Source: Streptococcaceae bacterium AM104-57 (GTDB lineage: Bacteria > Bacillota > Bacilli > Lactobacillales > Streptococcaceae). Taken from it: a stretch of DNA of 64,000 nucleotides. A model generated the notes under the pieces. That model saw only the letters and a list, made by a program, of their open reading frames with translations. It was not told where the DNA came from and ran no database searches. The DNA lies in contig JAQDPW010000009.1 in the NCBI GenBank assembly GCA_027659245.1, positions 8,850 through 72,849 of the forward strand. The letters are read 5' to 3'. Shown one piece after another: positions 1-64,000 of the stretch (position 1 is its first letter; each line of letters starts with the position of its first letter). The translations under genes were made by a program, and so were the position numbers.

Positions 1-1797
1 TCCTTTGAAAGTATAACAACTTAATTGACGTTTTTTAATAATTTTGGTCATTTTATCCTTAAACGCCTGATCATCTTCATAACCATCTACAGGAAAAATA
101 TCAACATAAATCCCCATATCTGAATCAATTCGAACATCCTCCTCCACTAGATAGGTTTGATTATCTTTGATCTTCATGAAAGGATAAACATAATTGATAT
201 TATTTTTATAAGACATGAGTTCATATCGTTCATCTGGATGTGCAATCAGATAATCTTGTAATTTTTCATAATCATCTCGAAGCATACAAATATCCATATC
301 GTCGTCCCAAGGAATAAAACCTTTATGACGAACTGCCCCAATTAGACTACCATAAGCTAAGAAATATTTGGCACCAATTTTCTGGCAAACTTCATGAATG
401 TACTCCATAATTCCTAATTCCATTTTTTGAATTTCGGAAATATCTGTTACTTCCTCATAGCGGATATTTTTTTCTTTCAAACAAATCGTTAAACCATAAC
501 CAATTACTAACCAGAAAATTATGTTGATAAAATTTGTGGAATAGATGATCTGACTTTCAAATAATTGACCAAATAGAATCCCAAAAAATAGAATTATAAT
601 TAATTTTTCATCATTTTTCTTAGTCACAACTAAATAAGTTATAAAACGTAAACTTACATAAGCGATTATGAGTATGAAAGAAATGAGTCCTAATATTCCA
701 GAACTTACAAAAATTGTAATAAATATATTATGGAAATTACCACCAATTAGTGAATTTTGAATTTCATATTTACTAAAATATTGGGTAAAATAATCAGAAA
801 CATTTCGAACACCATAACCAAATACTGGTTTCTCCATTCCCATTTTGATTGCATTTTTCCAAATGTAAGTACGACCACTAGGTGTTGTTTCAATCAAATG
901 AAGTTCAGTATTTTTCTTTTCAATGTCCGAGCCTATCTCAGAATAGGATTCACCCTTATTTAAATCAATGATAGTAGTTCTTCCAGATGAAATATAAATA
1001 GAGGTCAAGTAACTTAGACCAATATCAGCACTGGTAACCAAGGTAGCAGCAACTGCAAATGTAACAATCTTTTTAACAAGATTACCCCTAGAAACAAATA
1101 GGCAATATAATCCAAGCAATAATAGAACTGATAGAAGGGCCCCTCTACTTTGCATAGCCGCAAAATTTAGAAATTGAATTACATTATTTATCTTCAGATA
1201 AATCGAGTACTTACTTCCTTTGTGGATGAGGTATAAAGCAAACACAATACTAATATAAGAAAAAATAGCACTTGCATTTGGGTTAACAACTCCCCATAAA
1301 CGACCATTCATAACACCATAATAATAGGAGTGTTCTCCAATTTTAAATAATATTAAAATTCTAAATATTAAAAGAACAAAGGCAAATATAGCAGAGAAAA
1401 AAGAAACAAATTGAACCGTTCCAGCAATCAAGCGAATTAACTTCTTAAGATATTCTGAATTCACCATAGTAAATAGCAAAATGTAGGCTATCATAAAGAA
1501 GATTTCAATCATATTCCCAAGCAAGTGACCCGAACGATTAACCACTGTTGCTACTAGATGACTACCTGCTAAGAGTCCAAATAAACCTAGATATTTCTTA
1601 TCGATTTCTATTCGTCTCCAATTTAAAAATAAGGTTAAACAAATACAAAGAACAACAATTGCTGATAATCCTTTATAAATAGGACTTGTTACTTTATACA
1701 CTAGGGAACTCATGCTTAAAATCGAAATAAAAACAAATAGATATGAAATCCACAATTTTGATTTTTCAAAGCATTCATTCGTTTTTGAAAAATTCAT
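1..1797 (-). CDS. teichoic-acid-repeat polymerase fused to a LicD domain (partial)
   Basis: One uninterrupted frame runs from the ATG at 1797 to the window edge; I checked all 599 codons and found no stop. Residues 1-440 are a polytopic membrane protein of the O-antigen polymerase/ligase (Wzy/WaaL-like) type, with many hydrophobic segments and a large loop near residues 255-340. From about residue 445 a soluble LicD (phosphocholine/polyol-phosphate transferase) domain follows, with YGSLIGAVRHKGFIPWDDD around residues 481-499. By family and context it should polymerise undecaprenyl-linked teichoic-acid repeats at the membrane (TarP-like), with an extra phosphotransferase activity. SD AAAGGAG lies 6 nt before the ATG. 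It is last in the licD-GT2 operon. The C-terminus lies outside the window. The domain calls are fairly safe; substrate and coupling are inference. Confidence 0.85.
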   Translation of the reverse strand, partial: MNFSKTNECFEKSKLWISYLFVFISILSMSSLVYKVTSPIYKGLSAIVVLCICLTLFLNWRRIEIDKKYLGLFGLLAGSHLVATVVNRSGHLLGNMIEIFFMIAYILLFTMVNSEYLKKLIRLIAGTVQFVSFFSAIFAFVLLIFRILILFKIGEHSYYYGVMNGRLWGVVNPNASAIFSYISIVFALYLIHKGSKYSIYLKINNVIQFLNFAAMQSRGALLSVLLLLGLYCLFVSRGNLVKKIVTFAVAATLVTSADIGLSYLTSIYISSGRTTIIDLNKGESYSEIGSDIEKKNTELHLIETTPSGRTYIWKNAIKMGMEKPVFGYGVRNVSDYFTQYFSKYEIQNSLIGGNFHNIFITIFVSSGILGLISFILIIAYVSLRFITYLVVTKKNDEKLIIILFFGILFGQLFESQIIYSTNFINIIFWLVIGYGLTICLKEKNIRYEEVTDISEIQKMELGIMEYIHEVCQKIGAKYFLAYGSLIGAVRHKGFIPWDDDMDICMLRDDYEKLQDYLIAHPDERYELMSYKNNINYVYPFMKIKDNQTYLVEEDVRIDSDMGIYVDIFPVDGYEDDQAFKDKMTKIIKKRQLSCYTFKG

Positions 1798-1818
1798 CTT
1801 CAACTCCTTTAAATGACA

Positions 1819-2790
1819 TTATTGATTTAAACCGACGATTTGTCTATAGATCCATGGGGAAACAAGGAGGGACAAAACGGCTATTTTTCGAAAATTAGTA
1901 AAATAAGGATCTTTTAATATCTCAGATAAATGTTTAATAATCCACTTTCTCAACTTAATTTTTTCTGTTGGATATTGACTTGAATCTGTAAAGATTATTT
2001 TATCGTACACTGTGATATATGACCAACATTCTCTATTCACTAATTCAGTTTTTAGTTTTGGAAATATTTGAAAAACTTCAGAAATAATCATCTTATAGAC
2101 CTCTATGGTATCAAATACATGATCGTTGACAGAAGTTGTTGCACTTCCCTGACGATGATCATAATAGTAGATTGGTTTATCAACAAATACACTAGTACAT
2201 CTGGTTTTTAGTAAAACTTCTGTTAAAAACAAAGCATCTTCAGCCAAATGATAGTCTGTATTGAATGTAAAACTTGAAACAATCTCTCTTTTAAATAATT
2301 TTGCAACAGGGAAAAAAGAAGTTCTAGTTGTCGTCAATAATTCTCTCATCGTCTGCTCTGTCGACCACTTCTCTTCTTTTCCTGAAAAATCCGGTAATTC
2401 TGTAATTTGACCATTTTTTATATGATGGAGACGTGCTATACTAAACCCTATAGACTCGTCACTATCAACTACACTTATTAAAGTTTCCAAGTAATCTGGT
2501 GTAATAAAATCATCACTATCAATAAAAGTAATCCATTCTCCTCTTGAATGTTGAATACCTATATTTCTAGCATTCGAGACTCCTGCATTCTTAATATGAA
2601 AAACTTTGATATTTTCATTTTTAGATGCCAAATGATCGCACAAGGCACCACTCTGATCTGTCGAACCATCATCAATAAGAAGCAATTCAAAATTGGTATA
2701 GGTCTGCTTTAAGATTGACTCAACACATCGTTCCAAATAAGCTTCTACATTATAGACTGGAACAATAACGCTAATTTTTTCTTTCATCAT
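1819..2790 (-). CDS. family 2 glycosyltransferase
   Basis: A 323-residue GT2 (GT-A fold) enzyme. It has the N-terminal SVIVPVYNVEAYL, the nucleotide-binding DDGSTD at residues 40-45 and the metal-binding DSDD at 91-94. It probably adds one sugar of the teichoic-acid repeat on the cytoplasmic face of the membrane. Its ATG overlaps the stop of the upstream licD gene (ATGA, 2787-2790), so the two are translationally coupled. A second ATG immediately follows the first and the choice does not matter. Pneumococci carry two glycosyltransferase genes at the equivalent teichoic-acid locus; here I see one, although more may lie beyond the window edge. The sugar donor and acceptor cannot be read from the sequence. 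Confidence 0.9.
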   Translation of the reverse strand: MMKEKISVIVPVYNVEAYLERCVESILKQTYTNFELLLIDDGSTDQSGALCDHLASKNENIKVFHIKNAGVSNARNIGIQHSRGEWITFIDSDDFITPDYLETLISVVDSDESIGFSIARLHHIKNGQITELPDFSGKEEKWSTEQTMRELLTTTRTSFFPVAKLFKREIVSSFTFNTDYHLAEDALFLTEVLLKTRCTSVFVDKPIYYYDHRQGSATTSVNDHVFDTIEVYKMIISEVFQIFPKLKTELVNRECWSYITVYDKIIFTDSSQYPTEKIKLRKWIIKHLSEILKDPYFTNFRKIAVLSLLVSPWIYRQIVGLNQ

Positions 2791-3623
2791 GCTCCATATT
2801 CTCCCTTATATTCAGTGTAACTCTTATCCATATCTGCTATAAGGGCATCGTGGTGAGGCACTTGCTTGTCTGCCGGCGGTGGTGTCATGTAGTCACCAAA
2901 AGCTGTACTGAGATAGGCATCATAACCAACTGGAATAGGCATTTCTGTTCCTTCGAATGGTAGGAAAATATTATCTTCAAAGGCTTGAATTGGATATTTC
3001 TTTTTCATGTAGCCTGGACCTGAGCATAATTCCGTGATACCATCACTTTCTGCTAGACCATACTTGGTCATTTCTTTTTCAGCCTTTTTCCAGATACGAT
3101 AACGAAGGGATTTAGGAGTCAATCCTAATAAAATCGTGCTGCCCCATTTCATGAGGGCTCCATGTTTTTCTGGAATAGTTTGTGCACAGAAGAGGGAATA
3201 AATCAAAGCCCAACGCACCTGTTTCTTACGTTCAGCTGTATTTTTAGGGTAGTAATCCAAGGGAAGAACATCCAAGGCCAAGCCGTGTGGGAGGTCCAAA
3301 TCTTGTTGGTAAGGCTTGATGCAAGTCGTTTTTTTGTCTCGAATAGTGATAAAGAGATTGCGGTCAACAAAGTCTCTATCACTTTTTGATAGGAAGTAAC
3401 GCTCGTCCGCATAACGAGGCCATAGCTCTGCTAATTTTTCATAATCCTTGCGAGGCATGAAGAAGTCTAAATCATCATCCCAAGGGATAAAACCTTTATT
3501 TCGTAGAGCTCCAATAGCTCCTCCACCACACAAATAACAGAGTAAATCGTGTTCTTTACAAAAGGCGACAAAATATTCAGCCATCTCTAAGCTACGAGCT
3601 TGAATTGCCTTTAAATCACTCAT
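2787..3623 (-). CDS. licD3: LicD-family phosphotransferase
   Basis: A 278-residue LicD-family protein with the hallmark stretch from about residue 33 to 53 (GGG, GALRNKGFIPWDDDLD) that binds metal and substrate. LicD proteins move phosphocholine or polyol-phosphate onto teichoic-acid precursors in the cytoplasm. Position and neighbours (psr and the aro operon upstream, glycosyltransferase and polymerase downstream) match the pneumococcal gene often called licD3. SD GAGAGGAAGAG precedes the ATG. It is the first gene of its transcription unit: an extended -10 promoter lies at 3661-3669 and a terminator separates it from psr. The symbol is based on synteny and is less certain than the family. 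Confidence 0.88.
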   Translation of the reverse strand: MSDLKAIQARSLEMAEYFVAFCKEHDLLCYLCGGGAIGALRNKGFIPWDDDLDFFMPRKDYEKLAELWPRYADERYFLSKSDRDFVDRNLFITIRDKKTTCIKPYQQDLDLPHGLALDVLPLDYYPKNTAERKKQVRWALIYSLFCAQTIPEKHGALMKWGSTILLGLTPKSLRYRIWKKAEKEMTKYGLAESDGITELCSGPGYMKKKYPIQAFEDNIFLPFEGTEMPIPVGYDAYLSTAFGDYMTPPPADKQVPHHDALIADMDKSYTEYKGEYGA

Positions 3624-3654
3624 CTTATTCTCTTCCTCTCCTGATAGAATACAT

Positions 3655-3669
3655 CATTCTATTATACCA
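3655..3669 (-). promoter_or_regulatory. extended -10 promoter of the licD-GT2-polymerase operon
   Basis: Minus-strand TGG-TATAAT (TATAAT at 3666-3661) with a start point expected about 6 nt downstream. No good -35 is visible, as expected for an extended -10 promoter. It gives the teichoic-acid genes transcription independent of psr. Confidence 0.6.
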
Positions 3670-3705
3670 TAAAAAAGCCCTAAAAATCCATCAGATACCA
3701 AGAAA

Positions 3706-3753
3706 AATCAAAGCCCGAGACACCTGTTATCATAGGTATTCCAAGCTCTGATT
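3706..3753 (-). terminator. terminator after psr
   Basis: Minus-strand hairpin with outer arms AATCAGAGC / GCTTTGATT and an inner ACCT/AGGT pair, running into TTTTTC. It ends the aro-psr operon. Confidence 0.6.
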
Positions 3754-3765
3754 CGTTTTTTCAGT

Positions 3766-5076
3766 TTACCTAAATCCCATTTGGGCCAGTTTATTCTGGT
3801 AAGCTTTTTGGTCCACTCGAAGGGATTGGCCTCCATAGACATCATAGTCATCCACCCAGTCTCCGAGTTCTGGGACTGTCAGTTTTTCAATCCCATTTTG
3901 AGCTCCTTCAAGAACAGATAGGCCATTGGTCAATAAGAAGGTATAGGGTAGGTTTGTTGAGGTCATCGCAAAAACTTTCCCTAGAGCTTCTGAACCAGTG
4001 AACAATTTTGTCGGGTCTTTGATTTGTTGTAGAACCGCGGTCATAACCTGTTGTTGACGACGAGTTCGTCCATAATCACCTTCATCATCGTCACGGAAAC
4101 GAGCATAGTTAAGAAGAGTTGAACCGTTCATTTGCTGTTTACCGGCTCGAATAGTTTGAGTAGGTGACTCAGTTGCCGTTGCGTGCAAGTCATCACCCAC
4201 TGTCGCTTCTGTGACTGGAACTCCATTTAAAGTTGAAAATTGGGCATCGATGGTTACACCATCAGGAAAAAGGGTATCTATTGCAGTTGCAAAGGCTTGG
4301 AAATCAACGAGCGCATAATATTTGATATCCAGATCAAAATTATCCTTGAGGACTTTACGAACCATTTCGGCTCCTTGTTTACCTTCTTGTTCCCCTAATT
4401 CGTAAGCCAAATTTAATTTGTGATCAGCTTGTTTCTGACCATCGATAACCTGACTATATCCATCAATATAGACCAAGTTATCACGCATAAAGCTAACAAG
4501 CTTCAATTTTTTATCTTTACCACTTACATTTAAAACCATGACAGAGTCCGTCCGAGTTTCCGAACTATCTTGTCCGATACGTCCATCCGTACCCAAAATA
4601 AGAATATTAACCCCATCACGCGTATCTTGTCCATTGAAGACTTCAACTTGAGCCGCTTTGGCATCCTTAGGATTATTAGAGTTAGCAGACTGGAAGCCCT
4701 TTAGGAACATGAAGATCATTCCTACTGCTACACAAAGCAATATCATCCCTAACCAAGCAAATAAGCGTTTAAAACGAAAACCTCTTTTTTTCTTTTGCTT
4801 CTTAGCTTTTGGAATCTTCGTTTCCAGTTGATCTCCACTACTACGGCGACTAGAACGACTACGATTAGCATAGGTTGGCAGGTCGATACCAGAGTCTGAA
4901 AGAAGTTGTTCTTTGGCTTCTGGATTGAAAACTTCTGCTGAATCTTTTTGACCTTCTATCTTGGCTTGTAAAAAGGCAAATTCTCTCTTTTCTTTCTCAT
5001 TCAAATAATGAATGTTTTTCAAAAGATAGTCATATCTCAGTTTTTCATGATGTGTCAAAGGATTCTCTCTAGTCAT
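3766..5076 (-). CDS. psr: LytR-CpsA-Psr (LCP) cell-wall polymer ligase
   Basis: A 436-residue LCP protein: a long charged cytoplasmic N-terminus (about 1-100, rich in Lys/Arg near the membrane), one transmembrane helix at about 105-125, then the extracellular LCP domain from about 150. Visible LCP features are ILGTDGR, the metal-binding TRTDSVMV, SFMRDNLV and the arginine-rich YARFRDDDEGDYGRTRRQQQ. LCP enzymes transfer lipid-linked teichoic acid or capsule to peptidoglycan. Its ATG overlaps the pheA stop by 4 bp, so it is the last gene of the aro operon. It sits next to teichoic-acid genes, which fits the role. Which LCP paralogue this is (Psr rather than LytR/Cps2A) is taken from synteny. 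Confidence 0.88.
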   Translation of the reverse strand: MTRENPLTHHEKLRYDYLLKNIHYLNEKEKREFAFLQAKIEGQKDSAEVFNPEAKEQLLSDSGIDLPTYANRSRSSRRSSGDQLETKIPKAKKQKKKRGFRFKRLFAWLGMILLCVAVGMIFMFLKGFQSANSNNPKDAKAAQVEVFNGQDTRDGVNILILGTDGRIGQDSSETRTDSVMVLNVSGKDKKLKLVSFMRDNLVYIDGYSQVIDGQKQADHKLNLAYELGEQEGKQGAEMVRKVLKDNFDLDIKYYALVDFQAFATAIDTLFPDGVTIDAQFSTLNGVPVTEATVGDDLHATATESPTQTIRAGKQQMNGSTLLNYARFRDDDEGDYGRTRRQQQVMTAVLQQIKDPTKLFTGSEALGKVFAMTSTNLPYTFLLTNGLSVLEGAQNGIEKLTVPELGDWVDDYDVYGGQSLRVDQKAYQNKLAQMGFR

Positions 5077-5917
5077 AGGTTCTCCTTCCCTTTATCTTGT
5101 ATGGTATAGATAGGGTAAGCTCCCAGTACTTTATACTGGATTCCAATTGTTTCTAATTCTTCTTGAGCAAAATGAACCAATTCTTTATCTCTATAGTCAA
5201 CATCAATGATAAAGAAGTATTCTCCAAGTGCAGTTTTAAGGGGACGGCTCTCAATCTTGGTCAAATCGATTCCTCGCCAAGCAAAGGTCGAGAGTGCCTT
5301 GTAAAGGGCACCAGGTAAATTGTCTGGCAAGGTAACTGCTAGGCTCATTTTTTCAGTTGCATCCTGTAAAGGAATCTGTGGCAACTCTGCCCCCAACACC
5401 CAAAAACGAGTGAAATTGGCTTCCATTTCTTGGATATCTTCCGCAATCAATTCTAGACCATATTCTTCAGCAGAGCTTCTTGGAGCAATTGCCGCAATAG
5501 GCTGATCTGGATGCTCGGAAACATAGCGCGCAGCGTATGCTGTACTGGCAGTGACTTCTAGTTGAGCATTTGGAAAATGTTCATCGATAAATTTCTTTCC
5601 TTGAGCCAAGGCCTGCGGATGAGAAAAGATTTTTTCAATTCTTGACTGCCCAACAACTGCCATCAACTGTTGATGAATTGGCTGCACAATCTCCGCCACT
5701 GCTTGAATACGAGCTTGATGAAAAAGATAGTCTAAGGTCTCATGAACACTACCTTCAATGGAATTTTCAACTGGCACTACTGAATAGTCTACCAATCCCT
5801 GTTCATAGGCTTTGATAACGTCCGTAATATTTGAAAAAGGCTCTAGTTCCTCATGAGGAAAAGCCGTCTGCACCACATGGTGCGAAAAAGATCCTTTAGG
5901 ACCTAGATAGGCAATTT

Positions 5918-5921
<4 letters not shown>
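5073..5921 (-). CDS. pheA: prephenate dehydratase
   Basis: A 282-residue monofunctional prephenate dehydratase, making phenylpyruvate from prephenate in phenylalanine synthesis. The catalytic domain covers about 1-180: GPKGSFSH at 7-14, PVENSIEGSV, and NFTRFWVL containing the conserved TRF motif. A C-terminal ACT domain follows with the ESRP sequence that binds phenylalanine, so feedback inhibition is expected. No chorismate mutase domain is present. ATGA overlaps join it to aroK upstream and psr downstream, so translation is coupled along the operon. Confidence 0.95.
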
Positions 5922-8098
<2,177 letters not shown>

Positions 8099-8109
8099 AA
8101 TTGTTCTCC

Positions 8110-9213
8110 TTATTTAATAACGACTGTGTAATTCGTATTTTCTGTAATGACTTGCTCAGCACGTTTTAAATCCTGAGCATTCTTAAAGGAAATTTGCAGA
8201 ATACCGTGAATATCTTCACGGTTTTCCTCATTGATATGGATATTGACCAAAGAAGTTCCTCTTAGCAATTCCAAGATGCGTAAAATCACATCTTCTTCAT
8301 CGGGAACATCTACATAGAGGTCAAATGAGCTATCTACTCCACCACGTTTATGGATTTCCATAGCCTGGCGTTGCTCACGCGCTTGGTTGAAAAAGCTCCA
8401 TATTTGGTTTTCATCCCCCTTACTGATAGCTTGTCCAATCTCGTCCAAACGGCCCTTGAAATCCTCGATGCGTTCAATAATGGTCTCCCGATTGGATAAG
8501 AGGATAGAAGTCCACATACCCGGCTCACTTTCGGCGATTCGAGTCATATCTCGAAAACCACCTGCTGCAAATCGTCGTGCCATCTCATGCTCTTCAGCAT
8601 AGTTGGCAGTTTGTTCCATCAAACCTGATGCCAAGATATGAGGAAAATGACTAATCTGAGAAGTCACTCGGTCATGTTCTTCAGCATCGATTTCAATAAA
8701 ACGTGCATGAAGTCCCGACAGCAAGTCTTTCATTTCTTCAAGCGTATCTGGAGTCGTTAGGCTCGAAGGCGTAAAGATATAGTAGGCATTTTCAAAAAGA
8801 TTAACATCTGCAGAGGCAGCTCCTGTCTTGTGACTTCCTGCCATGGGATGGGCCCCCACAAAGCGAACAGACTTATCAGCAAAATACTTCTCAGCTGTAG
8901 CCACGATAGCTGACTTGGTCGATCCAGCATCAGAAATAATGACACCATCTTTCAAGTCCAAGTTGGCCAATTCCTTAATAAAGGCAATAGTTTGCTTGAT
9001 TGGCAGGGTAAGAATGATGAAGTCTGCAAGTGGAGCAAAACTGGCAAAGTCATCCGTCGCTCGGTCAATCATTCCTCTCTCCAAGGCAATATCTCTAGAC
9101 GCTTGACTACGATTGTATCCTAAAATTTCATAATCAGGATGATCCCGCTTGATTCCTAGTGCCATGGAAGCACCAATCAAACCTAGTCCTGCAATATAGA
9201 TGGTTTTTGCCAT
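8110..9213 (-). CDS. tyrA: prephenate dehydrogenase
   Basis: A 367-residue prephenate dehydrogenase giving 4-hydroxyphenylpyruvate for tyrosine. The Rossmann NAD-binding [12 protein letters not shown] is at about residues 9-20; [10 protein letters not shown] and [12 protein letters not shown] carry the substrate-site residues, including the catalytic His. A C-terminal ACT domain (about 295-367) suggests tyrosine feedback. It begins 9 bp downstream of aroC. Confidence 0.95.
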
Positions 9214-9222
9214 AAGAACTCC

Positions 9223-10389
9223 TTAATAATTCTTTGTATACTCCCGATGTTTCGCAACGGCTTCTTTTAATTCTTCCAGATTATCAGAGGAGAATTTCTC
9301 TAGAATTTCCTGAGCCAAGACTGTTGCTACGACTGCCTCCATAACGACACCTGCTGCTGGAAGAGCAGTAGGATCACTTCTCTCTACTGTTGCTTTATAA
9401 GGCTCATGAGTTTCAATATCGACACTCATCAACGGCTTGTAGAGAGTCGGAATTGGCTTCATAACTCCACGAACGATAATCGGTTGGCCGTTAGTCATAC
9501 CACCTTCGAAACCTCCAAGGTTATTAGTCCGACGAGTATAGCCATCTTCTGATGACCAGAGGATTTCATCCATGACTTGGCTGCCCTTGAGATAACCTGC
9601 TTTAAAACCAAGTCCAAACTCCACACCCTTAAAGGCGTTGATTGAAACAACTGCTTGAGCTAGTCTCGCATCTAGTTTGCGATCCCATTGAACATAAGAA
9701 CCCAGACCAACCGGAACACCACCGACAACTGTTTCGACAACACCACCAATAGTATCCCCATCACGTTTAATTTGGTCAATATAATCCTTGATCTCCTGCT
9801 CACGTTCTTGGTTAACGATAGAAACTTCTGATTGAGCAGTCAGTTTTTTAATCTCTGCGACTGTTAAGTTTTCTGGAACATCAATTTCCTTACCACCAAA
9901 GACAACAACATGGTTGGCAATTTCGATATCAAGCTCAGTCAATAAACGCTTGGCAACAGCTCCAACTGCCACTCGCATAGTCGTTTCACGGGCAGATGAA
10001 CGTTCCAGAGAATTTCGCAAATCATCAAAGCGGTATTTGATGCCTCCTACCAAGTCTGCGTGACCTGGACGAGGATGTGTGATTTTTCGTTTACTTTTGA
10101 GTTTGTCTTCAATATCCTCGGCAGACATGATATCTAGCCATTTTTGATGGTCTTTATTAATGACATCCATGGTAATAGGTGCCCCTGTCGTCTTACCATG
10201 ACGAACTCCAGAAGTAAAGACAACCTGGTCAGTCTCAATCTTCATTCGTCCACCACGACCGTAACCGCCTTGGCGACGTTTGAGATCCTCATTGATATCT
10301 TCTGCAGTCAAAGGCAGTCCTGCTGGAATTCCTTCAATAATTGCTGTCAGACGAGGACCATGTGATTCTCCTGCTGTTAAATATCTCAT
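9223..10389 (-). CDS. aroC: chorismate synthase
   Basis: A 388-residue FMN-dependent chorismate synthase, the last common step of the shikimate pathway. All three family signatures can be read: [19 protein letters not shown] at the N-terminus, [10 protein letters not shown] near 115, and [18 protein letters not shown] near 135; DPTALPAAG near 343 completes the active site. It lies 9 bp from both aroB and tyrA. The flavin reductase it may need is not in this operon. Confidence 0.96.
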
Positions 10390-10398
10390 ACATTCTCC

Positions 10399-11466
10399 TT
10401 ATTTTACCAAGTATTCTTTCATTTCTTCAAGAGAAACTGGGTGAATCGTCGCTGAACCAAGCTCAGGTACCAAGACCAATTTCATAGTGTTGCCACGCGC
10501 TTTTTTGTCATGGGTTAAAGCCTGATAGAGCTTTTCAACATCCCAGTTTTCATAATAAACAGGAAGACCAAATTTCTGACACATTTCTCGAATAGACTCG
10601 GTTATTCCAGCTGGCATAAGGCCTTTTTGTTCTGCTACCTTAGAAACCTGAACCATTCCCATCGCTACTGCCTCACCATGCATGACACGTCCATAACCAG
10701 CAGTTGCTTCAATAGCATGACCGATTGTATGACCAAAGTTGAGATACAGACGAATGCCATTGTCCAATTCATCCTCAACTACCATCTTTCGCTTCACCTG
10801 GCAAGAATGCTCAATCAAACTTTCTGAATGCTCCAAAATACTCTCTACAGAACCATCCATTTCAGATAATAAGTCCCAGAGTTCTGGATCTTCAATTAAG
10901 CCATACTTGATGACTTCACCCATTCCTTCAATCAATTCTCTCTTCCCTAAGGTTTCAAGAACGTTTGGGTCAATCAAAACACCATCTGGCTGGGCAAAAG
11001 TTCCCACCATATTCTTGGCAAAAGGAGTATTCACTCCTGTCTTACCCCCGATTGAAGAGTCAACTTGAGCTGTCAAGCTAGTCGGAATTTGAACAAAGTG
11101 AATACCTCGCATATAGGTTGAGGCTACAAAGCCAGCTAAGTCTCCGACCACTCCGCCACCAAGTGCAACGATGCCATCACTGCGAGTCAAGTCTTGCTTA
11201 ACTAGAAATTCATAAGCCTTTTGAACCGTGGTTAGATTTTTTCGCTCTTCACCCTCTAGAAAGTCAAAAACTGCCACTTGAAAACCAGCATCCTCTAAGC
11301 TCAATTTTACTTTTTCTGCATAGAGAGAAGCCACATGGTTATCGGTAATGATAACGACTTTTTGCGGTTGCCAAAGTTCCCTCAACCATTTTCCTGCTTG
11401 AGACAGGCATCCTTTTTCAATCTGAATATCATAAGGATGGTGGGGAAGGTCTATTTTGATTTTCAT
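10399..11466 (-). CDS. aroB: 3-dehydroquinate synthase
   Basis: A 355-residue NAD- and metal-dependent enzyme converting DAHP to 3-dehydroquinate. [11 protein letters not shown] (about 104-114) and [19 protein letters not shown] (about 128-146) form the nucleotide and substrate sites; [11 protein letters not shown] near 245 supplies metal ligands. It is 16 bp downstream of aroE. DAHP synthase itself is not in this window. Confidence 0.96.
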
Positions 11467-11482
11467 AGCAGTTCTCCTTTTT

Positions 11483-12340
11483 TCATTTTTGATACTTTTG
11501 TTTTAGTAATTCCCAGATTTGATCGGTTGGCATTTCCTTTCCGGTCCATAACTGAAAAGCTTCAGCTGCTTGGTAAAGCAACATGCCCAGGCCATTAACA
11601 GCATGATTGCCCTGGTTTCTTGCCCAATTTAAAAATGGTGTCTCAAAGGGTTGATAAATCACATCAGCTACCAAAAGCTTCTCTGGTAAAACGACACTTG
11701 CTGGGATTGGCAAAGATACTCCATCCATGCCAACACTAGTCGCATTTACCAGTAAATCCGAATCAATTATCCTTGCTTGCAGTTCAGAAACATCTTCTAA
11801 AGCAAATAAATCTACTTTAAATCCTGTTTCATTTTGTAGTTTTTCTAAGTAAGGTCTTGTTTTTTCTATTGAAGCCGAACGTACAGAGACAGAAACTTGA
11901 CTGACTCCATCCAAAATTGCCTGCGCCAAAATTGCCTTGGCTGCACCGCCTGCTCCTAACAATACCATTCTTTTCCCAGATATTTTAAAAGAAGGCAAGC
12001 TCTTAAAAAATCCCTTGCCATCTGTGTTATATCCAATTAATGTTCCTTCTCGATTCACAACTGTATTAACTGCACCAATAAGACAAGCTTCTTCGCTCAA
12101 CTGGTCCAGATAAGGAATCACTTGCTCCTTGTAGGGCATAGAAAGATTGATTCCATACATCTGATAGCGACGAATATTTGCAACTGTTTCTGCCAAGTCA
12201 GTCGCTTCTACTTCCCAAGCTAGATAGACACCGTTTGTCTCTGTTGCCTCAAAAGCACTATTATGAATGAAAGGAGAAATGGAATGTTTGATAGGATTGG
12301 CGACCACAGCTGCCAGACGTGTGTAGCCATTAATCTTCAT
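11483..12340 (-). CDS. aroE: shikimate dehydrogenase
   Basis: A 285-residue NADPH-dependent reductase of 3-dehydroshikimate. [11 protein letters not shown] (about 19-29) binds the substrate, MPYKEQ holds the catalytic Lys, YNTDGKGF the catalytic Asp, and GAGGAAKAI near 131 is the NADP loop. Its start lies inside the end of aroD (11-bp overlap), implying coupled translation. Confidence 0.95.
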
Positions 12341-13007
12341 TCAAAATCTCCCGAATTTTTACCATATTGGAGAGTGAGATTTGTCCTGGAGCACTTGCTG
12401 CATCTAAACTTGCAAATGACCAACTTGAACCCGTTACATCTGAAGTGATACGAGATACCTTACCCACTTTGCCCATAGAAATAGTGACATATTCCTGCTC
12501 AGGGTTGAGGGTTTTAAATCCTCGTGTGAAATTCATGAGGTCCAATACATCTTGTTCTGTTTGAGCCATAACCGATACTTTAACCACTTTCGGAGTTAGA
12601 CTGGTTAGCTCGGATAAGATTTCCATCATATTTTCTGGAGTTTCTTGAAAGTTATGATAACTCAAGACTAGATTTGGAAAATCAAGCATCTCTTCAAAAA
12701 CATCCTTGTGAGAAAAATACTCAAAATCAATATATTCTGGTTGATAGAGTTGAGCTACATCTTTGATAATTTGGACATACTCTGCAGAATCCAAATCTAT
12801 CTCTCCTCCCTCAGCACGAGTTCGAAGGGTAAAGAGGAGTTCGCGACCTGCAAATTTTTCAAAAATAGCTGGAGCTACCTGTAAAATAGCTTCCTTAGGT
12901 AGGAAGTCGGCACGCCACTCGATGATATCAGCATCGATATACCGCATGGCATCGATTCCTTGCGCCTCTTCCAAACTCTTTGGCATTACTGAAACGACTA
13001 ATTTCAT
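12330..13007 (-). CDS. aroD: type I 3-dehydroquinate dehydratase
   Basis: A 225-residue class I (Schiff-base) dehydroquinase. The catalytic His lies in LSYHNF and the Schiff-base Lys in VVKVSVMA (about residue 155); [10 protein letters not shown] near the N-terminus contacts the substrate. It overlaps the upstream methyltransferase by 4 bp (13004-13007) and aroE by 11 bp. Confidence 0.95.
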
Positions 13008-14167
13008 TTAGTTACCTTCATGCTAATCACCTTGAGGTAATTACTGCTTTCATCTTTTTTGTTATAGACAAAATCTGCTGGAAGTCCATATTTATTTAAA
13101 ATCTGGTAACTTCTTCCTGCAAAACCTTTGTCGATTTGTTCGGTGAACTTTTGACGGGAAACATTGGCAGCATTGGTGCTAGCAATGATCATACCTCCCG
13201 GATTTAAAATCTCTAAACTTTGGGAAATCAACTTGTGATAATCCTTAGCTACAGAGAAGGTTTGTTTTTTATTACGAGCAAAGCTAGGCGGATCAAGAAC
13301 GATGACATCGTAAGATAGCCCCTTACGTTTTGCATATTTAAAGTATTCAAACACATCCATGACGATGAAACGATGACTGTCAAGACTGAGTCCATTGGCA
13401 TGAAAATGAGCTTCTGACAGTTCTCTAGATCGCTTGGCTAAATCAACAGAGGTAGATTCACTGGCACCTCCCATGGCAGCAGCTACTGAAAAGGCAGCCG
13501 TGTAGGAAAACATATTGAGCAGGGACTTGCCCATGGCTAGACCATCTACCAAACTACCACGGACTTCGTGTTGATCCAAGAAGATGCCTGTCATAAGGCC
13601 ATCATTCATGAAGACTTGATAAAGAACTCCATTTTCAAGAACCGTAAAATTTTCTGGCGCTTCTTGACCATAGATATGAGCAGACTCAAAGTCTAGACCT
13701 TTAAAACGTATCTTTTCATAGGCACCCAAGACTTCAGGAAAGACCTGAACAAAGGCGGCTAGAATCTGTTGACGAAGTTGATAAATATAGGAGTTATACC
13801 AAGAGAAAACAACATACTCCCCATAGAGGTCCAGAGTCATTCCACCAAAACCGTCGCCTTCTTGATTAAACAAGCGAAAGGCCGTTGTTAAATCATCTTG
13901 GTAGTAGGCATCACGTTTTGATTTAGCTTGAGTAAATAGGTTTTCAAAAAAGACTTGGTCAAAAGAAACTTTCTGATTAGTTACGAACCAACCAATCCCT
14001 TTATTTTGACGAGATAGATAAGCCTTACCCAAAAACTGTTTATCTTGACTAAATAGCTCGACTTCCTGGTCAGTTTCAGATAGATCAGGAAAATCAATTT
14101 CCTCCAAAACTACCTGACCCTTATTTAGCTTTTTTTCAACACGTCGGCTGACGAATACTTTTTTCAT
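13004..14167 (-). CDS. class I rRNA large-subunit methyltransferase, RlmI-like
   Basis: A 387-residue protein with an N-terminal PUA-like RNA-binding domain (about 1-75) and a C-terminal Rossmann SAM methyltransferase: [16 protein letters not shown] is the SAM loop and [12 protein letters not shown] the catalytic DPP motif. Relatives methylate cytosine-5 of 23S rRNA. It is the first gene of the aro operon, yet has no metabolic link. The ATG falls 7 nt after a TGT-TATAAT extended -10, so the mRNA should be leaderless or nearly so, and no ribosome-binding site is present. Exact target base is not known from the sequence. Confidence 0.85.
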
Positions 14168-14206
14168 AAATACTATTATAACAAATTTTGTGACAATTCA
14201 CAAAAT
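14168..14206 (-). promoter_or_regulatory. aro operon promoter with overlapping palindrome
   Basis: Minus-strand -35 TTGTGA (14203-14198), 17-bp spacer, -10 TATAAT (14180-14175) with a TG one base upstream. A near-perfect palindrome (9-bp arms ATTTTGTGA / TCACAAAAT around CAAT, 14185-14206) covers the -35, so a repressor is likely. Spacing between TGTGA and TCACA is 4 bp, not the 6 bp of Rex or CRP sites. The protein that binds is unknown. Confidence 0.6.
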
Positions 14207-14354
14207 AGAAACCATTTACAGCTTTTATCCCATCACTCTGCATGACAAGAGCAGGATGTACATCTTTCTATAATTCTTTTATAATATTTCAATTTTTGCA
14301 GGTCTCTGCCCATTCTTCAAAAAATAGACAGAACATTCAAAGAGTTTAATTACA

Positions 14355-14370
14355 ACGCAAACGTTTGCGT
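14355..14370. promoter_or_regulatory. MalR/CcpA-type operator upstream of amylase
   Basis: A perfect 16-bp palindrome, ACGCAAACGTTTGCGT. It equals the LacI/GalR-family operator described for pneumococcal MalR and also resembles a cre site. It overlaps the amylase -35, so maltose/maltodextrin induction or catabolite repression is expected. Confidence 0.75.
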
Positions 14371-14393
14371 ATTCTTTGGCTTTGTGCTACAAT
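14365..14393 (+). promoter_or_regulatory. amylase promoter
   Basis: -35 TTGCGT (14365-14370), 17-bp spacer, -10 TACAAT (14388-14393), ending 32 bp before the ATG. The -35 lies within the operator palindrome. Confidence 0.65.
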
Positions 14394-14425
14394 AATTCTC
14401 ATCACTGTAAGTAAGAGGATTAACT

Positions 14426-15877
14426 ATGAAAAATCAAACCCTAATGCAATATTTTGAGTGGTATCTCCCCCACGATGGAAATCACTGGACACGCCTAGCT
14501 GACGACGCTGAACACCTAGCCAACTTAGGCATTAGTCACATTTGGATGCCCCCTGCCTTCAAGGCAACAAATGAAAAAGATGTTGGCTATGGCGTCTATG
14601 ACCTATTTGACCTTGGAGAATTTAATCAGAAAGGTACTGTACGTACCAAGTATGGTTTTAAAGAAGACTATCTTCATGTCATCCAAACTTTAAAATCTCA
14701 TGGGATTCAACCAATGGCTGATATCGTCTTAAATCATAAGGCAGCCGCTGACCATTTAGAATCTTTCCAAGTGATAGAAGTGGATCCAGAAGATCGAACT
14801 GTGGAACTAGGAGAACCTTTTACCATCAATGGCTGGACTGGTTTTACTTTCGATGGACGACAAAATACCTACAATGACTTCCACTGGCACTGGTACCACT
14901 TTACTGGAACTGACTACGATGCTAAACGCCGTAAATCTGGAATCTATCTGATACAGGGAGACAACAAAGGCTGGGCTCATGAGGAATTAGTCGACAATGA
15001 GAATGGCAATTACGACTATCTCATGTATGCCGATCTAGATTTCAAACATCCTGAAGTGATACAAAATATTTACGATTGGGCAGATTGGTTTATGGAAACA
15101 ACTGGTGTAACTGGTTTCCGTTTGGATGCAGTCAAACACATTGACTCTTTCTTTATGCGCAATTTCATTCGCGATATCAAAGAAAAATATGGCCAAGATT
15201 TCTATGTCTTTGGAGAATTCTGGAATCCAGACAAGGAAGCAAATCTGGACTACCTCGATAAAATTGAAGAACGCTTTGATCTTGTCGATGTTCGCCTCCA
15301 TATGAATCTCTTTGAAGCAAGCCAAGCTGGTGCAGACTATGATTTGCGTACCATCTTTAATGATAGTCTCGTTCAAATCAAGCCAGATAAGGCTGTAACC
15401 TTTGTCGAAAACCATGACACCCAACGAGGTCAAGCTCTTGAATCTACTGTTGAAGAATGGTTTAAACCAGCAGCCTATGCTCTCATTCTTTTGCGTGAGC
15501 AGGGTCTACCATGTGTCTTTTACGGAGACTACTATGGGATTTCAGGACAGTATGCTCAGGAAGACTTCAAGGATGTCCTTGACCGTCTGCTTGCCATCCG
15601 AAAAGATTTGGCTTATGGAGAGCAGACTGACTACTTTGACGACCCTAATTGTATCGGTTGGGTTCGTTCAGGAGCTAAAAATCAATCACCACTTGCCATC
15701 ATAATTTCTAATGGCCAAGCAAACTCCAAAACTATGTTCGTCGGTCAAGAATGGGCTGGTCAATCCTTTGTTGATTTACTAGGAAATCATCTTGACCAAG
15801 TAACTATTAATGCTGAAGGTTATGGAGATTTCCCAGTTACAGAACGCTCTCTTAGTGTATGGGGACTGGCTAACTAA
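14426..15877 (+). CDS. amy: cytoplasmic alpha-amylase (GH13)
   Basis: A 483-residue GH13 subfamily 5-type alpha-amylase with no signal peptide, so it acts on imported or stored maltodextrin/glycogen. The four GH13 conserved regions are visible: DIVLNH (region I), GFRLDAVKH with the nucleophile Asp (II), FGEFW with the acid/base Glu (III), and FVENHDTQ (IV). SD AGAGGA precedes the ATG. It is a lone plus-strand gene facing the aro operon back to back, under a MalR-type operator. A BOX element and a terminator follow it. Confidence 0.93.
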   Translation: MKNQTLMQYFEWYLPHDGNHWTRLADDAEHLANLGISHIWMPPAFKATNEKDVGYGVYDLFDLGEFNQKGTVRTKYGFKEDYLHVIQTLKSHGIQPMADIVLNHKAAADHLESFQVIEVDPEDRTVELGEPFTINGWTGFTFDGRQNTYNDFHWHWYHFTGTDYDAKRRKSGIYLIQGDNKGWAHEELVDNENGNYDYLMYADLDFKHPEVIQNIYDWADWFMETTGVTGFRLDAVKHIDSFFMRNFIRDIKEKYGQDFYVFGEFWNPDKEANLDYLDKIEERFDLVDVRLHMNLFEASQAGADYDLRTIFNDSLVQIKPDKAVTFVENHDTQRGQALESTVEEWFKPAAYALILLREQGLPCVFYGDYYGISGQYAQEDFKDVLDRLLAIRKDLAYGEQTDYFDDPNCIGWVRSGAKNQSPLAIIISNGQANSKTMFVGQEWAGQSFVDLLGNHLDQVTINAEGYGDFPVTERSLSVWGLAN

Positions 15878-15883
15878 TCAATT

Positions 15884-15999
15884 AATACTCTTCGAAAATC
15901 TCTTCAAACCACGTCAGCTTCCATCTGCAACCTCGAAACATTGTTTTGAGCAACCTGCGGCTCGCTTCCTAGTTTGCTCTTTGATTTTCATTGAGTATA
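15884..15999. repeat. BOX element, internally shortened (boxA-boxC remnant)
   Basis: 116 bp with imperfect terminal inverted repeats (ATACTCTTCGAAAATC on the left; the right end reads GATTTTCATTGAGTAT). The left part matches pneumococcal boxA and the right part boxC (GAGCAACCTGCGGCT, AGTTTGCTCTTTG). The boxA segment targeted by the common BOX primer and a full boxB are missing. The sequence match is from memory of the family. Confidence 0.8.
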
Positions 16000-16009
16000 A
16001 AACACACAA

Positions 16010-16055
16010 AATGCCCACAAGCTAGATTTTCTTTCTAGTCTGTAGGCATTTTTTC
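16010..16055. terminator. bidirectional terminator between amylase and dnaD
   Basis: Arms AAATGCC(C)ACA / TGTAGGCATTT with an inner CTAG pair, followed by TTTTTTC on the plus strand and by a T-rich tract on the minus strand. It serves both the amylase and the metA-dnaD unit. Confidence 0.7.
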
Positions 16056-16076
16056 TATTATTATCAATACTTAAAA

Positions 16077-16751
16077 TTAGTCTTTCCAAAGATCCATAGC
16101 ATTTTGAAAATCTGCAGAAACTTGAACATTTTGAGGATTAGTCGCTTCTCTCTCCTGACGCTTCGCCTCTACCTGAACTACACTCTTAACGCCTTCATGA
16201 CGCCAGTTTCGTAGGATAGCCTGGATGTACTTCCAATTTGGTTTTCCATTTAAAACGGCTTCACGTAAGGCTTCTTTGATCAGGTCAGCACTGGTTCCGT
16301 CTTCTTTTAAACTCTTTTCTAAATCCTCAATTTCAAAAGGACTCAGGAGACGACCTAACTCTTGTTGGAAGGTTTCCACCAAGTCTTTCAAATCATTTTT
16401 AGCAGGTACAGCTTGGCTTGGTTCTTGCTTTTCAAAAAGCTGGTCCAAACGTTCTAAAGCAAGGGTCGCATCAAAAATAACTTCTATTTCGCCATTAAGT
16501 TCAATGGTTCGGTATTGAAGCAACCCTTTCTCAGTCAATCGTGAAATAGCTTGATTGACTTCATAGACTTTCTTGCCTATTTTCTCAGCGATTTGACTTG
16601 GGGACAATTCCCCTAAAACTGTTGTATTTTGTAGGTAAAAGAATTGCCAAACTAAGAAATCATCGCTTGATGAGAAAAGTTGATTGTAGTTTAAGAGCAG
16701 AGCACTTGGTAACACCAAGTTCCCTGATTTGAAAGCGTCTAAATATGTCAT
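16077..16751 (-). CDS. dnaD: DnaD-domain primosome protein
   Basis: A 224-residue DnaD-like protein: N-terminal winged-helix domain (about 1-95, including PSQIAEKIGKKVYEVNQAISRLTEKGLL) and a C-terminal DnaB/DnaD domain (about 115-190) with the YxxxIL motif in WKYIQAILRNW. It should help load the replicative helicase at restart or initiation. The start is set at 16751, where AGAGGA sits 5 nt upstream; an upstream in-frame start within metA has no SD. It lies 8 bp downstream of metA. Confidence 0.88.
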   Translation of the reverse strand: MTYLDAFKSGNLVLPSALLLNYNQLFSSSDDFLVWQFFYLQNTTVLGELSPSQIAEKIGKKVYEVNQAISRLTEKGLLQYRTIELNGEIEVIFDATLALERLDQLFEKQEPSQAVPAKNDLKDLVETFQQELGRLLSPFEIEDLEKSLKEDGTSADLIKEALREAVLNGKPNWKYIQAILRNWRHEGVKSVVQVEAKRQEREATNPQNVQVSADFQNAMDLWKD

Positions 16752-16759
16752 AATTCCTC

Positions 16760-17704
16760 TTATAAATATCCAAAATGAGACACATCTTCTTCTGCACTCT
16801 TCCACTCAAAAGGCGTTTCTTGGTAAACTGCATAATTTACCCAGTTACTGAAAAATAGAGCTGCTGAGGAACTCCACCTCATACATGGGAGTTCATGGAT
16901 GTCATCATTTTTGAAATAATTTTCTGGTATATGGGGATCTAAACCAGCATCTAGATCTCTGAAATATTCTTTGGCTAGTGTATCACGATCATACTCCAAA
17001 TGCCCAAAGCTATAAACTTCTCTTAAATCTCGGCTTGCAAGGATAGAGATTCCCACTTCTTTTCCAGATGCTAAGATCTCTAAATTTGTTTTATTTACAA
17101 TGTCTTCTTTGAGAATTTCTGTGTGACGAGAATGGGGAGACACATACAAATCATCAAAACCTCTCAGCAAAAGATGACCTTCTTTTAAAACATCCTGAGG
17201 ATAAATTCCCGAAAGTTTTTGAGCCATCTGGTGTTTATCTACGCCGTAACGATAGTAGAGGCCAGCCTGTGCTCCCCAGCAAATATGCAGGGTTGAAAAG
17301 ACATGAGTCTTTGACCAATCGATGACCTGAGTAAATTCCTCCCAGTAGTCCACTTCTTCAAAAGGAAGATGTTCGACTGGTGCTCCTGTGATAATCAAGC
17401 CATCAAAATACTGGTCTTGAACTTCTGAAAAGGTCTTATAAAAAGTCTCCATATGTTCAGAACGAGTTGTTTTCGATTGGTGACTTTCCATATAGAGAAA
17501 TTCAATATCCAACTGTAAGGGAGTATTAGCCAAATGCCTCAAGAGCTGGGTTTCCGTTACAATTTTTTGAGGCATCAGATTTAAAATCAGAATTTTTAGC
17601 GGGCGGATATCCTGATGAGCCGCTCGTTGGTCATCCATGACGAAAATATTTTCCGTTCGTAAAATCTCAACTGCTGGTAATTTTTTATCAATTCGAATCG
17701 GCAT
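16760..17704 (-). CDS. metA: homoserine O-acyltransferase MetA
   Basis: A 314-residue MetA-type homoserine O-acyltransferase, first committed step of methionine synthesis. The nucleophile Cys is in [15 protein letters not shown], the catalytic His in SPHSRHTE, and the Glu in GHLEYD. The acyl donor (succinyl- or acetyl-CoA) cannot be fixed by family name alone; many Gram-positive MetA enzymes use acetyl-CoA. SD GGAG lies 6 nt before the ATG. A strong promoter with MET-box-like sites lies upstream. Confidence 0.93.
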
Positions 17705-17790
17705 GGAAATCTCCTTACTCTATCAATATTGGACTCAGGTAAACATAGTATCGTCAACGGGGAAAAATGCTGACGTTTCTCTTTCCCTTT

Positions 17791-17826
17791 ATTATACTGT
17801 AAGAAGATATAGTTTTCAATTATAGT
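17791..17826 (-). promoter_or_regulatory. metA promoter with MetR/MtaR-like half-sites
   Basis: Minus-strand -35 TTGAAA (17819-17814), 17-bp spacer, -10 TATAAT (17796-17791). Two direct copies of AAACTATA-like sequence (ACTATA at 17813-17808 and 17826-17821) flank the -35; AAACTATA is a half-site of the streptococcal MET box bound by LysR-type MtaR/MetR. The regulator call is inference. Confidence 0.5.
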
Positions 17827-17896
17827 TTTTCTCTAACTAGGTATAGCTTATTTTTATATCAAATGAAGAGAAAACAGCCCTAGGGACTGTTTTTCA

Positions 17897-18409
17897 TTAA
17901 TAATGCATAAGCACCTTGTAGTCGTAATCTCCGATAGCTTCACGACCTTTAAGCTCATCAAGTTCGATCAAGAAGGCACAACCTGCTACGATTCCACCTA
18001 ATTTTTCAATCATTTCGATGGTAGCCTTAACAGTACCACCTGTTGCCAAGAGGTCATCTACGATAAGAACACGTTGTCCTGGTTTGATAGCATCTGCGTG
18101 CATAGTCAAAGTATCAACACCATATTCTTTTTCATAGTCAGCTGAAACAACTTCACGTGGTAGTTTTCCAGGCTTACGAACAGGCGCAAAACCGATTCCC
18201 AATTCAAAAGCGACTGGACATCCAACGATAAATCCACGCGCTTCTGGTCCAACAATCATATCGATTTTTTTGTCAGTAGCGTATTGGACGATTTCACGAA
18301 CAGCATAGCTATAGGCATTACCATCAGCCATCAAGGGACTGATATCACGGAAGACAATTCCTTCCTTAGGGTAGTTTTCAATGGTTGCAATGTAATCTTT
18401 TAAGTTCAT
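17897..18409 (-). CDS. apt: adenine phosphoribosyltransferase
   Basis: A 170-residue type I PRTase salvaging adenine to AMP with PRPP. The PRPP loop is [13 protein letters not shown] (about 117-129), [10 protein letters not shown] contacts the substrate, and FRDISPL near 21 is typical of APRT. The length is usual. A weak hairpin lies upstream (18477-18506), then its own extended -10 promoter. Confidence 0.95.
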
Positions 18410-18441
18410 AGCATTTCTTTCTTTTAAAATTTTTACTCTCT

Positions 18442-18450
18442 ATTATAACA
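18442..18450 (-). promoter_or_regulatory. apt promoter, extended -10
   Basis: Minus-strand TGT-TATAAT, with TATAAT at 18447-18442, about 33 bp ahead of the apt ATG. No clear -35. Confidence 0.5.
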
Positions 18451-18549
18451 CATTTCTTAGAAAAGAGAAATAGAAAGAAGCCTTGACACTTGGTACAAGA
18501 CTTCTCATTTTTTCCTTCAATTGTTGCTATCATTGACTGAATGAAGTTT

Positions 18550-19143
18550 TTACTTCTTTTTGCTTTTAGATTTGTGATTGCCTTGACGATTTTGTTGGAT
18601 ACGCCATTCTCTTTCAAAGTAGGTCATTGTTTCAAATACTCTGCCTGGTAAACCGACATCCAGTAAGTAGATTGTAATTTTTAAAACGTTAGAATGTTTA
18701 GCAGCCGTAAATCTACTTCGCAGTCGATTCCATAGAGATTTCGTTTTTACAAGGTCTTTGTCAAAAAAACAAACTTCAATCTGGTAAATATCCCTCGAAC
18801 TTCCACCACCCTTAATTCTCATAAGAGAAAATGTTTCTACCTGGCCCCAGGAATAAAACTGCCAGTCTTTTTTAGGATGTGGCTTATAGGAAAAACCTTG
18901 AGCTGTACATTTTAAATACTCTTTATCTGATAGAAGAATCTGTATTCGTTCATACAAGAGCCATCCAACAATGATGATTAAGAATAAGACAAAGAGTCTT
19001 AATGCCACCAATCCCACAAGTGCCCCCTTGGGATAGGTCAGCATAAAAGATAGAATCCAAAGAAGAAAAGCTAACTCAACTAAGCAGAGAAGAATAGTCC
19101 AGATGATTTTCTTACTGCTCCATTTGATGATTTTTTCTTCCAT
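18550..19143 (-). CDS. membrane protein of unknown function
   Basis: A 197-residue protein I do not recognise with confidence. Residues 13-35 and 42-64 form two transmembrane helices, followed by a cytoplasmic domain of about 130 residues with a WQFYSWGQVETFSL strand pattern like a PH-type beta domain, and a very basic Lys/Ser tail (HKSKSKKK). The overall plan resembles the STM3941-like family (weak). Its ATG overlaps the stop of the ABC-F gene by 1 bp (TAATG), so it is translated with it. Confidence 0.7.
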   Translation of the reverse strand: MEEKIIKWSSKKIIWTILLCLVELAFLLWILSFMLTYPKGALVGLVALRLFVLFLIIIVGWLLYERIQILLSDKEYLKCTAQGFSYKPHPKKDWQFYSWGQVETFSLMRIKGGGSSRDIYQIEVCFFDKDLVKTKSLWNRLRSRFTAAKHSNVLKITIYLLDVGLPGRVFETMTYFEREWRIQQNRQGNHKSKSKKK

Positions 19144-21011
19144 TAAGCTAACTCACTTAAATATTCATAGCGTTCATATTTTTCAAGCAAGGCTTCATTC
19201 TTTTCATCTAACTCTTTTTGAAGAGTAGCTAGCTTCCCAAAGTCCGAGCCATTGGCCTGCATTTCCTCTTCAATGACAGAGATACGGTTTTCCAAGGCTT
19301 CGATGTCACCTTCAATACTTGCCCACTCTTGCTTTTCTTGGTAGGTCATGCGTTTCTTTTCTTCACGGACCTTGACGACTTTTTCCTTCTCAGCCTTTTG
19401 AACTTGACTTGTCGCTTCTTCTTCGAAGGCCTTTTCATCCAGATAATCGGTATAGTGGCCAAAGAAGGGACGGATGGTGCCATTCTCAAAGGCAAGGATC
19501 TTAGTCGCCACCTTATCAAGAAAATAGCGATCGTGACTAACTGTCAAGACTGGACCTGCAAAGCCCTGTAAGAAATTTTCTAGAACTGTCAAGGTTGCAA
19601 TGTCTAGGTCATTAGTCGGTTCGTCTAATAAAAGTACATTAGGCTTTTCTAGGAGAAGTTTAAGGAGGTAAAGTCGTTTTTTCTCACCACCAGACAACTT
19701 CTCAATCAAGGTGCCGTGAGTTGAGCGCGGAAAAAGGAACTGTTCTAATAACTCCGCGATAGAGGTCGTAGAGCCACCACTGGTCTTAACCTCTTCTGCC
19801 ACTTCCTGCAGGTAATTGATAACACGCTTGCTTTCATCCAAGCCCTCGATTTGCTGAGAGAAATAGGCGATGCGAACCGTTTCGCCGATGATAACTTGTC
19901 CTTCAGTAGCTTCAAGTCTTCCTGCAATAAGGTTAAGAAGGGTTGACTTCCCAACTCCATTGTCCCCGACGATTCCGATACGGTCTTTGGCTTGTACCAA
20001 AAGATTAAAATCTTGCAAAATCGGTTTGTCATCATAGGCAAAGGAAACATCCTTAAACTCGATCACCTTCTTACCGATACGGCTGGTTTCAAAATTCATG
20101 CTCAAGTCTGTCTCAGCTGTAGTTCCTGAGACTTCTTTTTTCAGATCATGGAAACGATTGATCCGAGCTTGTTGCTTGGTTGCACGAGCCTGTGGTTGTC
20201 TGCGCATCCAGGCCAATTCCTGCTTATAAAGTTGCTCTTTTTTGTGGAGAAGAGCAGCATCACGCTCATCCTGTTCCGCCTTGAGGCGAACATAGTCCTG
20301 ATAATTGCCCTGATATTCTGTCAAACCAGCACGGTCCAACTCGAAAATTCGCGTCGAAAGCGCATCTAGGAAATAACGATCGTGGGTGATAAAGAGAACA
20401 GTTTTCTTGGAATTTTTCAAAAAGAGAGTCAACCATTCAATGGTCGCAATGTCCAGATGGTTGGTTGGCTCATCAAGAAGCAAAAGATCATGGTTGCCCA
20501 GAAGAACTTGGGCCAACTGGACCCGTCTTCGCAAACCACCTGACAGGGCTCCAACGGGAGTTGATAAATCCTGAATTCCCAACTTACTGAGAACGGTCTT
20601 GACCTGACTCTCAATTTCCCAAGCTTGGAGGGAATCCATCTCCGCCATAACCCTTTCCAAACGTGCCTGCTTGTCCTCACTGTAGTTGAGCATGAGCAAT
20701 TCATACTCACGGATCAACTGGATTTCTTTCAAATCACTCGATAGAACAGTATCCAAGACAGTCTTGCTATCATCAAAATCTGGATCCTGGGTCAGATAAC
20801 CAATCTTGTAGTCGTTTTTTGCCGAAAAAGGGCTTACGTCACCATCAAAACCAGAAACTCCTGAAAGCACATCTAAAAGGGTTGTTTTTCCAGTTCCGTT
20901 GACACCGATAAGACCGATTCTATCCAAGTCATGGATGATAAAGGAAATATCCTTAAAGACAGTCTTATCTCCAACGGATTTACTTAGTTTTTCAACAATA
21001 AAATCACTCAT
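19143..21011 (-). CDS. ABC-F family ATPase
   Basis: A 622-residue soluble protein with two ABC domains and no membrane segment. Walker A sequences are GVNGTGKTT (about 36) and GDNGVGKST (about 350); signature motifs are [12 protein letters not shown] and [12 protein letters not shown]; both Walker B motifs read [10 protein letters not shown]-site linker lies at about 240-310 and a coiled-coil C-terminus at about 545-622, the plan of Uup-like ABC-F proteins that act on ribosomes. Not obviously an antibiotic-resistance type. It overlaps cca upstream by 4 bp and the membrane protein downstream by 1 bp. Confidence 0.9.
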
Positions 21012-22207
21012 TTTTTCTCCCTCAAGTAGGCATGAATAGCTTCCAAGTTATTTTCCAAATCTCCATCCACAATAGCATACTCAATCTCTGCTAAAATTTC
21101 TCCCATTTCTGGTCCTGGCTGATAACCGTATTCCTTGATGAGAATCCCACCGTTGATTTGAATTTCTTTCTTATCATGGATAGTTAGGCTGTGGTAAGTC
21201 TCTTCGATAGCCTGTGGATTGACTTCTTTTCCTTGAGCCTGACGAAGATTTTCAGCCTGTAAAAGCAAATCTAGATCAAAACGGTAACAATCGCGCTTGC
21301 TTAGTTCCCCTTCTTCACGAAGTTCTAAGATCGTAAGTAAATCTTGAACTTGCTTAGCGAATTGACGCGAAGTTTTCCAATGTTTCAAAAAATGTTGAGC
21401 ATCTTCCACTTCTAAAACCCATAAAAGTGCAGCCCAGGCTTGTTCAGAAGATTCAAAGGTAAAATCAGCCTCTAAATCAAATAAAGACTGGAGTTTCGTC
21501 TGACTAGCCACCATATCTGGAAGATAATCATAAGCTTGACTCTCAATCATAGATGATAAACCTACTTGCCAATAGGGAGCCAGTAAAAGCTTATCAAACT
21601 CGACAAAGGTGCGCTCCACAGAGATTTTCTCCAAGAGTGGCGTTAAGGCCTTCATCGCTTCAAACGTTTCTTGCTCGAGTTCAAAACCAAGACTAGCTTG
21701 GAAACGAAAGCTACGCATGATGCGTAGCGCATCTTCATTGAAACGTTCACTAGCTACACCGACAGCTCGCAGGACCTGGTTTTCTAAATCTTTGAGACCA
21801 TCAAATAAATCGACGATTTCCCCTGTCTCATCCAAGGCAAAGGCATTGACTGTGAAATCTCGGCGTTTGAGATCTTCTTCTAACGAACGAACAAAAGAAA
21901 CTGAACTTGGTCTACGGTAGTCTACATAGACATCCTCAGTTCTAAAAGTGGTTACTTCGTACTCTTCATCTCCGTCTAAAACCAAAACTGTTCCGTGCTC
22001 AATGCCAATGTCAGCTGTACGTGGAAAAATCTGCTTGGTCTCTTCTGGATAAGATGAAGTCGCAATATCCACATCATGGATGGGACGATTGAGTAGGGCA
22101 TCCCTAACAGAGCCACCCACAAAATAAGCTTCAAATCCTGCTTCTTTAATTTTTTCTAATACTGGTAAAGCCTTCTGAAATTCAGAAGGCATTTTTGTTA
22201 ATCTCAT
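21008..22207 (-). CDS. cca: CCA tRNA nucleotidyltransferase
   Basis: A 399-residue class II nucleotidyltransferase that builds or repairs the 3-prime CCA of tRNAs. The head has GGSVRDALL near 32 and DVDIATS, with the metal-binding Dx[11 protein letters not shown] near 113 and RIMRSFRF are further signatures. No HD domain is seen, as usual in Firmicutes. It overlaps dapB by 4 bp. Confidence 0.94.
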
Positions 22208-22971
22208 AATAAGTGTTCTAATCCATAGACAAGCTCATGACGCTTGACAACTTCTTTGATTCCCAAATTCACCCCTGTCATGAAGGAGCTACGATCATAG
22301 GAGTCATGACGCAGAGTCAATCCCTCTCCTTGATTTCCAAAAATGACCTCTTGATGAGCTACCAAACCTGGCAAACGGACTGAGTGGATTCGCATACCTT
22401 CAAAGTCTGCACCACGCGCACCAGGTATGAGTTCTTCCTCATCACTGGCACCTTGTTGAATTGATTCTCGTACCTCTGCCATCAACTCGGCTGTTTTGAT
22501 AGCTGTTCCGCTCGGAGCATCTTTTTTTTTGTCATGGTGAAGCTCGATAATCTCCACATTTGGGAAATATTTTGCTGCTTGTGCCGCGAATTGCATGAGC
22601 AAGACAGCACCCAAAGCAAAGTTAGGAGCAATCAAACCACCCAAGTTTTTAGAACGAGAAAATTCTTTTAGTTCTTCAATCTCTTGACTAGTGAAACCTG
22701 TTGTTCCAACTACTGGAGCAAAGCCATTTTCAAGAGCAAAGCGTGTATTCTCATAGGCGACAGCTGGTGTAGTAAAGTCAACCCATACATCTGCCTCAAA
22801 ACCTGCCAAGTCATTCTTATCATTGAATACTGGAATTCCCTGCCAGTCAGATGCAGACTCAAAAGGATCTAAAACCGCTACCAGTTCAAGTTCAGGATCA
22901 GAAAAAACCATTTGACAAGCAGCCTGACCCATCTTTCCCTTAAAACCAGCAATAATTACTCGAATACTCAT
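22204..22971 (-). CDS. dapB: 4-hydroxy-tetrahydrodipicolinate reductase
   Basis: A 255-residue DapB, reducing HTPA in lysine/diaminopimelate synthesis. [10 protein letters not shown] is the nucleotide loop, [15 protein letters not shown] the catalytic His/Lys loop. It heads the dapB-cca-ABC-F run. An unusual repeated, hairpin-forming region occupies the 275 bp between it and degV. SD GGAG precedes the ATG. Confidence 0.95.
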
Positions 22972-22983
22972 CTCTACTCCTGT

Positions 22984-23245
22984 CTAAGATTCAAAGGACC
23001 TTAGCTGCCCATGAAAAATAGGGAATGGCGCTGACTTTCCACGAAAGGCAAGACAGGCAGCTTTTTTCAAGAGGCAGGTAGTCCGTGTTCAATTTCTAAG
23101 ATACAAAGCCTGTAAGAACACAAAGTGAAATTATGAGTTCTGGTCAAGGAGTGTATACTTCTTGGAAGAACTATCTTTTTCACACAGGGGTTCAGGCATG
23201 TTCAATTGCTAAGATACAAAGGACCTTAGCTGCCCGTAAAAATAG
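22984..23245. repeat. tandem hairpin-module array, period about 113 bp
   Basis: Two full modules (22984-23095 and 23096-23208) and one truncated (23209-23245). The joint sequences at 23086-23108 and 23199-23221 agree in 22 of 23 bases, and 22984-23021 matches 23209-23245 over 37-38 nt with few differences. Between the joints the bodies differ in sequence but both form long hairpins: module 1 pairs GGAC/GTCC and AGCTGCC/GGCAGCT, module 2 pairs GCCTG/CAGGC, GTGAAA/TTTCAC, AGTTCT/AGAACT and CAAG/CTTG. No convincing gene is present. Function unknown. Confidence 0.7.
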
Positions 23246-23246
23246 T

Positions 23247-24095
23247 CTAAATTATAGGTGTATAGCCCAAAGCAATACTTCCTTCTCCCAGGTGAGTCCC
23301 AATAACACTACCGAAGGTTGCAATTGAAACATCTGTAGCCACTCCACCATCGATCAAAAGCTGGCGCAAATCTGCTGCTTTTTGAGGAGCATTCCCGTGA
23401 ATGACAGTAATCTGGTAATTCCCATTAGCTGTTGCTTCTTTAACAATTTCAACTAAGCGTTTTGTAGCCTTTTTCTCTGTACGAACCTTTTCATATACTT
23501 CTATCACACCTTGGTCATTGAAGTATAGGATTGGCTTGATACTAAGGAGATTCCCTAAAATGGCCGCACCATTTGAAAGACGTCCCCCCTTAACTAGATG
23601 GTCAAGATCATCCACCATGATAAAGGCTGAGGTATTTTCAATCTGTTCAGTTACTTTATCTAAGATAGACTCAAAGCCATCTCCTTGCTCTGCCCATTTA
23701 AAGACACTTTCAGCCATATAGCCTAAAGGAGCACTTGTAATTCGAGTATCTGGAAAAGCAATGGTCAAACCTTCAAACTCATCCTTCATATATTGGATAT
23801 TTTGGTAAAATCCTGAAATTCCAGAAGATAGGAAAAGGCCCAAGGCATGTGTATAGCCTTTGTCTTTTAATGATGATAAAATTTCATCCAACTTAGCAAT
23901 ACTTGGTTGGCTCGTTTTTGGCAATTCGCTTGCTGAAGCCATTTTTTCATAAAATTCTTGAGCGGTTAGATTTACACCTTCAACATACTCCTGTCCATCG
24001 ATATTCACAGGAATGTCTAGCACAAATAAATCTTCTTTCCGCAAGGTTTCCGCTTGTAGAAAAGCAGACGAGTCTGTTATGACCGCTAATTTCAT
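23247..24095 (-). CDS. DegV family fatty-acid-binding protein
   Basis: A 282-residue DegV protein. VITDSSAFL near the start, TSQPS near 62 and the C-terminal HLGEGSIAL are family marks. DegV proteins bind a fatty acid and, in FakB members, present it to the kinase FakA. Whether this copy is a FakB is not decided by the sequence, because no fakA lies nearby. SD GGAG lies upstream. It is 3 bp downstream of the DUF1149 gene. Confidence 0.9.
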
Positions 24096-24098
24096 TTC

Positions 24099-24473
24099 TT
24101 AAAACTCCAAATTAATTCCCGGTAAATCAAGGGCAATTTCTGTTACTTCATAAGTCAAACGATTAAGCATATCCAAACATGGACGAGCTAGTGTCTCAAC
24201 TTCTTCTTGGCTGAAATCACTTGGTTGATCGACAATACGACCTTCAACATGATTGACTTGAGAAATCGTTCCACTAATGACAAATCTATCAAAGACAATC
24301 ATAAAGCTCAAAACAACTACCAAAGAAGTAACTTGATTATCTTGATCATGCTGAAGCAACTGGAAGTTTACATCAACCTTAGTTTCAGGTGCTCCATTTT
24401 CATTTTCCCATTCAAAGTTACGCGCATCGAAGTGATACTGACTAACAAATTCTTGTTCACGTTTTAAATTCAT
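24099..24473 (-). CDS. DUF1149 family protein
   Basis: A 124-residue acidic protein of the streptococcal/lactococcal DUF1149 family, built mainly of beta strands with no membrane segment. It superficially resembles SecB-like folds (inference only). I chose the ATG at 24473, 6 nt after GGAG; starts two and four codons upstream overlap that SD. It sits between glmM and degV in one orientation. Confidence 0.8.
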   Translation of the reverse strand: MNLKREQEFVSQYHFDARNFEWENENGAPETKVDVNFQLLQHDQDNQVTSLVVVLSFMIVFDRFVISGTISQVNHVEGRIVDQPSDFSQEEVETLARPCLDMLNRLTYEVTEIALDLPGINLEF

Positions 24474-24538
24474 TTTCATCTCCATTGGTACAATATAGTT
24501 GCCATTGTACCATATTTTTTTATTTTCTGCTAGATTTA

Positions 24539-25888
24539 CTAAATACCAATCTCAGTTTTAACAACTTCAGCAATCGTATCCACGTAGTAGTCCACTTCCT
24601 CAGTAGTAGGTGCTTCTGCCATGACACGCAAGAGTGGCTCCGTTCCACTTGGGCGAACGAGGATGCGACCGTTGCCTGCCATTTCTTCTTCCATCTTCTC
24701 GATAATAGCCTTGATAGCAGGAACTTCCATAGCTTTTTCTTTCATGGCATTTTCCACACGGATATTGACCAATTTTTGTGGGTAAATGGTCACTTCTGAG
24801 GCCAATTGAGACAAACTCTTACCTGTTTCTTGCATGATCTTCGTCAATTGAACAGCTGAAAGCTGACCATCACCAGTAGTATTATAGTCCATCAAGATAA
24901 CGTGACCTGACTGCTCACCTCCAAGGTTATAGCCAGATTTTCTCATTTCTTCAACTACATAGCGGTCTCCAACAGCAGTGACTGCTTTATTGATCCCTTC
25001 ACGATCCAAGGCCTTATGGAAACCGAGGTTGGACATAACTGTTGTTACGATCGTATTTTGAGCCAATTGACCTTTTTCAGAAAGGTATTTCCCGATGATA
25101 TACATAATCTTATCACCGTCGACAATTTCACCATTTTCATCAACAGCAATCAAACGGTCGCTATCACCATCAAAGGCCAAACCGATAGCTGACCCGCTTT
25201 CTTTTACAAGTTCTTGCAAGGCTTCTGGATGAGTTGAACCAACGTTCAAGTTGATGTTAAGGCCATCTGGTGTTTCACCAATAACTGTTAATTGAGCACC
25301 TAGGTCTGCAAAAATTTGACGAGCACTTGTTGCTGCTGCACCGTTGGCAGTATCCAAGGCCACCTTCATTCCTTCAAGAGGAGTTCCAGTTGAAACAAGG
25401 TAGGCTTCGTACTTGCGCAAACCTTCTGGATAATCAACAACAGTACCTAAACCTTCAGCGCTTGGACGTGGAAGAGTATCTTCGCTCGCATCAAGCAAGG
25501 CTTCGATTTCTGCTTCCTTGTCATCGTCAAGTTTAAAACCGTCACCACCAAAGAATTTAATTCCATTATCAAGGGCTGGGTTGTGACTAGCTGAAATCAT
25601 GACACCTGCACTTGCTCCCTCAGTTTTAACCAAGTATGCTACTGCTGGTGTTGCAAGTACACCAAGTTTATAAACGTGAATTCCCACTGAAAGAAGTCCA
25701 GCAATAAGAGCAGCTTCAAGCATTTGACCTGAAATACGTGTGTCGCGTCCTACAAAAACTTTAGGCGCTTCCGTCGTATGTTGACTGAGGACATAACCTC
25801 CGAAACGACCAAGTTTAAAAGCCAATTCTGGCGTTAATTCTACGTTTGCTTCTCCACGAACTCCGTCCGTTCCAAAATATTTACCCAT
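24539..25888 (-). CDS. glmM: phosphoglucosamine mutase
   Basis: A 449-residue phosphohexomutase turning glucosamine-6-P into glucosamine-1-P for peptidoglycan. The phosphoserine loop is ISASHNP near 98-104, the metal loop DGDSDR near 240, and the sugar loop GEQSGH near 325. It follows cdaA-cdaR, the conserved cda-glmM cluster in which GlmM can bind and inhibit CdaA (known in lactococci and others). Confidence 0.96.
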
Positions 25889-25915
25889 TTTTTTATCCTT
25901 TTCTATTGTGTTTTA

Positions 25916-26707
25916 TTAGTCATTTTTTGAAGAGTCTGGCTTGGTTTCAGAACCAGTTGAAGACGAACTGCCCGAAGATGAGCTTGTCGTTGATGAGCTA
26001 GAACTACTTGCTGATCGAACTTGTTTCGTCGTTACTTTCATAGTTGTTTCATAAGGTGTAATAACCGTTGGTAGAACTGTTCCGTTTTTATCAACTGCTT
26101 GAAGAGGCACCGAACCAGAGTAATTCCCTGAAATTTGCTCACTCGTTGGTAAAACAGCCACAATCTTATCAATCTTAGACAGGGTGTCAGCATCACTGGT
26201 AACTGAAACCCGTTGATCTGAAACTGTCACACTATCAATAAGAATCCGTTCATCAATCTGACTGGAATCAATTTGTGGAACAACTGGTAGATTGTCCCGT
26301 GTTACCTTTTTCCCAATTTTAACGGTAATTTTCTGTGGCGTTGCAATAGCTGTTAAGCCACTGGGAAGATTTTCAATGCTTAGAGGGACTTCTATCGTTC
26401 CTTCGGTGGCTTGCGTCAAATCAGCAGTCACTTTAAATTTACGAGTGCTTTCCTGCATCTCACTAGCCAAGGTCACTCGATTGGATCCAGTCAAAAACAC
26501 CGTTACTTCTGAACTAAAACCGCTAATAAAATACTTCTCACTATCGTACTGAATATCGATCGGAACATTTAAGACTGTATTGGTATAGGTCTCTGTCCTA
26601 GTCGTTCTAGCATTATTCGTATTTTGATAATTGATAGAGGTAGCGTAGATAAACAGAACACAGGCAAAGAGGAGCGAGGAAATGATGTATAAACTATTTT
26701 TTTTCAT
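25916..26707 (-). CDS. cdaR: YbbR-domain regulator of CdaA
   Basis: A 263-residue protein: one N-terminal membrane helix (about 4-22), then extracellular YbbR repeats (from about 35), and a Ser-rich low-complexity tail ending in a charged stretch. It modulates the membrane diadenylate cyclase CdaA. I place the start at 26707, with GGAGG 8 nt upstream; a TTG five codons further upstream is less likely. It overlaps the end of cdaA by 14 bp. The Ser tail may vary between strains. Confidence 0.9.
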   Translation of the reverse strand: MKKNSLYIISSLLFACVLFIYATSINYQNTNNARTTRTETYTNTVLNVPIDIQYDSEKYFISGFSSEVTVFLTGSNRVTLASEMQESTRKFKVTADLTQATEGTIEVPLSIENLPSGLTAIATPQKITVKIGKKVTRDNLPVVPQIDSSQIDERILIDSVTVSDQRVSVTSDADTLSKIDKIVAVLPTSEQISGNYSGSVPLQAVDKNGTVLPTVITPYETTMKVTTKQVRSASSSSSSTTSSSSGSSSSTGSETKPDSSKND

Positions 26708-27551
26708 TCTTCCAGCCTCCAAATATTCGTTCTGTTAAGCTTGGCTCTTGTGAATTTTCCGGAATCAGTATGCGACGTAATTCTCCTTCAAACTCTTCAA
26801 TTGTCAAACCATGCTTAAAGACACCATTATGGGTTATTGAAATACCCCCAGTTTCCTCTGAAACTACAAAAGTAAGCGCATCTGAGACTTCAGACAATCC
26901 AATGGCTGCCCGATGTCGCGTTCCAAATTCTTTTGAAATACCTGTATTTTCCGTCAATGGTAGATAGGCAGAAGTTACGGCTAGGCGATCCCCTTTAATA
27001 ATCACTGCTCCATCATGTAAAGGTGTGTTTGGGATGAAGATGTTGATCAAAAGTTCTGCTGATATCTTAGCATCTAGAGGAATCCCCGTTGCGATATACT
27101 CCTGCAAGGTCCTGACACGCTGTACAGCTACTAAGGCTCCAATCTTCCTCGGACTCATGTATTCGACTGCTTTAACGAATGCCTGAATCATCTGTTCTTC
27201 TGAACTGATGGGTGTACTCGAAAAGAATTCTGTTGCACGCCCCAAGCGCTCTAAACCTGTCCGAATTTCTGGAGAGAAAATAACTACTGCTGCGATAACC
27301 CCGTAAGTAATCAATTGATTGATCAACCAAGAAATAGTCGTTAAGCCTAGGGTATTTGCTGCTATCTGAGCTAAGATAAAAACTAAAACACCTCGAACCA
27401 GGATCATAATCTTGGTCCCTGCAATTGATTTTGTAAATTGGTATAAGATATAGGCAACGATAAGAATATCAATCACATTTATCAGAATACTCCAAGGACT
27501 GGAAAATAAACTAGACCAGTATTGAAGATTAGATAATTGCTGAAAATTCAT
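26694..27551 (-). CDS. cdaA: diadenylate cyclase CdaA
   Basis: A 285-residue membrane-bound cyclase making c-di-AMP from two ATP. About three transmembrane helices occupy residues 12-85; the DAC domain has the catalytic DGA in LHDGAVII and the ATP-binding RHRAAIG. The start is at 27551, where AGGAGG lies 7 nt upstream; an in-frame ATG twelve codons earlier is closer to the -10 and less likely. The promoter (TATAAT near 27595) is divergent from the reductase gene. Confidence 0.93.
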   Translation of the reverse strand: MNFQQLSNLQYWSSLFSSPWSILINVIDILIVAYILYQFTKSIAGTKIMILVRGVLVFILAQIAANTLGLTTISWLINQLITYGVIAAVVIFSPEIRTGLERLGRATEFFSSTPISSEEQMIQAFVKAVEYMSPRKIGALVAVQRVRTLQEYIATGIPLDAKISAELLINIFIPNTPLHDGAVIIKGDRLAVTSAYLPLTENTGISKEFGTRHRAAIGLSEVSDALTFVVSEETGGISITHNGVFKHGLTIEEFEGELRRILIPENSQEPSLTERIFGGWKNEKK

Positions 27552-27685
27552 TCTAGGCCTCCTCTCCATAAAAAAGCTACTCTTCATTATATCATTTTAT
27601 ATGAAAATTTTCTTCTCCCTACTTCATTTTAAATTGGTAGAAAATATGATAGAATTAAATGATAGAAATGAATTAAGGAGAAACC

Positions 27686-28654
27686 ATGTCTGAACTATAT
27701 GATATTACCATTGTAGGAGGTGGACCTGTCGGTCTTTTCGCAGCCTTCTATTCTCATCTGCGCCAGGCCAAGGTCCAAATCATCGACTCTCTTCCTCAAC
27801 TAGGGGGGCAACCTGCCATCCTTTATCCTGAAAAACAAATTCTTGATGTCCCAGGTTTTCCAAATCTTACTGGCGAAGAATTGACTAGTCGCCTTTTGGA
27901 ACAACTTGAAGGGTTTGAGACACCTGTTCACCTCAATGAAACTGTCCTAGATATAGTAAAAAACGAGGACTATTTTACTATTACTACCAATAAAGGAAGT
28001 CACCTGACTAAAACGGTCATTATCGCTATGGGTGGTGGTGCCTTTAAACCTCGTCCACTAGAACTAGAAGGCGTGGAAGGCTATGACAATATCCACTACC
28101 ACGTTTCGAATATTCAACAATATGCTGGCAAGAAGGTAACCATCCTCGGTGGTGGTGACTCAGCTGTGGACTGGGCACTAGCTTTTGAAAAGATTGCTCC
28201 AACTACACTTGTGCACCGTCGCGACAACTTCCGTGCTCTTGAACATAGTGTACAAGCCTTGCAAGAGTCTTCTGTGACTATCAAAACACCATTTGTACCA
28301 AGTCAGCTTGTAGGAGATGGAAAAACTTTAGACAAGCTTGAAATCACAAAAGTCAAATCCGATGAAACCGAAACCCTTGAACTGGACCACCTCTTTGTCA
28401 ACTATGGCTTCAAATCATCAGTTGGTAATCTTAAAAACTGGGGATTAGAACTGAACCGTCATAAGATTATCGTCAATAGCAAGCAAGAGTCAAGCCAAGC
28501 TGGAATTTACGCTATCGGTGACTGCTGCTACTACGATGGTAAGATTGACTTGATTGCAACAGGTCTTGGTGAAGCACCAACTGCTGTCAACAATGCCATT
28601 AACTACATCGACCCAGAACAAAAAGTTCAACCAAAACACTCTACAAGTTTATAA
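27686..28654 (+). CDS. ferredoxin/flavodoxin-NADP reductase, thioredoxin-reductase-like
   Basis: A 322-residue FAD enzyme of the YumC/FNR2 type. The FAD loop is GGGPVGLFAAF (about 11-21), the NADP loop GGGDSAVDWA (about 155-164), and GIYAIGDCC is the C-terminal FAD contact. The CxxC of true thioredoxin reductases is absent (GGGDSAVDW is not followed by it), so it should hand electrons to ferredoxin or flavodoxin. SD AAGGAG precedes the ATG. It is divergent from cdaA and monocistronic, with a strong terminator behind. Confidence 0.9.
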   Translation: MSELYDITIVGGGPVGLFAAFYSHLRQAKVQIIDSLPQLGGQPAILYPEKQILDVPGFPNLTGEELTSRLLEQLEGFETPVHLNETVLDIVKNEDYFTITTNKGSHLTKTVIIAMGGGAFKPRPLELEGVEGYDNIHYHVSNIQQYAGKKVTILGGGDSAVDWALAFEKIAPTTLVHRRDNFRALEHSVQALQESSVTIKTPFVPSQLVGDGKTLDKLEITKVKSDETETLELDHLFVNYGFKSSVGNLKNWGLELNRHKIIVNSKQESSQAGIYAIGDCCYYDGKIDLIATGLGEAPTAVNNAINYIDPEQKVQPKHSTSL

Positions 28655-28700
28655 TGTCAAACTTTCAATTTTATTAAAAAATCAAGTAAAATTTCATGAT

Positions 28701-28748
28701 AAAACGCATAATAACAAGTATCTAAAGATCTTGCGATTATGCGTTTTT
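28701..28748 (+). terminator. terminator after the reductase gene
   Basis: Perfect 12-bp arms AAAACGCATAAT / ATTATGCGTTTT around a 23-nt loop, followed by a further T. The rest of 28655-29035 (AT-rich, no gene) shows nothing else I can support, including no bacteriocin-like peptide. Confidence 0.7.
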
Positions 28749-29035
28749 GTGATTTTAAAGACTTTTCCACTAACCTCATTTATTTGCTTTTTATAGAAAG
28801 TTTAATACTTATTGATTAATTTTTTAATATTTCCCTTATTCCGACATATTAAGACTAACAAACTCTGTGCACCGTATGAGTAATACTAGATAATATTCTA
28901 TCCTAGTGTAATTTGTAGTAAAAGTTCGAAGTTAACATTTACAAATTGACGTTAAATACAGTTATGAACATGTTATAAAGTTTGATGTTAGTGGCTGGTA
29001 GATTAATTATTACATAAGTTAAGTGTTAATCTGGC

Positions 29036-30415
29036 TCATTTATTATTCCGTATCGGTAATCTAAATTTAACTTCAGCACCACAACAAGCCTCTCTATTTT
29101 TCAAGATTACTGATCCACCATGTAATTTAATTATTTGTTCAGTGATAAATAGTCCAATACCATAATTGGTTGCAGAATGCCTGCTATAATCTCCACGATA
29201 GAACTGTTCTTTTGCGTGAATTAAATCGATATCAGAAAAACCTTTTCCGTTATCTAATACTGATATTTCTAAAAATTTATCTACAGTTTTTATATTCAAT
29301 TCCAATGTAACTATTCCATTATTATTTTCAATTGAATTCGCTAAGACATTTTGTAAAGCTCTCTCTAAGAGTTTCATGTCTACACTCATTATACCATCTT
29401 CAACTACTACATTAGTTTTTAGATTGTTAGAATTAATTGACATTAGTTCTTTAGAAACTGTTACCAATTGTTCTGATACAGTTTTTACTGCCAACGATTG
29501 TGGCTGGTATTCAGTAGCATTAGACTTCTTATTCATGATTAGAAGTGTTTTTATATATTCAGATATTCTATTGCTGTTCCTCAGTATATAATCTATATAA
29601 ATACTCTGGTCCTCTGTCACAGATGTCTTTTTAAGCAACTCAGCATTTCCTTGAACAATAGATACTGGGGTTTTCAAGTCATGTATCAAGGCAGAAATCT
29701 GTTTTTGCTTATTTTCTTCCTGTAGCCACTCTTTGATTAATGACTCTTGCAAAGCATTTCTCATTTTCTCCAAGCTAAATAGAACTTCATTAAATTCTTT
29801 GACTCTTGAATAATGCAGTTCAAAATCTAAAGTTTGTTCTGATATTTTTTCGGAAGCGGCTAATATAGGTGAAAGCTGTTTTACAAGATATTTAGCCCAT
29901 ACTATTGTAACAATCAATGTATTTAGTAAACTAACTAAAATAAGAATACTGACATACACTGTATTGACATTAGGAAAAAATTTTGCCATGAAGTTATTTG
30001 TAAAATAGGGTTTTACTGAATATTGAATAATACAATAACCGTCATTTCGTAGAATTTCTATATAGCTATAAGATGGGGTATTATATACTTTCTCATTATT
30101 ATAGTATCGAATTGCTCTATCTTCTTCATCTTTACTCATTGAACTAGAAATGATATTCCCGTCCTTTGAAATTAATAGATATGAAGCATTATCTGGTATA
30201 AGATTTTTATCAAAGGTCTCTGTATTGGCTATCGCATTCTTCCGCTCATAAATCTGATTTTCTGTGTAATCGGCAGGTAAAATAAATCCTAATGAATACA
30301 TGGTGGTGAACATCAGAATTACTAAACCAACTGAAAGAAACAGTACAATTCCTACACTTATTAGATATTCTAAAAATATTATTTTTAGCGATTGCCCTTT
30401 TAATTTTATTCCCAT
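29036..30415 (-). CDS. sensor histidine kinase (lantibiotic-type)
   Basis: A 459-residue membrane kinase. Transmembrane helices at about 10-42 and 150-170 enclose an extracellular domain of about 110 residues; then come a HAMP-like linker and the kinase core with H-box HDLKTPVS, N-box NVLANSIENN, G1 DNGKGF and G2 YGIGLFI. The HDLKTP form and length are those of NisK/SpaK-type sensors. It overlaps the response regulator gene by 10 bp. Base composition is AT-richer than nearby housekeeping genes, suggesting transfer. The inducing ligand is unknown. Confidence 0.88.
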   Translation of the reverse strand: MGIKLKGQSLKIIFLEYLISVGIVLFLSVGLVILMFTTMYSLGFILPADYTENQIYERKNAIANTETFDKNLIPDNASYLLISKDGNIISSSMSKDEEDRAIRYYNNEKVYNTPSYSYIEILRNDGYCIIQYSVKPYFTNNFMAKFFPNVNTVYVSILILVSLLNTLIVTIVWAKYLVKQLSPILAASEKISEQTLDFELHYSRVKEFNEVLFSLEKMRNALQESLIKEWLQEENKQKQISALIHDLKTPVSIVQGNAELLKKTSVTEDQSIYIDYILRNSNRISEYIKTLLIMNKKSNATEYQPQSLAVKTVSEQLVTVSKELMSINSNNLKTNVVVEDGIMSVDMKLLERALQNVLANSIENNNGIVTLELNIKTVDKFLEISVLDNGKGFSDIDLIHAKEQFYRGDYSRHSATNYGIGLFITEQIIKLHGGSVILKNREACCGAEVKFRLPIRNNK

Positions 30416-31065
30416 TTATATCCAATTCCCCATACAGTTACAACTGGAGATACACCTTCCTTCTGTAATTTTGCGCGAATATTCTTAATATGTTCTGAAA
30501 TAGCTGAAGAATTACCTATTCCATCATATCCAAATATCATCTCATAAATCTGTTCTCTTGAAAATACTTGCCCACGCCTACGTGCCAGAAGTTCACAAAT
30601 TCGATACTCAGATTTTGTAAAAGGAATTTTCTTATCATTTACATAAATTATATTCGCTGATAAATCAAATCTAATTTCTCCAAGATTTAAACTTAAATGT
30701 CTCTCTCGGTTTTCTCGACGTAAATGAGCATCAACTCTCGCAATTAATTCGTTTACCCCAAAAGGTTTTAGAATGTAATCATCAGCTCCTGTTGATAAAC
30801 CCGAAACAATGTCACTTTCCAAAGATTTTGCAGTTAAAAATAAGATGGGACAGTCTACTCTATCTCTAATAGATTTACAATAAGATATACCATCGATTTT
30901 TGGCATCATTATATCTAACAAGATTAAATCATACTCTGTTAATTTAGAAATAGGTACTTCTGTTGGATTCTGAAAAATATCTACATGATATAATTTTTGC
31001 GTTAAAATATTTTTGATTAAAACTAAAAGATCCATTTCATCATCTATAGCTAATATTTTCACCAT
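30406..31065 (-). CDS. OmpR-family response regulator
   Basis: A 219-residue regulator: receiver domain (DDE near 8-10, phosphoacceptor Asp in LILLDIMMPKIDG near 51, Lys in LKPFGVNEL) and a winged-helix DNA-binding domain from about 125 (FTKSEYRICELLARRRGQVFSREQIY). It pairs with the kinase and should control the ABC genes immediately upstream. 19 bp separate it from the second permease gene, so all five genes may form one operon. Confidence 0.9.
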   Translation of the reverse strand: MVKILAIDDEMDLLVLIKNILTQKLYHVDIFQNPTEVPISKLTEYDLILLDIMMPKIDGISYCKSIRDRVDCPILFLTAKSLESDIVSGLSTGADDYILKPFGVNELIARVDAHLRRENRERHLSLNLGEIRFDLSANIIYVNDKKIPFTKSEYRICELLARRRGQVFSREQIYEMIFGYDGIGNSSAISEHIKNIRAKLQKEGVSPVVTVWGIGYKWE

Positions 31066-31084
31066 CCTATTACCACCTTCATTT

Positions 31085-31822
31085 CTATTCCATATTAGTT
31101 CTGCCGTTCCATTTACTAAACCAAATCAAACTTACAAATAAAATTACAACTATCATTGGTGTTGCAACTAAAGACCATTTAAAAAATTCATAATAAAATA
31201 AGTTTTCACCAGATATTTTATCTACAAAATAAAGACCACAAAGTCTTGAAGACCAAGAACTTGGTATGTAATACCAAATCTTATCCCCCATACTTGTAAC
31301 AGCAAGCAGAGCTATCAAGGTTTCAAAGAAACCAAGACCAATAGAGGCACCACTCCCAAATCTGAGGCTAATAACCAGATGTATTAAATATAACGGAACA
31401 ACTCCGATAATCATTAAGACTGATTCCAATATCAAATCATAAAATTCTTGATAATTAAAAAACATCAAAAAACTACTTTGGAGTAAAACAAGTGATAGAG
31501 ATGCACACAACAATAAGGATAATAACTTACCAATATACATACTAGTTCTTGATTGCGAACCAGTTAACATTATCTGAAAACAACCTGCTTCTGCTTCCAT
31601 TTCTATTACCTTTGCAGTAATAAAACCAATAATAATCGGGAACAATGCACCTAACGTAATCAAATAATTTAATGTGACATCCTCAATTGAATACCTACTT
31701 AGGCTCGTAAATTTAAAACCAGCATATATCATAATCACAAATAGTATTGGGAGAAACAGATATAACCAGGGTAACCAAGTATGTTTTATCTTATATAGTT
31801 CAGACTTTAAAATATTTATCAC
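31085..31822 (-). CDS. lantibiotic-immunity-type ABC permease (LanG-like)
   Basis: A 245-residue protein with six predicted transmembrane helices and the N-terminal INILKSELYKIKHTWLPWLYLFLP pattern of LanE/LanG/MutG permeases. I set a GTG start at 31822: AGGAGG lies 7 nt upstream and the GTG overlaps the stop of the preceding permease by one base (TAGTG). A longer in-frame reading from 31999 would overlap that gene by 178 bp and is rejected. With this start both permeases have 245 residues, the usual family size. Confidence 0.85.
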   Translation of the reverse strand: MINILKSELYKIKHTWLPWLYLFLPILFVIMIYAGFKFTSLSRYSIEDVTLNYLITLGALFPIIIGFITAKVIEMEAEAGCFQIMLTGSQSRTSMYIGKLLSLLLCASLSLVLLQSSFLMFFNYQEFYDLILESVLMIIGVVPLYLIHLVISLRFGSGASIGLGFFETLIALLAVTSMGDKIWYYIPSSWSSRLCGLYFVDKISGENLFYYEFFKWSLVATPMIVVILFVSLIWFSKWNGRTNME

Positions 31823-32559
31823 TATCCCACCTCCTGTTTTGCAAACCAAATAGATGATAAGTAAGATAATAGAAGAAATAACAGAATTGAGAAGATACAT
31901 GGAGGCAAAATGGATGTGTTTAACATTATATTTCCTGCATCTGCTGGTAGTCCATTTGGCATAATTTTCAGCATTGGAACCATAGCTCTTATACTCCAAC
32001 TATATGGGGAAAACAACCAATAATCTCCAGCAGAAAACATAATTCCAAGTACAACACCTAGTAAACCATTTATCATAAGACTAATAGAAAAACCAAACTT
32101 TTTAGCTAATAGTAGGCAAAATGGAATTTGCCATATGCTTGATACCACTAATGCTATACTCGAAACTAATAAAGTACTAAAGCTATAGCTTAAAAATATT
32201 TGTTCTCCAAAAATAAATTGCACAATTAAAACTGCTATCAAGTGAACCAAACTTGTCATCAGAATCAAACAGCTTGCTACAATAATTTTTGATATCCAAA
32301 TCTTTCTTAAATCAATACTTAGAGGATAAACTGCCCTATATTTTATTTTTTTATCTTCGTATCGATTCATTAAAGCAGGAATCAGTGCATAAGTAATTGG
32401 CATAATTATAGTATACCACCAATTATATGAATCTACTGTAAAATATGGTGGTGCCAGTATATAAGAAAGAATTATCAAAGATATAGGTATTATATAGATT
32501 ATTTTTTTTAAAAAAGTTCTTTTATATTTTAAATAATCACCAAGAATATAATTCATCAT
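31822..32559 (-). CDS. lantibiotic-immunity-type ABC permease (LanE-like)
   Basis: A 245-residue ABC-2-type permease with six predicted membrane helices, starting MMNYILGDYLKYKRTFLKK, a basic amphipathic lead-in shared with its neighbour. SD AAGGAGG lies 8 nt before the ATG. It begins 3 bp after the ATPase stop. Together the two permeases and the ATPase should pump a membrane-active peptide off the cell surface. Confidence 0.87.
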   Translation of the reverse strand: MMNYILGDYLKYKRTFLKKIIYIIPISLIILSYILAPPYFTVDSYNWWYTIIMPITYALIPALMNRYEDKKIKYRAVYPLSIDLRKIWISKIIVASCLILMTSLVHLIAVLIVQFIFGEQIFLSYSFSTLLVSSIALVVSSIWQIPFCLLLAKKFGFSISLMINGLLGVVLGIMFSAGDYWLFSPYSWSIRAMVPMLKIMPNGLPADAGNIMLNTSILPPCIFSILLFLLLSYLSSIWFAKQEVG

Positions 32560-32562
32560 TTT

Positions 32563-33258
32563 TTAATCCTCCTTCTTTACTACTTCCAAAAATAAATTTT
32601 CTAAACTTTCTTGAGAGTTTTTTATATCTTGGTATTTTAATTCACCTTCACATATTATTCCGATATAATCTGCAACTTGCTCAACTTCGGAAATATTATG
32701 GCTGGATAGAATTACTGTAATGCCTTGTTTTGGGAAGCCAAGAATCATCTCCCTTAATTCTTGAATTCCCAATGGATCTAAGCCATTGGTTGGTTCATCT
32801 AAAATTAATAATTTAGGATTATTTAACAGTGCTATTGCAATTCCTAATCGTTGTTTCATTCCCAAAGAAAATTTTCCACTTCTTTTTTTACCTGTATTTG
32901 ATAGACCAACGATTTGTAGAACTTCATCAATTCTTGATTCGGGTAATCCAAGTAACATTGTTCTTACTTTTAAATTTTCTCTTGCACTTAAGTTCTCATA
33001 CAAGGGAGGTAACTCTATCAAGGCACCAATTTGTTCGAGATCCTTTCTACTCCATATATGATCATTAAATATAATATCTCCGGACGATTTATGGAGCATT
33101 CCTGTTATCATCTTTAGTGTAGTTGATTTCCCAGCACCATTTGGACCAAGTAATCCGTAGATACAATTCTCTTTCACTTGTAATGAAATATTATTCACTA
33201 CAAGTTGATTCCCAAATTTCTTTGACAAATTCCGTGTCTCTAAAATATTTTTTTTCAT
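32563..33258 (-). CDS. lantibiotic-immunity-type ABC ATPase (LanF/BcrA-like)
   Basis: A 231-residue ATPase. Walker A is NGAGKSTTLK (about 40-49), signature FSLGMKQRLGIA, Walker B LLILDEPTNGLDP. At the Q-loop position there is IGALIELPPLYENL, that is Glu in place of Gln, the E-loop described for LanF immunity ATPases and BcrA relatives. First gene of the five-gene module. SD AAGGAGG precedes the ATG. No lantibiotic precursor, modification or LanI gene is nearby, so protection is probably against peptides made by other bacteria. Confidence 0.88.
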   Translation of the reverse strand: MKKNILETRNLSKKFGNQLVVNNISLQVKENCIYGLLGPNGAGKSTTLKMITGMLHKSSGDIIFNDHIWSRKDLEQIGALIELPPLYENLSARENLKVRTMLLGLPESRIDEVLQIVGLSNTGKKRSGKFSLGMKQRLGIAIALLNNPKLLILDEPTNGLDPLGIQELREMILGFPKQGITVILSSHNISEVEQVADYIGIICEGELKYQDIKNSQESLENLFLEVVKKED

Positions 33259-33455
33259 TTTGATCCTCCTTAAATTTACACTTCAATAATAAAATATAAA
33301 TTTAAAGATTTTATAAAGAAAATACATAACTATCTATTAATTTTTTAAAAAACTATAACTACGCAATTTAATGAAGATTAAAAATAAAAATTTAAAATTT
33401 TTAGAATTCTATCTAGAACCTTAATCTCTTAAAACAACGAATCCTCTGAAAATGA

Positions 33456-33490
33456 AAATTCTACTGAATGAAACTTCAGTAGAATTTTTT
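33456..33490. terminator. bidirectional terminator between ABC module and whiA
   Basis: Arms AAATTCTACTGAA / TTCAGTAGAATTT with loop TGAAAC, T-run on the plus strand and T-rich on the minus strand. It ends the whiA operon (minus). The AT-rich stretch 33259-33450 shows no gene and no strong promoter I can define for the ABC module. Confidence 0.7.
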
Positions 33491-33564
33491 AAATTTGAGG
33501 TTATTTTAAAAATTTTTAAACATCAATCTCGATATATCTTTTTTGAATATCAATATCTTATATT

Positions 33565-34476
33565 TTACAATTCCTCTGCTAGTTTATTTATCTTTCTCAA
33601 TCTGTGGTTGACACCACTCTTGGTCATGGGATTACTGAGACTATCTGCTAATCGTTGGATAGAGTAATCAGGGTGCTGGATCCTAAGACGAGCGACTTCC
33701 TGCAAGTCTGCTGGAAGATTATCCAAACCAATTCTATCTTTGATTTTACTGATATTGTTGATGGTTTTCATGCTTGCTGAAACCGTCCGAGCAATATTAG
33801 CCGTCTCTGCATTATTAGCACGATTGAGATCATTACGAGTTTCACGTAAGATTTTGATGCCTTCGAAAGTATCACGCGCCTGCATGGCTCCAATAACTAT
33901 GAGAAAGTCCATGATATCCTCAGCACGCTGAAGATAGGTCACTGCACCTTTTTTTCGTTCAATCACCTTGGCATCCAACAAGAAATGCTGAAGAAGCGCC
34001 GCAATCCCTTGGGCATGGTCCAGATAGACTGAGCTAATCTCAAGCTGGTATTTACTAGAGTCTGGATCCCGAATACTTCCGTTTGCCAAAAATGCTCCAC
34101 AGAGATAGGCACGACCTGCTTCCTCATCTGCTAGAATTTCAGGCGCAATACCAGTCTCTAGTCCAAAGAAGGAGTCTGCCAAGTGCAAATCACTGAGTAG
34201 TTCTTGGACTCGCTCATCCGTAAAAACAGTATAGACTCGATTTTTACGAAGATTACTTCTCTGATGGTGACGAATTTCTGATTTAATCTCATAGAAGTGC
34301 AAAAAAGATTCATAGAGATGACGAGCCAACTTAGCATTTTCTGTAATGACGGACAAGGTCAAGCCAGAAGTCGATAAACCAATACTACCAGACATCTTAA
34401 TAATGGCAGATAGTTCGTGGCGACTCAGATGGTGCTGACCCAAAATTTCTTCTTTTACTGCAACTGTAAAACTCAT
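33565..34476 (-). CDS. whiA: WhiA DNA-binding protein
   Basis: A 303-residue WhiA: an N-terminal degenerate LAGLIDADG-type domain (about 1-215, [29 protein letters not shown]) and a C-terminal helix-turn-helix (about 220-300, [43 protein letters not shown]). In Firmicutes it influences cell division and nucleoid organisation. It overlaps yvcK by 4 bp in the conserved rapZ-yvcK-whiA operon. Confidence 0.94.
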
Positions 34477-35450
34477 TTTCTCACCTGTATAATGCGCATG
34501 AGCTCATCTACGATTAAATCACCATCGTGAAAGGCTCCGCCATTTTCCAAACGTAGGAAGTTGGATGAAATGACACGTGGGACTTGCTTACGCAAGCCTT
34601 CAAAATCATGTTCAACCTGTACTAAATACTCATCAAATCGGTTGGTATCCATATAATCCCTCGGAACCTTCTCGATATTGACGAGTACTGTATCAATAAA
34701 TGGTCTACCCAAATGACGATGCAGGACTTCTACGTGATCACTATCTGTGAAATGCTCAGTCTCTCCACGCTGGGTCATGATGTTGCAGACATAGGCAATT
34801 TCAGCCTTGGTTTCCAGAAGAGCCTGACCAATTTCTTCAATAACAATATTAGGCAAAATCGAAGTAAAGAGTGAACCTGGGCCCAAGACAATCATATCAC
34901 TCTCAAGAATCGTATTGACGACTCTGCGACTTGCCTGTGGCTTTTCATCATCCAGAGTATTGGTAACATAGACATGGTCAATCATTCCTGGATGGTCTGC
35001 GATGTGACTTTCCCCAGCTACTTCTGAACCATCTTTAAAGACAGCATGGAGGGTCAAGGGATGGTCGCTAGATGGATAAATCTTGCCTGTAGTATGGAAG
35101 AATTTACTCAGCAATTGCATGGCATTATAGGTCGAACCCTGCATTTCAGATAATCCAGCTATGATAATGTTTCCTAATGGATGACCAGCAAAAGCACCTG
35201 CATCCTCTGAAAAACGGTATTGAAAGACCTTTTCATAGAATTTTGGCATATCTGACATGGCTACAAGGACATTACGCAAATCACCTGGTGGTGTTAACTG
35301 TTGAATGTTTTTACGAAGTTCACCTGAAGAACCTCCATCATCAGCAACAGTTACAATCGCTGCGATCTCGACATCCTTTTCCCTTAAACTTTTTAAGATA
35401 ACGGGGATTCCAGTTCCCCCACCAATCACCGTAATTTTTGGTTTTCTCAT
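34473..35450 (-). CDS. yvcK: YvcK family gluconeogenesis factor
   Basis: A 325-residue protein of the CofD-like YvcK/GlmR family. [15 protein letters not shown] at the N-terminus binds UDP-GlcNAc in B. subtilis; [13 protein letters not shown] and PPGDLRN are the further signatures. It stimulates amino-sugar supply for the cell wall. It overlaps rapZ and whiA by 4 bp each. Confidence 0.93.
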
Positions 35451-36337
35451 GAACGGTTTACCGTTTCCTTTCTTCGATCTTTATCACGATGACTTTCATT
35501 TACTGGCCAATTTTTAGACAAATCATTTGCTAAACGCTTGGCAAAAGCAACACTTCGGTGTTGACCACCAGTACAACCAACTGCAATGGTTAAGACAGAT
35601 TTACCCTCTTTTTTATAGCCTGGGAGAATTGGTTCAACCAAGGCTAATAAATGGCGGTAAAAGTCTTCGGATTCCTCATGTTTCATGACATAGTCGTAAA
35701 CTGCCTGGTCTTCACCTGTTTGATTACGAAGTTCTGGTAGATAGTAGGGATTTGGGAGGAAACGGACATCAAAAACTAAGTCGGCATCAATGGGAATACC
35801 GTATTTAAAGCCAAAAGACATGACCTCAATACGGAAAGACTGAGCCTGTTCTTGATCTGAAAATTGCTCTGCAATCGTCTTACGAAGTTCACGGGGAGTT
35901 AACTCTGTTGTGTCTACTACGTTTTGACTCATATTTTTCAGTGGAGCCAAGAGTTCGCGTTCCAACTTAATCCCATCTAAAATACGACCATCTGCTGCCA
36001 GAGGGTGACTTCTTCTGGTTTCCTTATAGCGTGCCACTAATTCCTTATCCGCAGCATCCAAAAAGAGAATTTTAAAGTCCAAATCATCTTGATTTTCCAA
36101 TTCATCCAAGACAGCTTGAATCTCTGAAAAGAAAGAACGGCTACGCATATCCACCACTAGAGCTAACTTGTGGTCATCGTCCTTGGTCTCGACCAACTGC
36201 AAAAACTTTGGCAAGAGAGCAGGTGGCATATTATCAATGGTAAAATATCCTAAATCCTCAAAGGATTGAATGGCTACAGTTTTCCCTGCACCACTCATCC
36301 CTGTTACAATCACCAGGTGAAGTTGTTTCTTTGTCAT
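35447..36337 (-). CDS. rapZ: RapZ-type nucleotide-binding protein
   Basis: A 296-residue RapZ/YvcJ protein. Walker [11 protein letters not shown] is at about 13-22, Walker B lies in [10 protein letters not shown], and the C-terminal domain contains the conserved [14 protein letters not shown]. In E. coli RapZ directs decay of GlmZ sRNA; the Firmicute homologue (YvcJ) is linked to competence and its partner is not known. First gene of the rapZ-yvcK-whiA run. Confidence 0.93.
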
Positions 36338-36388
36338 CTTTGTCTCCTTATATCAAAAGAAGTTTGGAAGAACCAAACTTCAACTCGC

Positions 36389-36769
36389 TTATCCAATCTC
36401 TGCGATGACTTCAATTTCGACTTTAACATCGCGAGGAAGACGAGCTACTTCTACAGCTGAACGAGCTGGAAATTCCTTGTTAAAGGCTGTTTGGTATACC
36501 TCATTGAAAGGTACAAAGTCGTTCATATCACTCAAAAAGCAAGTTGTTTTAACAACATGGTCAAAATCCGTTCCTGCCTCTGCTAAAATAGCTCCAATAT
36601 TTTTCAAGACTTGTTCAGTCTGTTCTTGGATCGTTTCTCCTACGATTTCTCCAGTTTCAGGAGACAATGGAACTTGACCGCTAGCAAACAAAAGGTTGCC
36701 AACGATTTTTCCTTGAACGTAAGGTCCGATTGCCTTTGGAGCTTTATCTGTATGAATTGTTTTTGCCAT
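36389..36769 (-). CDS. ridA: RidA family enamine/imine deaminase
   Basis: A 126-residue RidA (YjgF/YER057c/UK114) protein: KAPKAIGPY near the start, ASGQVPLSPETGE, and ARSAVEVARLP with the substrate-binding Arg, plus VEIEVIA at the C-terminus. It destroys reactive 2-aminoacrylate, protecting PLP enzymes. It lies 9 bp downstream of engB. Confidence 0.92.
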   Translation of the reverse strand: MAKTIHTDKAPKAIGPYVQGKIVGNLLFASGQVPLSPETGEIVGETIQEQTEQVLKNIGAILAEAGTDFDHVVKTTCFLSDMNDFVPFNEVYQTAFNKEFPARSAVEVARLPRDVKVEIEVIAEIG

Positions 36770-36778
36770 TTGTATTCC

Positions 36779-37366
36779 TCACAGTTTTTCTAAAATAGCA
36801 TCCCAAGCCTGATCCATTCCTGCTTTTGTCACAGATGAAAAGAGGATAAAATCATCACTTGGATCAAAGTTTAATTTCTTTTTAATAGCTGATTCGTGCT
36901 TGTTCCATTTGCCACGCGGAATCTTGTCTGCCTTAGTCGCCACAATGATGACAGGAATCTCATAATACTTAAGAAATTCGTACATCTGCACATCATCTGC
37001 TGTCGGGTCATGACGAAGGTCAACGAGACTAACAACCGCTCGAAGATTTTCTCGAGTAGTCAAGTACTCCTCAATCATACGACCCCATTTTTCACGTTCC
37101 TTTTTGGAAACACGGGCATAACCATAACCAGGCACATCCACAAAACGCATCTTATCATCAATATTAAAGAAATTGAGTAGTTGTGTTTTTCCTGGTTTTC
37201 CTGAAGTACGAGCTAGATTTTTACGATTGAGCATGGTGTTGATAAAACTTGACTTCCCAACATTTGAGCGACCTGCAAGAGCAATCTCAGGAAGTTCATC
37301 CTCTGGATAGTGGGACTTGTTGGCTGCACTCAGCAAAATCTCAGCATTGTGTGTATTGATTTCCAT
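36779..37366 (-). CDS. engB: ribosome biogenesis GTPase EngB/YsxC
   Basis: A 195-residue TRAFAC GTPase needed for 50S assembly. G1 GRSNVGKSS is at about 31-39, G2 carries the switch Thr in GKPGKTQ, G3 DVPGYG, G4 TKAD. I take the ATG at 37366, 5 nt after AGAGG, over a GTG two codons upstream that overlaps the SD. It follows clpX by 8 bp, a conserved Gram-positive pairing. Confidence 0.94.
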
Positions 37367-37374
37367 AGTCACCT

Positions 37375-38607
37375 CTAGGCTGTCTCTAGGATTGGCTTAG
37401 CCGTTCCGTCAACCGCTTCTTTTGTGATACGAACAGTTTTCACATTTTCTTGACTTGGAACTTCAAACATAACGTCTAGCATGGTTTCTTCGATAATTGA
37501 GCGAAGACCACGCGCACCCGTTTTACGTTCGATAGCTTTATTTGCAATTTCCTGAAGAGCTTCATCGTCAAATTCAAGCTCTACATCATCATAAGAAAGC
37601 AAGGTCTGGTATTGTTTAACCAAGGCATTTCTTGGTTCCTTCAAGATGCGAACCAAATCATCTACAGTCAACTGCTCCAAGGCTGCAAAGACAGGCAAGC
37701 GTCCAATCAACTCAGGAATAATACCGAATTTTTGAATATCTTCTGCGATGATTTCTTGCATGTAAGAACTATTTTCGTCAATGGCCTTGTTATTTTGTCC
37801 GAAACCAATCACTTTTTCACCCAAACGCTGTTTGACAATTTCTTCGATTCCATCGAAGGCACCACCCACGATAAAGAGGATATTTTTCGTATCCACTTGA
37901 ATCATTTCTTGTTGTGGATGTTTGCGTCCACCTTGAGGTGGTACGCTAGCTACAGTTCCCTCGATAATCTTGAGGAGGGCTTGTTGCACACCTTCACCAG
38001 AAACATCACGTGTGATAGACACGTTCTCGCTCTTCTTAGCAATCTTGTCGATTTCGTCTACGTAGATAATTCCACGTTCTGCACGTTCGATATTAAAGTC
38101 AGCTGCTTGCAAGAGTTTGAGGAGGATATTTTCAACGTCCTCACCGACATAACCAGCCTCAGTAAGAGCTGTTGCATCTGCAATGGCAAATGGTACATTC
38201 AAACTTCTAGCAAGTGTTTGAGCAAGGAAAGTCTTCCCTGAACCTGTTGGGCCAATCATCAAAATGTTTGATTTTTGCAAATCCACATCTTCTGACTCTT
38301 CACGAGTGTCATGGAAATTGATGCGTTTGTAGTGGTTATATACAGCAACTGCCAAAGCACGTTTAGCACGATCTTGACCAATCACATAGTGGTTCAAGAT
38401 GTTTAGGAGTTCGATTGGTTTTGGCACCTCAGACAAGTCTGCCAAGACTTCCTCTGCCAACTCCTCACGAATGATTTCCTGGGCTAACTCCACACACTCA
38501 TTACAGATAAAAGCGTTGTTCCCAGCGATTATTTTTTTAACTTCTTCTTGGCTTTTGCCACAAAATGAGCAATAAACCATCATATCATTTTTCCTATTTG
38601 TAGGCAT
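37375..38607 (-). CDS. clpX: ClpX ATPase subunit
   Basis: A 410-residue AAA+ unfoldase for ClpP. The N-terminal zinc domain has four cysteines (CSFCGKSQ and CNECVEL); Walker A is GPTGSGKT near 118, Walker B IYVDEIDK, and the ClpP-docking IGF loop is in KVIGFGQN near 270; sensor 2 is TGARGLRS. No CtsR box is visible upstream. The SD GGAAGGGA precedes the ATG. Confidence 0.96.
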
Positions 38608-38638
38608 GATTCCCTTCCGTTCTAATTATTCATTCTCT

Positions 38639-38809
38639 CTAAAATAAGGTCATATAAAAAGCATGAATGCTATTCACCAAGTTTGTAAAGGCATTAAGCC
38701 AAAGTAGAGTAGCAAGTCCAAAGCGCTTTTTACGAAAAGCGTGTGTTCCAGCTACAAAACAGACAGCACACAAAAGAGCTGTAAAAAATCCAAAAATACT
38801 GCGCTCCAT
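38639..38809 (-). CDS. 56-residue membrane protein of unknown function
   Basis: A short gene of 57 codons between dfr and clpX. The ATG at 38809 overlaps the last base of the dfr stop codon (TAATG), so re-initiation is expected. The product begins [21 protein letters not shown], a hydrophobic helix with little charge, then a basic turn (HAFRKKRFG) and a second hydrophobic segment (LATLLWLNAFTNLV), giving a two-helix hairpin in the membrane. I recall a similar small gene in pneumococcus at the same place. Conservation of position argues that it is real; its role is not known. Confidence 0.8.
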   Translation of the reverse strand: MERSIFGFFTALLCAVCFVAGTHAFRKKRFGLATLLWLNAFTNLVNSIHAFYMTLF

Positions 38810-39315
38810 TAGGCTTCCTTTCTCTTTCTATATTCGATGGTAAAATCAAAAGCATTTTTCTCATCTTTGCTATACGATTTGCTTGCAACAGTCTCAAAAA
38901 CAGTCAAATCAAAATCCTCTGGAAAATAAGTATCCCCTTCAACTTGAGCATGAATTTGTGTCACAATAATCTCATCTAAGTAAGGTTCAAAAAGCTGAAA
39001 AATTTGCTTGCCACCAAGGATATAGAGATTTTTACCCTGATGATGGTACCAGTCTAAAACATCTTCAACATTTTGGAAAACTAGAGCTCCTTCAATTGAC
39101 TCTTCGGGATTGCGCGTCAAAATTAAAGTCTCACGTCCTGGAAGTAATCGTCGTCCCATTCCATCAAAGGTTACACGCCCCATCAAAATAGCATGATTCA
39201 AGGTTGTTTCTTTAAAATGTTTTAACTCTGCTGGCAAATGCCATGGCAAACGATCTTCTTTTCCGATCACACCCTTTTCATCTTGAGCCCAAATGGCTAC
39301 GATTTTTTTTGTCAT
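38809..39315 (-). CDS. dfr: dihydrofolate reductase
   Basis: A 168-residue DHFR reducing dihydrofolate with NADPH, the trimethoprim target. [24 protein letters not shown] holds the active-site loop with catalytic Glu 30 (PAELKHF) region; [13 protein letters not shown] and [11 protein letters not shown] bind cofactor. The pneumococcal resistance position corresponding to Ile100 reads Leu in NLYILGG (position by eye). If numbering holds, this strain may carry the I100L-type change; see findings. Confidence 0.93.
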
Positions 39316-39394
39316 GCTTTCATCCTTTTCATTGATAGTTCTATTTTATCAAAAATCTTCAAAAAAGACTGTTTTGGAATGCCCTCCTGAATAG

Positions 39395-39426
39395 AAAAAA
39401 TCCGTAGAAAACTTCTACGGATTTTT
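39395..39426. terminator. bidirectional terminator between dpr and dfr
   Basis: Perfect arms AAAAATCCGTAGAA / TTCTACGGATTTTT with an AAC loop, flanked by A- and T-runs, so it can stop transcription from either side. It isolates dpr from dfr. Confidence 0.85.
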
Positions 39427-39442
39427 AGAAAAATAATGTATC

Positions 39443-39961
39443 TTACAAACCAGGTGCTTGTCCTAATTCTGCTGCAAGCATCCAGACAGTTTTTTCAAGG
39501 TCAGCTTTAGCACCAACGAAGATATCATTGGTTACATCATCACTTTCTTCATCTGTTACATCCAATGCTTTTTGGAAAAGAGTGATAAGGTAACGATAAA
39601 TCTCAAGGACACGTTCCAAGCTTTCTTCTACGTTACGGAACTCTCCAACACCTTCTTCGATTTCACTGTGTTGAAGGAATTCTGTCAAAGTAGAGTATGG
39701 TTTGCCACCGAGTGTAATCAAGCGTTCGCTGATTTCATCTAGGTAACCATCAAGGCTATCCATGTATTCATCCATCTTAGGATGCCATACCATAAAGCCA
39801 CGTCCACGCATGTACCAGTGTACTTGGTGTAGAGCGATATGGGCTACATACAAATCTGCTACTGCTTGATTCAAAACTTCCTTTGTATTTACTAGCGCTT
39901 CTGCCGCTGGTTTAGTTAATGTTGCTACATCTTTTACTGCTTCTTTTTTCAATTCTACCAT
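39443..39961 (-). CDS. dpr: Dps-like peroxide resistance protein
   Basis: A 172-residue ferritin-like mini-ferritin that stores iron and detoxifies H2O2-driven chemistry, important in peroxide-producing streptococci. The ferroxidase signature is [24 protein letters not shown] at about residues 38-61, broken up here as [11 protein letters not shown] and HPKMDEYMD. The start is placed at 39961, 6 nt after GAGGTG; an in-frame start 11 codons upstream lacks a good SD. A strong promoter lies at 40014-40042. Confidence 0.9.
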
Positions 39962-40013
39962 TTTTTTCACCTCATTATTATTTTTTGTAACCATCTTTAT
40001 TGATTACTACCTC

Positions 40014-40042
40014 AGTATACCACTCCTAGTATACAAAAGCAA
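40014..40042 (-). promoter_or_regulatory. dpr promoter with repeated GTATACT
   Basis: Minus-strand -35 TTGCTT (40042-40037), 17-bp spacer, -10 TATACT (40019-40014) with TGG upstream. GTATACT occurs twice, once at the -10 and once 14 bp upstream in the spacer, making a candidate direct-repeat operator. Confidence 0.6.
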
Positions 40043-40108
40043 GGAAATTAACCCATATTAAAAAAGTTGTAATTGACTGATAATTTAAGAAAATGTGCAG
40101 ATGTTTTT

Positions 40109-41890
40109 TTAGTTATTTTCGCTGTTTTTATTAGAGAATTGACTTTGATAAAGGTCATAATAGAAACCTTTTGCAGCTAAGAGACTTTCATGATTTCCTT
40201 GTTCGATAATCTGCCCATCTTTCAGCACTAAAATTTTGTCAGCTTCCTGAATAGTCGAAAGTCGATGGGCGATAACAAAACTTGTTCTCCCCTTCATCAA
40301 ACGTTTCATGGCCTTTTGAATCAAGAGTTCTAAACGAGTATCGACTGATGAGGTCGCTTCGTCCAAAATTAAGATTTTTGGATCAGCCAAGAGAGCACGC
40401 GCGATAGTTAACAACTGCTTCTGACCAAGAGAAATATTACTTGACTCTTGGTTCATTTCCATGTTGTAGCCACCAGGAAGGGTGCGGATAAAGTGGTCAA
40501 CATTAGCCGCCTTAGCCGCTTCAACGATTTCCTCATCCGTTGCCTCAAGATTTCCAAAGCGAAGATTTTCCTTGATACTGCCTTCATAGAGCCAGGCATC
40601 CTGTAGGACCATCCCAAACTGACGACGGTAGTCCTGACGAGACAGGTCACGAATATCTTGCCCATCCACTAAAATGGCACCAGCTGTCACATCGTAAAAA
40701 CGCATAAGAAGGTTAATCAAGGTTGTTTTACCTGCTCCAGTAGGTCCTACGATAGCCACCATCTCTCCAGGTTTAACATCTAGGTTGAAATTGCGAATCA
40801 ATGGTTTGTTTTCCACGTATTGGAAATCGACATTCTTGAAGCTAACTTGACCTGTCAATAGTGCTAGTTCTTTCACTTCAGCAGCTTGGACTTCTTCTTG
40901 TTCATCCAAAACTTCAAAGACACGGTCAAGCGAAGACTTGGCACTTTGCATTTGTCCTGCTAATTGAGTGATATTTTGGATCGGTTGACTGACTTGCCAC
41001 ACATACTGAACGAAAGCCTGCATATTACCAATGGTTAAGCGGCCTGCGATAACCTGCAATCCACCTAATACTGCAACAATTAAGTAAGTTAAATCAGACA
41101 CGATATGAAGGGCAGGCATCATCAAACCTGAGATAAAGCTAGCCTTAAAACCAACCTGTTGCAATTCATCTGTAATAGCCGCAAATTCCTGCTGGGAGTT
41201 TTCTTCACGGCCAAAAAGTTTTAGAACATTGAAACCTGTCAAGTTTTCCTGTACAAATCCATTCATGCGTCCCAATATAGCTGCCTGCTGTTTAAAGTAC
41301 GGCTGCGAACGATTCAGAATCGTTTTAGCACCAAAATAAGTAATCGGAATCGACAAGATAACAATGATAGCCAGCTGAAGATTTAGATAGAGGACCATTC
41401 CCATAACAAAAATAATGGTAAAGACTGCATTAACAATCTGTAAGAAGGATTGTTGGAGTGCATTAGATACGGTCTCTACATCACTAGTAAAACGTCCCAG
41501 TAAATCTCCAAATTGGTGCTTGTCAAAGTAAGACACAGGGATGCGGTTGATTTTTTCGCTCATTTCATTTCGCAAATCCTGTATCATAGACTGGACAGCA
41601 TTGGTCATGAAATAGTTTGAGTAGTAAGAACCCAACTCATAAAAAAGGCCACGCAAGAGATAGATCGCCAGAATCACTGCGATATAGCTGGTATTAATCC
41701 CTGCTCCTGCAACACCATTTGCCATGGCAAGGAGGTTGCTGGTTAACTCAGTGATAGCAAGTCCCAATACGAAAGGCTCGATAACACTCATAATGACGCT
41801 AACTATTTTCAAGAAGACTGCAAAGAAAACAGAGAAACGGTAGGCTTTTAAATAGCTCCATAGACGAGCTAGACTAGATTGTTGTTTCAT
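40109..41890 (-). CDS. heterodimeric ABC exporter subunit, canonical-Glu half
   Basis: A 593-residue half-transporter: membrane domain (about 1-320, six helices) and ATPase. Walker A is GPTGAGKTT, Walker B ILILDEATSSVD with the catalytic Glu intact, but the signature reads ISLGQKQ in place of LSGGQ. Its partner upstream has the reverse defects, the pattern of asymmetric exporters such as TM287/288, BmrCD and LmrCD. It probably exports drugs or lipids. It starts 10 bp after its partner. Confidence 0.88.
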   Translation of the reverse strand: MKQQSSLARLWSYLKAYRFSVFFAVFLKIVSVIMSVIEPFVLGLAITELTSNLLAMANGVAGAGINTSYIAVILAIYLLRGLFYELGSYYSNYFMTNAVQSMIQDLRNEMSEKINRIPVSYFDKHQFGDLLGRFTSDVETVSNALQQSFLQIVNAVFTIIFVMGMVLYLNLQLAIIVILSIPITYFGAKTILNRSQPYFKQQAAILGRMNGFVQENLTGFNVLKLFGREENSQQEFAAITDELQQVGFKASFISGLMMPALHIVSDLTYLIVAVLGGLQVIAGRLTIGNMQAFVQYVWQVSQPIQNITQLAGQMQSAKSSLDRVFEVLDEQEEVQAAEVKELALLTGQVSFKNVDFQYVENKPLIRNFNLDVKPGEMVAIVGPTGAGKTTLINLLMRFYDVTAGAILVDGQDIRDLSRQDYRRQFGMVLQDAWLYEGSIKENLRFGNLEATDEEIVEAAKAANVDHFIRTLPGGYNMEMNQESSNISLGQKQLLTIARALLADPKILILDEATSSVDTRLELLIQKAMKRLMKGRTSFVIAHRLSTIQEADKILVLKDGQIIEQGNHESLLAAKGFYYDLYQSQFSNKNSENN

Positions 41891-41900
41891 CCTTTACCCC

Positions 41901-43637
41901 CTATTCTTCTGTCAGAGACGCATTTTTCAACTGCGACTCAGCAATTTCTCGATAGATGTCATTAGTTTCCATCAATTCTTCATGACGCCCACGACCAACG
42001 ATTTCGCCTTTATCAAGCACAATAATCTGGTCAGCATCCATGATAGTTCCAACACGTTGCGCAACAATCAATACTGTAGCATCTTGCGTCACTTCCTTGA
42101 GACGACGGCGCAAGATAGCATCTGTACGGTAGTCCAAGGCTGAGAAAGAATCATCAAAAATGTAGATATCTGGACCCTTGATGACTGCTCGGGCAATCGA
42201 CAAGCGTTGTTTCTGACCACCTGATAGGTTGCTTCCCCCTTCAGCCAGATGAGTCGCAAAACCTTCTTCTCGACTTTCGATAAAGTCTTTGGCTTGGGCT
42301 ACATCAGCTGCTTGGTGCAAGTCCTCATGACTGGCATCTTCTTTCCCGTAACGGAGATTGTCTGCGATAGTCCCAGTAAAGAGCAAGGCTTTTTGTGGAA
42401 TAAATCCAATTTTCTGGCGGAGTGATTTGAGACGGTAATCCCGGACATCGACACCATCGACCTTAATTTTCCCCAGTGTAACATCATAAAAACGAGGAAT
42501 TAACTGAACCAGAGTAGACTTACCTGACCCAGTCGAACCGATAAAAGCAATGGTTTCTCCCGGTTTAGCAGTAAAGGAAATATTATGCAAAACAGGGCTT
42601 TCCGTTTCACCAGGATAAGCAAAGGTCACATTATCAAATTCTAGATAACCATGGGTTTCTGTTTCTTGAATTCCGTCCTCATTTGGATCAATGGAAATCG
42701 GCATATCCATGATTTCCTTCAAGCGTTCACTGGATACGGCCGTTCTAGGATACATGGTAAAGAGGTTTGACAAGAAAAGGAAGGACAAGAGAGCGTGGAA
42801 ACTATACTCGATAAAGGCCACCAAATCCCCAATCTGCAAACTTCCCTGTTTGAGAGGATCCAAAGCAAACCAAACGATAGCTACAATCATGGCAATAATG
42901 ATTTGCACAAAAAGCGGCTCTGTCAAACCAGTCAATTTGAACAAACGATTTGAATTATCCGCATAGATCGCATTTTTCTCTTCGAAACGGTTTTCTTGGA
43001 AGTCTTCACGAGCAAAGGCACGAATCACTCGTAGCCCCATCAAATTTTCACGGACATACTGGTTAATCTTATCCAAAGTTTTCTGTTGTTTTTCAGATAA
43101 GGGACGCGTTTTCACCGCCACATAAAGGACTACTACAGCTAGAAAAGGAACGGAAAAAGCTACAATCCAAGCTAGTGAAGGACTGGTCAAGAAAATCATG
43201 AGAATACTCGACAGCATCATCATGGGAGTGATAACACCCAACTTAAGCGTTTGTTCCGCAAACTGCATGAGGACAAAGGCATCACTGGTAATACGAGTGA
43301 CTAGTGAAGACACACCAATTTGCTCGTACTCATGATGAGAATACTCTTGCAGCTTAGCATAGACATCATCCCGCATGTCCTTAACCATATTGGTGGTCAA
43401 TTTACTAGCCGCATAAGATAGCACGACCCGTCCAAATGTTCCCAAGACGATAATAACCAACATTACGATAGCCCAAAAATAGAGTTTATCCTTATCGCCT
43501 TGGTTGATTCCTTGGTCAATCATGCGAGCCAGAACAGTTGGTAGACCTAGATTGACAATGACAAAGAAAATAGCTCCGAGGAAGTCTAATAGTAGCCACT
43601 TGGGATAACGTTTAAGATAAGACCAAATATAAAGCAT
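41901..43637 (-). CDS. heterodimeric ABC exporter subunit, degenerate-site half
   Basis: A 578-residue half-transporter with six membrane helices (about 1-310) and an ATPase. Walker A GSTGSGKST and signature LSGGQKQRLSIA are canonical, but Walker B reads IYIFDDS, so the catalytic Glu is Asp. I set the start at 43637 (AAGGAG 5 nt upstream); an in-frame start 17 codons earlier has no SD. In pneumococcus, as I recall it, lytC occupies the place between dpr and tpiA; here this exporter pair does. Confidence 0.88.
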   Translation of the reverse strand: MLYIWSYLKRYPKWLLLDFLGAIFFVIVNLGLPTVLARMIDQGINQGDKDKLYFWAIVMLVIIVLGTFGRVVLSYAASKLTTNMVKDMRDDVYAKLQEYSHHEYEQIGVSSLVTRITSDAFVLMQFAEQTLKLGVITPMMMLSSILMIFLTSPSLAWIVAFSVPFLAVVVLYVAVKTRPLSEKQQKTLDKINQYVRENLMGLRVIRAFAREDFQENRFEEKNAIYADNSNRLFKLTGLTEPLFVQIIIAMIVAIVWFALDPLKQGSLQIGDLVAFIEYSFHALLSFLFLSNLFTMYPRTAVSSERLKEIMDMPISIDPNEDGIQETETHGYLEFDNVTFAYPGETESPVLHNISFTAKPGETIAFIGSTGSGKSTLVQLIPRFYDVTLGKIKVDGVDVRDYRLKSLRQKIGFIPQKALLFTGTIADNLRYGKEDASHEDLHQAADVAQAKDFIESREEGFATHLAEGGSNLSGGQKQRLSIARAVIKGPDIYIFDDSFSALDYRTDAILRRRLKEVTQDATVLIVAQRVGTIMDADQIIVLDKGEIVGRGRHEELMETNDIYREIAESQLKNASLTEE

Positions 43638-43674
43638 AATTCTCCTTTCTTTTTCATTCAAAATGCAGAAAAGA

Positions 43675-43746
43675 GCGTGCTTACGCACGCCTTTTTACTA
43701 AAAAGAAGACAGGCAGTCTTAACCTCGAGAGAGGGAACTGTCTGTC
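43675..43746 (-). terminator. two hairpins after tpiA
   Basis: First a terminator with arms GACAGACAGT / ACTGCCTGTC followed by TTCTTTTT (43746-43696), then a second hairpin GCGTGC/GCACGC (43690-43675) with T-runs on both sides. They separate tpiA from the ABC exporter. Confidence 0.65.
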
Positions 43747-43761
43747 TCAGATATTTGAGGC

Positions 43762-44520
43762 TTATTTTACAAAGTTAAGCAATGCCAAGAAGCTTTCTGG
43801 ATCAAGTGATGCACCACCTACAAGAGCTCCGTCAACGTCTGGACAAGCCATGTATTCAGCAACGTTTTCAGGTTTAACTGAACCACCGTATTGAACACGT
43901 ACTTTATCAGCAACTTCTTGACCGAAGTCAGCAGCTACAACGTCACGAACAACTTTACACATTTTTTGTGCGTCATCTTGTGAAGCTGATTTACCAGTAC
44001 CGATAGCCCAGATTGGCTCATAAGCGATAACTGTTGAAGCGACTTGTTCTGCAGTCAATCCAGCAAGAGCAGCTGAAACTTGAGCACCTACGAATTCTGC
44101 TGCTTTACCAGCTTCGTAAGTTTCAAGTGACTCACCACAACAGATGATTGGAAGCATACCGTTAGCAAAGATTGCTTTTGCTTTCTTGTTGATGTCTTCG
44201 TCTGTTTCGTGGAAGTAGTCACGACGTTCTGAGTGACCGATAACAACGTAGTCAGTACCGATTTCTTTCAAAACTTGTGGGCTAGTTTCACCAGTGAAAG
44301 CACCAGCATTTTCAAAGTAGCAGTTTTGAGCAGCAACTTTAAGGTTTGAACCTTTAGCAGCAGCAAGAACAGTTGTCAAGTCAAGAGCAGGAGCTGCGAT
44401 ACCTGCTTCAACAAGGTCTGATGAAGGAAGTTTTGATGCTACAGCTTCAACGAATGCTTTTGCTTCTTCTGGGTTTTTGTTCATTTTCCAGTTACCAGCG
44501 ATAAATGGTTTACGTGACAT
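43762..44520 (-). CDS. tpiA: triosephosphate isomerase
   Basis: A 252-residue TIM-barrel glycolytic enzyme. AGNWKMN holds Asn/Lys of the active site, IGHSERR the catalytic His, [11 protein letters not shown] the catalytic Glu and loop 6, GGASL the phosphate-binding end. I place the start at 44520 (AGAGG 8 nt upstream) rather than seven codons earlier. Monocistronic, with a good promoter. Confidence 0.96.
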
Positions 44521-44555
44521 TTCACATACCTCTTTTTTCATTTTATTTTCTACTT

Positions 44556-44584
44556 ATTTTATCATAAATATAGGGAGCTTGCAA
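44556..44584 (-). promoter_or_regulatory. tpiA promoter
   Basis: Minus-strand -35 TTGCAA (44584-44579), 17-bp spacer, -10 TAAAAT (44561-44556). Confidence 0.6.
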
Positions 44585-44637
44585 ATCTTACTCTGTAATC
44601 GGAAAACTGATTTTCAAAAATTTTCGTGCTCTTATTT

Positions 44638-46005
44638 CTATTTAGAAGATGATTCGCGCTTGGTCAATTTGACCACTGCTTCCGTCCTAGCCGTATGCGG
44701 AAACATATCAACCGACTGGATATAGTGGAGGTCATAGACCTCTACCAAACGGACTAAATCACGCGCTAGGGTAGATACATTGCAAGAAACATAGACCATC
44801 TTTTCAGGAGTGTATTTGATTATGGTATCCAAGAGCTTGTCGTCTAAACCAGTACGTGGCGGGTCCACAATCAAGGCATCAGCACGATAGCCTTCCTTGT
44901 ACCAACGAGGGATGATTTCTTCTGCTGTACCTGCCTCATAGTGGGTATTACTATACCCCATACGCTGGGCATTTGCCTTAGCATCCTCAATAGCTTCAGG
45001 AATAATATCCATCCCTCTCAGGCTTTTAACTTTTTTGGCAAAGGCAAAACCAATGGTACCAACACCACAATAGGCATCTATCAGATGGTCATTCTTATTT
45101 ACGTCCAAGGCCTTAACCGCTTCACTGTAGAGGATTTCCGTCTGTTCAGGATTAAGCTGATAAAAAGCTCGAGGTGAAAGAGAGAACTCATAGTCTAAAA
45201 CACCCTCACGTATACTATCTTGACCCCAAATAATCTCTGTCTTGTCCCCATAAATCTCAGAAGTTTTGGCAGTATTGGTATTGACTGCGACAGTCACTAC
45301 TTCAGGATAATCCTTGACTAGGTCTTTCACAAATTGAGTCAAATTCAATTGGCGATTGGTCACAATGATAATCTGGACTTGCCCAGTTTTCCGTGCTCGA
45401 CGAACCATGATGGTCCGAACCCCAAGGATTTTCCGTTCATCTGTAATCGGAATTTGATGGTAAGTCAAGAGTTCAGCAATGCGATTAGCAATAGATTGCG
45501 TCTCCTTGTCTTGAACAAGACAGTCCTTTAACTCGACCAAATAATGGGAATTTTGAGCATACAAGCCAGCCTTGACTTGCCCCTTGAATTTTCGTGTTTG
45601 AAATTGCAGTTTAGCCCGATAATATTTTGGTTTCTGCATGCCAATGGTTGGTCTTATTTCAAAGTTTTCATAGCCAGAAGGGGCAAATTTTTTCAGAGCT
45701 TGATGGAGGAGATCCGTCTTGAACTCCAACTGCTTGTCATAATGTAGGTGCATAATCTGACAGCCACCACACTCATTATAGATAGTACAGTCTGGTACCA
45801 CTCGAAACTTAGATTTTTTATTGACCTCAAGGAGTTTAGCCTCAACGTAGTTACGCTTAACGGAAGTCACCTGACAATAGATATCTTCACCCTTGAGGGC
45901 GCCTGGAACAAAAACAAGGGTTTTCTGGTAAAATCCGATTCCTTCCCCGTTAATCCCCATACGCTTAATTTTTAATGGAATTTTTTGTTTGACTTTAAGA
46001 CTCAT
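44638..46005 (-). CDS. rlmCD: 23S rRNA uracil-C5 methyltransferase, RlmCD-like
   Basis: A 455-residue TrmA/RumA-family enzyme. An N-terminal TRAM domain (about 1-60) precedes an iron-sulfur cysteine set ([10 protein letters not shown]) and the SAM domain with [21 protein letters not shown] and the nucleophile Cys in [13 protein letters not shown]. Gram-positive relatives modify U747 and U1939 of 23S rRNA. The ATG at 46005 is the predicted transcription start itself (6 nt after TGG-TATAAT), so the mRNA should be leaderless. The exact paralogue (RlmCD or a second copy) is not decided. Confidence 0.9.
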
Positions 46006-46060
46006 AAGTCTATTATACCACGTAGTTTCTCAATGTTTAAGAATATGTTACAATAAAACC
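46006..46060. promoter_or_regulatory. divergent promoters for two leaderless genes
   Basis: In 55 bp: minus-strand extended -10 TGG-TATAAT (46020-46012), 6 nt before the rlmCD ATG; plus-strand extended -10 TGT-TACAAT (46046-46054), 6 nt before the ATG at 46061. Six bases between the -10 and +1 is the usual distance, so each A of ATG should be the first RNA base. Neither gene has an SD. Confidence 0.7.
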
Positions 46061-46837
46061 ATGAATACAAAGATATCTCATTTTTCCCCATTGGATTTTC
46101 CTGAGCAATTACGAACTTATATAGAGGGAGCAACTCTTTCTGACAGCTCTTCTCATTCAGGCGCAAGGGTTCTCTATCTCGATTCAGGTTACTATTTGAA
46201 AATTGATCAAAAGGGAAGATTAGAGCGAGAAGCTCGCATTGCAAGTTGGTTTGAACAAGAGGGAATAGGAACACCAGTCATCCACTATCTATCTACGGAT
46301 AAAGACTACCTCCTGACTAAAGAGGCTATTGGTCATGATGCTCTCGCTTTTTTAGACCAGCCAGAGACAATCTGTCAAACCATGGCAGAGGCTCTCAAAA
46401 AGCTTCACAGCTTATATCCGAAAAATTTTCCATCAGAAAATCATTTACAAACCTATAAAGACAGAACCTTGAAAAACTATGAAAAAGGCGAGTTCTATGC
46501 CAAGGCGCTCCTACCCCAATTCCAGATTAACAGTCGCGAAGAGGCCTTCCAACTCATCCAAGAACAAGGGCATCTTTTAAAAACTGATGCCTTTATTCAT
46601 GGGGATGCCTGCCTTCCAAACTTTATTCTTAAAGATGCCAGCCATTTCTCTTGTTTTATTGACCTTAGTTTGGCTGATTTCAGTGACCGACATATCGATC
46701 TCTTTTGGGCAGTTTGGTCCCTCAATTACAACTTAAAAGATCACAAATATGCTGAACTATTTCTCGACCATTACGGGAGAAAACAGGTCGATAGCAATAA
46801 ACTTCGACTCGTTGCTGCCTTCGAAGCATTTGGATAA
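46061..46837 (+). CDS. aminoglycoside 3-prime-phosphotransferase-like kinase
   Basis: A 258-residue protein of the APH family. The catalytic HGDACLPN (Brenner motif) is at about residues 190-197, and the metal-binding Asp is in CFIDLSLADFSDRHIDL, where classical APH(3-prime) enzymes read FIDLG. The hydrophobic C-terminus ends in FEAFG rather than DELF. Overall size is right for APH(3-prime). It may phosphorylate a natural substrate rather than kanamycin; resistance is not shown by the sequence. The start is the leaderless ATG; longer in-frame readings begin in the divergent gene. It is followed by recX 10 bp on. Confidence 0.85.
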   Translation: MNTKISHFSPLDFPEQLRTYIEGATLSDSSSHSGARVLYLDSGYYLKIDQKGRLEREARIASWFEQEGIGTPVIHYLSTDKDYLLTKEAIGHDALAFLDQPETICQTMAEALKKLHSLYPKNFPSENHLQTYKDRTLKNYEKGEFYAKALLPQFQINSREEAFQLIQEQGHLLKTDAFIHGDACLPNFILKDASHFSCFIDLSLADFSDRHIDLFWAVWSLNYNLKDHKYAELFLDHYGRKQVDSNKLRLVAAFEAFG

Positions 46838-46847
46838 GAGGTAAACC

Positions 46848-47624
46848 ATGAAAATCACAAAACTTGAAAAGAAAAAAATACACTATCTGCTCGAACTTGA
46901 TAGGGACCAAACCTGCTACATTACAGAGGATACCATTGTTCGCTTTATGTTGACTAAAGGGAAAGAGATCTCAGCTGAAGAACTAACTGAGATTAAATCC
47001 TTTGCGCAATTTTCCTACAGTAAAAATCTAGCTCTTTACCACTTATCCTTCAAGGCCCGCACTGAAAAAGAAGTTCGAGATTATCTAACCAAGCATGAAA
47101 TTGATGGGAAAATCATCCCCAAAGTTATCCAGTCTTTAAAAGATGATAATTGGATCAATGACCGGCAATATGCTTATGCCATCATCAATTCCAATCAGCT
47201 TTCAGGAGATAAGGGAAGCTATATGCTGATGCAGAAGATTTCTCAAAAAGGCGTTTCTAAATCCATTATCCAAGAAGTCTTACAAGAATTTGATATGACG
47301 GAAGTCGCAGAGCGCACAGCTGAAAAACTACTGAAAAAATACCAGGGGAAATTACCTGCTCGTGCTCTACAGGATAAGATTATCCAAAGCCTAACCAATA
47401 AAGGATTTTCCTACACAGAAGCCAAAACAGCCTTTGACCAATTGGACAGCCAGGTCGAAGAAGAAACCGTTCAGGAACTTATTTTTAAAGAGTTAGACAA
47501 GCAGTATCGGAAATATTCACGAAAGTATGAAGGATACGAACTGAAACAACGTTTGACCCAAGTTTTAGCTAGAAAAGGTTATGATTTTTCGGATATAGCC
47601 AGCGCTCTCAGAGAATATCTTTAA
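46848..47624 (+). CDS. recX: regulatory protein RecX
   Basis: A 258-residue RecX, an all-helical three-repeat protein that inhibits RecA filaments. The repeats can be seen as [17 protein letters not shown], the [17 protein letters not shown] segment and the terminal [20 protein letters not shown]. Firmicute RecX is typically about 260 residues. SD AGAGG is upstream. It is placed with the APH-like gene in a two-gene plus-strand unit. Confidence 0.93.
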
Positions 47625-47712
47625 TTTTTTCATGAAAAAACTAAGAACTTTAAACAAAAATGTGATACAATAGTAAACGATAAACTTATAAATTGTAGAA
47701 AGTTGGTTAGTT

Positions 47713-48246
47713 ATGAAACTTCCAAAAGAAGGCGACTTTATTACAATTCAAAGTTATAAGCATGATGGGAGTCTCCACCGTACTTGGCGAGACACCATGG
47801 TACTAAAAACAACAGAGAACGCTATTATCGGCGTCAACGACCACACACTTGTTACCGAAAGTGACGGTCGTCGTTGGGTGACTCGAGAACCGGCTATTGT
47901 TTACTTTCACAAGAAATATTGGTTTAATATTATCGCTATGATTCGTGAAAATGGTATCTCCTACTACTGCAATATGGCAAGTCCTTACTATCTGGATGAA
48001 GAAGCTTTAAAATACATTGACTATGATTTGGATGTTAAAGTGTTTACAGATGGTGAAAAACGCCTCTTGGACGTTGAGGAGTATGAACGACATAAGCGAA
48101 AAATGAAGTATTCTTCTGATCTAGACTATATTCTGAAAGAGCATGTAAAGATTCTTGTTGATTGGATTAACAATGAGCGAGGTCCTTTCTCAGAAGCCTA
48201 TGTCAACATTTGGTACAAACGCTACGTAGAACTAAAGAATCGGTAA
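47713..48246 (+). CDS. ntdP: DUF402 nucleoside tri-/diphosphatase family protein
   Basis: A 177-residue UPF0374/DUF402 protein. [22 protein letters not shown] near the start, [21 protein letters not shown] and the aspartate-rich [17 protein letters not shown] are family marks; the acidic and arginine residues bind metal and phosphate. The S. aureus homologue NtdP hydrolyses NTPs and NDPs. A strong terminator lies 8 bp after the stop. The symbol is by family. Confidence 0.88.
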
Positions 48247-48254
48247 AGTTGTCA

Positions 48255-48287
48255 GAGGTCAGGATTAAAATCCTGACCTCGTTTTTT
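48255..48287 (+). terminator. strong terminator after the DUF402 gene
   Basis: Arms GAGGTCAGGATT / AATCCTGACCTC with almost no loop, followed by GTTTTTTG. Confidence 0.85.
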
Positions 48288-48294
48288 GGGTAGT

Positions 48295-48328
48295 GTAAAA
48301 TAAGTTGTGTAAACACAAAAAAGAATAA
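48295..48328. repeat. left direct repeat flanking the Rgg cassette
   Basis: 34 bp beginning GTAAAATAAGTTGTGT, matching 50269-50303 at 30 of 35 aligned positions. It could be a remnant of an insertion-sequence end or of an attachment site. Confidence 0.55.
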
Positions 48329-48435
48329 ATCCATTATGATAGAATTCGCAAGATATACAAAATAAATAGATATACTAATACTTTTTTAATGTCTTTGTTC
48401 CTTGTAAGTTAAGAACAATCTTCTATCGTTTAATA

Positions 48436-48484
48436 CAAAAAATACGAAGATAATCGGTATAAAAAATACAAATCACCTTCGTAT
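48436..48484 (-). terminator. terminator after the Rgg gene
   Basis: Minus-strand arms ATACGAAG / CTTCGTAT followed by TTTTTTG. Remaining sequence in 48288-48570 holds the left direct repeat and no gene I can support. Confidence 0.6.
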
Positions 48485-48570
48485 CAAAAAATTTAGTTAT
48501 TGTATTTCCGCATAGCATCAATCCTATAGTACAATCTTTGGAAAAAATGACTTAACAGAGAAAATGCTAT

Positions 48571-49428
48571 TTAATCTACCAGCTCATTTAATCGTTTTTG
48601 AAAATATAAAGCAATATTTTTAGACTCAATAAACTCAAAATATTTAATGACATTTTGCATTTGCTTAATTCCAGATTCTTTAGATTCTGTCAGGTATATT
48701 TTATATCCTTCTACAAATTTGAATGTAGATTTTTCAAAAACTTTTGTGTCATCTTTTAATAATTTTTTTAATTTCATTTCAAAGTAGTCTGCATATATTA
48801 GATGTGAATTTTCAAGGCAACAGAACCAAAAATTTAAACAAGCTGACACAACTAAATTTCTATTCTTGCCAATTTTTTCGTAATAATGTGTACGCTCTAG
48901 TATTTCTTTTCCGACCCTGTAAATATAATCTATCTCAAAAAGATGATATAAATTACCAATCAGCGTTATCTCATAGGACTCCCATCGTTCCTTCTGGAAT
49001 AAATAGTCATATACTAAATTTAGATTTTCTCTACTAACTACATAATTACAATCTATTTGATTTAATAATCCCTGAACCATAATTGTATTTATTTTATGAG
49101 TTTTTTCCCCACTCTTCTCAAAAAGTTTTTGTTGCTCATTTTTTATTTCCTTCAATCCTTTAGTATTCAAACTATAAAAATTTGGAGATAAATTAACCAA
49201 AAAATCATCAAGCTCCGATCTTTTATAATGTTCTAAGTAATTACAAAAATTCTCTATCGAAACATTGATATTTGATAATAATTCAAAAAACGTTGAGAGA
49301 GAAATTTCATTTTCTCCCCTTTCAAATCTAGAGAGTTGAGATTTTGATATAGAATCAGCTGCAGCATACTCTAAAGAATATCCGTTTAATTTTCTAAAAT
49401 ATCGAAAAGCTTCTCCGTAATTTTTCAT
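48571..49428 (-). CDS. Rgg/MutR family transcriptional regulator
   Basis: A 285-residue Rgg-type regulator: XRE helix-turn-helix at about 1-60 (SLEYAAADSISKSQLSRFERGENEIS) and a C-terminal helical repeat domain (about 75-285) that in relatives binds short peptide pheromones. It is 12 bp downstream of a methyltransferase gene, in one unit. I searched both flanks for a short hydrophobic pheromone gene and found none convincing. AT-rich, suggesting acquisition. Confidence 0.88.
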   Translation of the reverse strand: MKNYGEAFRYFRKLNGYSLEYAAADSISKSQLSRFERGENEISLSTFFELLSNINVSIENFCNYLEHYKRSELDDFLVNLSPNFYSLNTKGLKEIKNEQQKLFEKSGEKTHKINTIMVQGLLNQIDCNYVVSRENLNLVYDYLFQKERWESYEITLIGNLYHLFEIDYIYRVGKEILERTHYYEKIGKNRNLVVSACLNFWFCCLENSHLIYADYFEMKLKKLLKDDTKVFEKSTFKFVEGYKIYLTESKESGIKQMQNVIKYFEFIESKNIALYFQKRLNELVD

Positions 49429-49440
49429 ACTTTCGTTCCC

Positions 49441-50214
49441 TTAACTTTCTTTTCGAGCGATAAACATACCATATTCTTTAGGAATGATCAACATACCATT
49501 ATTAAACTCACTTTCCAATCTTTTACGTATTATTTCCTTTTCTAGTGAACCTATTTCTGAAATTCCTTTAAACGATTGGATGTATTTAACTAGGTCATCT
49601 ATTCTAGTTACCTGTAACTCATCATCATAGAGTAATGTATCGACAGAGTTAAAATACCTACTCAGGTACCTTTTACCATTTTGTAAAGTAAACGTTTTAT
49701 TTTCTAAATCTTGATTAACTTCATCTCTAAATAAACTTGCCAAATAATCTACAACCCCATTTTCACCAAATGTAGCACAGTAAAAAATGCCTCCTGTTTT
49801 TAAGACCCTATTCACCTCAGAAAGAGCTTTAGGAATATCTTTCACATGATGTAGAAGCATATTAGCAATAACAATATCAAAGGTTTCATTCTCAAAAGAA
49901 ATCTTTTGAATATCCATTATTTCATAGTTGACATTGTCTCTATTTCCAATTACTGACTTCGTTGTTTTTACCATATCTTGAGAAAAATCTGTAACAACCA
50001 ACTGCTTCATTTTATCTACAGAATCACTATTACTTTTCCACAGTTCTCCTGTACCACATCCTAATTCTAGCACCTTTACTTCATCAGTGATTTGATAGTT
50101 AGAAAATATCCAATTATTAAATCCCAGTTTATTTTTTGAATACTTCTTATGCAATTCTACTCGAATATCAAGATTATCATGATTTTTATATTGATCAATT
50201 ACTTTATCAATCAT
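49441..50214 (-). CDS. class I SAM-dependent methyltransferase
   Basis: A 257-residue methyltransferase of the UbiE/Methyltransf_11 type: SAM loop VLELGCGTGELW near 48-59, the acidic motif II VTDFSQDM, and IVIANMLLHHVKD near 110. The substrate cannot be told; small molecules are typical for this group. SD GGAGGT is upstream and a TATAAT -10 lies near 50250. Paired with an Rgg regulator between direct repeats. Confidence 0.85.
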   Translation of the reverse strand: MIDKVIDQYKNHDNLDIRVELHKKYSKNKLGFNNWIFSNYQITDEVKVLELGCGTGELWKSNSDSVDKMKQLVVTDFSQDMVKTTKSVIGNRDNVNYEIMDIQKISFENETFDIVIANMLLHHVKDIPKALSEVNRVLKTGGIFYCATFGENGVVDYLASLFRDEVNQDLENKTFTLQNGKRYLSRYFNSVDTLLYDDELQVTRIDDLVKYIQSFKGISEIGSLEKEIIRKRLESEFNNGMLIIPKEYGMFIARKES

Positions 50215-50268
50215 TTTAAATGACCTCCACTCTATAATTTGACATTATATCACAAGAATAAACACAGC

Positions 50269-50303
50269 GTTAAATAAGTTGTATAAATGCAAAAAAGGAA
50301 TAA
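50269..50303. repeat. right direct repeat flanking the Rgg cassette
   Basis: 35 bp beginning GTTAAATAAGTTGTAT, partner of 48295-48328. It lies just upstream of the methyltransferase promoter. Confidence 0.55.
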
Positions 50304-50315
50304 TTTTACCACAGT

Positions 50316-50356
50316 ATTGAACTATTTTGGAGTCTTCTAAATTCCCAAAAGCTCCT
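50316..50356. repeat. dispersed 41-bp intergenic repeat, copy 1
   Basis: Matches 56867-56907 at 32 of 41 bases without gaps; shared ends are ATTGAACT and AAAAGCTCCT. Both copies lie between genes. Confidence 0.55.
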
Positions 50357-50480
50357 TTGAGCAAAACTTCATTTTTATCCACAAATCTTAAGTCTCAACT
50401 GATTTATTGAAATCTCTCGAGTCATGGACTAGGAATTCATAGATCAGTCCATCGACTTCTCTCCATCACCTTTTCCTAGC

Positions 50481-50508
50481 AAAAAACCTGCCACATTGGG
50501 CAGGTTTT
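50481..50508 (-). terminator. queH terminator
   Basis: Minus-strand arms ACCTGCC / GGCAGGT around a 6-nt loop, followed by TTTTTGC. Confidence 0.75.
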
Positions 50509-50511
50509 CGT

Positions 50512-51279
50512 CTAAATATCTAATTTCGTAACAGTAAATTTGATATGCGAATAGTCTTTTTCGATATCCTTATCTACCATAAAGGCGGTTGCATCCTTCT
50601 TGACCTGTACCAAGTCAATATTCTGTGCTTGAGCGGCATAGACACAGCCACAGTAGCATTGACGATAAATATCGTACTCTTCACACATTTCTACAGAGCG
50701 TTTATAGCCTTGATTTTTCTTAAAGTCGCTCGGAAGATAATGAGTTGTGTAGATTTTCTGAACATCAATCCCGATACTATTGATGGTTTGCGAATTTTTG
50801 TGAGGACTGATAGTCAGGGCAGAACCGAAGTAATCAAATCCTAAGTCCATGGCCACCTGTGCTGTCTTATCCAGACGATAGTCAAAACAAACCTTGCAAC
50901 GATCGCCACCTTCAGGTTCTTCTTCCAAACCTCTGACTAGCTGACGGTATTCGTTGGGTTCATAGGGTGCTTCTAGATATTGGACATGATTGCCAGTTCG
51001 TTCATTGAAATCACTGACAAACTTTTTGGTCACATAGGCACGCTTGTGATACTCAGCTTTGGGATGGATATTTGAATTTGCAAAATAAATAGTTACATCT
51101 GCATATTTGGTCAAATACTCTAAAGTATAGGTGCTACAAGGAGCACAACAGACGTGCATGAGAATGGTTGGTCTTTCTTCGTTTTTTTCCCAAACTTGAA
51201 CCATCTTTTGCATGACACGGTCATAGTTGATCTTTTGATTGGGATTCATCTTACTTAGAATTTCTTCTACATCGATCAT
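50512..51279 (-). CDS. queH: epoxyqueuosine reductase QueH
   Basis: A 255-residue QueH (DUF208), reducing epoxyqueuosine to queuosine in tRNA. The metal-cluster cysteines are visible in HVCCAPCSTYTLEY (adjacent pair near 44), in GDRCKVCFDYRL, and in CYCGCVYA near 205. It replaces the unrelated cobalamin-dependent QueG. Streptococci salvage queuine or precursors; no other queuosine gene is in the window. Confidence 0.92.
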   Translation of the reverse strand: MIDVEEILSKMNPNQKINYDRVMQKMVQVWEKNEERPTILMHVCCAPCSTYTLEYLTKYADVTIYFANSNIHPKAEYHKRAYVTKKFVSDFNERTGNHVQYLEAPYEPNEYRQLVRGLEEEPEGGDRCKVCFDYRLDKTAQVAMDLGFDYFGSALTISPHKNSQTINSIGIDVQKIYTTHYLPSDFKKNQGYKRSVEMCEEYDIYRQCYCGCVYAAQAQNIDLVQVKKDATAFMVDKDIEKDYSHIKFTVTKLDI

Positions 51280-51346
51280 ACTCTTCTCCTTTTCCTCTTG
51301 CTATTGTACCACAGGATGATCCTTTGGGCAATTAGGTTTTCGTGCT

Positions 51347-52546
51347 TTACTCAGTTTTTAAGTCCTTGTCCAATAGCTTACCCATCCTTGTCAGACTGAT
51401 TATTAATATAGGATAAATTAAAAGTAAGATAAGGCCTAGAACTAAAAAGACAGCTACAAGACCCCAACGATCAATCATCCAGCCTGTCAGTGGAAATATG
51501 ACAATCATGGAAAGACTAAAGAGCATGGAATTGATACTAAGCATAGTTGCTCTTACACTGGAAGGTAAATAACCTTGTAAGTCATTGAAATAGATCGGCT
51601 GATAAACTGCATAAAGTGTATCAGTTAAAAGATATACAAGAAGAAAAGCAAAGGGGGTTCCTGAAAACACCAACAACAAGACCAAGCCCGTCAGTGCAAC
51701 AAGAGTCGGAAAAACTCGATTACTATTCCATTTTTTACCGATTTGACTAGCTACATAAACCGCTATAAGATTTAACCCACTACCAATAAGCATAACCAGT
51801 GAAACCTGCCATCCTGCTAAGTCACTTATTTTCTGCTGATAATAAAAGTAAAACATACACATGAGTGTCCCTACTAGCTGATAAGTCAGCATCCAGTAAA
51901 AGAGTACTGGTTTTTCCTGCCATTCTTTACGAACTTGCTGGACAATCATTTTAAAGGTTAAGACTTCATTTTTCTCTCTCTTAGCCATTGGTTCTTTCAT
52001 AAAATAAATCAAAATGATAGAAAGAAATGAAAATCCTATAGCAATCAGATAGGTCCAAGCCAATGCTCCATGAATAAAGAAGCCTGCCACAACTGTACCT
52101 AGGGTTCGGGTGACTTCTGCCACACCAGATAAAAAGCTCGAAATCTGAAGATATCGGTCCTTTTGACCTGCTTCAACTGCTGAATCATATAAGAAAGCGG
52201 TACTGGTCCCCGAATCAAAATTGTAGGACCAAGCATTAACCATCATGGCAATCGCATAAATCCAAAAATTTCCCTGACCAAACAAAATCAAGATAGAGGA
52301 CACAATACTGGCCAAGCGAGCCAAATAGAGATTGGTCTTGTAACTAAATCGATCAGCTAACATACCAGATGGGATTTCACACAAGAGACTTGTCCCATGA
52401 AAGATACTCTCTAAGAGACCGATTTGAAGTAAGGATAGACCATTTTGGATGAAAAATAAAATCCAAAAACTGGTAATCCCAAAATAAGAAGTGAATTCCA
52501 GACCTGCTAGGAGTGGAATATTGCGTTTGTAAGTTCTTTTAAACAT
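51347..52546 (-). CDS. MFS transporter
   Basis: A 399-residue major facilitator with about 12 membrane helices. The first cytoplasmic loop contains GMLADRFSYK, a form of the MFS motif A. The charged loop near 190-205 (KEPMAKREKNE) divides two six-helix halves. Probably an efflux pump; substrate unknown. Monocistronic, with a hairpin-rich intergenic repeat upstream. Confidence 0.87.
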   Translation of the reverse strand: MFKRTYKRNIPLLAGLEFTSYFGITSFWILFFIQNGLSLLQIGLLESIFHGTSLLCEIPSGMLADRFSYKTNLYLARLASIVSSILILFGQGNFWIYAIAMMVNAWSYNFDSGTSTAFLYDSAVEAGQKDRYLQISSFLSGVAEVTRTLGTVVAGFFIHGALAWTYLIAIGFSFLSIILIYFMKEPMAKREKNEVLTFKMIVQQVRKEWQEKPVLFYWMLTYQLVGTLMCMFYFYYQQKISDLAGWQVSLVMLIGSGLNLIAVYVASQIGKKWNSNRVFPTLVALTGLVLLLVFSGTPFAFLLVYLLTDTLYAVYQPIYFNDLQGYLPSSVRATMLSINSMLFSLSMIVIFPLTGWMIDRWGLVAVFLVLGLILLLIYPILIISLTRMGKLLDKDLKTE

Positions 52547-52639
52547 CGTTTTCTCTCTTTCAATATGTAATATGAGTTTTTCTAAAAGACTTACTTAGAG
52601 TTGCCTACATTTTCTCCACCTCTTTCATTTAAAGTGAGA

Positions 52640-52810
52640 GTGGGACAGAAATCGGTAATTCGTTAGAATTCGATTTCGTCGTCCCACCTCCGCACAGTTG
52701 AGTAGGGCTGTAAAAGCTGATGAAATCAGCGTAGTAGAGCCCACTCAACCACTGCGTCTTGCTCGATAATCCAAAGACAATTGAGAGGCTAGGACTTTTG
52801 TCCCAGCCTC
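52640..52810. repeat. three-hairpin intergenic element, copy 1
   Basis: H1 at 52640-52687 (GTGGGAC / GTCCCAC plus inner GAAATCG / CGATTTC); H2 at 52697-52749 (GTTGAGT / ACTCAAC, with GGGCT / AGCCC and CTGAT / ATCAG inside); H3 at 52785-52810 (GAGGCTAGGAC / GTCCCAGCCTC). H1 and H3 recur at 56803-56969. Probably a dispersed streptococcal repeat that can end transcription. Confidence 0.65.
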
Positions 52811-52817
52811 ATGGTTA

Positions 52818-54161
52818 TTAGGGTTTGATACGGTGCAACATACGTGGGAATGGAATAGCTTCACGGATGTGTTTAGTTCCAGCTGCGAAGGTTACCATAC
52901 GCTCGATACCGATACCAAATCCACCGTGTGGTACTGTACCATATTTACGAAGGTCAAGGTAGAATTCGTACTCTGTACGATCCATTCCAAGTGATTCCAT
53001 CTTAGCGACAAGGGCATCGTAGTCTTCCTCACGCATTGAACCACCGATGATTTCTCCGTAACCTTCCGGTGCAAGCAAGTCTGCACAAAGCACGCGCTCT
53101 GGGTTCCCAGGAACTGGTTTCATGTAGAAGGCCTTGATGTCTGATGGATAGTTGATCACAAAGGTTGGTACACCAAAGTGGTTTGAAATCCACGTTTCAT
53201 GTGGTGAACCGAAATCATCTCCATGCTCGAGATGCTCATAGTCCGCGTCCTCATCATTTTCATGCTCTTGCAAGAGATCAATAGCTTGATCATAAGTGAT
53301 GCGTTTGAACGGCTCTGCAATATAGCGTTTCAAAAGCTCAGTGTCACGTTCCAATGTTTCCAAGGCTTGAGGAGCACGATCAAGAACACCTTGAAGCAAT
53401 GCTTTTACATAAGCTTCTTGCAAGTCAAGTGACTCATCGTGTGTCAAGTATGAGTACTCCGCATCCATCATCCAGAATTCAGTCAAGTGACGACGAGTTT
53501 TAGATTTTTCAGCACGGAATACTGGACCAAAGTCAAAGACACGACCAAGAGCCATAGCCCCAGCTTCAAGATAAAGCTGACCAGATTGGCTCAAGTAGGC
53601 TGGTGTTCCAAAGTAGTCTGTTTCGAAAAGTTCTGTAGAATCTTCTGCTGCATTTCCTGAAAGAATTGGGCTATCAAACTTTATAAAGCCATTCTTGTCG
53701 AAGAACTCATAAGTTGCATAGATAATAGCATTACGGATTTGCATGACAGCAACTTGCTTACGAGAACGAAGCCACAAGTGACGGTTGTCCATCAAGAAGT
53801 CTGTTCCGTGTTCTTTTGGAGTAATTGGGTAGTCTTGAGATTCACCGATGACTTCGATGTCTGTAATATCCAACTCATAACCAAATTTTGAGCGCTCGTC
53901 TTCTTTAACAATCCCTGTTACAAAGACAGAAGTTTCTTGGCTTAGACGTTTGATGGTGTCAAATTTTTCAAGTCCTACTTCTTCACCGAATTTTTCGATA
54001 AAGTTTGGTTTGAAAGCCACGCCTTGGAAGAAGGCAGTTCCGTCACGCAATTGCAAGAAGGCAATTTTTCCTTTTCCTGACTTGTTAGCAACCCAAGCAC
54101 CAATAGTGACTTCTTGACCAACGTAGTCTTTTACTTCGATAATTGTTACACGTTTTGTCAT
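52818..54161 (-). CDS. asnS: asparaginyl-tRNA synthetase
   Basis: A 447-residue class IIb synthetase. The N-terminal OB-fold (about 15-110) binds the anticodon; motif 2 is [22 protein letters not shown] (residues about 215-236, read in parts as [11 protein letters not shown] and EFWMMDAEY), motif 3 GIGIERM. It is downstream of the aminotransferase in the same order as B. subtilis ypmB-aspB-asnS. No T-box leader is visible upstream. Confidence 0.95.
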
Positions 54162-54310
54162 GTTTTATCTTCCTTTTTTTGTTTAACTTGTCTAAAGACA
54201 TTATTACCCACTATTGTACCACAAATAATGCCTGATAGCTAGATTCTATCAGAGAAAAATCTCAGGTTTTATCCAAAAAAATCTCCGTCAAGACGACGAA
54301 GATCTTATTT

Positions 54311-55489
54311 TTATTTTTCCATAAATTGGTGCAAGCGACGAATAGCTTCTTTGAGTGTATCTAGGTCTGTCGCATAGCTGAGACGGACATTCTCTGGTGC
54401 TCCAAACCCTGCTCCTGTAATCAAGGCCAGACCAACTTCCTCAAGAATAGCCGTTGTAAATGCTGTTACATCTGTATAGCCTTTCATCTCCATAGCTTTT
54501 TTGACATTTGGGAAGAGGTAGAAAGCTCCTTGCGGTTTGACTACTTCAAAGCCAGGGACTTGGCTCAAGAGAGGATAAATGGTATTGAGACGTTCCTCGA
54601 AATCCTGACGCATGGTTTCTACGGAGTCTTGTGGACCAGTTAAGGCCTCGATTGTTGCGTATTGTGAAACAGCAGTTAGGTTTGAAGTTGTTTGACCAGT
54701 CAATTTGCTCATAGCAGCAATAATTTCTGGATCACCTACTGCATAACCAACACGCCATCCTGTCATAGCGTAGGCCTTAGACACTCCATTGATGACAATA
54801 GTTTGTTTGCGAATAGCTTCTGACAGACTAGAGATTGGAACGAACTCATTCCCGTTATAGACCAAACGTCCATAAATATCATCTGCTAAGATAAGAATAT
54901 CATGCTCAACTGCCCAGTTTCCAATTGCTAATAATTCCTCACGAGAGTAGATCATCCCAGTCGGATTAGATGGTGAGTTCAGAACCAAGACTTTAGTCTT
55001 ATCTGTTCGAGCTGCTTCTAATTGCTCCATAGTTACTTTAAAGTGATTGTCTTCCTTGGCTTGGACAAATACTGGAAGGCCTTCTGCCATCTTAACCTGA
55101 TCCCCATAGCTAACCCAGTAAGGTGTTGGAATGATAACCTCATCTCCAGGATTAATCACAGCCATAAAGAAAGTATAGAGGGAAAACTTGGCACCTGTAG
55201 CAAATGTGACCTCATTAGGCTTTACAGAATAACCATAATAGCGTTCAAAATAGGTATTAACTGCAGCTTTCAATTCAGGCAAACCTGAAGCTACCGTATA
55301 GAAAGAAGCACGTCCATCTCGAATAGCCTCAACAGCAGCATCTTGAATATTTTCAGGAGTATGAAAATCGGGCTGACCTAAAGTTAAGAAAAGTACATCT
55401 TTTCCTTCAGCCTTTAACTTCTTTGCTCTTGCATCACTAGCCAGAGTGACACTTTCTTCCATTTCTAAGACACGTTTAGATAATTTCAT
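54311..55489 (-). CDS. aspB: aspartate aminotransferase (class I, subgroup Ib)
   Basis: A 392-residue PLP aminotransferase. NSPSNPTG near 169 and the PLP-binding Lys in NGVSKAYAMTGWR (about 238) are visible, with the terminal Arg in NVRLSYA. The protein is of the Ib subgroup common in Gram-positives. It overlaps the TseB-like gene by 4 bp and precedes asnS, so it can supply aspartate for asparaginyl-tRNA formation. Confidence 0.93.
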   Translation of the reverse strand: MKLSKRVLEMEESVTLASDARAKKLKAEGKDVLFLTLGQPDFHTPENIQDAAVEAIRDGRASFYTVASGLPELKAAVNTYFERYYGYSVKPNEVTFATGAKFSLYTFFMAVINPGDEVIIPTPYWVSYGDQVKMAEGLPVFVQAKEDNHFKVTMEQLEAARTDKTKVLVLNSPSNPTGMIYSREELLAIGNWAVEHDILILADDIYGRLVYNGNEFVPISSLSEAIRKQTIVINGVSKAYAMTGWRVGYAVGDPEIIAAMSKLTGQTTSNLTAVSQYATIEALTGPQDSVETMRQDFEERLNTIYPLLSQVPGFEVVKPQGAFYLFPNVKKAMEMKGYTDVTAFTTAILEEVGLALITGAGFGAPENVRLSYATDLDTLKEAIRRLHQFMEK

Positions 55490-55974
55490 AGCTTCTCCTT
55501 TTCGATTAGGGCACCAGTTTCAAAATCTACTAGATAATAGTCTCCACCAGACTTGATTTCCCAAACAGGCTTTTCAGCATAGCGTCCAAAGGTAACCGTA
55601 TCAATTTCAGTAGCTCCTTTTTCTCTAACAACTGCTTCTGCTTTTTCTTGTGAAGTACCATTTTCTAGTTGATATACGTAAATATTGTTATTACTTTTCT
55701 CTATTAAAACAGCAACTTGTTTCTGATTCTTATCTTGACCAAGAACGCTATAATAGCTTTCTAAGCCATTAAAGAAATCAACCTGGCTGACCGTTTCTAG
55801 ATTCGCATACTGCTTGGCAAGTTTTTCCCCTTCTACCTTTGCTGTCTGATAAGGCTTCATGCTAAGCCACACCAAATAGAGAAAGGAAGAAGTCACAACT
55901 AGAGCCAGCAGGGTCAAGCCAATGCTGTACTGAAATAATAAGGAATTTTTTTCTTTTTTCTGTCTCATTTTCAC
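55486..55974 (-). CDS. YpmB/TseB-like cell-wall protein
   Basis: A 162-residue protein (160 if the ATG at 55968 is used): one N-terminal membrane helix (about 14-36) and an extracellular tandem PepSY-like (DUF5590) domain. B. subtilis TseB (YpmB) modulates PBP2A; the gene order with aspB and asnS is the same. The GTG at 55974 is 6 nt after an extended -10 (TGG-TAAAAT) and so coincides with the transcription start; the ATG two codons on would leave a 6-nt leader. No SD is present with either start. Confidence 0.8.
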   Translation of the reverse strand: MKMRQKKEKNSLLFQYSIGLTLLALVVTSSFLYLVWLSMKPYQTAKVEGEKLAKQYANLETVSQVDFFNGLESYYSVLGQDKNQKQVAVLIEKSNNNIYVYQLENGTSQEKAEAVVREKGATEIDTVTFGRYAEKPVWEIKSGGDYYLVDFETGALIEKEKL

Positions 55975-55980
55975 TCGTCT

Positions 55981-55989
55981 ATTTTACCA
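55981..55989 (-). promoter_or_regulatory. extended -10 promoter of the tseB-like/aspB/asnS unit
   Basis: Minus-strand TGG-TAAAAT, with TAAAAT at 55986-55981. The +1 falls on the GTG at 55974 or just beside it. Confidence 0.55.
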
Positions 55990-56156
55990 TCTATCCAAGT
56001 GAATTACAAGTGAATAAAAGAGGAGGATTTAGCACGGAACTTCTCTTATGACAGGAGTATATGAAGCTTGAATCATTGATTTCACAGACTTTTCATAATC
56101 TCTACTCCTAAAAATAATCTTGACTATCATCGATTTTTATTTTCTAAGCAGATTTC

Positions 56157-56199
56157 TTGCAAATGATTTCCTTTTGTTGTAACATCATGTGTAACAACA
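56157..56199 (+). promoter_or_regulatory. FMN reductase promoter with palindromic operator
   Basis: -35 TTGCAA (56157-56162), 17-bp spacer, -10 TAACAT (56180-56185). A 25-bp inverted repeat at 56175-56199 (arms TGTTGT-A-ACA and TGT-A-ACAACA) covers the -10, so a repressor of the MarR/TetR kind is plausible. Confidence 0.55.
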
Positions 56200-56235
56200 G
56201 AGGAAACTCTGATTAAAATCTAAAGGAGACTCCCT

Positions 56236-56784
56236 ATGTCTAAAAAAGTATTATTTATCGTTGGTTCACTTCGTGAAGGTTCTTTCAACCACCAAATGGC
56301 ATTAGAAGCTGAAAAAGTACTTGCTGAAACTGTTGAAGTCAGCTACCTTGACTACTCTACAATTCCTTTATTTAGTCAAGACCTTGAAGTTCCTACACTT
56401 CCAGCTGTTGCTGCTGCACGTGAGGCAGTTCTGGCTGCTGATGCTATCTGGATCTTCTCTCCAGTCTACAACTTCTCCATTCCTGGTACAGTGAAAAACT
56501 TGCTTGACTGGCTTTCACGCGCCATTGACTTGTCTGATACACGCGGAGCATCTGCCCTTCAAGATAAAATCGTTACTGTGTCTTCAGTAGCAAATGCAGG
56601 TCATGAACAACTCTTTGCAATCTACAAAGACCTCTTGCCATTTATCCGTACACAAGTTGTCGGTGATTTTACTGCAGCTCGTGTCAATGATTCTGCTTGG
56701 GCAGATGGTCAATTAGTTCTCGAAGACAGTGTTGCAGCATCGCTAAAAATTCAAGCCGAAGACCTGCTTAAAGCCATTCAATAA
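56236..56784 (+). CDS. NADPH-dependent FMN reductase-like flavoprotein
   Basis: A 182-residue flavodoxin-fold protein: VGSLREGSFNHQ near 9-20 binds FMN phosphate, and FSPVYNFSIPGTVKNLLDW near 74-92 is the family motif (PEYN type). Relatives reduce quinones, azo compounds or chromate with NAD(P)H. SD AAGGAG lies upstream. Lone plus-strand gene with an operator palindrome, so probably induced by an oxidant or electrophile. Confidence 0.87.
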   Translation: MSKKVLFIVGSLREGSFNHQMALEAEKVLAETVEVSYLDYSTIPLFSQDLEVPTLPAVAAAREAVLAADAIWIFSPVYNFSIPGTVKNLLDWLSRAIDLSDTRGASALQDKIVTVSSVANAGHEQLFAIYKDLLPFIRTQVVGDFTAARVNDSAWADGQLVLEDSVAASLKIQAEDLLKAIQ

Positions 56785-56802
56785 TTGAATTGAAAAAAAG
56801 AA

Positions 56803-56836
56803 GAGGTTGGGACAAAAGATCCCGACCTCACTTTTT
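56803..56836 (+). terminator. terminator after the FMN reductase gene
   Basis: Arms GAGGTTGGGA / TCCCGACCTC around CAAAAGA-type loop, then ACTTTTT. It is the counterpart of H3 in the element at 52785-52810. Confidence 0.75.
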
Positions 56837-56866
56837 ATTAGCAATCAAACTTTGACGCGGTAGCTG

Positions 56867-56907
56867 ATTGAACTTTTTGTTCGTCTTTTAGACTCCAAAA
56901 AGCTCCT
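56867..56907. repeat. dispersed 41-bp intergenic repeat, copy 2
   Basis: Partner of 50316-50356 (32 of 41 bases identical). Lies between two hairpins of the 56803-56969 element. Confidence 0.55.
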
Positions 56908-56921
56908 AATCATCCTCGCGG

Positions 56922-56969
56922 GGCTGGGACTACGAAATCGAGACTTTGTCTATCGATTTCTGTCCCACC
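56922..56969. repeat. hairpin of the dispersed element, copy 2
   Basis: Arms GGCTGGGAC / GTCCCACC with inner GAAATCG / CGATTTC, then CGCCTTTTT. Equivalent to H1 at 52640-52687, in the opposite orientation. It also lies just downstream of the O-antigen-ligase-like gene. Confidence 0.6.
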
Positions 56970-56978
56970 GCCTTTTTC

Positions 56979-58169
56979 TTAATCAACTAATTCATCAATC
57001 ATACTATGTTTCAGTGGTAAACTACACATCACTAAAAGGAAAATAAAGGAAGATTGAATCCAAAAGAGAGCCAAATCAAAAATTCCGTGCACAGCTACTA
57101 CTGTCAAGAAAGAGAGGTAAAGTCCAAGGATAGGACGCTTACTAGGTACTTGACTCATATCAATCAACATTCGTACCGGAGTGGAAGAAGCAATCCCCAA
57201 GAGAACGGTACCGACAACTCCATAACTCAAAATCGTATCTATATAGATACTGTGGGCATGTTCATGATAAGGTGCTCCAATACGAGGGAAAGAGTGCATG
57301 TAGGTTAGCGGTCCTTCACCCCAGAATGGATTTTGTTTAAACAAGGCCATCCCAGCATTCCAAATAGAAACACGCTCTTCCATAGATGAATCTAAGGTTC
57401 CCATTCGAACACCCAAATCACTCGAAAATAGAAAAGCTAAACCAACCCCAAAAACTCCAACACTAAGCCAGAAAGCACGCCAGTTCTTAATAGTTGTGAA
57501 GAGATAAATAATCGCTCCAAAGATAATGGCTGGAAAAGCTGTACGATTCTGCGTAAAGTTTAAACCGAATAAATTAGCAAATATGGCAATCATAGAAAAA
57601 ATTCGTAACCACCTTAACTTAGTTGTGCTAATCAGATAAAAACCAATCATGATACAGAAACAACAGATAATTCCATAGTAATTGGGATTAAAGAAGGCAA
57701 CCTCCGCTCGATTTTGATGCCAAACCTGCATCCGTGGTGAGAGGAAGGTATAATCAAATTTCTTTACAATTTGGAAATGTTCCAAAGCTGCAAAGGCTGC
57801 TGCAAAGACACTTAAGGCTAATATTCCTTCAATCGTCAACCTGAAAAATTTAGGAGTCAACTGGGATTGATAGTAGTAAAAGAAGATGGCAAACAGAAAC
57901 ATGGCCACCGAAGAAACTACTCCCATCACATTTTGTGCCAGAAGAGAAATTGCAGTGCTATAAGCAATAAAAAAGAGCAAGACAGGGTGTTGAGACAAAC
58001 GTTTCAAGATCCCCTTCATCTCCCCAGTATATACTAACCAAAGTAAGTAAGAGATAAAAATAATAACAAAAAGATAAAAAGGAAGAAAAATACTCAGAAT
58101 AACTCCTAAAAGAAGTCCTTCTTGTTTCGATAAACTTTTTAACTTTTCAATGACACCTATTGATTTCAC
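56979..58169 (-). CDS. O-antigen ligase/polymerase-like membrane protein
   Basis: A 396-residue polytopic protein of the Wzy_C (O-antigen ligase) family, about 10-12 membrane helices. The large loop near residues 255-320 holds RVSIWNAGMALFKQNPFWGEG and the conserved HEHAHSIYIDTILSYGVVG pattern (first and last pieces only). I set a GTG start at 58169, 6 nt after AAAGGA; a GTG nine codons upstream lacks an SD. In mitis streptococci such genes handle surface polysaccharide; the substrate is unknown. No glycan genes adjoin it. Confidence 0.8.
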   Translation of the reverse strand: MKSIGVIEKLKSLSKQEGLLLGVILSIFLPFYLFVIIFISYLLWLVYTGEMKGILKRLSQHPVLLFFIAYSTAISLLAQNVMGVVSSVAMFLFAIFFYYYQSQLTPKFFRLTIEGILALSVFAAAFAALEHFQIVKKFDYTFLSPRMQVWHQNRAEVAFFNPNYYGIICCFCIMIGFYLISTTKLRWLRIFSMIAIFANLFGLNFTQNRTAFPAIIFGAIIYLFTTIKNWRAFWLSVGVFGVGLAFLFSSDLGVRMGTLDSSMEERVSIWNAGMALFKQNPFWGEGPLTYMHSFPRIGAPYHEHAHSIYIDTILSYGVVGTVLLGIASSTPVRMLIDMSQVPSKRPILGLYLSFLTVVAVHGIFDLALFWIQSSFIFLLVMCSLPLKHSMIDELVD

Positions 58170-58340
58170 AACAGATCCTTTCCTTCTGAATATCACATTC
58201 AGATAAATAAGTTATTAAAACATTTTACCACTTTTCAAAGGATTTGAAAACCACTTTGCCTCTATCATCCTAACTAAAACTGGGTAAAATTTTATAGTTA
58301 GCTAAGATTACTTGAAAATTGCTATCCCTTTTTTAAAAAT

Positions 58341-58350
58341 ATGGTACAAT
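58341..58350 (+). promoter_or_regulatory. birA extended -10 promoter
   Basis: TGG-TACAAT (TACAAT at 58345-58350) 29 bp before the birA ATG. Confidence 0.5.
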
Positions 58351-58379
58351 AAATCTAATTATTCCAGAAAGGGGCTAGC

Positions 58380-59330
58380 ATGAAATCCTACCAAGAAGTC
58401 TATAAAATACTAGTTACTGAGACCGATTATCTAAGTGGAGAAAAAATCGCTGAAAGATTGAACTTATCCCGAACTTCCGTATGGAAGGCGATCCAACGTC
58501 TCCAACAAGAGGGACTGGAGATTGACAGTATCAAAAATCGTGGGTATAAACTTCTGGACGGAGACCTTATCTTGCCTCAGGAAATCGAAGCGAATAGTCC
58601 CATTACTGTCCAGTTTAAACCCTCAACAAAATCTACCCAAACCGATGCTAAAGAGGCTATGGAAGCTGGGGCAAAAGGAGATAGGCTCTACCTTTCCACT
58701 AGTCAAACCATGGGGCGTGGCCGTTTTCAACGTCCTTATTATTCTCCAGATAAGGGGGGGATTTACATGTCCCTCCACCTACAGCCCAATCTCCCTTACC
58801 AGAAGCTTCCCGCCTATACACTTCTAACAGCTGGGGCTATCTACAAGGCTATCAAGAATCTTAGTTTGATTGATGTGGATATTAAGTGGGTCAATGACAT
58901 TTATCTGAACCAGAAAAAAATTGCTGGTATTCTAACAGAAGCCATTACCTCTGTCGAAACTGGACTCGTTACAGATGTTATCATTGGGGTTGGGATCAAC
59001 TTTTCTATCGCTGAATTTCCTAAGAATCTACAAACTAAAGCTGGAAGCTTATTTTATCAACATACTCCCATTACTCGCAATGAATTGATTGCTGAAATCT
59101 GGAAATGTTTCTACGAAACAGAAGCCGATGAACTCCTCTATCTCTATAAAAAGCGCTCAATCGTTTTAGGAAAAGAGATTTCCTTCAAGAAGGATCAAGA
59201 AATAATCACAGGAAAAGCCTGTGACATCTCTGACCAAGGACAACTGCAGATAGAATTAGCCAAGGGTAAAAAGATTTGGCTCAATAGTGGCGAAGTTTCG
59301 CTGACTAAATGGTATAGTGGATTGAAATAA
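58380..59330 (+). CDS. birA: bifunctional biotin ligase/repressor
   Basis: A 316-residue BirA: N-terminal winged helix (about 1-60, GEKIAERLNLSRTSVWKAIQRL) and biotin protein ligase domain with GRGRFQRPYYSP (biotinyl-AMP loop), KWVNDIYLNQKKIAGIL, and a C-terminal SH3-like domain. The last codons (Tyr-Ser-Gly-Leu-Lys-stop) come from a RUP element inserted at 59313, so the native C-terminus has been replaced by five residues. SD GAAAGGGG precedes the ATG. Confidence 0.93.
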   Translation: MKSYQEVYKILVTETDYLSGEKIAERLNLSRTSVWKAIQRLQQEGLEIDSIKNRGYKLLDGDLILPQEIEANSPITVQFKPSTKSTQTDAKEAMEAGAKGDRLYLSTSQTMGRGRFQRPYYSPDKGGIYMSLHLQPNLPYQKLPAYTLLTAGAIYKAIKNLSLIDVDIKWVNDIYLNQKKIAGILTEAITSVETGLVTDVIIGVGINFSIAEFPKNLQTKAGSLFYQHTPITRNELIAEIWKCFYETEADELLYLYKKRSIVLGKEISFKKDQEIITGKACDISDQGQLQIELAKGKKIWLNSGEVSLTKWYSGLK

Positions 59331-59419
59331 GATATGAACAAAGAGATTAGGAAAGTCAATTTTATTTCTAGAAATATTTTAGCAATCGCGGCGTACTATT
59401 TTAAATTCAATCTACTATA
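59313..59419. repeat. RUP element overlapping the birA 3-prime end
   Basis: Exactly 107 bp, the canonical RUP length, bounded by TA and by terminal inverted repeats TATAGTGGATTG / CAATCTACTATA. RUPs are thought to be moved by IS630-Spn1 transposase with TA target duplication. The left end lies inside birA. Confidence 0.88.
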
Positions 59420-59432
59420 GTTCTACCAGATC

Positions 59433-59470
59433 AAAAAAATCGATCTCTCTTTCGAGAAGGTCGATTTTTT
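59433..59470. terminator. terminator between birA and ackA
   Basis: Arms AAAAATCGA / TCGATTTTT with an inner CTCT/AGAG-type pairing; T-runs on both strands, so it can serve ackA (minus) and birA (plus). Confidence 0.75.
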
Positions 59471-59476
59471 AATCTG

Positions 59477-60667
59477 TTATTTTTTCAAACGTTCAACGTC
59501 ACGCGCGATAACGAGTTCTTCATCTGTTGGAATTACCAGTACACGTACACTTGCTGCATCTGTCGAAATATCTCCGGTTGCACCAAAGACATTTTTCTCT
59601 GGATCTACATCGCAACCAAACCAAGAAATCCCTGAAATAACATCTTCACGTACATTAGTAGAATTTTCACCGATACCTGCTGTGAAAATAATAGCATCTG
59701 CTCCATTTAGGACTGCAAGGTATTGACCAATATGTTTTTGGATACGGTCAACATACATTTCATAAGCCAAAGTGGCATCGTGATCTCCTGCCTCCATAGC
59801 AGCAATCACGTCACGCATATCACTAGATTTACCAGAAACACCCATCAATCCTGACTCACGATTGAGGATACGACTGATGTCCTCAGGCTTGTTAAAGTCC
59901 TCTGTATATTGCATTAAATAAGGAATGATGGCTGGGTCAATATCCCCTGTACGAGTTCCCATCATTACACCACCAAGTGGAGTGAATCCCATTGAGGTAT
60001 CAACCGATTGACCACCCTTAACAGCTGTAATAGAAGCACCATTACCGATGTGACAGGTGATTAACTTCAACTCTTCAAGTGGACGCCCCAAAACCTTGGC
60101 TGCTTCTTGAGCAACGTACTGGTGGCTTGTACCGTGAGCTCCATATTTACGAACCTTGTTTTCTGTGTAATATTTTGTTGGTAGAGGATAGCGATAAGCT
60201 TTCTCTGGCATACTTGTATGGAAGGAAGTATCAAAAACAACGACACTCGTGATATCTGGCAACAATTCTTTGAAGGCACGAATACCCGCAGCGTTTGCAG
60301 GGTTGTGCAATGGAGCAAGAAGACCTAACTCTTCAACTTTTTCAATTACATCACCTTCCACGACTGTTGACTCTTTGAAGTACTCTCCACCTGCAACGAC
60401 ACGGTGTCCAACACCAGTAATTTCATCATAAGCTTTGATAATATCAAAACGGATCAAGTCATCAAGCAAGATTTTTACAGCCAAAGTGTGGTTTTCAATG
60501 TCAAGAACTTGCTGTTCTGAACGACCATCAAACTTAACTGTAGAAATAGAATCTTTCAATCCAATGCGTTCAATCAAACCTTTTGCAAGTACTTTTTCTT
60601 CTGGCATTTGGTAAAGTTGCCATTTCAAACTTGAGCTTCCAGCGTTAATTGCAATGGTTTTTGTCAT
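59477..60667 (-). CDS. ackA: acetate kinase
   Basis: A 396-residue acetate kinase, making ATP and acetate from acetyl-phosphate in fermentation. NAGSSSLKW at the N-terminus, [11 protein letters not shown] with the catalytic Asp, [13 protein letters not shown] (ATP site) and FTAGIGENS are all visible. SD GGGG lies upstream. A cre-like site overlaps its promoter. Confidence 0.96.
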
Positions 60668-60681
60668 AATGTTTCCCCTTT

Positions 60682-60704
60682 TTTAAGCGTTTTCAACTAT
60701 TATA
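60682..60704 (-). promoter_or_regulatory. ackA promoter with cre-like site
   Basis: Minus-strand -10 TATAAT (60704-60699), then TTGAAAACGCTTAAA (60696-60682), close to the CcpA consensus TGWAARCGYTWWCA. It overlaps the expected +1, which suggests repression rather than activation. Confidence 0.5.
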
Positions 60705-60716
60705 TCAAAATTTATA

Positions 60717-61670
60717 CTAGATTTCATGTTCTTGACACCAATTTTGAAAATTTTCCTTAAATTCCAACAAAATTTCAGGATCACGAAGACTAGCAAGTGG
60801 ATAAACGAAGGGCTCAAAGCCTTCTATCACTTTCTTTTGTACAACAAAAATGGTCTTAGACTGGGCTCCTTGAGCGAAGAGATCCTCTGGTAAAGCTACG
60901 ATAGCTACTAGTTGAGCCTGATCAGTCAGCCAGGATTTCAAGAGGTCACTCTGGGAACTCGTTAAAAGATCTGTTGGAGCAAGGAAAATAGCATAGCCTC
61001 CCGTCTTAAGATACTTGAGAGATTGCTCCATTAATAGATGATGAGCGTAAGTATGTTCATCCTTTGCTGCCACTTGGTAACGTGAGGCAATCTTATCGTC
61101 TGGGTAGTAGCCAATCGGGAGGTCGCTCACAATAATATCACTTTCTTTTAATACCTGTGGACGTACTGCATCTCCTTGGACAAAGCCCATTTGAAGATCC
61201 ATAACTTCTGCCATGCTTGCAGCCAGATCGATCAAGAGGTCATCTAGTTCAATCCCAAGGTAATCTACCTTTTTGTTTATGGACGTTAAGAAGCTAGCAC
61301 CTAGAATTCCCATCCCAGAACCCAACTCTAATAAACTTAGATTCTCAGCAGGCCACAGTTGCTCCATCAGAAAAATTATCAAATGACCAATGGCATCTGG
61401 TGTAAACTGGTGATTTGCTTGGAGAGGTTCTGTTTGCGCTGCCTTCATTAATAAGAATTGGTAGGTTCGCAACCACTCTTCTTTTCGAAGTGCCAATCGT
61501 TTTAATGCTTGATTGTTTTTCTTGACATCTTCCAGATTTGTCTGACCATCCAGATAGATTCCATTTTGCTCAATCAAGGCATCGTAAAAATTTGTCGTCA
61601 AATCATTTTGAATGATTTGGACATTTTCTAGTAAATAGGTATATGCTTGTTCAATTTTTTCAAAATCCAT
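60717..61670 (-). CDS. class I SAM-dependent methyltransferase, YtxK-like
   Basis: A 317-residue protein: helical N-terminus (about 1-90) and an N6-adenine-type methyltransferase domain with LLELGSGMGILGASF (SAM loop) and the catalytic-type DLPIGYYP, a DPPY variant. Paired with ackA in many Firmicutes; B. subtilis YtxK is the relative. Whether DNA, RNA or nothing is methylated is not known. The ATG is exactly 6 nt after TGG-TAAGAT, so the mRNA should be leaderless; the AAGGG just upstream is too close to serve as SD. Confidence 0.85.
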   Translation of the reverse strand: MDFEKIEQAYTYLLENVQIIQNDLTTNFYDALIEQNGIYLDGQTNLEDVKKNNQALKRLALRKEEWLRTYQFLLMKAAQTEPLQANHQFTPDAIGHLIIFLMEQLWPAENLSLLELGSGMGILGASFLTSINKKVDYLGIELDDLLIDLAASMAEVMDLQMGFVQGDAVRPQVLKESDIIVSDLPIGYYPDDKIASRYQVAAKDEHTYAHHLLMEQSLKYLKTGGYAIFLAPTDLLTSSQSDLLKSWLTDQAQLVAIVALPEDLFAQGAQSKTIFVVQKKVIEGFEPFVYPLASLRDPEILLEFKENFQNWCQEHEI

Positions 61671-61685
61671 ACCCTTATCTTACCA
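61671..61685 (-). promoter_or_regulatory. promoter of leaderless methyltransferase gene
   Basis: Minus-strand extended -10 TGG-TAAGAT (61685-61677) followed by AAGGGT and the ATG at 61670. Confidence 0.55.
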
Positions 61686-61721
61686 AATTCAGAACTGATT
61701 TTCCATACTTTCATGATCCCG

Positions 61722-61761
61722 AAAATAAAAAATAAACCTCTGAGATGACTCTCAAAGGTTT
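61722..61761 (-). terminator. pyrG terminator
   Basis: Minus-strand arms AAACCTTTGAGA / CTCAGAGGTTT, then ATTTTTTATTTTC. Confidence 0.75.
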
Positions 61762-61769
61762 AATCATGA

Positions 61770-63389
<1,620 letters not shown>

Positions 63390-63400
63390 CTAAAATGCTC

Positions 63401-63442
63401 AAGGTCTTGTTCACTAACAGGGGATTGAGAAAACAAGACCTT
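63401..63442 (-). promoter_or_regulatory. 11-bp perfect hairpin in the pyrG leader
   Basis: Perfect arms AAGGTCTTGTT / AACAAGACCTT around a 20-nt loop, between the attenuator and the pyrG SD. No T-run follows on the minus strand, so it is not a terminator. It could protect the mRNA or space the SD. Confidence 0.55.
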
Positions 63443-63480
63443 CATCAATAACTACACCCCAAGAAGAAAAGCTTCATGGA

Positions 63481-63538
63481 AAAAACAAAAATAGCTCCCT
63501 AATAACTAGAGAGCTCCGACCTCTAAAAGAGGTGCCCG
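63481..63538 (-). promoter_or_regulatory. pyrG leader attenuator (CTP-responsive)
   Basis: Transcript expected to begin GGGC at 63538. A small hairpin (ACCTC / GAGGT, 63534-63520) is followed by the terminator AGCTCTCTAG / AGGGAGCT (63516-63494) and ATTTTTGTTTTTT. In B. subtilis and Lactococcus, low CTP makes RNA polymerase add extra G to GGGC; the G-run pairs with the C/U-rich terminator arm and allows read-through. The same parts are here. Confidence 0.8.
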
Positions 63539-63573
63539 AACAATATATTACCTTAAAATGAAGCATTTGTCAA
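63539..63573 (-). promoter_or_regulatory. pyrG promoter
   Basis: Consensus -35 TTGACA (63573-63568), 17-bp spacer, -10 TAATAT (63550-63545), 6 nt, then GGGC at +1. Confidence 0.82.
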
Positions 63574-63590
63574 ATAGAACAAATCGTTGA

Positions 63591-63813
63591 AGAGTAGATT
63601 GAAACAAGATATGAACAAATCGGCTAGGAAATTCAAATTAATTTCTAAAAACGTTTTAGAATCCTTAGCGTACTATAGTGGATTGAAATAAGATATGAAC
63701 AGAGAGATTAGGGAAGTCAAACTAATTTCTAGATAATTTCTAGAAATATTTTTAGCAGTTGTACTGTACTGTTCTAGATTCAATCTACTATACTCTAAAT
63801 TCAATCCACTATA
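63591..63813. repeat. RUP element interrupted by a second RUP (outer copy)
   Basis: Left part 63591-63673 and right part 63793-63813, which join to give about 106 bp, the normal RUP size. The left end reads AGTAGATTGAAACAAGATAT; the right end reads CAATCCACTATA. Its left TA is lost. Confidence 0.8.
63674..63792. repeat. RUP element inserted in another RUP (inner copy)
   Basis: 119 bp with ends TATAGTGGATTG / CAATCTACTATA, inserted at a TA of the outer copy. It is 12 bp longer than standard because of a short internal duplication around TTTCTAGA (63726-63746). Confidence 0.82.
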
Positions 63814-63824
63814 TAAGTAAACAA

Positions 63825-63870
63825 AACGAGGAATCCATCTCACACTTGGATAGATTCCTCGTTTTTTATT
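63825..63870. terminator. bidirectional terminator right of the RUPs
   Basis: Arms AACGAGGAATC / GATTCCTCGTT, T-run on the plus strand and T-rich on the minus strand. Probably ends a gene beyond the right window edge. A small hairpin TAAGCT/AGCTTA with ACTTTTTT follows at 63884-63906. The remaining bases to 64000 hold no gene I can support. Confidence 0.65.
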
Positions 63871-64000
63871 TTAGTTAATTAGTTAAGCTGTAGAGCTTAC
63901 TTTTTTAGTGGGTTTAAGACTTAGTTCTCTCTTTTATCTGGCTATTCGTAGCCAAATATGCTGAGTACAGAAGTTTGTTCCTAGAGTCAACACCGAGCTC

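What the first reader, a model, noticed from the sequence alone, without database searches (positions are those of the whole stretch)
1..1797. O-antigen-polymerase-like membrane protein fused in frame to a LicD domain
I read 599 codons without a stop from 1797 to the edge: a Wzy-like polymerase part (about 1-440) then a LicD domain (WDDDMD near 496-501). A separate licD gene lies in the same operon, so the cluster has two LicD active sites, one tied to the polymerase. Pneumococcal TarP is, as I recall, a stand-alone polymerase; fused variants may exist in S. oralis/mitis, so novelty is not certain. A polymerase carrying its own phosphotransferase could decorate each repeat as it is added or change the linkage.
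Basis: partly seen in the sequence, partly recalled or inferred. Interest (0 to 1): 0.72.

Follow-up and report, generated by a model that had tools for sequence, protein, structure and literature searches.

The report
Teichoic-acid polymerase fused to choline transferase
Many mouth streptococci appear to build their choline-bearing cell-wall polymer with one membrane protein that carries the polymer-joining enzyme and a choline-attaching enzyme in a single chain, where the pneumococcus uses separate proteins, and the joined form seems to have arisen more than once.

Summary
Window 1-1797 (-) is the first 599 codons of a conserved gene. The 99% identical copy in L001 is 718 aa: a Wzy_C (PF04932) polymerase half and a full LicD half. 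It belongs to the published licD4/lic4 type, so the fusion itself is not new. The calls add:

(1) The polymerase half is no TarP variant (TarP: PF14296). Of 284 Streptococcus species genomes, 38 carry this fusion, 17 a divergent second fusion and 43 TarP+TarQ, with no overlap.

(2) The two fused polymerase halves are not one clade (p-AU 4e-62): the join was made at least twice, or the polymerase half was swapped.

(3) The locus has three LicD modules, not two.

(4) A WaaL-like part precedes an FKRP-like phosphotransferase. Topology puts LicD inside and the polymerase loop outside, so decoration precedes export.

(5) A genome labelled subsp. dentisani carries the set, although that subspecies was published as apparently lacking phosphocholine.

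Enzyme activities are inferred, not shown.

The parts
1..1797 (-). 5' part (599 of about 718 codons) of the licD4-type fused gene, running off the window edge
   Evidence: open frame; full-length 718-aa copy in L001; Pfam Wzy_C + LicD
478..1797 (-). polymerase half, codons 1-440: 11-12 predicted membrane helices, WaaL-like fold
727..732 (-). invariant His-Asn (residues 356-357) in the large loop predicted outside; with invariant S217-R218 and R309 the candidate polymerase-site residues
   Evidence: invariant in 39 aligned fusions, 30 of type 1 and 9 of type 2; role as active site recalled from WaaL work, not tested
1..477 (-). LicD half, codons 441-599 (domain continues to about 718 beyond the edge)
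292..309 (-). WDDDMD, residues 497-502, LicD metal/catalytic motif (role recalled)
   Evidence: W497, D498-D500 and D502 invariant in 57 aligned proteins including stand-alone LicDs
1819..2790 (-). family-2 glycosyltransferase of the same operon
   Evidence: Glycos_transf_2 E 3e-39; same place in 38 of 38 type-1 loci, split into two frames in one of them, L182
2787..3623 (-). LicD3, separate LicD gene (ribitol-phosphate transferase by published assignment)
   Evidence: LicD E 2e-53; full-length copies at 91% identity or more in 92 of 284 Streptococcus genomes; assignment in PMC4649388 section 9
3766..5076 (-). LytR-CpsA-Psr-type gene (psr) at the left border of the lic cluster
   Evidence: sequence read; the name is recalled, no family search was run on it
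56979..58196 (-). second Wzy_C protein, TacL-like lipoteichoic-acid ligase candidate (name by family, size and recall)
   Evidence: Wzy_C E 3.5e-17; 73-99.5% identical to a Wzy_C gene in each of the 13 Streptococcus genomes, fused and TarP types alike

Best explanation
The gene is a licD4-type teichoic-acid enzyme with two jobs in one chain. The N-terminal half is the repeat-unit polymerase of the choline teichoic acid: a WaaL-fold, inverting Wzy_C enzyme whose active site faces outward. It stands in for the pneumococcal pair TarP/TarQ. The C-terminal half sits directly under the membrane on the inner face. There it moves phosphocholine (most likely) from CDP-choline onto a GalNAc of the undecaprenyl-linked repeat before TacF flips it. 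Joining the halves keeps decoration, export and polymerisation at one spot and in fixed ratio; it does not decorate during polymerisation. Shown by computation: architecture, conservation, selection, replacement of TarP/TarQ, fold match. Inferred: which side each half faces, donor, acceptor, linkage, coupling.
Confidence: 0.74

Rival explanations
1. The fused membrane half is a ligase (to glycolipid or peptidoglycan) or a capsule polymerase, and another unseen protein polymerises the teichoic acid.
For: Wzy_C covers ligases as well as polymerases; TacL is Wzy_C (PMC5727136 passages). Nearest stand-alone relatives (G390, G538) lie among glycosyltransferase and flippase-like genes that I read, without a family search, as capsule-like clusters.
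Against: A TacL-like ligase is already present in the window and in 8 of 8 fused Streptococcus genomes tested, and TacL rows are a separate clade. The fusion and TarP/TarQ exclude each other in 98 of 98 genomes that carry one of them. The gene lies in the teichoic-acid operon in 38 of 38 type-1 loci.
Confidence: 0.1
2. The join is only a stop-codon loss between two neighbouring, overlapping genes; it has no mechanistic effect beyond equal amounts of both enzymes.
For: Unfused Wzy-LicD pairs in the same order, overlapping by 4 bp in G482. G245 has an unfused polymerase. The linker is only about four residues in the model.
Against: Fused polymerase halves are not one clade (still rejected without three long rows), so the join was made or re-made more than once and is found whole in 55 of 284 genomes. 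Chance alone explains this poorly, but drift is not excluded.
Confidence: 0.35
3. The fused LicD transfers something other than phosphocholine (ribitol-P or another phospho-alcohol), and LicD5 is the phosphocholine transferase.
For: Closest solved structure is FKRP, one entry of which holds CDP-ribitol by its title. Type-1 loci have LicD5 as a second, complete LicD.
Against: Fused LicD lies on the LicD1/LicD2/LicD5 side, away from the ribitol-P transferase LicD3. LicA is present in 38 of 38 type-1 genomes. For Uo5 the authors assign phosphocholine transfer to LicD4.
Confidence: 0.2
4. Assembly artefact or split gene at the window edge.
For: One draft relative (G070/L171) has the gene in three frames.
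Against: 38 of 284 genomes, including single-contig ones, have it whole; dN/dS well below 1 in both halves.
Confidence: 0.01

Closest known systems
LicD4 (Sor_0762), lic4 cluster of Streptococcus oralis Uo5
   Same: Same gene order as described (LicD3, glycosyltransferase, LicD4, LicD-like gene) and a C-terminal LicD region about one-third identical to LicD1/LicD2 (35 and 32% printed, PMC4649388 section 9; 30-33% for the type-1 LicD here).
   Different: Uo5 matches my type 2 (its follower Sor_0763 has 'very limited homology' to LicD, like the 236-aa gene; its glycosyltransferase figure is nearer type 2, 40%, than type 1, 32%). The window is type 1: 28-32% identical to type 2 overall, a polymerase half from another Wzy_C clade, and a complete LicD5. 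In what I saw of the papers the N-terminal half is not called the polymerase; Denapaite 2012 could not be read.
TarP/TarQ of S. pneumoniae
   Same: Same pathway slot, same position after LicD3 and glycosyltransferases, role in polymerising teichoic-acid precursors (PMC5448163 passages).
   Different: TarP is PF14296 without LicD; the fusion is PF04932 with LicD and has no TarQ partner in 55 of 55 loci.
TacL and WaaL ligases
   Same: Wzy_C family and WaaL fold.
   Different: TacL rows are a separate clade (100/100); a TacL-like gene is present besides the fusion; no LicD.
LicD1/LicD2 of S. pneumoniae and FKRP
   Same: LicD fold, DDxD motif, CDP-alcohol phosphotransferase family.
   Different: Stand-alone, not joined to a polymerase.
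Adjacent unfused Wzy_C + LicD genes in other Lactobacillales (G482, G502, G591)
   Same: Same two families in the same order.
   Different: Two genes; their polymerase branches near type 2 (92/91), not type 1.

Membership tests
LicD4-type (lic4) enzyme | membrane N-terminal half plus C-terminal LicD domain in one protein | tested here: met
LicD4-type (lic4) enzyme | position after LicD3 and one glycosyltransferase, before a further LicD-like gene | tested here: met
   38 of 38 type-1 and 17 of 17 type-2 loci; one type-1 glycosyltransferase is in two frames (L182) and one type-2 LicD3 is shortened (G129, L230)
LicD4-type (lic4) enzyme | polymerase half of one origin with the Uo5-type enzyme (type 2 as stand-in) | tested here: not met
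   one clade of fused halves rejected, p-AU 4e-62 and 3e-35
LicD4-type (lic4) enzyme | LicD half of one origin with the Uo5-type enzyme (type 2 as stand-in) | tested here: inconclusive
   type-2 LicD is sister to LicD5 (95/93) but one clade not rejected, p-AU 0.097
TarP/TarQ polymerase | PF14296 polymerase | tested here: not met
   PF04932 instead; blastp with TarP not significant (E 0.98)
TarP/TarQ polymerase | TarQ partner gene | tested here: not met
   0 of 55 fused loci; TarQ found only in the 43 TarP genomes of 284
Wzy_C / WaaL superfamily | Wzy_C profile over cut-off and WaaL fold | tested here: met
Wzy_C / WaaL superfamily | glycosyl transfer from undecaprenyl diphosphate with inversion | not testable with these tools
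   inferred from family and from Uo5 beta links
LicD phosphocholine transferase | full LicD domain with DDxD motif | tested here: met
LicD phosphocholine transferase | CDP-choline supply (LicA, LicB, LicC) in the same genome | tested here: inconclusive
   LicA in 38 of 38 type-1 genomes; LicA and LicC by Pfam and a LicB-like gene in G214; the window's own assembly is not held
LicD phosphocholine transferase | phosphocholine transfer activity | not testable with these tools
   no assay
TacL lipoteichoic-acid ligase | membership of the TacL clade | tested here: not met
   TacL rows form a separate clade, 100/100

The most novel reading that the evidence does not exclude
The join is a membrane-spanning checkpoint. 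The cytoplasmic LicD half takes over the task of the missing TarQ and licenses or times the outside polymerase, so that only decorated repeats are chained. Selection for this built the same two-enzyme chain twice from different polymerases.
Probability: 0.2. Interest if true: 0.85.

Novelty: new variant of a known kind. Interest (0 to 1): 0.6.

Why it matters
It proposes the teichoic-acid polymerase of choline-using streptococci that lack TarP/TarQ (named type-1 loci include S. infantis, S. taonis, S. oralis and S. mitis strains). It offers a simple reason for the published beta instead of alpha links in S. oralis Uo5, namely replacement by an inverting polymerase family. The repeated joining of polymerase and decorator makes the question of how decoration is coupled to polymerisation directly testable in commensals.

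Tried and rejected
Assembly artefact: rejected (38 of 284 genomes whole; dN/dS).

'766-aa fusions' (seven genomes first noted) were a false lead: they are a TacF-like gene and the next LicD read through a stop in one frame (my reading).

Fusions among distant LicDs: of the 53 non-streptococcal loci (L025-L077), 51 have no stop-to-stop frame with more than 250 residues before the LicD motif. L066 is a glycosyltransferase-like plus LicD frame. L055's long frame looks to me like read-through of non-coding sequence. I saw no Wzy-LicD fusion among them.

One origin of the fusion: rejected for the polymerase half, not for the LicD half (p-AU 0.097). Long branches are present in both trees, and the tool warned of them. 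In the tree without three long rows the type-1 clade itself falls to 77/82 and the stand-alone G390 protein is not resolved from G429, so whether G390 branched before or after the type-1 join is open.

Structure: the first AF2 model (alignment A1) was too weak to use (pLDDT 49); the second is fair. Of 57 rows in the second alignment only 20 cover the membrane half.

Literature searches for such a fusion gave none that calls the N-terminal half a polymerase in the listings, passages and sections I saw. The key 2012 paper (Denapaite et al.) is not held, so I cannot say it is unpublished. One search was largely a repeat.

Full report
What is there. Window 1-1797 (-) is an open frame of 599 codons that runs off the edge. 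It matches Wzy_C at residues 206-375 and LicD at 471-590. The 99% identical copy in L001 (Streptococcus sp. HMSC034E03) is 718 aa and matches the whole LicD profile, 1-227 of 227. In L001 the order is psr-like gene, LicD3, family-2 glycosyltransferase, fusion, a 270-aa LicD (called LicD5 here), Pce-like choline-binding esterase, prfB- and ftsE-like genes (the names Pce, prfB, ftsE and psr are recalled from the sequences). So relatives have three LicD modules at this locus: LicD3, the fused one and LicD5.

How common it is. A search of 284 Streptococcus species genomes found LicD3 in full length (91% identity or more) in 92 and in part in 6. I fetched the region after LicD3 for all 98 and sorted it by open frames. 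38 have the window's fusion (type 1), 17 a second, divergent fusion of 715-717 aa followed by a 235-240-aa LicD-like gene (type 2; one of them, G129, with a shortened LicD3), and 41 have TarP/TarQ (36 with full LicD3, 5 with a LicD3 fragment). Two are other: G070 (fusion in three frames) and G245 (unfused Wzy_C). TarP matches 44 genomes, one of them weakly (G057, 28% over 75 residues, dropped), leaving 43. TarQ matches the same 43. A LicA-like choline kinase at E 1e-40 is in 102. Set comparison: type 1, type 2 and TarP do not overlap; all 98 genomes with one of them have LicA; 4 LicA genomes have none (G245, G070, and G019 and G057, whose kinase is only 45% identical). Each of the 98 thus has one candidate polymerase in this slot, and the fusion fills the slot of TarP/TarQ. 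(TarP, TarQ, TacF, LicD1 and LicD2 are names I gave by gene order, family and recall; no pneumococcal record was fetched.)

Not a TarP variant. TarP is PF14296; the fused half is PF04932. Blastp between them is not significant (E 0.98). The fused loci have no TarQ (0 of 55). The lipoteichoic-acid ligase TacL is also Wzy_C (PMC5727136 passages), but a TacL-like gene lies in the window at 56979-58196. It is 73-99.5% identical to a gene in 13 of 13 Streptococcus genomes tested, 8 of them with a fusion, and the TacL rows form their own clade.

Origin. In the Wzy_C tree the type-1 half joins stand-alone polymerases from two genomes of another family of the order (G390, G538; 100/99), and the type-2 half joins the stand-alone G245 protein (99/99) and then unfused neighbours (92/91). 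Holding all fused halves together costs 173 log units, p-AU 4e-62. Without three long rows it still costs 127, p-AU 3e-35, though there the type-1 clade itself is only 77/82 and G390 is not resolved from G429. In the LicD tree type-2 LicD is sister to LicD5 (95/93), not to the type-1 fused LicD, but one clade is not rejected (p-AU 0.097). Hence either two joins, or one join followed by a swap of the polymerase half. The likely raw material is visible: Wzy_C followed directly by LicD as two genes in G502, G591 and G482, with a 4-bp overlap in G482.

Mechanism. Shown: one conserved chain with both folds, in a choline-teichoic-acid operon, replacing TarP/TarQ. Inferred: LicD half adds phosphocholine; LicD5 adds a second one; the Wzy_C half chains repeats with inversion. 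The last point fits print: pneumococcal precursor chains are all alpha and WaaL turns alpha to beta (PMC5727136 passages), while in S. oralis Uo5 all AATGal are beta (PMC4649388 passages). [quoted passage not shown]

What was known. LicD4 with its LicD-like C-terminus is in PMC4649388 (section 9 read whole; other passages). Divergent lic4 regions in S. mitis DD26 and S. oralis DD16, DD17, DD20 and DD21 are in PMC4863584 (passages); DD26, DD16 and DD21 are type-1 loci here (L015, L011, L009). PMC6722419 section 16 (read whole) reports Sor_0761-0763 homologues in all six subsp. oralis strains but not in tigurinus or dentisani, and infers that these two appear to lack phosphocholine, except for two tigurinus strains. 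It also lists S. mitis SK564 as lacking five pneumococcal genes (SP_1273, SP_1274, SP_1364-SP_1366). I did not see which dentisani strains that study used, so this is a prediction to test, not a disproof.

Mobility of the locus. Against L001, window bins of 250 bp are 96-100% identical in 14 of 14 bins up to 3500, 92% in the next, and 78-95% in 16 of 16 bins from 3751 to 7750. Genome searches agree for G214: 99% for 1-3692, 88-91% for 5100-9200; farther away, at 40100-44500, it is 94%, much like the other genomes searched. The nearest genome by shared words, G001, carries type 2 in the same place. The lic cassette has thus probably moved recently between species.

Noticed in passing
window 1-3700 against 3751-7750: The lic cassette is 96-100% identical to HMSC034E03 up to 3500, but the flank is only 78-95% identical: probably a recent recombination between species with a border near 3.6 kb.
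   Followed up: partly
window 751-1250 (polymerase codons about 183-349): In S. taonis (L002) this stretch is 78-80% identical while the other 12 of 14 bins up to 3500 are 96-100%: a mosaic within the polymerase half covering its large predicted outside loop.
   Followed up: no
L231-L235 (G220, G234, G241, G096, G066), L247, L248: TarP-type loci in which LicD3 is only an N-terminal fragment (121-184-aa frames) or absent, followed by a 403-404-aa gene; the L247 copy is a CDP-glycerol glycerophosphotransferase by Pfam: a possible different backbone phospho-alcohol.
   Followed up: partly
L181 (G245): The one followed choline-teichoic-acid genome with neither fusion nor TarP: stand-alone 456-aa Wzy_C, a 238-aa degenerate LicD-like gene, a TacF-like fragment and a whole TacF-like frame on the other strand.
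   Followed up: partly
   Followed up: no
downstream of the fusion in relatives: A Pce-like phosphocholine esterase (tblastn with 330 N-terminal residues, within the fetched stretch of at most about 9.5 kb) lies near the fusion in 32 of 38 type-1 and 15 of 17 type-2 loci but only 5 of 41 TarP-type loci: writer and eraser of choline side by side.
   Followed up: no
L066 (Ruminococcaceae MAG): A 1092-codon frame with glycosyltransferase-like sequence followed by a C-terminal LicD domain, another kind of LicD fusion (read by eye, no family search).
   Followed up: no
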